IMG/VR virus record: IMGVR_UViG_3300021127_000026
Span: 1 to 30,654 of that record
Reading direction: 5' to 3' (one strand)
DNA from: a virus
DNA length: 30,654 bases
This document shows, piece by piece, positions 1 to 30,654 of the stretch. The position numbers were made by a program, and so were the translations under genes. A model generated the notes under the pieces. The model was not told where the DNA came from and searched no databases. It saw only the letters and a program-made list of their open reading frames with translations. Position 1 is the stretch's first letter; the number at the start of each line of letters is the position of its first letter.

Positions 1-89
1 ATCTCCTGCCTCTATGAGGACTTTAAAAGTTATAGTAAGTTGGATTACTTATATAAGTTAATCCATTAAAATAATATATACATGAAATT
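1..89. repeat. 89-nt terminal direct repeat, left copy
   Basis: Bases 1-89 are identical to bases 30566-30654, the last bases of the window. Such an exact end overlap is usual for a contig that an assembler closed into a circle, but it could also be a dispersed repeat at which a larger genome broke. The repeat contains a Shine-Dalgarno-like AGGAG on the minus strand and the AT-rich element ATGTATATATTAT (minus strand), so it is the upstream region of the leftward gene at 30105-30560. Joining the ends places this region cleanly between that gene and the terminator at 129-166. Confidence 0.95.
71..83 (-). promoter_or_regulatory. Candidate promoter element ATGTATATATTAT
   Basis: The minus strand reads ATGTATATATTAT. 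The same 13 bases occur at 30636-30648 (same repeat) and at 23144-23156, 33 bases upstream of the leftward start at 23110. A near copy lies at 4602-4613 upstream of the intron endonuclease. All four read on the minus strand. The core TATATTAT resembles the AT-rich TATATTAC element reported for phiKZ early promoters; that it is a promoter here is inference. Confidence 0.35.
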
Positions 90-128
90 TTTTTTGAATC
101 CATTTTTAGATAAAAAAAAAAGAAATAA

Positions 129-166
129 TATACAGGGATGAGGATTATAATCCTCATCCCTGTATA
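129..166 (-). terminator. Palindromic terminator of the RNAP-holin operon
   Basis: A perfect 38-base inverted repeat (arms 129-147 and 148-166, no spacer). On the minus strand it follows the holin-like gene by 13 bases and is followed by TTATTTC and ten T, the layout of an intrinsic terminator. It closes the leftward operon that begins with the beta' gene at 10573. Confidence 0.85.
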
Positions 167-179
167 ATTAATTAAATTA

Positions 180-461
180 TTATTTTACATCAGCACTATT
201 ATCTGCAGGTACGGTAGTATCAGTTACTGCAGGAGTGGGTTCTGTCGATTCTTTAATTTTCAGGCCAGCACCGACTGCAGTTAAGAATGCGCCTGCTGCG
301 CCTAAAAAGTTCCATACGTCAAAATGTTGACTAGTATAAACATTGTAGCCTTCATAAATGATCGCTGCAAAGGAAAACAATAAAGCCAACCACTTTACTA
401 GGTCATGTGTTTCATTATCTTTGCCAGTTAATATATGGCTAATTGGATGATTTTTATCCAT
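180..461 (-). CDS. Putative holin-like small membrane protein
   Basis: A 93-aa protein with a short polar N-terminus, a hydrophobic helix at about residues 22-42 (KWLALLFSFAAIIYEG), a short turn, and a second Gly/Ala-rich helix at about 51-68 (FLGAAGAFLTAVGAGLKI), then an acidic Thr/Pro-rich tail. Two helices, small size and a charged tail fit class II holins, but no family signature proves this. It is the last gene of the leftward RNAP operon, ten bases downstream of the 240-aa gene, and is followed at once by a strong terminator. TAGGA precedes ATG 461. The GH19 endolysin is far away at 25839-26645, so there is no lysis cassette to support the holin call. It could equally be an unrelated inner-membrane protein. 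Confidence 0.6.
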   Translation of the reverse strand: MDKNHPISHILTGKDNETHDLVKWLALLFSFAAIIYEGYNVYTSQHFDVWNFLGAAGAFLTAVGAGLKIKESTEPTPAVTDTTVPADNSADVK

Positions 462-470
462 AATTAATTC

Positions 471-1193
471 CTATTGTCTTAAGATGTCTTCAATAGATTC
501 ATTTCTTTCACTCTTATTAACTAAGGCTGATGTTAAACCTTCATTAAAATGAGCACCTAGTAACTTAGCAGTGGTATTACTACTTTGATAAGCTACGGAT
601 TTTAATGGTACAAAGATAGGTTTAATTTTGCTATGAGGATCATTAAGTCTTGGATCGTGTCTAAAGAATTTAGCCCTATCTTCTTTTTGTCTGCACATAG
701 CCACAGTTAATAATTCTAGTAGTGCAGCATCAGCACCTAATTTAGCATTACCATGACTTAATGCAGTTTCAAATAAAACTGCATGATCTTCCATAGTAAT
801 GTACCAAGGCACTTTACCTTTAGAAATAATCTCATTATAAATACGATATACTAAGGTACCAATTCTAATGAGATTAAGATTCTTAATAATGGTATCGCCT
901 GCAATAAAACCAAACTCTAAATATTTCTCACCATGGATATCCACTGTATTGGTAGTACTTGGTTTAATTTCCATTAAGGTACAAGCATTACTAGTTGCAT
1001 AATACTTGTCATCAACCGTCATACCGAAGATACCTACAATTCTAATAACATCATCAATGGTACATAGACTAGCACTTGTATAATGTTCAGGAATATATAT
1101 CTTACAAGGATGAACAGCTACTAATGAATCACCTACTTCTTTACAAGCAGCATGAACTTTAGCAGCATCTCGAATTAAGTGATTAACATTCAT
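471..1193 (-). CDS. Conserved-type hypothetical protein of the RNAP operon (240 aa)
   Basis: I do not recognise a family. The protein is a mixed alpha/beta, soluble chain with no signal peptide or membrane segment. It has four or five scattered Cys residues and a basic stretch near residues 170-185 (CRQKEDRAKFFRHDPR). ATG 1193 lies only three bases after the TAA of the 459-aa gene, so translation is probably coupled; there is no strong Shine-Dalgarno. Its place in the same transcript as the virion RNA polymerase genes suggests a virion or early-infection role, but that is position only. Confidence 0.8.
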   Translation of the reverse strand: MNVNHLIRDAAKVHAACKEVGDSLVAVHPCKIYIPEHYTSASLCTIDDVIRIVGIFGMTVDDKYYATSNACTLMEIKPSTTNTVDIHGEKYLEFGFIAGDTIIKNLNLIRIGTLVYRIYNEIISKGKVPWYITMEDHAVLFETALSHGNAKLGADAALLELLTVAMCRQKEDRAKFFRHDPRLNDPHSKIKPIFVPLKSVAYQSSNTTAKLLGAHFNEGLTSALVNKSERNESIEDILRQ

Positions 1194-1196
1194 CGT

Positions 1197-2576
1197 TTAT
1201 ACCGACATACTTACAATCTGTGATTTTAACCATCTAGCAATTAATCTAATGCACGCAATGTATAAGGCATAATCTAGATCAGGCTCTTTCATTTCATGTA
1301 AGATATTATCAATTTCTAATAAAATATCTTTTACATCAGATCCTTCAGTTAATGTTCTAGAAACTACTTTAATAACATATTGTACTAGATATTTAGCACC
1401 ATGATATTCATGCTCTAATGCAGCAGTTAATCTTAATTGCATGGCAGCTTTATCAACACCTTCCATACCCATAATTAGTGTAGCCATGTAATCTCTGGTT
1501 ACACGTCTTACTAGAGTAATATCTTCCAGTGTTTCTTTAGCCTTTAATTGATTAATTTTCATGGTATAGATATCTGAATACTTTTCTGGATTATTTCTTA
1601 AATCCAGATCTCTATCTATAGCTGATGTATTGCCATGGGTAGATAAGAAACCTAAAGCAGCTTCAGGACTACCGCCTTTGTTTTGAATCCATTCTCTGTA
1701 GTTTGGACCATAAACCATTAGGCAATTGCGAGCTAAGTAATCAGTATCGTTAAAACTTACTTTAGCTAAGATTTCACCATTAGAAATAGATCTATCATAA
1801 GCTAGTGTATCTCTATAGATCTTACCGGCAATAGCAGCTCGCAGTTTAGCGACCAATGCTCTTAAAGCAGTATCTTCCATTAAAGCTGAACACTTATCAG
1901 TTTTTTCATTTTGTATTCCAGTTAATAATAGGAAATACAAAATAGATCTAGGCAGGCTTAACTGCGCCGTATCAATAGCATCTGGAATCGTTCTAGCTTC
2001 AGAGATAATATCTTTAAGATACTCAGTCGCCTTAGCGTCCAGTAAGTTAGAGCCTGTTTTAATTAGATCTTCAATTTCAGCTGAGGTAAAATCTTCAGCT
2101 AATCTTTTTGATAATTCATAACATTCAGACGATACAAAAGGAATAGTATCTTTATAAGGATCTAATAACTGAGTAAATAATTCATCAGTTAAAATACTAG
2201 GCATTTCAATTAACTTAATATTGCCCAGTAACCCTACGCTAGCTAAAGCACTTTCTTTTCTAACCTCTTCAACTTCTTTAACAATTGCTCTGCAATGGGG
2301 GTTGACTACATTCTTTGCTGTATCAATAATGTTTCCCATCACAATAGCAATCTTTTTAACACAGGCGGTTTCATAACCTGAATGTGTACCAAATGTATTA
2401 TTGCCTTCAATTGATAAATCCATAATCCTTTCATCAGTCCCTGTATCATTAATACAAGTTAATGTTTTAAAGATAAGATCTAATGCTGAGGCTTGTACCG
2501 GCATCAGTGCTTTACCACTATAAGTAGCTGCACTGACAATATGACTTGTTTCATTTAAAACCTTTCTGGTAATCAT
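1197..2576 (-). CDS. Hypothetical protein of the RNAP operon (459 aa)
   Basis: An unrecognised, largely helical soluble protein. Long amphipathic helices occur at about residues 85-120 and throughout the C-terminal half. No catalytic motif is visible. I looked for the missing C-terminal half of RNAP beta' (trigger loop and bridge-helix-like segments) and did not find it here. AAGGAG sits well placed before ATG 2576. It lies 13 bases downstream of the 67-aa gene and three bases upstream of the 240-aa gene. Candidate roles are a virion structural protein or an RNAP-associated factor; neither is shown by the sequence. Confidence 0.85.
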   Translation of the reverse strand: MITRKVLNETSHIVSAATYSGKALMPVQASALDLIFKTLTCINDTGTDERIMDLSIEGNNTFGTHSGYETACVKKIAIVMGNIIDTAKNVVNPHCRAIVKEVEEVRKESALASVGLLGNIKLIEMPSILTDELFTQLLDPYKDTIPFVSSECYELSKRLAEDFTSAEIEDLIKTGSNLLDAKATEYLKDIISEARTIPDAIDTAQLSLPRSILYFLLLTGIQNEKTDKCSALMEDTALRALVAKLRAAIAGKIYRDTLAYDRSISNGEILAKVSFNDTDYLARNCLMVYGPNYREWIQNKGGSPEAALGFLSTHGNTSAIDRDLDLRNNPEKYSDIYTMKINQLKAKETLEDITLVRRVTRDYMATLIMGMEGVDKAAMQLRLTAALEHEYHGAKYLVQYVIKVVSRTLTEGSDVKDILLEIDNILHEMKEPDLDYALYIACIRLIARWLKSQIVSMSV

Positions 2577-2589
2577 TAGTATACTCCTT

Positions 2590-2793
2590 TTAAACAGCTA
2601 GTTCAGATAATAAAGCAGCGGCTACTAATTCTTCAGTTTCACTTTCTGCTAAAGGAGATTTACCTATTTTATCACCAATCATTTCTTTTAAAATAGCAGT
2701 CCCTAATGAGACTGCACAAGCGATTGTTTTCTTAGTAATGATTTGTTTTTCTGGTAACTTTTCTTCTACTACTAAATTTAGATCATCCATCAT
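2590..2793 (-). CDS. Small hypothetical protein downstream of RNAP beta (67 aa)
   Basis: An acidic 67-aa protein with a Lys-rich turn (residues 13-22) and a helical, Ala/Leu-rich remainder (IACAVSLGTAILKEM). The start codons ATGATG follow directly on the TAA of beta exon 2 (2794-2796), and the AGAGGA in the beta tail can serve as ribosome binding site, so expression is tied to the spliced beta message. No family recognised. The juxtaposition suggests a small partner of the polymerase, which is inference from position. Confidence 0.75.
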   Translation of the reverse strand: MMDDLNLVVEEKLPEKQIITKKTIACAVSLGTAILKEMIGDKIGKSPLAESETEELVAAALLSELAV

Positions 2794-3003
2794 TTATCCT
2801 CTTTTATATTTTAAACCCATTTGTTTAGAAAGCTCTTTTAGTACGGTATTCATAACACCCATAATTTCTGGAGAAACTACGATACGTGCAGCAACGGCAT
2901 AAAATCCAAATAAAGCATCGACTTTAATGCCATTTCTAGCAATAATGGGTGAGGTAGAAACTCGGCTAATAGTAGATTTTAACTGATTAGCAAACACGAC
3001 TTT
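2794..3003 (-). CDS. Virion RNA polymerase beta subunit, exon 2
   Basis: This exon gives the last 69 residues of the beta polypeptide after removal of intron 2. Reading starts with AAA at 3003 (Lys of the GDK loop) and continues KVVFANQLKSTIS, which lines up without a gap against KMAGRHGNKGVIS of bacterial beta; the downstream KVDALFGFYAVAARIVVSPEIMGVM matches the region after it ([20 protein letters not shown]). The exon then stops, so the C-terminal beta clamp is absent here and is encoded separately at 26655-27320. A naive caller would report a 67-aa gene from GTG 2997. Joined to exon 1 the protein is 1330 aa. Confidence 0.85.
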   Translation of the reverse strand, partial: KVVFANQLKSTISRVSTSPIIARNGIKVDALFGFYAVAARIVVSPEIMGVMNTVLKELSKQMGLKYKRG

Positions 3004-3335
3004 CCTTTTTGTTCCATTAATTCGTTAGATTAATGCGGTGTGCAAAGACACCCGCCCTTACTTTCATAAGGGAGCAGATCATATCATCCACCTATTTGTA
3101 GGTGGTTTCCCATTTCTTCCCACTTGGGGTCTACAGGGTGGTAAGCCCTTGATCGTTGAACGTTCTCCATGTATTCTAATGAATATTTAGGAGCTTCGCT
3201 GCTGATTGCCCAATCTTTATTATTTTTAAACATTCATATTTCTTTTCAAAAATACAGTAGTTAATAAAGCTCTAAGGGATTTCCAGCAATTAAGGAAAAA
3301 CGAATATAATATTACTATTATACCGGACTAATTAT

Positions 3336-4565
3336 TTAATTAAACAACTCTTCAATGATCCAGCCATTATATGGCATTTTATAATGTAATCTATTTTTAA
3401 GGGTCTTTTTATCTAAACCTAAATATTTACGTAATGTTGCCGAGCTATTGAATTTTAAAATTTCATTATCTTTTATGTTAGTTATAATAAAATTTCTGGG
3501 AACAGAATGTTTAACTGTATAAAAGTTATCTAACCATTCTTTATCACTTTTAGATCTAAAAATAAAATTACCAATAGCAGTTTGCCGTTCAGAATAAACA
3601 GCTTTACGTACCATTGAAATATCAGTATTTGTTATTTTAGCCAGAGTGGTTGCATGTTCTGCATGTATTATTTCACCAGTTTCAATATTTTTAGCTTCAT
3701 ATCCGTTTGTATTCTCAATTATTTGATTTCGTTTTTCTGGTGTAGTGTAATACCATTCTGTAGTGTCATTGATATCTTTAATTTCAAATCTTTTACAGAA
3801 TAGTCTAGGTATTAAAATGCCATTAATTAATTTCTTAAATGGTCTGTTATGGAATTTTAATCCAATACTTTTAAACCCAGCAGTGTGAGAATGGTACTCA
3901 GTTATAGTATTATTTAAATAATCTCGTATAACACAGCGCTTATTATCAGTTCTTAAATTGCTAATAAAGGCATGATTATTATTTTCTCTTGGCGTAACCC
4001 ATTCCAAATTAATTATACGGTTATCTAATTTATTACCATTTTTATGATTAACATAAATTTTGTTACTTATATCGCTATTATATATAAATGCTTTAGCCAT
4101 CAGCAAATGTGTACATACGGGACGCCATCTATTTTTATCAGGATCCCTAATATTAACACATGGATATCCATAAGGATTTAGTCTTATACTCATTTCTAAA
4201 TCTTTATTTTTATATAACGAAATAACTTTACCATTCTTATTTATAGCAAAATTAGTAAAACCAGGAATTATTCTAAACCCATTCTTATAAAGAATAGGGT
4301 TAGTAAAATACATTACCATACCACATCTAACCTTTAATACCCTGCTAGTTATTGGCATAAATTTTATTTTAACTAATTCATTAAGGGGTAACTTTACATC
4401 ATAATGGCATAATAAACTAACCCATGTTTTATCCAATTGCACTATTTCACCAGAAATTTCTATATCAATAAATTGATCGTTTAAAACTATATCTTTTCCC
4501 TTAAATCTATAATTTCCATTAATATCAAATGAATGGTCTTCATTAAGATAAAATTTTTTATACAT
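3336..4565 (-). CDS. Intron-encoded HNH homing endonuclease (409 aa)
   Basis: A homing endonuclease carried by intron 2. The N-terminal 90 residues are unrecognised. Residues 103-140 (FTNFAINKNGKVISL...) look like a NUMOD4-type segment. Residues 150-200 hold the HNH fold: H153, NH at 173-174, N182, and the typical LEWVTPRENNNHA end. The C-terminal half has repeated NUMOD-like DNA-binding units (IETGEIIHAEHATTLAKI; IKDNEILKFNSSATLRKYLGL). Such enzymes cleave intronless alleles near the insertion site to spread the intron. ATG 4565 is preceded by a weak AGG and, 37 bases up, by the ATATATTAT element. It appears intact. The last codons overlap the AGTTGT sequence proposed as the intron guide. 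Confidence 0.92.
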   Translation of the reverse strand: MYKKFYLNEDHSFDINGNYRFKGKDIVLNDQFIDIEISGEIVQLDKTWVSLLCHYDVKLPLNELVKIKFMPITSRVLKVRCGMVMYFTNPILYKNGFRIIPGFTNFAINKNGKVISLYKNKDLEMSIRLNPYGYPCVNIRDPDKNRWRPVCTHLLMAKAFIYNSDISNKIYVNHKNGNKLDNRIINLEWVTPRENNNHAFISNLRTDNKRCVIRDYLNNTITEYHSHTAGFKSIGLKFHNRPFKKLINGILIPRLFCKRFEIKDINDTTEWYYTTPEKRNQIIENTNGYEAKNIETGEIIHAEHATTLAKITNTDISMVRKAVYSERQTAIGNFIFRSKSDKEWLDNFYTVKHSVPRNFIITNIKDNEILKFNSSATLRKYLGLDKKTLKNRLHYKMPYNGWIIEELFN

Positions 4566-4601
4566 GTTATTTAACCTATAAATGATTGAATGTGTGTATA
4601 A

Positions 4602-4613
4602 ATAATATATATC
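4602..4613 (-). promoter_or_regulatory. Candidate promoter for the intron endonuclease
   Basis: The minus strand reads GATATATATTAT, nearly the ATGTATATATTAT element at 71-83 and 23144-23156. It lies inside intron 2, about 37 bases before the HNH start codon, and could give the endonuclease its own transcript independent of the RNAP operon. Based on similarity only; AT-rich DNA makes chance matches likely. Confidence 0.25.
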
Positions 4614-4644
4614 TTAAAGAAATTTGTGTTTATTAAAAGGAATA

Positions 4645-7600
4645 ATCACCGCAATTCATTGGCAGCTCACCATCTATATAGATTTTAATAGCCAATTGAT
4701 TTTCTACCACTTTCTTACCTGCTATTCGTACCGTCTCATCTATTCGTCCAGTCTTAGCTTCATCTAATTGATATCGCTTTACACGCTTAGCTCTATTGGA
4801 GTCATAATACTCTGCAATCTTTTGCAAACTAAAATGCATATCATCTATTTTTCCATAGTAAACCACTTCAATATCAGTTACTTTACCATAGACTTTAGCT
4901 TTCGGATTATTAGCGTTAATAGCTGTTAAAGCCTTAATAGCTGCGGCATCTTTAGCATCCACATTCTCGCCAATAGCCTGCTCTAAAGTACATAATATTG
5001 TTTCAGGGTCCACTACATCACCTATTTTTACTAGGTTATGAATGATGGTATCAAAGTCTACTATTACCCCGTGCAGAGTCGTTGTAGGCGTTACTAATTT
5101 ACTAGCCAGTTCACTAGTAATAACTGATCCATCTTCAGTAACATCCATATTTTCTACTAAAGCTACTTTACAAATTAAGCTGCCTTTATAGACAACATTT
5201 CTAGGATTTATTTCTGATCTTTGAAAGAATCCAGAGTTAAAGACTAATGCATCACCTTTTTTAAACTGATGTCCTTTCTTTAAATCACTGATTCTAGTAT
5301 GAGGTATAGTAACACCCGATACAGTACCATGATAAATACCTAATTCATAATTAACCAGTCTATCTTTACCATACTTAACAGTTAAAACATCTTTTTTATT
5401 ATCTTCTACAATACCATCTTCTTCTGCAGTAACAACAAAGATATCATCTGCTTTAGCACCAATGACTTCTTCATAACCTGTTCTATAATGACTAGGATGA
5501 TATCCATTGCAGGCAACTGTATGACTATCCTGAATGCCTTTATAATTTACGCGTTTACTATCATCGTGACTTAATGAAACACCAGCTAGGGTGGTACTAC
5601 TTAATGCATTAGTGGCCCCATCTTTCTCATGATTAAATTCTCTAGTAACTCCTCTTAAATTGACAAAGTTAGGATTAGCTGTAAAGTATGCTCTAATACC
5701 TACCTTAGCACTATCTGGAGTAGACTCCGATATAACACCTAAATCCTTTTCATTATAAGCTCTAGTCTCCTTTACCATTGTTTCAGCAGATCTACCACCT
5801 GCGCCGCCATGAGTAAAAGATTCATGCTCCTTTAGATTGTGCAGTGGATTACTTTCTTCTACTAATGATACTGACTGATCTTGAATGATATCTAGCCAAA
5901 CCGATTTAGGATTAATAGTCACACCCACATTACTCATACTACCACCTGCCCTGTGAGTACGCATAGCAGTAATCAATTGATGGTATAACAAGCCCGATAG
6001 TCTTTCATAACCTTTATACCTAACTGCATTTAAATCATGTACAAAGTCATCCACTAATAAGCTATTAGCTCTTAATAATAAATGATAAAAATCAGTAGGC
6101 TCTCCCATCTCCTTTAATAGATTAAGAGTAATGGGTTCCATCCACATATCAAACATTAGTTTTAGTTCTCTTAAGTGATAATTAGTGACACCTAATCCAC
6201 TCATTAAACTACTGTAAATATTAGGTCTATTAAAGTCACTTCCTTTATATTTAGAGATATCATTTTTAATAGCCAGTAATCCACCGACTATTAATTTATC
6301 TGCAGGTTTAGTTACTGTAATAACGTAGACGATATCTTTAAACTTTAGTTTAACTTCATCTGGATGATAAGCTAATCTTACATTAGTTGCTGAGAGTGTA
6401 AAAGGTATTTGTAATTTCTTTAACATCTCATCTAAACCAAAGAGATAAGAAAAAGCTAGGCCTAATGGAATACGTCTATTAAAGACTGACATTTCAGAAT
6501 ATTCAATAGGTCCATTACCTAATGATGGATCTATTAAATAAGGTATAGTGCCTAATTCCTCAATTGAATCAGCTTTGGTGGATCTAATACCACTACCCCA
6601 GAATGTATAAACAGTCCCCTCATTATCCATTCCTAATAAACCTAATCCGCCAATTAACTCCCCAACTACCACGCAGTCTTCATCCTTAATTTTTTCATAT
6701 AAAGAATGATCGTATTCATGTAATTTCTTTTCTATAGCAAAGTCTAAATGATATTGGAATCTAATAATTCCATCTACTAAAAATCTTCCACAGTCAAAAC
6801 TGGTAATTGCTTCACAAATAGCCGTATAAGCTCTAGGTAATTGCAGATTCTTTATTTTATTAATACCATAGAGTAGATTACCAATAGTTCCATCATTTTT
6901 AGTAAATCTATTTATAATCTCTTTTAAAATCCATTTACTGTAGTTACTTGCTACACTTTCATTTCTAGTAACAAATATCTTTCCATAATAACTAGTCAAA
7001 GAAACAGTATTAGATTTTACCTTAAAAATTGGAAGTTCTCCGCGCTGACTAGTTAAAGAATAGCGTATTCCACCAGCTACGAAAGTACCATCAGCATTAA
7101 CTACTGGTATAGTAAAATGAATAGTACTCGCCTCCCCATTAATAGGTTGCAGTGATACACTGTAGGTATCAGATTTAGTAACTGCATTATTCTTTCTTTT
7201 TACTTTAATATCCTTTACTATTACCCCACCTTTGTGTAAATTTAACACTGTGGCTATAATATCTTTAGGCAATACTTCAGTAACGTATTTACTCGTAAAT
7301 TCTTTCATGGTAGAGTGTAGCATACTCTCATCATGAATAGTAATACTTTCATCTAATAATTTAGTATCAGTAATAGTTAAATCATTATCGGTAATTGCCA
7401 TTTCCTCTAGTGTCTTGCCAGAGCCATGAGGGTCTAATATTGTCTTATACTTTTGACTGAGTTTTAATAATCCTTTTTGTTCAGCTTCAGATAGAGCACC
7501 CATTTCTCCAGCTTCTTTAATCTTCCTTACAATGACTTCGTTAGATACTAAATCATTTTCCCCTAAGTCCTTATCATTAATATCTACAATGTCTGGATTG

Positions 7601-8427
7601 TTAGGTGTTCTTAAAGCTACTATACCATCCAGAAAGTGATATAAGCTATTCATGCAGACTTCAGGATCTTCATGTGACCAATCTAATAGATCCTTTAATC
7701 TAATGATAATAGTATTATTTAACTCTACAAAGACTAGATTAACATGTTCGATCGCTTCATCAGATACTTTAGTAATAACTGATTCAATACTAGGGTTAAT
7801 GATTCTCCATAATTCTAATAAGTCAAAACTCTCATTAGTGTGAAAATCTGCTAGTCCATTACTCGTAAAGTTCTTAGTATATTTACTTAAGTCAGATCGA
7901 GTAGGCAATATCTCTGGCAGTAGATATCTAATAAAGTGCTCTCTCCTACCACCAATCTGATTAATCATATCCCACATAGTCAGTCGAATGTTATACCATT
8001 CTTGATAGACGACTAAGGTATTATTAGTATACTTATTTAATCTAGGCAATAGAGCATAGTTAATAACAATAGGGGCACTATTGTTACTTAATGACCTATC
8101 TAGATTAGTCAATGGTTTAATATTTAGATGTGTTTTTTGATATCGTCTGATAACATTATTAATAGGTATATTGGTGCTACTTACATTGCCAATACCTACC
8201 TTTAAATGTAGCATGTGATAAATATAGATTGGGCTACTATTTCCATTTCTAATTAAACAATAGGAGTTGTCTATCCCTACTGTTTGATCAGTTTCCCCAA
8301 TATAGTGAATAACACTATTACTGGGTAGAAAAAACTGACTCGATGGATTATGTTTACCACCATTGACTATCTTACCAATGGGATAAGTCAAAAACTTTTT
8401 ATCCCATTCTTTTATTGGTAAATACAT
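4645..8427 (-). CDS. Virion RNA polymerase beta subunit, exon 1
   Basis: Exon 1 codes for residues 1-1261 of a phiKZ-type beta subunit (N-terminal and catalytic parts). Near residues 850-905, DIIQDQSVSLVEESNPL, HGGAGGRS and GVISESTPDSAKVGIRAYF follow the bacterial order FMDQTNPL, ALGPGG, CPIETPEGPNIGLI; near 950, HDDSKRVNYKG matches HDDADRALMG of the second active-site region. The exon ends LAIKIYIDGELPMNCGD, equal to LAVKRRIQPGD just before the catalytic Lys, which comes from exon 2. Read through without splicing it ends YSF-stop at 4633. ATG 8427 has TAGGAG, which overlaps the stop of beta'. In phiKZ the beta parts are gp178 and gp149; this would be the gp178-like part. It is expected to be packaged in the virion to transcribe early genes. 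Confidence 0.9.
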
Positions 8428-8436
8428 TACTTACTC

Positions 8437-8601
8437 CTATTCATATATTTTAGTAAAGCTATTGAGCACGAGTGGACTAACTTTATCAATAACTCCGTAT
8501 AATAATCCGCCACTAGGATTCATAAATGATTTTTTATTATTCATAAACTTTTTAGCTTCCTCTACCGCTTCTTTTGAGATTACAAAATTTAGAGAGACTT
8601 T
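8437..8601 (-). CDS. Virion RNA polymerase beta' N-terminal subunit, exon 2
   Basis: A 54-codon exon too short for ordinary gene callers. It opens with AAA GTC at 8601 and reads KVSLNFVISKEAVEEAKKFM then NNKKSFMNPSGG, which aligns gap-free with [20 protein letters not shown] then MSTNNILSPANGE, the bacterial segment directly after DFDGD. It ends at TAG 8437-8439, where the stop is part of the TAGGAG ribosome binding site of beta. With exon 1 it makes a 540-aa subunit. The beta' C-terminal half (phiKZ gp80-like) is not in this window. Confidence 0.88.
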   Translation of the reverse strand, partial: KVSLNFVISKEAVEEAKKFMNNKKSFMNPSGGLLYGVIDKVSPLVLNSFTKIYE

Positions 8602-9115
8602 CGATTTGTTCAGATGAAGTCGTTAATTTCACCTCGCAGCATTACCTGCAGCTATAACTCTCGTTATAGACCAGACTATATCTTCTACCTATTAATATAT
8701 TCATTAATATACCAATAGGCAGCTTCCCATTTCTTCCCACTTGGGCTTTACACCGTGGTTAGCGGTTAGTCGTTGAACGTTCTCCATGTATTCTATAGAA
8801 TATTTAGGAGCTTCGCTGCTGATTTTCTCTACCTAATAGTTTTCAAACATTGGTATTACTTTTCAATAATACAGTAGTCTATTAGTCTAACAAGATGTTC
8901 CAGCAATTAAAGAAGAATCTATCCCAGTATTACTACTGAGTAGGACACTGATACTTAAACTATTTTATACTTAAAATGCCAATCTGAATTAATGGGTATT
9001 CCATTTAGATTCCTAATAATAGCTTTTCGGTTTATTCGAGTAACACCTTCAGCCATTTATAAGTATTACGATAAAAAAGTATTCAGAAAAATAAGTACAA
9101 CTAGAATAAGCTAGA
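8602..9115 (-). ncRNA. Group I intron 1 in the RNAP beta' gene
   Basis: A 514-nt group I intron between the last Asp codon of DFDGD (9116) and exon 2 (8601), with terminal G at 8602. Landmarks shared with intron 2 are TTAATTGCTGGAA (near 8905), GCAGCGAAGCTCC (near 8818) and GGAGAACGTTCAACGA. P7 is GACTA (8771-8767) with TAGTC (8678-8674) in the classical AAGATATAGTC setting. P8 is a long hairpin (CTGCCTATT... to ...AATAGGTAG, 8722-8685) and a CTATAAC-GAGA-GTTATAG hairpin follows. AGTTGT at 9102-9097 can pair with exon GUGAU plus the first intron U to form P1 with a U-G at the splice site. It carries only a short endonuclease remnant. Confidence 0.9.
8955..9056 (-). pseudogene. Remnant of intron endonuclease DNA-binding tail
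   Basis: A 33-codon reading frame inside intron 1: MAEGVTRINRKAIIRNLNG followed by IPINSDWHFKYKIV. The pattern of a small helix-turn-helix followed by NLNG...S...FKY is typical of the NUMOD-type C-terminal units of HNH and GIY-YIG homing endonucleases. No nuclease domain precedes it, and a stop codon lies directly before its ATG, so it looks like the leftover of an endonuclease gene lost by deletion. Confidence 0.6.
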
Positions 9116-10573
9116 ATCACCATCGAAATCTGCTTGTAATCCTTCGGGTTTAGAACTGTGTACCGATACTGAATCTATAAAAGGTTGTCCTTTAATAGGC
9201 ATGTTTATAGCCTTAGATTCATTTTCTACAGGACACCAATTATCATCCAATCTTTGCAGAATTTCTGTTTTTACTGTTGTTTGCAGGTAAACCATACTGC
9301 AGTAAATACTGCCTGTACCTACAATGGGATATCTTGTTATATAGGTAGCTACTTCTTTACTTTGTAGATAAACGGAAATATAAAACATTTCAGTCCAAGT
9401 AATAGGTGCTACATTCTTTCTATCTAAACGTTTAGGTAAATCAGTAATGTCATAAAAGACCCTAAAGTATTTATCATCCCTATAAAGCAATGCTGCATAA
9501 TGACCATCTATTATAATAGGCTTATGCCTTGCATCTAATTTAGCATAACCAGTTAATAGTTTTTCAATACCTTTTTCACTGCCCCAATTATCTTTAACAA
9601 AAGTAGAAGGTGTAATCATTCTTTCTTCTAATGTCTTGCTATCGACTACCCAGATATCATTAGGTAAGTTATTGACTATTCTATTCATTGGACCTGCTTT
9701 AATTCCATAGATAGATAGCTCAGTAGTACCCTTTAAATACTGGTGTAAACCACAGGTTGTATCATTAACAGTAACTGCATCTATATCGCCTAATTTCTTA
9801 GGAGCAGGATCAATTGCAGTGATTACATTTCGTGTTCCGCCATGAATACTGCGGCTTGCCCATTTGGATAAGAAGAATCCTCTTTTACCCTCAAGGATAG
9901 ATTCTATGTAATCATAGATGTTATTAAATCCTAATTGGAGAGACCATCTAACAGTATCTAAGATGGGATCATTTTTAGCGGTAGAGAAAGTAGAAATAGT
10001 ATTAGCAGATCGCATGACTTTTCTATAAAGCGCGTTAATGTCATCTTCAACAGTTCTTTTATTTTCATCTATTTCAATGTCTCTAAGACCTGCTGGAATA
10101 ACGACTAAATACCGATACATACATTTTTCATGAGACTTATCTAGAAACTTAATTCTTAAATCTCTAATCGGTGAATTATTTTCAGCATGTAAGATATCAT
10201 GAAAGTGTTCCATAAAGAAGGCATAACCTGTTCTGCCATCTATGATATTAGATTTTACAAAGTCTTTTAGATTATTATCCCAAGTAGCATAAGCTGCTCC
10301 AGACATAATAAGTTTATATAAACCTTTTAATCTAGTGAGTTCTAAAAAGACTTTAGGATGCATGACTTCAGTACGCATGTCTATATAAGACAGTCTTCTT
10401 TGTCTAGTAGGTGATCCAAGATCACCAAAGATAATAGATGAATATAAACCTTGTGGATTAAATGATCCATCAATGGTATAAATATCCATTGACTGAGTAG
10501 GCAGTAAGCCTGCTAATCGACTCTTATCAGGAGAGAGTAGATATAAATTAAATGGTAATCGCTTGAGTGCCAT
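9116..10573 (-). CDS. Virion RNA polymerase beta' N-terminal subunit, exon 1
   Basis: The first 486 residues of the beta' N-terminal subunit. Near residue 240, SRSIHGGTRNVI matches the bacterial GKRVDYSGRSVI. The exon ends at the catalytic loop QADFDGD (D482, D484, D486), whose three Asp residues hold the catalytic Mg2+ in all multisubunit RNA polymerases. Unspliced reading ends four codons later (SSLF-stop, 9101). ATG 10573 has AAAGGA. It is the first gene of the leftward operon, back to back with the rightward virion gene at 10615, 41 bases away. The phiKZ counterpart is gp180, near gp178 and the virion muralytic gp181, an order seen again here. Likely enters the cell with the DNA as part of the virion polymerase. 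Confidence 0.92.
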
Positions 10574-10614
10574 AGTGTTTCCTTTTATAAATTTAAATAG
10601 AGCTAGGTGGTATC

Positions 10615-13600
10615 ATGGCTAAGAATAAAGAATTTGATTTAGAAAAAATGGGTGAAATGGATGACGATAAATTACTCAATGCATTAGAGGCTGCCTTTGG
10701 TGATGACGATGATTTATTTGATACAGAAATTAAAGATAATAGAAAACCGACTACAGTTATTAAAGATACCATAGTCGATGCTTTCTCTGGTACGGATAAT
10801 ATCTTAAAGGTAACTAAGTCTCTTATTAAAAGAGCATTGCCAGATAGCTATGGTGATACCATGGATACACTTGAGAATGTATCCAGGGATGTTAAAGATA
10901 CTTATGACGATACTGTTTATAAGTTAGAGCCTGCTATTAATAATGTTAAATTAGGCATTAAAGGTGCTCTTCCTACTATAGAAAAGATACTGCCTGCGGG
11001 AATGGCTAGAAAGATTAAAAAGTTTGCAGAAACTGCAAATGAACAACCTTATTCTGACTATAGTAAAAAGGATTATCAGGGTGAAGAAATTAGTAATACG
11101 ATTCAAACTATCTTTGGTGCTGAAGTAGCAGAAAGAGAAGTTAGGGAACGTAAGGCTAATATACATAGGAATATTGACAGGACTATAAATAAAAAACAGT
11201 TTAAAGTCAGTGCTACTCTGCAAACCCATATGGCTAACAATATAGGTCGTATTGTTAGTTATCAAGATGAAGTATTAGATAAGTACTATAGAAAATCTTT
11301 AGATCTTCAATACCGTTCATACTTTGCTTTAAGATCATTATTAGATCTAAAGAAAGATGAAGTAGTTTCTAATAAGATTCGATTTGATAATATCATTAAA
11401 AATACTGGTTTACCAGATATTGTAAAAAGTAGATTAAATGAAGATTTTAAAACAGAGTTAAGAAATAGATTAATTGGTAGAGTACATGATGATTTAGCTA
11501 CTCGATTAAGAAACTTACCAACTAGAACGCGTGATAGATTAAAAGAAACTATTCGTGGGATAGTAGAAGGTTTTTCAGGTGCTGCAGAAAGTAGTGTTTC
11601 ATTAAATGAACAATTCTCTGGCTTGCCATTAGGTGAAATGGCTAAGATGGAGGGTGGGGATTTTGCCAGACATCATCTAGGTGCACAAATTGGTAAAAAG
11701 TTTAGAGATACTATACCTAAATATTTAAATAAAGTAAATCCAAACATTTGGGGATCTATTGAAAACTTTGGTAATACTCTAAAAAGATACCATTCTGAAT
11801 GGCCAGGTTATTTAAATAGAAAGTTTGGTGAAGGTAAAGGAATACTAGGTCAAATAGGTACTCTAACAGGTACTGAGTTTGGCGATACAAACACTATTAA
11901 TAATAGCTTAGTAGCTGATGCTACTACTGCTACACCTTGGGATACATTATCTAGAAGAACTCTAGTAGAAATTATTCCAGGTTATTTGTCAAGAACTTTA
12001 AATGAAATATCTGGCATACATGCTTTATTAGCCGGTAAAGAAACGCCCAATGAAGTAGTTTATAGCCATGAGTTTGAAGACTTTGTTACTAAAAAGAAAG
12101 CATTAAAACAAATAAGAAAAAGATTTAGAGGCACAATAGGCAGTGGATTGAAAGATAAGATTAATGCTATTATTGATATAGTAGATCCAGATGGCACTAA
12201 ATTATCTGAAAGTGAAAGAGTAGAATTAGGTGGTATCATTGTAAAGGAATTAAGAAAAGGTAATAACTTTGATCCTAGAGATTTTGCTGATCCTTATAAT
12301 TTAGACACACCTAAAGCAGAAAAATATGCTCAGTTATTTAGGGATACTTTTAATATAACTGAAGAGATGGTAGAAGAAGATGGCTTTTTAACATCTAAAC
12401 TACAAGTAGGTGGTGCGGGGGAAGCTAATCTTAAACATAAAAATGCTGCTTTACTATATGGTGAGGCTAGAGGTAGTTTAGGGAACTACAATGCTTTATT
12501 AAATGAATATTTTAAAACAGGCAATAAATCATTACTGCGTGAGTTAGGTATTTTAAAAGAAGAAACTGGAACACTCCATGTTAATAATGACTATAAAAAT
12601 AGAGATATTAGAGAATGGTTAAAATTAGGTAATAAAGGTAATTATACTGCTGAGGCAAAAGCCTATTATGAAGGTACTGATACTACCATGGGTCCACCAA
12701 AGCCATCACAAACATTTGCAGGATTCCAATTAGGTGGATTAGGTGAAAAAATAGATAAAATAACGCATGAAGAAACTTTAAGTAAGTTATACAAATTAAC
12801 AGAAACTAATGATGATAAGAAATTAGCATTATTAGAATCTATTAATGATAGATTACTAAATTTTGGTTATTTTACCCCACCCCATGAGTCATCTGAAAAT
12901 ATTAATGCTTCCCACGGTTCAGTAACTGTACGAACTAGTAGAAGAAAAAATAATCAAAGAACAACCATTCCTGTTAATCAGCCTACACCTGCACCAGCTA
13001 CACCATTTTCTATTTATGAAATGATGCAAATGGTAAAAGATTATGGTGGTAAAATGTCATTGCATGATGCTACTGGTTTAATGAATAAGATAGCAAATGC
13101 CGGTGGTTATTTAAATACCTCTAGTACAACTATTCGCAATTTATTAAAAAGAGTTACTAAATCCACTGCTAAAGAAATGAAAAAGGCAGATGCATTTAAT
13201 GCCACTGGTCATCCTGCTATGGGAAAAACATGGGCTACTCCGGTACAACATCAATTTAATTATGACTTTACTACAGGCACTAAAGAGTCTACTAGTAAAG
13301 GTAATGATAGAGAAATGCCTAAGGTTTATAAAATTCCTAATGGGAAATATCTATACCTTCATGATAAATTAACGGGTGAGTGGAAAGTTAGGGATTCTGA
13401 AACCGATGAACCTTGGATGGATATCGAAAAGCCTGATGCAGAGCTAGTTAAAAAGTTTGTTCCCGCAGACAAAGAAAAACCTAAATCCTCTAGTACCAAG
13501 GCTAAAGGTGGTACTAAAGAAGAAAATGTAAAAAAACTTCGTAAAGGATTAGCAGGTTTATTTATAGGTACAGGTAGATTAGTAAGAAAAGGAGTTAGAG

Positions 13601-16236
13601 GTTATTTTAAAGCTTTAATGCCTGCTAAAAAATATATCAATAAAAAAATTGATAATGCAGCAATTAAAGTATTTAAAAAGGTATTAGATCCAACAGGCAT
13701 GTTTACCAGTATGTTTTCTTCTATATCGGCTACAATAGGTGAAATAATTGAAAGAAGAGATGATCGAATAGATTTTACACTGCACTCTATTTTAGATTAT
13801 TTAAAACAAGCTATACCTGGAAAAGATTCTGAAGAAAAAGAAGCTATGCGTGAAGGTGGCTGGAAAAGTATACAAGAACATCGCAAGCAAAAGATGGAAG
13901 AAAATAAGAAAAAGAAAGCTGAAGAAAAAGCAGAATCAGATTCTAAATGGAAAGGTGCTCCAAAAAACGATACTGTTGGTAAAGTAGGCGGTTTTATGGA
14001 TAACATCCTTAGTAAAGGATTAGACTTTATTAGTAGTTTAGGAATACCAGAATTACTAGGTGGTGTAGGCGCATTTCTTGGTGCTACTAATATAGGTAGA
14101 ACTGTAGTGGGTGCTACAGAAGCTTTAGGTGGTTTAGTTGCAATGGCTACAGAAGGTGCTATTGCAGCAATGGCTACGTTAGCTATGCCTGAAGTAGCTA
14201 TGATAGCGGGTACAGTAGCTGCTGTGGGTGCAACAGCTTATGCGGCCTATAAAGGATATGAAGCATTAAATAGAAGGCGATCTTTAGATAGATTAGAGAA
14301 AATACGCTTTATGCAATATGGTATTCCATTAGATAATGGAAGAGCTATTGGTAAAGTTAGATTCTTAGAAGAAACTATTGATGACGTTTATACCTTTGGA
14401 TCAAATGGAGCCGCTAAATTAAAGTTAAAGCTACAAGAAATTTGGGAAAAATATTATTCAGATTTTGATTGGAGAGCTGAAGATGAACGTGGGGCTAAAG
14501 CTTTTATGGATTGGTATATTAGACGATTTGTACCAGTTTATGTTAAGCATAGAACTGTAGCTAGTATCTTAAAAATTACTTTAGATGAATTAGATTCAAC
14601 ACTTAAAGATGAAGATCTATCTGCTTATGTTAAAGCTATTCAGTTTGGACCTAAAGATAAAGAAGGTAAATTAGATCCTTATAACATTACTATTTCTCCT
14701 TTTAGATATTATTCTTTGGAAAATAGACTCGAAACATTAAGTCTCTATTGCCAGCAGTTAATTATTGAGGGCGATAAAGCTAATGAGGGAAAAGATGATG
14801 CCTCTAAAAATAACTTAGATCCAAAAGAATTATCTAAAGCAGTTACTAGTACACCTGGTAAAAGAAAAGAAAACGAAGATAAAAAAGTAGCTGATGAAAA
14901 CTTAAAGAAGGTTAATGCGGTTAATGAATCCGAACAAAAAGAAGCTAAGAAAGAGCAAGAGAAATCTACTCTAGAAAAGATATCAGATTTTGTTAAAGAT
15001 AAATTTGGTGTTGATGTTCCTGCGGCGGCTAATAATGTTAAAAACTTTGTTGGTAGAGTGGGTGAAGATTTAGCTGTGGGCGCTAAAAAGTTACCAGGTG
15101 CAATTGGTGGATTTGTTAATACCAAGATAGTACAGCCTGTTAAAAATTCATTAGCTGGATTAATATCTGGACATGAATCGGGTGGTAATTATGATATTGC
15201 TAATCGTGGTAATATTAATGGTCATAACTTAGGTATATCAACTGCTAAAGTAAGTACCATGACTATTGGCGATATCTTAGCCGCTAATAAGAAATCGGCT
15301 AGTGACCCATCTAGAATTTTGGCTGCTGGTAAATATCAGTTAATTACACCTACATTAGCTGATGCTGCTAAACAATTAAATTTACCAATGACCACTGTAT
15401 TTGACAAAAAGACTCAAGAGTATATTTTTGCTAAATACTTATTAGGCATTAAAGGAAATACTAAGCTCCTTAATGCTTATATAAAAGGTAGCGATGTAGA
15501 TAAAATGAAGATGATGAAAAATCTAGCCAGAGAATGGACTAGTATTGCTGATCCTTATACGGGTAAAACAGCTGGCGGTGCTGGCAATAAAGCATTTGTT
15601 ACCGCAGATCAAGCATTAGCAACTATTGATAAAGCTAGGGCTATGTATGCTTCATTTAAAGAAATGGGTTTATCAGATGATGAAGCTTTCCAGCAAGCAG
15701 TAGCATCTGATGGAACTAATGTTCCCTTAACTAATTTGGCAGGCTCTGCAGCTAAACCTGATGCTGGTAATGGTGAAATGGTTCAAGCTACTCCTCCAAA
15801 AATAGCTGCACCAACACTAGCCAATGGCGCTAATAATTCTGTGGCTAGTAATGTTATTCCACCACCCGCTGCTGCTCCTAATGTAGATAAATCTAAGACG
15901 TTAGAAGCTGCATCGGCAGACAATGCCAAATCTACTAATACGGTGGCCGTTAATAATTCTAGTCCTGCACCTTCCGCTGGTCCTAGAGCTAATAACTATC
16001 CAGATCTTACACATGTTAGTAAAGCTATTAATAGTACATCTGCCGATGCCAATAAACAGCGTGATGCTCAAATAGCAGAACAGCAAAAAACTAATATGTT
16101 GTTAGCTCAACTCACTGATAGTTTAACAGCTAGTTTAAATGATAAGAATATACCCACTACATTGATGAAACCGTCAGAAAGTCCTGTAGTAAAACAAAAA
16201 GTAAATCCTGTTATTAATTTAGCAAGAAATATTTAA
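10615..16236 (+). CDS. Giant virion protein with lysozyme-like muralytic domain (1873 aa)
   Basis: A very large, mostly helical and charged protein. Residues about 1145-1216 form a long Gly/Ala-rich hydrophobic stretch able to interact with membranes (GAFLGATNIGRTVVGATEAL and on). Residues about 1512-1680 form a lysozyme/transglycosylase-like domain: ISGHESGGNY with probable catalytic E1521, AAGKYQLITPTL, and a following helical part ending near MYASFKEMG. The C-terminus is Ala/Pro/Asn-rich with a coiled-coil-like segment. This is the architecture of the phiKZ gp181-type virion peptidoglycan hydrolase, which opens a local hole in the cell wall during DNA entry. AGGTGG precedes ATG 10615. It is divergent from the RNAP operon and followed by a palindrome at 16244. 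Confidence 0.85.
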   Translation: MAKNKEFDLEKMGEMDDDKLLNALEAAFGDDDDLFDTEIKDNRKPTTVIKDTIVDAFSGTDNILKVTKSLIKRALPDSYGDTMDTLENVSRDVKDTYDDTVYKLEPAINNVKLGIKGALPTIEKILPAGMARKIKKFAETANEQPYSDYSKKDYQGEEISNTIQTIFGAEVAEREVRERKANIHRNIDRTINKKQFKVSATLQTHMANNIGRIVSYQDEVLDKYYRKSLDLQYRSYFALRSLLDLKKDEVVSNKIRFDNIIKNTGLPDIVKSRLNEDFKTELRNRLIGRVHDDLATRLRNLPTRTRDRLKETIRGIVEGFSGAAESSVSLNEQFSGLPLGEMAKMEGGDFARHHLGAQIGKKFRDTIPKYLNKVNPNIWGSIENFGNTLKRYHSEWPGYLNRKFGEGKGILGQIGTLTGTEFGDTNTINNSLVADATTATPWDTLSRRTLVEIIPGYLSRTLNEISGIHALLAGKETPNEVVYSHEFEDFVTKKKALKQIRKRFRGTIGSGLKDKINAIIDIVDPDGTKLSESERVELGGIIVKELRKGNNFDPRDFADPYNLDTPKAEKYAQLFRDTFNITEEMVEEDGFLTSKLQVGGAGEANLKHKNAALLYGEARGSLGNYNALLNEYFKTGNKSLLRELGILKEETGTLHVNNDYKNRDIREWLKLGNKGNYTAEAKAYYEGTDTTMGPPKPSQTFAGFQLGGLGEKIDKITHEETLSKLYKLTETNDDKKLALLESINDRLLNFGYFTPPHESSENINASHGSVTVRTSRRKNNQRTTIPVNQPTPAPATPFSIYEMMQMVKDYGGKMSLHDATGLMNKIANAGGYLNTSSTTIRNLLKRVTKSTAKEMKKADAFNATGHPAMGKTWATPVQHQFNYDFTTGTKESTSKGNDREMPKVYKIPNGKYLYLHDKLTGEWKVRDSETDEPWMDIEKPDAELVKKFVPADKEKPKSSSTKAKGGTKEENVKKLRKGLAGLFIGTGRLVRKGVRGYFKALMPAKKYINKKIDNAAIKVFKKVLDPTGMFTSMFSSISATIGEIIERRDDRIDFTLHSILDYLKQAIPGKDSEEKEAMREGGWKSIQEHRKQKMEENKKKKAEEKAESDSKWKGAPKNDTVGKVGGFMDNILSKGLDFISSLGIPELLGGVGAFLGATNIGRTVVGATEALGGLVAMATEGAIAAMATLAMPEVAMIAGTVAAVGATAYAAYKGYEALNRRRSLDRLEKIRFMQYGIPLDNGRAIGKVRFLEETIDDVYTFGSNGAAKLKLKLQEIWEKYYSDFDWRAEDERGAKAFMDWYIRRFVPVYVKHRTVASILKITLDELDSTLKDEDLSAYVKAIQFGPKDKEGKLDPYNITISPFRYYSLENRLETLSLYCQQLIIEGDKANEGKDDASKNNLDPKELSKAVTSTPGKRKENEDKKVADENLKKVNAVNESEQKEAKKEQEKSTLEKISDFVKDKFGVDVPAAANNVKNFVGRVGEDLAVGAKKLPGAIGGFVNTKIVQPVKNSLAGLISGHESGGNYDIANRGNINGHNLGISTAKVSTMTIGDILAANKKSASDPSRILAAGKYQLITPTLADAAKQLNLPMTTVFDKKTQEYIFAKYLLGIKGNTKLLNAYIKGSDVDKMKMMKNLAREWTSIADPYTGKTAGGAGNKAFVTADQALATIDKARAMYASFKEMGLSDDEAFQQAVASDGTNVPLTNLAGSAAKPDAGNGEMVQATPPKIAAPTLANGANNSVASNVIPPPAAAPNVDKSKTLEAASADNAKSTNTVAVNNSSPAPSAGPRANNYPDLTHVSKAINSTSADANKQRDAQIAEQQKTNMLLAQLTDSLTASLNDKNIPTTLMKPSESPVVKQKVNPVINLARNI

Positions 16237-16243
16237 TAATTAA

Positions 16244-16277
16244 TATAGGGTTAATTGGATATCCAATTAACCCTATA
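16244..16277. terminator. Perfect 34-base palindrome between virion genes
   Basis: Arms 16244-16260 and 16261-16277 are exact reverse complements with no spacer (TATAGGGTTAATTGGAT and its complement). It lies between the stop at 16236 and the AAGGAG of the next gene. There is no clean T-run after it, so it may be a partial terminator, an RNA-processing site or a stabilising 3' end rather than a full stop. Confidence 0.6.
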
Positions 16278-16294
16278 CTTTAAAGGAGTTTTTA

Positions 16295-18481
16295 ATGACA
16301 ATGAATACTAATACCGCTTTACTTAATGAATTAACAAATAATTCATGGGTAAGACAAGCTTTATTTTTACCCATTAGAGGGGATGGTTCTGGAAACCCTG
16401 GTGGATTATTTGTAAATGCTCGAGCTAAAAAAATACAAATAGCAGGAACCTATAGTTTAGAATCTTTAAATTTTGAAGATACGTCATTGGGTGGAAATAG
16501 ATCTATTAATCCTAAATATCAATTTACCAGTTATGCAGATCAAAATTTACCTTCTCTTTTATATAATACCACTTCTAATGGTAAACCCAATAGAAATCAA
16601 TCTATGGGTATGGGAAGGTATTATGCTGAGGCCATTAATAGTAATGCCCAAAGAATAACCCTACAATATGGTGTACCAGCCTTTAACTCAGTCTCCAACT
16701 ACATGAATACCTTTTATGATTCTAATATTGCAAAAACTGCAACAACAGGTGAAGTAGGTATTGGATGGATGAGTACCGTAATAGAATGGGCTGCTAGAAT
16801 TACCGTATACTACATGGTACCAGTATTAGCCCTATCTTCTTTTATAGTAGGTACGGCTGGTGCAGTGATTAATAATATTAATAAAAGGCCAACAAGTAAA
16901 TTTTATTACATGACACCTACCATGCCATTATACTGGAGTAGCGTGCAGACCATTGCCAATGCATTGGCAGTTAATATGAAACTAGTTCAGGGTTTATCTA
17001 ACGATGTTTTAACTCAGCCTGTGGGTCAAGAACAAACAGGAATTAATTGGGAAAAGTTAGGATTTACCACCAGTGAAGGGGCTACCGGAACTAATAATGC
17101 ACTAGCCTCTACTTATGAAAAATATTTACCAGATATTCTATTGCCCAATGGATCTGGAATAGATTTTAAACAAGTGGCTACTAGATATCAAAGACTTGCC
17201 GATGCCCATACCAGAATATTAACTGATATCAGAAATAGAGCGACTGATGATGATCATGCTTTTGCTTTAATTCAAGAATATATTTCAGGAAATAAAAGTG
17301 AATTAAAAGTAGAAACAGGTATGGGATTAAATGACCTATTAAAGGCCTACGCCACTGTGTCTGAAAATGCATCAAAGAGTTTAATGGATCAATTAGTATA
17401 TCCTGATCCGCCTTCACAATCAGATGGCGTGGATAATAAATCGCCTGATAATTTAAGTTCAGCTGCTCGGGCAGCAGCCACTGCATCGGTGGCCAATACC
17501 TTTGGTGGAGTAGGCTCTATATGGACTGGGATTGCAGAACATTTTCTTGCTAAAAAAGATTTTCTATTAGCTGAGCTGCGAGATGGTTCTTCTTTTATTC
17601 AGTATAGTGTGGAATTTGATCAACATGTTAGTGAATCATTTACTAATAGTGCTAGAGTATCAGATATTGCTAGTACAATGAATTCTTTTAGTAAGTCAAA
17701 TAGAGATAAACTATTTAATATAGCTAACGGGCATTTCGTTGATGGTCCTATAGGCGATGTATTAGATGCGGTCGTTAGTGCCGGCAGCGCAGTTCTTACA
17801 GGAGTGGCTAAAGCAACAGGCTTTAGTGGTCTTGCAGCATTAGGTGGTAGAGGCTTTGCTGACATACCAGAATTTTGGGATGAATCTTATACCAACTTAC
17901 CTAGTGCCAACTATGAGATTCAATTAAGAACACCTTATGGTAATCCAGCTGCTATTTATACTGATCTTCTACTGCCATTAGCAACCTTAATCGCAGGTGC
18001 TGCACCTAGAGCTACAGGTAGAAATTCATGGACGGGTCCTTATCTTTGCAAGTTATGGCAAAAGGGTAGGGTGCAGTATAGTCTAGGTATGATTACTCAA
18101 ATGAATATCCAAAGAGGTACTGGAAATGTGGGATGGAACATACATGGTCAGCCTTTGGGCATTGATATAAGTTGTACTATTACAAATTTATCTAAGATGC
18201 TGTATATGCCTATTAGTGCAGATATTACAGTATCTGATATATTAGGTACCTCAATTTTTGATGAAGATAATAATTTTACAGACTATATGGCTACATTAGC
18301 CGCATTAGGTTATGTAGATCAATACTATGCTTTAAGTAGATGGAAGTTAAAATTAGCTAATATACAATCTAATTTTGATTCTTTTGGCAGCATAGATAAC
18401 TTTTTATTCTTCCAATTAGACCCAACCTCAAATGCGGGTAGTTTATTATCATTAGCTGCTAGACATAATCTTGGTTTATAA
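16295..18481 (+). CDS. Virion structural protein, phiKZ-like (728 aa)
   Basis: A 728-aa Asn/Ser/Gly-rich protein directly downstream of the gp181-like gene and probably co-transcribed with it. Residues about 163-192 contain a hydrophobic segment (ITVYYMVPVLALSSFIVG) and a second Gly/Ala-rich hydrophobic stretch lies near 485-515. The rest looks like beta-rich structural protein, with an Asn-rich N-terminus. I recognise the general style of phiKZ-like virion proteins but cannot name the component. AAGGAG precedes ATG 16295. A convergent terminator follows at 18496. Confidence 0.7.
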   Translation: MTMNTNTALLNELTNNSWVRQALFLPIRGDGSGNPGGLFVNARAKKIQIAGTYSLESLNFEDTSLGGNRSINPKYQFTSYADQNLPSLLYNTTSNGKPNRNQSMGMGRYYAEAINSNAQRITLQYGVPAFNSVSNYMNTFYDSNIAKTATTGEVGIGWMSTVIEWAARITVYYMVPVLALSSFIVGTAGAVINNINKRPTSKFYYMTPTMPLYWSSVQTIANALAVNMKLVQGLSNDVLTQPVGQEQTGINWEKLGFTTSEGATGTNNALASTYEKYLPDILLPNGSGIDFKQVATRYQRLADAHTRILTDIRNRATDDDHAFALIQEYISGNKSELKVETGMGLNDLLKAYATVSENASKSLMDQLVYPDPPSQSDGVDNKSPDNLSSAARAAATASVANTFGGVGSIWTGIAEHFLAKKDFLLAELRDGSSFIQYSVEFDQHVSESFTNSARVSDIASTMNSFSKSNRDKLFNIANGHFVDGPIGDVLDAVVSAGSAVLTGVAKATGFSGLAALGGRGFADIPEFWDESYTNLPSANYEIQLRTPYGNPAAIYTDLLLPLATLIAGAAPRATGRNSWTGPYLCKLWQKGRVQYSLGMITQMNIQRGTGNVGWNIHGQPLGIDISCTITNLSKMLYMPISADITVSDILGTSIFDEDNNFTDYMATLAALGYVDQYYALSRWKLKLANIQSNFDSFGSIDNFLFFQLDPTSNAGSLLSLAARHNLGL

Positions 18482-18495
18482 AAAAAAACATATTG

Positions 18496-18527
18496 GAGTA
18501 TAGGATAGCCTAGGCTATCCTATACTC
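18496..18527. terminator. Bidirectional palindromic terminator
   Basis: A perfect 32-base palindrome (arms 18496-18511 and 18512-18527) sits exactly between two convergent genes that end at 18481 and 18532. An A-run lies on its left and TATTTT on its right, so either transcript would form a hairpin followed by U-rich RNA. Its centre GATAGCCTAGGCTATC recurs in the terminator at 21282. Confidence 0.85.
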
Positions 18528-18531
18528 TATT

Positions 18532-19116
18532 TTAAATGTCTAAATCTTTCATTAAATCATAAATAAAATCATCAGGACTCACCTCACCATAAACATTATG
18601 GTTTATATTAAAGTCATCACAAAATTTATGCACTATAAATAAACTCGTAAATAATTCTAACACAGTTTTAGGTACTTTAGTAACTGCATTATTACAATAC
18701 AGTATATCACCTATACATTCATCTAAAGAGGCTATCTTAGCCTGTATAGCTAATAAACCTAATATAGCTTGTTTAACTATGTTGCTGGATGTTTTCCCTA
18801 AGTTGTATAATTCTTTTCCATTTTCTGTTAAGTTTGGATAAATGTTTTCAAACTGATCTGGACACATAAACAACATCTTTAAATGGAATCTATCATTAGC
18901 TATCTGCAGTGGTCTAGCTAATGTTTTACTTGCATTTGAATTAGATACAATTAATTTGTTTACACTCATGTCTGTTAAAGACAATGCTCGATCGACTAAT
19001 TCTGTATTAGCTTTGCGTCTTTTAAACCTAAGCTTAGGTTTAAGTGCATAATAACCAATACATAAAGCATATAACCAGCCAATACTCTGATGTGACCAAT
19101 CTATTAAAACTGCCAT
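18532..19116 (-). CDS. Hypothetical protein (194 aa)
   Basis: No family recognised. The first 27 residues (IGWLYALCIGYYALKPKLRFKRRK) hold a short hydrophobic segment followed by a strongly basic patch, which could be an N-terminal membrane anchor with the remainder in the cytoplasm. The remaining part is helical. It is the last gene of the leftward block, 46 bases downstream of the repeat protein, and ends at the bidirectional terminator. ATG 19116 has a weak AGGG. Confidence 0.75.
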   Translation of the reverse strand: MAVLIDWSHQSIGWLYALCIGYYALKPKLRFKRRKANTELVDRALSLTDMSVNKLIVSNSNASKTLARPLQIANDRFHLKMLFMCPDQFENIYPNLTENGKELYNLGKTSSNIVKQAILGLLAIQAKIASLDECIGDILYCNNAVTKVPKTVLELFTSLFIVHKFCDDFNINHNVYGEVSPDDFIYDLMKDLDI

Positions 19117-19162
19117 TTTACTAGCCCTATGAAGAAGTTATTAAGAATGTACTTACATAAAA

Positions 19163-21244
19163 TTAAACATGGACTAAAGTATATTTATTATCTAATTCTA
19201 ACTGGCAAGCAATAGCTGTTAAGGGATAATAAACTAGAGTATTTAGACTATCCATAGAGGCCGTAATAAAAGGAGATTGATTAAAAATACTCTCTCCGTT
19301 TCTAATAACCATATCAAAGCTTGGGCAAATTTGATAAAGTGCACCGCCAAAGAATCTAGAAACGGTTTGTCTACCCATCGCTGCATCATCTTCATTATTA
19401 GAATAATTACTCAATAAAGTAACTACAATGTAATAAAGATAATCAGTAGATATTGTGCCCGCATAATTATTAATTAAGTCTAATACGATTCTATAGTTAC
19501 CTGCTTTAGCACCTACTTCCATTGCCTTTTTGGTAGCATAGATTAAATAATCGCCTGATAAACCAGCACTCGTTAATATACTTGTAGGCTCATTATTACT
19601 ATTTATCTGTGTAGATAATGTTGTTAATTGAGTACTATTTAAATTAGATAAGATAGGTAATGCTGAAATAACGGCTGTTGAATCTAATCCATTTAAATTA
19701 TTAGTAAGTACAGTAGCATTAGCTGCATTCAATGCATTAATAGTATCAGATACTGATATTACATTATTAGATCCCATTAAGGTGACTTGAGCCAATGCAG
19801 TATTTAAATTAGAAGTAGTTTCTAAACCAATTAGACCCATATCAGTACTGATAGTATTTGCACCATGGGTAGTTGCAAGCGTTAATAAGGTATTAGCATT
19901 AGTTATAGTCAAGGTATTAATACCATTAATTAAACTAATACAGTATGTTATACCAATAGTATCTAATAATGTATTTAAATTAGCAATTAAAGTAATTCCA
20001 TGATTTTGAATGTCAGTGAGTACTGTACCATTATTAGTACTGCCATGAGCCGTTATATAGGCTGCTATGTTAGTAGCTTCTACTTCAGTAATAATGCCTA
20101 GCATGATAGTAGGCTGTATACCAGCAATATCATTAAATAATTGAGTCAGTACAGTTAAGCCTAACGTTTGTAATTGAGCTACGAGATTAGTAACAGTACT
20201 AATACCATACGTGTTGATACCATTGGCTACTGTAGCTGCAGCTGTAGGATTACTATTAATAACACCAATTAAAGTAGTCGCATCAGTTTTTCCTAATTGA
20301 GTGACTATATTGGCTACATTTTTATAAATGTTAGGTGAAGTACTCGTACCAATAGCAGTAATTAAATTAGAGGTATTGGTATAGCCCGAACTATTAATTG
20401 TATTAACTAAGTTAGATACTGTCGTTATACTCGATGCTTGAGTAGCTGTTGCAATGATACTCACCTGAGTACTAGTAGAATTATTAAGCAATGGCAATGC
20501 ATTAGTAGCATTGGTAATACCTAAATTTCTTAATGTATTAGAAATAGAGGTAGGTGTAGTAGTCGATAAACTAACAGTCGCTAAAGCTACACCTGCTTTA
20601 GCAATAGGATTGCCACTATAAGTATACCCGCCACCATGATTAGCTGGATATCCTCTAGCCGCATTAAAATCCAATGAGCCTTTAATTTGATTAGTAATAG
20701 AGCTAATGTCAAAGAAATGACTCATTTGCCCCATAAAACTCAATCCATTGGTAGTAAAGACTGCTGGTAAGTTTTCTACAGTAATTCCAATTTGACGAGC
20801 TTGGTAAAGAAATGTTTCTAAATGATTAACAGTATTTAAAACCCCAGACATTCTTAGTATATTAACTAAGCTTAAATTCCTAGGTATTCTGTTTTGTAAG
20901 TTTAAAAGAAACTGTTCTAAATTCTGTCCTTTTAGCAATAGCTGCTGAGCTAGTCCTGGTAAACCTTTAATACCATCTATTAGTTCAGGAGGTAAAACAC
21001 TTTCTACGTAATCTACTACACTATCAATAGCTAACTCTGCTTGATTTAAAATACCTAATTCTACTGTAGAATAAGGATCAACGGTTACTTTTTCTAAAAA
21101 AGGGGATAGTTCAAAATCAGTAGGGAGTATATCTTTGATGGGTGATGGTGCCGGCACTGGTGTAGTGACAGGTTGAGTATTTATACCCAGTGAAGATAAA
21201 TCTATTTTTGAAAGATCTAAACCATGTGAATTAATAACAGGCAT
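19163..21244 (-). CDS. Thr/Ser/Asn-rich repeat virion protein (693 aa)
   Basis: A probable structural protein. After an N-terminal part of about 200 residues, roughly residues 215-535 consist of degenerate helical repeats rich in Thr, Ser, Asn and Ala (units such as ITTVSNLVNTINSSGYTN, NVANIVTQLGKTDATTLIG, ISTVTNLVAQLQTLG). The C-terminal 150 residues are non-repetitive and look globular. The reading frame extends up to 21310, but the added part runs through a terminator hairpin; ATG 21244 has GGAG at the right distance and gives MPVINSHGLDLSK. Repeats of this kind could build a rod or collar, but the role is unknown. Confidence 0.8.
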   Translation of the reverse strand: MPVINSHGLDLSKIDLSSLGINTQPVTTPVPAPSPIKDILPTDFELSPFLEKVTVDPYSTVELGILNQAELAIDSVVDYVESVLPPELIDGIKGLPGLAQQLLLKGQNLEQFLLNLQNRIPRNLSLVNILRMSGVLNTVNHLETFLYQARQIGITVENLPAVFTTNGLSFMGQMSHFFDISSITNQIKGSLDFNAARGYPANHGGGYTYSGNPIAKAGVALATVSLSTTTPTSISNTLRNLGITNATNALPLLNNSTSTQVSIIATATQASSITTVSNLVNTINSSGYTNTSNLITAIGTSTSPNIYKNVANIVTQLGKTDATTLIGVINSNPTAAATVANGINTYGISTVTNLVAQLQTLGLTVLTQLFNDIAGIQPTIMLGIITEVEATNIAAYITAHGSTNNGTVLTDIQNHGITLIANLNTLLDTIGITYCISLINGINTLTITNANTLLTLATTHGANTISTDMGLIGLETTSNLNTALAQVTLMGSNNVISVSDTINALNAANATVLTNNLNGLDSTAVISALPILSNLNSTQLTTLSTQINSNNEPTSILTSAGLSGDYLIYATKKAMEVGAKAGNYRIVLDLINNYAGTISTDYLYYIVVTLLSNYSNNEDDAAMGRQTVSRFFGGALYQICPSFDMVIRNGESIFNQSPFITASMDSLNTLVYYPLTAIACQLELDNKYTLVHV

Positions 21245-21281
21245 CTTAAAGCTCCATTTTAAACAAAAAAAAATAAGATTA

Positions 21282-21305
21282 GGTAGATAGCCTAGGCTAT
21301 CTACC
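21282..21305 (-). terminator. Intrinsic terminator
   Basis: A perfect 24-base palindrome (GGTAGATAGCCT and its complement), followed on the minus strand by TAATCTTA and a run of nine T. It ends the transcript of the small-gene block 21325-23110 and lies just before the ribosome binding site of the repeat protein. Confidence 0.85.
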
Positions 21306-21324
21306 CACATAAAATTTAGCTAAG

Positions 21325-21606
21325 TTATTTATTGTAAACGAAGAGCACTTCATAAATGGCATAACATGCTATCAGCACTATTAACAATGGCCAGAATGCC
21401 ATGTATAAAACGAAGGCAATACAGTTATGTTCCTTTAACCACTTATAAGTATTGTATCTAAACTCAATACTCTTTACATTTTTTGGACCTAATAAAGTCA
21501 TTGTTAATTCCAGCGCTGTGTTACTAAGCGCTCTATGAAAGGCTAATGCTATAAACTTAGCCATATAAACTGATATAATAAAATACCCACCAACTAACCA
21601 AATCAT
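21325..21606 (-). CDS. Small membrane protein with two transmembrane helices (93 aa)
   Basis: Starts at ATG 21606 (MIWLVGGYFIISVYMAK), chosen because AGAGGAG stands six bases before it and because the ATG overlaps the TGA of the upstream gene (ATGA at 21603-21606). A longer frame to 21669 would lie inside that gene. Hydrophobic helices occupy about residues 2-20 and 63-88 (IAFVLYMAFWPLLIVLIACYAIYEVLF), with a polar middle. No family recognised. It may work with the membrane protein encoded directly upstream. Confidence 0.75.
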   Translation of the reverse strand: MIWLVGGYFIISVYMAKFIALAFHRALSNTALELTMTLLGPKNVKSIEFRYNTYKWLKEHNCIAFVLYMAFWPLLIVLIACYAIYEVLFVYNK

Positions 21607-21794
21607 TTGAATCTCCTCTTGATGTGAAATATAGGCCATGTAATAGCTATTAGTAATAGCATTTTCCAACTCTTTTCTTTTCTTAAAACAACTGCAGAAT
21701 CTTTAGTTTCTTTCATAAATGAAATAGTTAATAGACCTGCATAAAGGTAAAGATAGAGTGGCAGTGCAATGGCTGATAAAAGATCTTTATCCAT
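21603..21794 (-). CDS. Very small membrane protein (63 aa)
   Basis: From ATG 21794 (MDKDLLSAIALPLYLYLYAG), whose A is also the last base of the upstream stop (TAATG). Two hydrophobic segments, about residues 5-26 and 44-56 (MLLLIAITWPIFH), flank a charged loop; the C-terminus is basic. The frame can be extended to a TTG at 21806 but the overlap favours ATG. Translationally coupled on both sides, which suggests a small membrane complex with its neighbour; function unknown. Confidence 0.65.
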   Translation of the reverse strand: MDKDLLSAIALPLYLYLYAGLLTISFMKETKDSAVVLRKEKSWKMLLLIAITWPIFHIKRRFK

Positions 21795-22216
21795 TAAAAG
21801 TCCCAATAAGTTCTTAATAACTCTGCATATCCACCTAACGAATAATGAATATTGTTACGTGCCCAATACTTTCTTTTAAAAATGATATTAATAAGTTGAC
21901 CAAGGAAAGTCAATCTAGCTAGTTCAATGTCTACTCTATAAGTAGAATGCTCAGTAACCGTTAATTTAATCATAATGCATTTTTTAATGTTATCATATTC
22001 AACATTTTCCAAATGCACGTCAGCACAAAGTAATTTTTCTAAATGCTTAGCTGATGATAATTTAAGACTATCAATATTAATATCACAAAGATTAATGCCT
22101 TTGTTTAATTTTTTGATATCCCAAAGATATTTAGAATACCATTTGTCTATGCGTGTACAAGCAAGAATTAATCTAGCTGATGACTCTGTTAAGTTATAGT
22201 TTAACTCTAAAATCAT
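21794..22216 (-). CDS. Hypothetical protein (140 aa)
   Basis: No family recognised. Soluble and helical, with a Lys-rich middle and a C-terminus rich in aromatics (KRKYWARNNIHYSLGGYAELL). Start ATG 22216 overlaps the stop of the upstream gene as ATGA (22213-22216). Part of a chain of five tightly overlapping leftward genes. Confidence 0.75.
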   Translation of the reverse strand: MILELNYNLTESSARLILACTRIDKWYSKYLWDIKKLNKGINLCDINIDSLKLSSAKHLEKLLCADVHLENVEYDNIKKCIMIKLTVTEHSTYRVDIELARLTFLGQLINIIFKRKYWARNNIHYSLGGYAELLRTYWDF

Positions 22217-22620
22217 TCTTCTTCCCCATCATCCTCATTGCTAATATCTCTTAGATTATCAACTGATATCTCTAAGGTTTGTGGTTTGTTTTTACGCCAT
22301 AGCGTTACCTTGATATCCATCTTATCATATTCGAGAATTATTAATCCTCTCATAAACATGCCCCAGGATATCTTAGATTTCGCTAACATTCTAGTGGCAT
22401 TACCTCTATCAGTAGCTGCTGCCTTTTCAGTCATTTCACCCTTACGATGAAACTTTGCTTTACTGATAAGTGTGTGCCATTGATGAGCCTTTAGATTATT
22501 ATCGTAGAGTAAAATCCTCCATAATCTAGCCAAGACATTAGTTGTCTCGTAGATACCCATCATTCCCTCTTCAATAACCTTTACCATTGGATTATTAGAA
22601 GGAACTTTCTTCTCAGCCAT
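22213..22620 (-). CDS. Hypothetical protein (135 aa)
   Basis: No family recognised. A helical N-terminus, a basic middle (HTLISKAKFHRKGEMTEKAA), a short beta segment (DIKVTLWRKNKPQTLEISV) and an acidic tail (EDDGEEE). ATG 22620 lies eight bases inside the end of the upstream gene, with GAGG before it. The basic middle with an acidic tail may point to nucleic-acid contact, but this is weak. Confidence 0.75.
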   Translation of the reverse strand: MAEKKVPSNNPMVKVIEEGMMGIYETTNVLARLWRILLYDNNLKAHQWHTLISKAKFHRKGEMTEKAAATDRGNATRMLAKSKISWGMFMRGLIILEYDKMDIKVTLWRKNKPQTLEISVDNLRDISNEDDGEEE

Positions 22621-23110
22621 AGCTTACCTCCAGTAATAGTTTTGTTAAAGCCATGTAAGTATTTAATGGCTTAAATGACCTTCTTTGAACATAACCTTTA
22701 TCATCCTTTGGCGTTAGTTCATATAACCTATTAATGAGTTCAGTAGCTCTTACCCACCCATCAAATAAATCCATTCCATAAAACTTTGAGTCAGGTTTAA
22801 TATCACTCCATTGATCTAACCTATAAATAGAAGGCTTTCCAATATCCTTATCTTGAGTAATTCTACCCCCTGGTCTTTTCCATTCTTCTAGAATTCTTTC
22901 CAACTCAGCTAACATCGTATGTAGACTATAGCTGGCCGCTTCAATTTGATAATGATATAAAACTCTTGGTTCTACGTTAAAAGTTTTCTTTTTAAAGAAC
23001 TCTTTAAATAGAACACAGCTATCAAATAGCATCAGTTGTTCTTTCTTTATTTTGTATAAAGTTAATTTCCACTTTATAAACAAAATAAAGTATCTAACTT
23101 TATTTAACAT
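22613..23110 (-). CDS. Hypothetical protein (165 aa)
   Basis: First gene of the small overlapping block. Helical, basic N-terminus (FIKWKLTLYKIKKEQL), no motif recognised. ATG 23110 has TAGGAG. The region upstream carries the ATGTATATATTAT element at 23144-23156, so this may be the promoter-proximal gene of the block that ends at the terminator 21282. Confidence 0.75.
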   Translation of the reverse strand: MLNKVRYFILFIKWKLTLYKIKKEQLMLFDSCVLFKEFFKKKTFNVEPRVLYHYQIEAASYSLHTMLAELERILEEWKRPGGRITQDKDIGKPSIYRLDQWSDIKPDSKFYGMDLFDGWVRATELINRLYELTPKDDKGYVQRRSFKPLNTYMALTKLLLEVSYG

Positions 23111-23143
23111 TTTTTTCTCCTAAGAAATGATATTATCTAATAG

Positions 23144-23156
23144 ATAATATATACAT
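23144..23156 (-). promoter_or_regulatory. Candidate promoter element in divergent intergenic region
   Basis: The minus strand reads ATGTATATATTAT, identical over 13 bases to the element in the terminal repeat. It lies 33 bases upstream of ATG 23110, between two divergent genes. An adjacent inverted repeat (GATATTATCTA / TAGATAATAT, 23129-23150) overlaps it and could be an operator. Confidence 0.4.
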
Positions 23157-23186
23157 CTTACTAATTTGAAATACTGGAATTTATTT

Positions 23187-23552
23187 ATGGAAACAAACAC
23201 TAAAGAAGTTATTAGTTTAGAACCTGATAAGGTCATTGAGTTTGCACAGCAAACTCGTATTGAAATGATTACCGATGTAAGCACAGAGGAGCAAAATAAA
23301 GTCACTCTGCTTAGAGATTTATCAGCGACTGCATTGACTATTAAACGCCTTAGCACTGATGATAGAAATGCTGCAGCCGATAGAGATATTGCTGCGGCTA
23401 TGGTTACAGCCATTTCTAATTTATCAGCTAATCCTTTTCTATCGCAAAAAGTTATTAGAAGAGATCTAGAAATGCCTGAATTACCTCCTGTAGAGCTCGT
23501 ACCGGATGAAACTTCTACTACCCTGGCTGATCTAACATTTGAGGATATTTAA
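23187..23552 (+). CDS. Hypothetical acidic protein (121 aa)
   Basis: A short helical protein: METNTKEVISLEPDKVIEF, then TRIEMITDVSTEEQNKVTLL and a helix NAAADRDIAAAMVTAISNL, ending in an acidic Pro-rich tail. Start ATG 23187 was chosen over an upstream TTG at 23166; GGAA lies before it. It stands alone on the plus strand within a leftward region, and its last 35 bases overlap the end of the convergent gene 23518-24036. The size and helical make-up would suit a small terminase-like or adaptor protein, but I cannot support that call. Confidence 0.7.
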   Translation: METNTKEVISLEPDKVIEFAQQTRIEMITDVSTEEQNKVTLLRDLSATALTIKRLSTDDRNAAADRDIAAAMVTAISNLSANPFLSQKVIRRDLEMPELPPVELVPDETSTTLADLTFEDI

Positions 23553-24036
23553 GCTTTAAATCGCGCTGTAGTGAGATTATTTGAATATGACCAATTTCCA
23601 TTAATAACAGTATAATGGCCCATGGATAATTAAGTAAATCATCTACAATTAGATCAGCCACTTTAGGATTAATAATACCATCATCAATATCATGGTGTAC
23701 TCTATTAAAGGATATGTAAAGATATTTAGCTAAGTCTTTCCATTCTTCTGATGATAGCCCACTCTGTACGCTAAAATCAGTTGTTAGTTTTATTAACATG
23801 TCTATAGCAAGAAACTTATGTTCACTGTTTTTATCTTTTCCATTAGGTAAAGTATAGCCAGTTTCTTCTAGCACTAACATCAGATCATGTATTCCACCTT
23901 TACTGATTTGGACATACTGGCTACTGCCTCTAGCTAAAACCTTTTTAAAATGTTGGTAAAAGAAATAATAGCTTTCGTCGTGTAAAATGATGTTAGCTAA
24001 AATATTTAAAAGCATGTTAATTTGATAATGTTTCAT
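23518..24036 (-). CDS. Hypothetical protein (172 aa)
   Basis: Starts MKHYQINMLLNILANIIL at ATG 24036, with a strong GGAGG six bases before it; the frame extends to a TTG at 24048 but that codon is part of the ribosome binding site. Helical throughout, no motif recognised. Its end overlaps the rightward gene 23187-23552 by 35 bases tail to tail. A palindrome at 24063-24094 separates it from the thioredoxin gene. Confidence 0.75.
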   Translation of the reverse strand: MKHYQINMLLNILANIILHDESYYFFYQHFKKVLARGSSQYVQISKGGIHDLMLVLEETGYTLPNGKDKNSEHKFLAIDMLIKLTTDFSVQSGLSSEEWKDLAKYLYISFNRVHHDIDDGIINPKVADLIVDDLLNYPWAIILLLMEIGHIQIISLQRDLKLKYPQMLDQPG

Positions 24037-24062
24037 AGATTCCTCCAAAAAAGGGTATTAAT

Positions 24063-24094
24063 ATAGGATAGCATACTAATGTATGCTATCCTAT
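24063..24094 (-). terminator. Hairpin terminator downstream of thioredoxin
   Basis: Stem arms ATAGGATAGCATAC (24063-24076) and GTATGCTATCCTAT (24081-24094) with a four-base loop. On the minus strand it follows the thioredoxin stop by five bases; a CCCTTTTTT stretch comes 11 bases later. The arm ATAGGATAGC is shared with the terminator at 18496. Confidence 0.7.
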
Positions 24095-24099
24095 TATTT

Positions 24100-24417
24100 C
24101 TAAAGTTTGTTAATAAATTTAAGAAAATCTTGCTTAGTCGCTACACCTATTTTAGTATCTTGTACCAAACCATCTTTAAAAGCTAAAGTAGTTGGTAGAC
24201 TCCTAACACTATAGCTATTAGCAAAGGTAGCATTCTCATCAATATCCATTTTATAAATAGTTAATTTTCCTTCCTTTTCTTCTGCTATCTCATTTAATGT
24301 TTGAGAAAAACTCTTACAGGCACTACACCACGGTGCTGTAAAGAAGACTAAAATTAAACCATCACTTCCTAATACTTTTCTATCAGTTTCACCATCATTG
24401 ATATACTCAATAGACAC
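24100..24417 (-). CDS. Thioredoxin
   Basis: A compact thioredoxin fold protein with the redox motif FFTAPWCSACKSF (two Cys in WCSAC), the strand-loop YKMDIDEN, and the cis-proline loop RSLPTTLAFKDG. The enzyme reduces protein disulfides in the cytoplasm; in phages thioredoxins can serve nucleotide reduction or protect virion factors. The frame begins at GTG 24426, but GTG 24417 has AAGGAG at eight bases and is preferred, giving 105 aa. The start lies inside the end of the upstream YspA-like gene (stop at 24407), so translation is coupled. The variant active-site pair Ser-Ala in place of Gly-Pro may change its redox potential. Confidence 0.9.
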   Translation of the reverse strand: MSIEYINDGETDRKVLGSDGLILVFFTAPWCSACKSFSQTLNEIAEEKEGKLTIYKMDIDENATFANSYSVRSLPTTLAFKDGLVQDTKIGVATKQDFLKFINKL

Positions 24418-24814
24418 AGGGTACACTCCTTCTTATTGTTCCTTTAAAGTTATCATCATTAATCATTTTAGGTTTAAAGTTATGCACATAAATAGGTAAA
24501 CCTTTACGCTTAGCTATGTTAATCATACTCTCTGAGCCTTTAGATCGTCCATCCCAGATCACAATCACCTGATCAGCAAAGTTAGCCATTCTATCGTTTC
24601 TTATATAGCCAGCTCTTTTACCATGTTTTTCCCAGTCTGCAGGAAATCTTTGAATAGGTATCCAGTTTAATGTAGCCCATTGCTCACCTAATTTATCAGC
24701 CCCATTAGCTGTACCAGAAATGACCTCAGTCACATTAAACCCTGAATTTCTAATAGCATTTTCAATATGTTTAATATCATCACAACTTCTACTACCGGCA
24801 ATAATGGTCTTCAT
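24407..24814 (-). CDS. YspA-like SLOG (DUF2493, cpYpsA-related) protein
   Basis: From ATG 24814: MKTIIAGSRSCDD, later VISGTANGADKLGEQWA, FPADWEKHGKRAGYIRNDRM and VIVIWDGRSKGSESMI, then AKRKGLPIYV. This is the complete signature of the DUF2493/cpYpsA-related SLOG family, Rossmann-like proteins thought to bind nucleotides or nucleotide-derived ligands. Phage members are common; their role is not settled. ATG overlaps the upstream stop as ATGA (24811-24814). The end overlaps the thioredoxin start. The pairing of both genes may point to a nucleotide or NAD-linked process, which is inference. Confidence 0.9.
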   Translation of the reverse strand: MKTIIAGSRSCDDIKHIENAIRNSGFNVTEVISGTANGADKLGEQWATLNWIPIQRFPADWEKHGKRAGYIRNDRMANFADQVIVIWDGRSKGSESMINIAKRKGLPIYVHNFKPKMINDDNFKGTIRRSVPCVY

Positions 24815-25137
24815 GCAACACTCCATTCTATTAAGTATAATTTAGTATTTTCTTTTACATTAAAAAAGTAAACAACATTGCCAAATACCTTACTTTCTTT
24901 AAACCATTGTTTAGTATTATAATCAAAGGTTAAAAAGTGTTTTGATCCATCACTTAAAATAACATTATACTCACCTGATTGCTGTGGTAATTTAAACCCA
25001 TGTCTTTCTACATAGCTAGATTTCTTACTAGCGACTTGTATTTCAAACCATCGCCTATCTCTTATTAAAGTATTAAAGTCTTTATCAGAAAGTCTATTAA
25101 CAAAATAAGATAATATCTTAAGTAGGGTTATTTGCAT
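24811..25137 (-). CDS. Hypothetical protein with DUF551-like pattern (108 aa)
   Basis: The middle of the protein (SGEYNVILSDGSKHFLTFDY, then QWFKE, then VVYF) has the spacing of DUF551-type phage proteins, which show V-DG-Y-W-V-W patterns; I hold this only as a possibility. The N-terminus is helical and basic. ATG 25137 lies 20 bases inside the upstream gene and has AGGAAA before it; the end overlaps the YspA-like start. Confidence 0.7.
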   Translation of the reverse strand: MQITLLKILSYFVNRLSDKDFNTLIRDRRWFEIQVASKKSSYVERHGFKLPQQSGEYNVILSDGSKHFLTFDYNTKQWFKESKVFGNVVYFFNVKENTKLYLIEWSVA

Positions 25138-25834
25138 CAGTCGTTTCCTGTTTAATAGGTAATTTAAATGACATATCTCCCAGTGGCATTATTTCTAAAT
25201 CAAACATAATGTTAAAAGCTCTTTTTATTAACTTAATACTTTCATTATCATACCTTTTATCTACATGTTCTTTAACTGTTTTATAAGGTATAATACAGCC
25301 AACGTTAGGCATTCTAAAATGCTTAAATAACTCTTGATGGTATTGAAACCATTCATCAAAGTCATAAAGCATAAACTTATCAAAAGTCTTTTTAATAAAC
25401 TCTGGCTTTAAGTCTTTAGAGTGTAAATGAACATGATATAATGTTTTAATATCCCAAATGTATTTTAAACCACTAAATAGCTCTAATAGATCTTCTTTAG
25501 GCAAAACATAGGGATAGGTATTAATAGTGATAACAAAATCAATGGCTTCAGGATGAGTAGGATTAGCTTTAGACATGGCAACCCTATCTCGGATAATATC
25601 AACAATGTTTGTTTTTTTACTCGACTTTAAAATAGATAGATCCCTAGACTCATATCTTTCTTTAACTTTATCATCATCTATTGCTGGATGTAGTAAAGAT
25701 AAATAATTATGATTTCTTTCTAAGTAATCAGCTTTAGCCAGTGGTATAGCCCAATCTGGATTAATATCTATAACTGTAGAAAAGTAAGTGTCAAATAAAC
25801 AATCAATATTAATCAATAGTTTACATTCTTCCAT
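25118..25834 (-). CDS. Hypothetical protein (238 aa)
   Basis: No family recognised with confidence. The protein begins with a strand and Asp-rich motif (LLINIDCLFDTYFS), has DFVITINTYPYVLPKEDL in the middle and HVHLHSKDL near residue 130, a layout reminiscent of a Rossmann or HAD-like core, but no complete motif is present. Start ATG 25834 is four bases after the endolysin stop. Confidence 0.75.
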   Translation of the reverse strand: MEECKLLINIDCLFDTYFSTVIDINPDWAIPLAKADYLERNHNYLSLLHPAIDDDKVKERYESRDLSILKSSKKTNIVDIIRDRVAMSKANPTHPEAIDFVITINTYPYVLPKEDLLELFSGLKYIWDIKTLYHVHLHSKDLKPEFIKKTFDKFMLYDFDEWFQYHQELFKHFRMPNVGCIIPYKTVKEHVDKRYDNESIKLIKRAFNIMFDLEIMPLGDMSFKLPIKQETTDANNPT

Positions 25835-25838
25835 AAGG

Positions 25839-26645
25839 TTACTTCATTAAACAATGATAAACTTTATTAAAGTTAGCAATTCTCATGTCAACATTATTTT
25901 CACCCCCATTAGTGATCTTAGTAACTTCTTTAATAACGGCAATAGTGCTGCCTTTATCACAGACCTTCCATAAGTCTTCTTTATCAAAAAAGAAACCAGC
26001 CGCTTCTAACGGATACTTAGTGGCTACTAAGTCAGGATTAGCTACTAAGTTTACACCTAGTTTTTTACCTAATAATTCATACCAATGTTTAAAGGTTAAT
26101 TGAATGTCGCCCCTACCACGGTATTTATAACCATCACCGCTGGATACGTCGCCATTACCATACTTGTTAGCATAAACTAAATTAGCGATGGCTTGTGGCT
26201 TATGAGCATATTTGTTAGCTACTTCTAATGTATGAAAATAATGAGGAAAGATCTTCATTAATCCTTCAGCACTGTAATTAAGATTCTCCACACAACAAGA
26301 AAAGTTTCCAGTTTCTTCCATACATTGAGATAAGAAATGACTGACTCTAATATTAGTCATTACATTATCTTTAAAGATATTAGGTAAAGCTTCTAATACT
26401 CTATCAGGTACTACACCTTTTAATTTAGTTAAATCTACTTTATCATTACCCACTTTATTTTCCTCTGATATTAATTTAAGCCATTGTTCATTGCTAACAA
26501 TGCCATCTTGTTTATAGCCATTTTCTTTTTGCCACTGTATTACTAAACGTTGTGTTACACCACCAAAATAACCAGAAGGTGCAATACCTAATAGTTTTTG
26601 CAGTCTAACAATATCTGCCCCATTATTGCCTTTCTTTAATTCCAT
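25839..26645 (-). CDS. Endolysin: peptidoglycan-binding domain plus GH19 domain
   Basis: Residues 1-60 (MELKKGNNGADIVRLQKLLG...GYFGGVTQRLVIQWQKENG) form a peptidoglycan-binding domain of the PG_binding_1 type. Residues about 80-268 form a glycoside hydrolase family 19 (chitinase-like) domain: SQCMEETGNF with probable catalytic E111, VENLNYSAEGLMKIFP with the second acidic residue near E120, and YKYRGRGDIQLTF. It cleaves the glycan strands of peptidoglycan at the end of infection. No signal peptide, so export would need a holin. The usual HET of the family reads EET here. AGGAG precedes ATG 26645. In phiKZ the endolysin is also close to the beta C-terminal polymerase gene, as here, though phiKZ uses a different catalytic family. 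Confidence 0.93.
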   Translation of the reverse strand: MELKKGNNGADIVRLQKLLGIAPSGYFGGVTQRLVIQWQKENGYKQDGIVSNEQWLKLISEENKVGNDKVDLTKLKGVVPDRVLEALPNIFKDNVMTNIRVSHFLSQCMEETGNFSCCVENLNYSAEGLMKIFPHYFHTLEVANKYAHKPQAIANLVYANKYGNGDVSSGDGYKYRGRGDIQLTFKHWYELLGKKLGVNLVANPDLVATKYPLEAAGFFFDKEDLWKVCDKGSTIAVIKEVTKITNGGENNVDMRIANFNKVYHCLMK

Positions 26646-26654
26646 TTTATTCTC

Positions 26655-27320
26655 CTAAACGTTAGAGTCTAAATGCATTCCTAATAATAAAGCTTTTAAA
26701 GTTTCTGTACTCGTTGGTCTAGAATTTAATTCTTCTAAATTCTTTAAACTGACTTCACCCGTATCTAGAGTTGATCGTTTATATTCTCTAAAGGCTAATT
26801 CATTGCCACCTCGAATATTAATCAATTCTTGAATACCTCGTTTTAATCCCATAGACTCTAAGTTCATAATTTCAGGTAGTGATAGGCGACTGGATTTACT
26901 AGCACCTGCTGGCTGTCCCGTTAATGCATCTACAAAGGCACTACTTTCTACCACAGACTTACCCTTACTAACATGTTGAGATTGTCTTCTACAGGGTAAA
27001 TCTAATATTAGATACTTTTCAGGCGTTAAATACTTTACACCTGTTACTGGGTCAATCATCCATAATTGTTGAAATAAATCTAATCCTAATTCATCCGCTA
27101 CCTTTAATGCATTGTTAACAGGTACATCTTTAGCTGATATATTGGCAGAGTAATATGGCAATACAATTTCTTCATCAGCTAATTTATCCATTAACTCACC
27201 AAAGGCTTCATCAGACAGTGAGTTAAAATGTGTTTTATACATTTGAGTATTTTTATTGCCTGGGAGTAGTTTTTCTATTAAACCTAAAAACCACTCAGTC
27301 AGTTCTTTTCGATTACTCAT
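26655..27320 (-). CDS. Virion RNA polymerase beta C-terminal (clamp) subunit
   Basis: A 221-aa protein from ATG 27320 (MSNRKELTEWF), which overlaps the upstream stop as ATGA. The C-terminal half matches the end of bacterial beta in order: PEKYLILDLPCRRQSQHVS for the KLNHLVDDKMHARST region, LTGQPAGASKSSRLSLPEIM for [22 protein letters not shown], then NLESMGLKRGIQELINIRGGN for [21 protein letters not shown], and a final STETLKALLLGMHLD for SFNVLLKEIRSLGIN. It thus supplies the clamp part missing from the 1330-aa beta. It corresponds in position and size to the phiKZ gp149 kind of subunit. The first 90 residues have no bacterial match that I can see. Confidence 0.8.
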   Translation of the reverse strand: MSNRKELTEWFLGLIEKLLPGNKNTQMYKTHFNSLSDEAFGELMDKLADEEIVLPYYSANISAKDVPVNNALKVADELGLDLFQQLWMIDPVTGVKYLTPEKYLILDLPCRRQSQHVSKGKSVVESSAFVDALTGQPAGASKSSRLSLPEIMNLESMGLKRGIQELINIRGGNELAFREYKRSTLDTGEVSLKNLEELNSRPTSTETLKALLLGMHLDSNV

Positions 27321-27619
27321 GATAACATTCCTGTATCCGCTAGTAAATAAATCCAATTACTTTCAAAGGCTTGAATATAGGCTTCAATACTTTCAGCCTC
27401 ACATAACCAGCATCTAATTTCGGTTGTATTTTCAATATGAATTAAATGCTTTCGCCAAAAGTTATTAATGTATTTAATTTGCTCTCTTGCCGTTAATCCA
27501 TCCATGGTGACTTCTCTGCCACCTGCATCACGGTCTAGCAATGCATTAAAATTAACAGCAGCTTCCAGCCCCATTACCTTATTAATAACAAGGTAACTCT
27601 CTTCAACAATGTCATTCAT
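27317..27619 (-). CDS. Hypothetical protein (100 aa)
   Basis: No family recognised. Helical and acidic with a WLCEAES stretch near residue 72. It sits between the UvsX-like gene (7 bases upstream) and the beta clamp gene, with which it shares an ATGA overlap, so the three are probably made from one transcript. AGG lies before ATG 27619. Confidence 0.75.
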   Translation of the reverse strand: MNDIVEESYLVINKVMGLEAAVNFNALLDRDAGGREVTMDGLTAREQIKYINNFWRKHLIHIENTTEIRCWLCEAESIEAYIQAFESNWIYLLADTGMLS

Positions 27620-27626
27620 AAAATAC

Positions 27627-29087
27627 CTAGCTATTAAGTTTATGTTTAAATTCTTTTTTATAAGTTACTTTATCATCATTTAACCAATAGGGATGATATA
27701 AACCTTTTCTCATTCTAAGAAGATCTAAAGTCGTTAATTGAGGTAATTCAAATTGTTCATACTCTTTAAACGTCCACCATGACCGAGTATTTAAAAGTAT
27801 GGACCAATCATAGCCTAATGATTTTAGATCAGTGTAGAGCTCTTGAGGCGTACACATGAGGTCATCTGGAAGAGTAGCCCACAATTCTTTAATTTGTAAC
27901 ATCTCAGAAGTAATCTCTAATGCTCTTTGCAAGAATGCATTACTATCAATAATGTTTCTAACAGTTGTTCTTTGTATTTTTACATCAGGTAATAAAGATA
28001 ATGAATAACTAGTGTTATTACCTTCAAATCCAAAACGACCACTTTCTTTAATATAATGGAACATAGAAAGATGAGGCAGTACACCTTCTCTTTGCGATAG
28101 AATTAAATCAACTACAGCACCTGATGGACCACCTTTATTACGTGTTAGTTTTAGGGTAACAATCGTTAAATCAGTACAATCAGGTAGTCTATCGGATTCA
28201 ATAGCAGGATAGAGTACGCCTGTGCCATAATCTTTATTGTTAAGCATATTGGCATTAAAGATTTCATACAATGCATTATTAATAAATTCAAAGGCTTTAG
28301 TAGTACCCGTTACTTTACTACCTTTTTTAGCAAACATGAGTTTATGCTTTTTGGGAGCCATCATGCCCATTTCAAATTCATCGCCTACATGGGCTGTCAT
28401 CAAAAAATGCATGGATGCATTAGCGGCCATATTAGGCAACTGAGTAATCAATTGCTTTTTAGCTCCGCCTTGTCTCATCCATAAAATGTTCATGCCACTG
28501 TCACCAATACTGTTTTTATCAACAATACTTTCTTCATTATTGGTTACTTTTAATTCTGATAATGAATCAATAACGGATATAGTCGGTGGAATGACTAAGA
28601 TAGGTTTATGTTCTGGTGTGAAAAAAGGTGTAGTTAATTTAGTTATTTTTTTATCTTTTTTAGCTTCAGCAATTTCTAATATCTTATCAAAGTATACGTC
28701 ACCTAACTCTTCAGCACTGCTCGTTATTTTTACTTTAATGTTTTCTATATCACTGTATTGGTCAGAGTGATCTATTTTAGATAAATTAGGTAATCGTTTA
28801 CAGAAAGTATTAACCCTATCATAATTAGAAGATACTTCACTATCATAGATGCTCGTACCCATGGGGGTAATTCTATCAGTAGCCACCAATGCAATGTGGT
28901 AGATAATACTGGTTTTACCTGCATTACCAGGACCTACTACCGATAAAATATGAGGCATACCGCCTGATAAAATAGATTGTCCATACTCACCAAAGTGATA
29001 AGTTCCTGTGGGTATATCTAGCATACTACCGCAGTTATAAGCAGGTCTAAAGGGTGGTATTGAAGATAAAGAAGATAAAAAGTTCAT
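27627..29087 (-). CDS. UvsX/RecA-like ATPase
   Basis: A RecA-fold ATPase of 486 aa. Walker A is GPGNAGKTS (52-60), the acidic strand after it is SIYDSEVSS (probable catalytic E84), and Walker B is PTISVIDSLSEL (D174). A later QLPNMAANASMHFLMTAHVG holds the next conserved strand. This is the phage UvsX/RecA type of recombinase found in phiKZ-like phages; it would promote strand exchange in replication and repair. The C-terminal 120 residues are specific to this group and unrecognised. GGAG precedes ATG 29087. It is first in a leftward run that includes the beta clamp and endolysin. Confidence 0.85.
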   Translation of the reverse strand: MNFLSSLSSIPPFRPAYNCGSMLDIPTGTYHFGEYGQSILSGGMPHILSVVGPGNAGKTSIIYHIALVATDRITPMGTSIYDSEVSSNYDRVNTFCKRLPNLSKIDHSDQYSDIENIKVKITSSAEELGDVYFDKILEIAEAKKDKKITKLTTPFFTPEHKPILVIPPTISVIDSLSELKVTNNEESIVDKNSIGDSGMNILWMRQGGAKKQLITQLPNMAANASMHFLMTAHVGDEFEMGMMAPKKHKLMFAKKGSKVTGTTKAFEFINNALYEIFNANMLNNKDYGTGVLYPAIESDRLPDCTDLTIVTLKLTRNKGGPSGAVVDLILSQREGVLPHLSMFHYIKESGRFGFEGNNTSYSLSLLPDVKIQRTTVRNIIDSNAFLQRALEITSEMLQIKELWATLPDDLMCTPQELYTDLKSLGYDWSILLNTRSWWTFKEYEQFELPQLTTLDLLRMRKGLYHPYWLNDDKVTYKKEFKHKLNS

Positions 29088-29180
29088 AACAAAAATGCTC
29101 CAAAGTGTTATACTGTGTAAGGTAGTTCTTCGTATAAAATAAAGGCTACCAATAATTTTTAAACTCTATGGGCACAAGCT

Positions 29181-29996
29181 ATGTTATTAAGTGATTTAAT
29201 GGAAAATCAAGAGCATCAAGTAATCCCAGGCAATGAAGCTATTTTAGACTTAAAAGCTTTTAATAACTTCTTTGGTGGTTTTATAGATAGCTTAACTAAA
29301 GTATTTGATGCAAAAAGATTGATCCCTTTAATGCAAGGGAAAACCGACGTATATGATGCGGTAAAGAATATTGAAAAATGTACAGTATTTGATTTAGAGC
29401 ACTTTATTGTACCTACACCGGAATATGTTGTTGGTTTAATAGTACCTTATTTAACTGTATTAGAAGAAGTAACTACAGAATTACTGACAATTGATGATAG
29501 ACTATTAACCCATTTAGAACAATGGGCTGGTAACATGATTACTGATAAAGAGTATGTTAATAAGGTATGGATTAACATGCCTGAGAAATCTAACATTGTT
29601 GAAGTTAATAGTGATAAATTGCATAAGTACTTTAGTGATGCAGCAGGTGATGGCTTAAACGGTCAATTATTTATTAATGTCTATAAAGATGCTAAAGGCT
29701 TAAAAGAAGCCGATGTCATGTTGGAAAAGTTAGTAGCCTTATCGTGCAGAGCATTAAATGGAAAGTTAATTGAAAGGGCCAACTCAGTGGCTAAAATGAT
29801 CCATAGACTCTCTAATGATAATAGAGTAGATTCAGCACTATCTCAAGTCACTGCTGATAAATTAAAACCTATTACTGAATTGACTATTCAAGCGGCTAGA
29901 GAATTAGAACTATTAGCTATTTGTTTATTTCAAATCAGAACAGTAAGTTACGCATATAACGAAACATTGACTAAAATTAATGTGCAAATGAAATAA
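29181..29996 (+). CDS. Hypothetical protein, possible virion component (271 aa)
   Basis: An acidic, helical protein with no motif that I recognise. It is divergent from the UvsX-like gene, with 93 bases between them, and ends at the convergent palindrome 30019. A structural or internal head role would fit its make-up and neighbours in phiKZ-like genomes but is not shown. ATG 29181 has a weak ribosome binding site; an in-frame ATG lies seven codons later. Confidence 0.75.
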   Translation: MLLSDLMENQEHQVIPGNEAILDLKAFNNFFGGFIDSLTKVFDAKRLIPLMQGKTDVYDAVKNIEKCTVFDLEHFIVPTPEYVVGLIVPYLTVLEEVTTELLTIDDRLLTHLEQWAGNMITDKEYVNKVWINMPEKSNIVEVNSDKLHKYFSDAAGDGLNGQLFINVYKDAKGLKEADVMLEKLVALSCRALNGKLIERANSVAKMIHRLSNDNRVDSALSQVTADKLKPITELTIQAARELELLAICLFQIRTVSYAYNETLTKINVQMK

Positions 29997-30018
29997 AAAA
30001 AAAAGAAAAGATTGATAC

Positions 30019-30054
30019 ATAGAGTAGTCAGAGCATATGCTCTGACTACTCTAT
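30019..30054. terminator. Bidirectional palindromic terminator
   Basis: A perfect 36-base palindrome (arms 30019-30036 and 30037-30054, no loop) between convergent genes ending at 29996 and 30105. An A-rich run lies on the left, which gives a T-run for leftward transcripts; the right side has TTTGTT. Confidence 0.85.
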
Positions 30055-30057
30055 TTG

Positions 30058-30089
30058 TTAAATGCTATCCCCCCCCCCATAGCATTTAA
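30058..30089. repeat. Hairpin with a ten-C loop
   Basis: TTAAATGCTAT and ATAGCATTTAA are exact reverse complements on either side of a run of ten C (30069-30078). It lies between the terminator at 30019 and the stop of the atypical gene at 30105. On the leftward transcript the loop would be ten G. Its role is unknown. Confidence 0.8.
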
Positions 30090-30104
30090 ATTGATTTGTA
30101 AGGG

Positions 30105-30560
30105 TTAATATATCCATTCTATTAAATTTTCCTCACTGACCTCAAAACCTACTTCCCGATCTCCTTCTTTCCAGAGGTTGGTTAAGACCTCCTTACCGCC
30201 ATTTGGATGCTCAAGTGTTAATTCCGTTACTTGACGTTTTCCGTCATCAATGAAAATATTACTTACAACCTTTAAAATGTTGTAGGTAATTCCAGCATTA
30301 ACACTATCCCGAAGATCCATTATTAGATCCCCAGGTTTAAAGTTACTTTCGTTCATTACATTGTCGTAATCAACGAATGAATTCTGGAACTGATCCTCCC
30401 CCCCCGTATTTGTAATGAAAAGAGTTTTTGTTAAAATCTTTTCATTGTTCCCCTCGCCCGTGAACATATGGATACAGCCAATGACCGCGTTATCGGATCC
30501 AGCATAGTACCCCTTCTCAGAAAAAGGAAATAATTCTGTTTTGATTTTTATATATTTCAT
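30105..30560 (-). CDS. Hypothetical protein of foreign codon use (151 aa)
   Basis: No family recognised. The protein looks beta-rich and acidic, with KPGDLIMDLRDSVNAGITYNI in the middle, which resembles a small barrel. Codon use differs from every other gene here: Gly is often GGG, Glu often GAG, Thr often ACG, Arg CGG or CGT, whereas neighbours use GGT, GAA, ACT/ACA and AGA. A run of eight G on the coding strand (30398-30405) falls in Gly-Gly codons. AGGAG before ATG 30560 comes from the terminal repeat. Recent acquisition, together with its upstream region, is the simplest reading. Confidence 0.75.
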   Translation of the reverse strand: MKYIKIKTELFPFSEKGYYAGSDNAVIGCIHMFTGEGNNEKILTKTLFITNTGGEDQFQNSFVDYDNVMNESNFKPGDLIMDLRDSVNAGITYNILKVVSNIFIDDGKRQVTELTLEHPNGGKEVLTNLWKEGDREVGFEVSEENLIEWIY

Positions 30561-30565
30561 ATCAA

Positions 30566-30654
30566 ATCTCCTGCCTCTATGAGGACTTTAAAAGTTATAG
30601 TAAGTTGGATTACTTATATAAGTTAATCCATTAAAATAATATATACATGAAATT
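30566..30654. repeat. 89-nt terminal direct repeat, right copy
   Basis: Identical to bases 1-89. This copy lies directly upstream of the leftward gene 30105-30560 and provides its ribosome binding site (AGGAG) and the ATGTATATATTAT element at 30636-30648 on the minus strand. See the left copy for the two explanations, circular closure or dispersed repeat. Confidence 0.95.

Follow-up and report, generated by a model that had tools for sequence, protein, structure and literature searches.

The window, a stretch of 30,654 nucleotides of viral DNA (positions 1–30,654 of IMG/VR record IMGVR_UViG_3300021127_000026), carries the β′ and β genes of a virion-type RNA polymerase on its minus strand. Each gene is probably interrupted by one group I intron, and both interruptions fall on the same 12-base target within a catalytic loop, DFDGD in β′ and GDK in β. 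The β′ intron (9115–8602, 514 nt) separates exon 1 at 9116–10573, an open reading frame of 486 aa that ends in ADFDGD at position 9116 and matches PHROG 2986 (E 2.9e-164), from exon 2 at 8437–8601, which starts at 8601 with KVSLNF and runs for 54 codons and a stop. The β intron (4644–3004, 1641 nt) separates exon 1 at 4645–8427, 1261 aa ending in CGD at position 4645 (PHROG 3148, E 0), from exon 2 at 2794–3003, which starts at 3003 with KVVFANQ and runs for 69 codons and a stop. Joining the exons in silico gives open proteins of 540 aa (β′) and 1330 aa (β), and both predicted junctions read GGTGAT|AAAGTC in phase 0. A T precedes each intron and G is the last base of each. In separate alignments of seven proteins each, several positions of β′ exon 2 are invariant, as are K1262, N1267, Q1268, and K1270 of β exon 2.

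A sequence-only reading of this DNA had proposed two related group I introns at one 12-base site, an identical junction in two otherwise dissimilar genes, and a dependence of both active-site loops on splicing, and these points held. The identity of the junctions is exactly 12 bases, as the adjoining base on each side differs, and the two proteins have no significant match to each other (best E 0.10). On paper, both loops would need splicing. The uninterrupted 12-mer has zero copies in the window and no exact copy in a 220-kb record of the same phage, where three places match it with one mismatch.

The two genes adjoin each other and are homologues of phiKZ gp180 (β′) and gp178 (β), both of which carry annotation as head proteins. 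The 220-kb record also has one match to chimallin (residues 478–584 of 626, E 5.7e-9). By homology, the host genome is that of a chimallivirus, a jumbo phage, and the polymerase is of the virion type.

Next, we asked how well each interruption fits a group I intron. The Rfam model RF00028 matches the β′ intron at 77 bits (cut-off 50), while a covariance-model search of the β intron with the same model gave no match even at E up to 1. The β intron is called group I because of its similarity to the β′ intron (78% identity over 222 nt) and because of a covarying fold shared by 18 introns. The ribozyme cores, located by profile match, lie at 8603–8951 in β′ (P2 to P9) and 3006–3332 in β, and the 220-kb record contains five intron-core matches. 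With a 64-pair core structure drawn by hand on the β′ intron, 88.1% of cells were paired across the 18 introns, versus 67.7% in shuffled and 37–48% in slid alignments, and 0 of 500 shuffles reached the observed pairing. Two-sided changes occur at 50 of the 64 pairs. Furthermore, P7 is paired in 100% and P3 in 98.1% of cells, so that the P3/P7 pseudoknot is kept by compensatory change. On its exon side, P1 is poorly paired in both introns, with three pairs (GAU/GUC) followed by a mismatch; the guide starts with GUCC, pairing with GAU|, in seven of the nine introns compared. Each intron would fold into a P3–P9 core, leave the mRNA, and join GGTGAT to AAAGTC, which would restore DFDGD|K in β′ and GD|K in β.

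We then surveyed 174 loci: the window, 13 named phage records, and two IMG/VR lists (best 80 of 140 and best 80 of 179), merging sequences only if they were identical in a short key. In this survey, which includes the best-80 lists, 5 of 129 distinct β′ genes have an intron after DGD (the window, L027, L108, L119, and L121), and 1 of 115 distinct β genes has one at GD|K. A further β GD|K intron was reached in phage L195 through its HNH gene. All 22 interrupted β′ loops also contain an intron-core profile match. The β′ junctions were read for the window, L002, L027, L064, L108, L111, L119, L121, and L277, and the others were placed by profile break; the L081 junction could not be placed exactly. 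Catalytic loops also contained putative microexons (6, 9, 9, and 12 nt), every one flanked by two predicted group I introns. The non-virion β′ gene has three predicted introns (L011 9088–6400), and a spliced product that includes its 9-nt microexon would read NADYDGDEMN.

We also gauged chance agreement between the two sites. Comparing the β′ and β 12-mers of the same locus across 126 loci in which both were readable (89 distinct pairs), we found 12 of 12 identical bases in two, the window and L027, with a next best of 9 of 12. None of 7832 cross-genome comparisons reached 12 (best 11), and an earlier count over 63 loci had the same outcome. The count omits loci with an interrupted β′ loop except for the window and L027, which were added by hand; L108, one of the interrupted loci outside the count, has 7 of 12 by manual reading. 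In L027, the shared 12-mer reads GGAGATAAAGTA, with the β′ site occupied and the β site empty.

Taken as a whole, the data are probably best explained by a resident β′ intron and a β intron whose HNH gene homed in, with its ribozyme partly overwritten from introns of its own genome. The β′ intron would be resident at its own site, where some relatives have introns too. The mobility gene of the β intron most likely arrived from another phage by ordinary homing, and the ribozyme around it would have been partly overwritten, after or at entry, via recombination with the virion β′ and non-virion β′ introns. The sequences themselves show the positions, the relatedness, the mosaic, the HNH relationships, and the decay; for this account, we infer splicing, nicking of the target, and the order and direction of the exchanges.

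The β ribozyme is a mosaic when compared with introns of its own genome. Its P4–P5 segment is like intron 2 of the non-virion β′ gene at 88 of 89 positions (62 of 89 for the virion β′ intron), and the β intron shares a run of 81 identical nt with that intron 2. Its P5′-P6-P7 segment is like the virion β′ intron at 48 of 50 positions (32 of 50 for non-virion β′ intron 2). Its 3′ end resembles the intron of another phage, L108, at 59 of 81 positions (43 of 81 for the virion β′ intron). The nearest relatives of the segments therefore differ, and the β and β′ introns are not mutual closest relatives along their full length. A maximum-chi-square permutation gives p 0.0002 for the β intron; the segments were picked after viewing the alignment, and this p accounts for the choice of breakpoint only. 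Non-virion β′ intron 2 is likewise mosaic (p 0.003, against the β intron and intron 1), so donor and recipient of the P4–P5 stretch are indistinguishable, and the virion β′ intron gives no mosaic signal in the same permutation test (p 0.06 and 0.66). An exact 26-mer of the shared P5 segment occurs in only two places in IMG/VR, both in the same phage. Additionally, the β core is 59% identical to the L195 core over 185 nt and is nearer to the introns of its own genome, which plain homing with no subsequent exchange would not predict. A whole-core tree of 43 introns places the five introns of this phage in neighboring branches with L027, L108, L180, and one L064 intron; because the core recombines, such a tree is unreliable, and we draw no ancestry from it. 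From these alignments, what moved between genes is pieces of RNA core, rather than whole introns. The sequence-only reading suggested that a single intron had passed between the two subunit genes; the shared target and the related cores agree with that, but the mosaic core and the L195 endonuclease described below do not agree with copying of a whole intron.

The intact HNH gene of the β intron (3336–4565, 409 aa; Pfam HNH_3, PF13392, 5.1e-8; PHROG 59, 4.6e-28) sits in the P1 loop, downstream of the 5′ splice site and ahead of the guide sequence. Its sister is the HNH at the β GD|K site of L195 (support 0.954; 241 bits, 34% identity across 419 aligned positions), followed by those of L196 non-virion β (134 bits) and L027 β′ (106 bits). 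As this sister occupies the same β site, the window HNH belongs to a β-site lineage, and the sisterhood points to ordinary homing into β. A value of 34% between sisters speaks for an old split, and given the likeness to the L196 and L027 HNHs, an ancient jump between subunits may have occurred. L195 and L196 were reached with a two-sequence HNH alignment (best 80 of 505 relatives, L195 to L197 examined); when the window HNH was the sole query of a close search, every match came from the same phage. HNH clades mostly track insertion site, with the exception of the L119 HNH at GD|R, which groups with AD-site HNHs.

Alternatively, the β′ intron could have moved with its HNH within the genome to β via the shared 12-mer, leaving a β′ copy that then became HNH-less. 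We consider this unlikely, although several observations agree with it: the 12-mer is identical in both genes and again in L027, P5′-P6-P7 is nearly identical between the two introns, and the L027 β′ HNH is colinear with the window β HNH at 28% identity. Among 26 other HNHs, that of L027 was the nearest to the window β HNH and the only match to its N-terminal 95 aa, before the three L195/L196 sequences joined; the nearest HNH then became L195, whose 241 bits and sister position speak against such a jump. So does the P4–P5 segment, which derives from neither partner. The β′ intron itself holds a short reading frame (8955–9056, 33 codons and a stop) that matches the C-terminal end of the L027 β′ HNH at 67.7% over 31 aa (E 8.1e-12; next 0.17), far closer than the window β HNH is to L027. 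Its ATG is ATA in the 220-kb record, as the two records differ at position 9054. By this match, the endonuclease of the β′ intron is decayed to a C-terminal stub, and the L027 relative has the HNH whole.

Reverse splicing is a poorer candidate still, and we regard it as quite improbable. Here, free intron RNA would enter β mRNA at a guide-matching site, followed by reverse transcription and recombination. The recurrent GUCC guide, related introns at several polymerase sites, and a T before every junction read are all consistent with this route, but the β-site HNH lineage already accounts for the target. Finally, it is scarcely credible that assembly errors or pseudogene formation account for the interruptions, with the polymerase genes dead or intact elsewhere: the window record ends at a 99-bp repeat and the 220-kb record may be incomplete, but the latter has the same arrangement (5 differences over window 1–14581) and yields one copy of each gene, both interrupted, the exons of both genes are open and conserved, and introns lie at identical positions in L027 (β′) and L195 (β).

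We also considered co-conversion, in which AAAGT in β′ was copied from β together with an intron, and rejected it as unnecessary, because K occurs after DGD in loci that are intron-free there, namely L109 (DGDKV) and L085 (DGDKN). Over 143 loci with a readable β′ loop, uninterrupted or hand-added, DGD is followed by T in 107 loci, by M in 24, by R in 7, by K in 4 (the window, L027, L085, and L109), and by Q in 1. K is also read in L108 and in L111, whose intron lies at AD|.

Polymerase introns with endonucleases have precedents. In the nucleus-forming phage PhiPA3, gp210 is an HNH gene within a putative group I intron of virion RNA polymerase β, and its product nicks phiKZ gp178, in which that site is empty (Birkholz et al. 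2024, PMC11620839). Like the window, PhiPA3 thus has an HNH-bearing intron in a conserved stretch of virion β; its insertion comes after a conserved pair of aspartates that align with E. coli D675, a position we read as HDD|S in our survey, unlike the GD|K of the window, and the available text of that account describes a single intron, without a second subunit or a mosaic (PMC11620839). In phiKZ, the introns are those of gp179 in virion β′ and of gp56 and gp72 in non-virion β′ and β. They resemble those of the window in their ribozymes, which are related (70.7% over about 305 nt for the two virion β′ introns), in HNH-type genes, and in their positions in polymerase catalytic loops. However, the phiKZ sites are AD|FDGD (virion β′), N|ADFDGD (non-virion β′), and FHGG|KGV (non-virion β), none of them GD|K, and gp178 is uninterrupted, unlike the β gene of the window. 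As for several group I introns in one phage gene, Twort orf142 is reportedly such a case. Phages phiNIT1 and SIOphi also have several per gene, with one small exon and exon skipping seen by sequencing; the multi-intron gene and small exon are alike, while the genes and phages are others, at least in the accessible text (PMC11878797).

Beyond the two sites, group I introns may nearly saturate the universal DFDGD loop in these phages, a reading we offer tentatively and with more doubt than conviction. Insertions would fall at N|AD, AD|F, FD|G, DG|D, and GD|K, five positions spread over 18 nt, sometimes two together, and the microexons would be genuine, encoding catalytic residues and depending on splicing at either end. 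Such dense insertion would be permitted by a short guide helix of 3–5 pairs. On the same reading, the introns of one genome would form a recombining family, with ribozyme parts traded between the two polymerases and endonucleases tied to their sites. As the two junctions are identical and in phase 0, joining the β′ 5′ site to the β 3′ site would yield an in-frame fusion; such a β′-β protein would be 555 aa.

The case separates two histories that are usually merged, that of site-loyal endonucleases and that of cores recombining within one genome, and it is a concrete instance of one target offered by two essential genes. Very short exons between ribozymes would form a natural set that is testable in vitro. 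According to a proposal quoted in PMC7598289, the polymerase genes of jumbo phages were split when mobile introns inserted and were later deleted, and the present findings bear on that proposal as stated in the part of the paper available. They suggest how introns may swap parts inside one genome.

The window carries virion-type β' and β RNA polymerase genes head to tail on the minus strand (PHROG 2986 and 3148), named so because their phiKZ homologues, gp180 and gp178 respectively, are annotated as head structural proteins. A profile search of solved structures matched β' to the phage β' 7s01 (E 1.9e-16 for the whole chain) and β to the bacterial β 1iw7 (E 9.9e-9). Compared with window positions 1-14581, the 220-kb record G001 of this phage (IMGVR_UViG_3300021142_000002) shows five differences, with an otherwise identical β' and β arrangement. 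G001 also encodes a second, non-virion polymerase, and residues 478-584 of phiKZ gp54 (chimallin) find a match in it (E 5.7e-9); the phage is related to the nucleus-forming jumbo phages. Records in IMG/VR can be incomplete or contain misassemblies. The window ends (1-99 and 30556-30654) lie within a direct repeat of ~99 bp, present in G001 as two copies ~30.5 kb apart; that the window record ends there is probably an effect of assembly.

Both genes are interrupted on the minus strand, β' by an intron at 9115-8602 and β by one at 4644-3004, each preceded by T and ending in G; we infer every splicing event, including the spliced products. Rejoining is in frame in both, giving predicted proteins of 540 aa (β') and 1330 aa (β), and both junctions read GGTGAT|AAAGTC (the bar marks the insertion point), as the sequence-only reading had claimed in placing the introns at the same 12-base site. 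Joining restores ADFDGD|K in β' and GD|K in β. We take DFDGD and GDK to be the catalytic loops, motifs known from bacterial polymerases; this naming comes mainly from the motifs, since the loop stretches of the structure alignments are weak by themselves (DFDGD against DYDGD, 4.5 bits; GDK against GDK, 0.2 bits). In separate alignments of seven phage proteins each, β' D484, G485 and D486 and β G1260, D1261 and K1262 are invariant. The sequence GGTGATAAA is also found uninterrupted at 2668-2676, within a small ORF just past the 3' end of β (GDKIGK).

The two introns are 78% identical across 222 nt. We drew a 64-pair core, including the P3/P7 pseudoknot, on the β' intron and counted pairs across 18 related introns. 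Paired cells made up 88.1%, compared with 67.7% for shuffles and 37-48% for slid versions; two-sided changes occurred at 50 of the 64 pairs, and P7 was paired at 100%. The covariance-model search proposed earlier found the β' intron (77 bits to Rfam RF00028) but not the β intron at E up to 1, so the earlier assignment of both as related group I introns holds through their similarity and the covarying core, with an Rfam match for β' only. Guide-exon pairing is short, GAU/GUC in both introns, with two further intron-side pairs in β. The β intron has its HNH gene in the P1 loop, after the 5' splice site and before the guide.

We then compared insertion sites across 174 loci (the window, 13 named phage records, and the best 80 of 140 and best 80 of 179 IMG/VR relatives), retained because their proteins resemble those of the window or related ones; the following counts are therefore not natural frequencies. 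The DFDGD stretch was interrupted in 22 of 129 distinct β' genes, all 22 with an intron-core profile match, and five (window, L027, L108, L119, L121) had the intron after DGD. GD|K was interrupted in only one of 115 distinct β genes, that of this phage; of the remaining β breaks, 17 fell on HDD|S or no more than a few profile positions away from it, and 7 and 4 at two other places. A further intron site, β profile position 624|625, is common to L017, L018, L063, L067 and L083, and the three of its HNHs that we compared group in a clade apart. Most survey loci have β' and β close together; in L108 a 3.4-kb stretch (8277-11674) lies between them.

The identity of the two 12-mers is unusual. Among 126 loci with both sites readable, a count that leaves out other loci with an interrupted β' loop, 12/12 identity was found in the window and L027 only, the next best being 9/12 (L108, read by hand, has 7/12), and in none of 7832 cross-genome pairs. 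L027 has one 12-mer, GGAGATAAAGTA, both at the β' site, which is occupied (840-2713, after joining), and at the uninterrupted β GDK site (7460-7471). Its β' intron holds a whole HNH, which may therefore face a second target in its own genome.

A 33-codon ORF survives in the β' intron of the window, and 31 of its residues match the C terminus of the L027 β' HNH (67.7%, E 8.1e-12; next-best match E 0.17). The ATG of this stub is ATA in G001 (difference at 9054). The β' intron is thus without a mobility gene of its own, having lost it. Three of the five window-G001 differences (9035, 9054, 9073) fall in the decayed 5' part of this intron. For the 409-aa β HNH, the L027 HNH was nearest in a first comparison, superseded once L195 was added. 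This locus (IMGVR_UViG_3300046096_000189), from outside the survey, was found by a search with a two-sequence HNH alignment, and has an HNH-bearing intron at the same β GD|K position (GGTGAT|AAAATT). Its HNH is 34% identical to that of the window over 419 aligned positions (241 bits; next 134) and its sister in the tree (support 0.954). HNH clades mainly track insertion sites, with exceptions including L119, so the window β HNH belongs to a β-site lineage; its simplest source is ordinary homing from another phage. Another relative lies in an intron of a non-virion β gene (L196, IMGVR_UViG_3300025234_000001, 3913-5816), near the loop cut at HGG|KG in phiKZ.

The phage's own non-virion β' gene has three tandem group I introns (437, 411 and 353 nt, at QRN|PSL, NAD|YDG and YDG|DEM), the last two separated by a 9-nt exon, TATGATGGT (YDG; 7930-6607 in L011, a locus of the same phage, and ~106.6-107.9 kb in G001). 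The phiKZ counterpart is cut at N|ADFDGD. Virion β' genes of relatives also have two introns around a microexon: 9 nt in L064 (TTTGACGGT, ~6419-8746), 12 nt in L121 (TACGACGGCGAT, 7456-9366) and 6 nt in L277 of the L195 phage (TTCGAT, AD|FD|GDTMS, reverse complement ~3410-4200). Each microexon is flanked by two nearly complete core matches, preceded by G, and ends in T.

The β intron ribozyme is a mosaic. Its P4-P5 agrees with intron 2 of the non-virion β' gene at 88/89 positions (62/89 for the virion β' intron), and its P5'-P6-P7 matches the virion β' intron at 48/50 (32/50 for intron 2). The β intron also shares with intron 2 a 100% identical run of 81 nt. The 3' end is closest to L108 (59/81, against 43/81 for the β' intron). 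With segments picked by eye, the ratio of informative sites flips from 26:0 to 0:16 (Fisher 6e-12). A permutation test allowing for breakpoint choice gave p 0.0002 for the β intron triplet. With intron 2 tested against the β intron and intron 1 it gave 0.003, and two triplets that had the β' intron as query gave 0.06 and 0.66. The cores of the β and L195 introns, at the same site, are only 59% identical over 185 nt. Ribozyme and endonuclease thus have separate histories, and ribozyme parts were swapped, in either direction, among the introns carried by this phage.

In the accessible parts of the literature, mainly papers free of subscription, we found no report of GD|K introns in these genes, of DFDGD-loop microexons, or of such a ribozyme mosaic. 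The accessible text of related papers places PhiPA3 gp210 within the virion β gene at a site other than GD|K (PMC11620839), describes an extra small exon with exon skipping in other phages (PMC11878797), treats split polymerase genes and the use of homing endonucleases as weapons (PMC12908238, PMC7598289) and reviews ectopic routes (PMC3984707).

A direct jump between β' and β, as proposed in the sequence-only reading, would fit the near-identical P5'-P6-P7, but the HNH sister in L195 and a P4-P5 like that of intron 2 make it unlikely. Most likely, the β' intron is the resident, immobile one, and the β intron would have arrived together with its β-site HNH. It would have been patched by recombination with resident introns, which are similar to it over long stretches. 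The shared 12-mer would then result in part from GDKV standing in both loops in this clade (the relative L109 has DGDKV without an intron) and from guides that accept GAU|.
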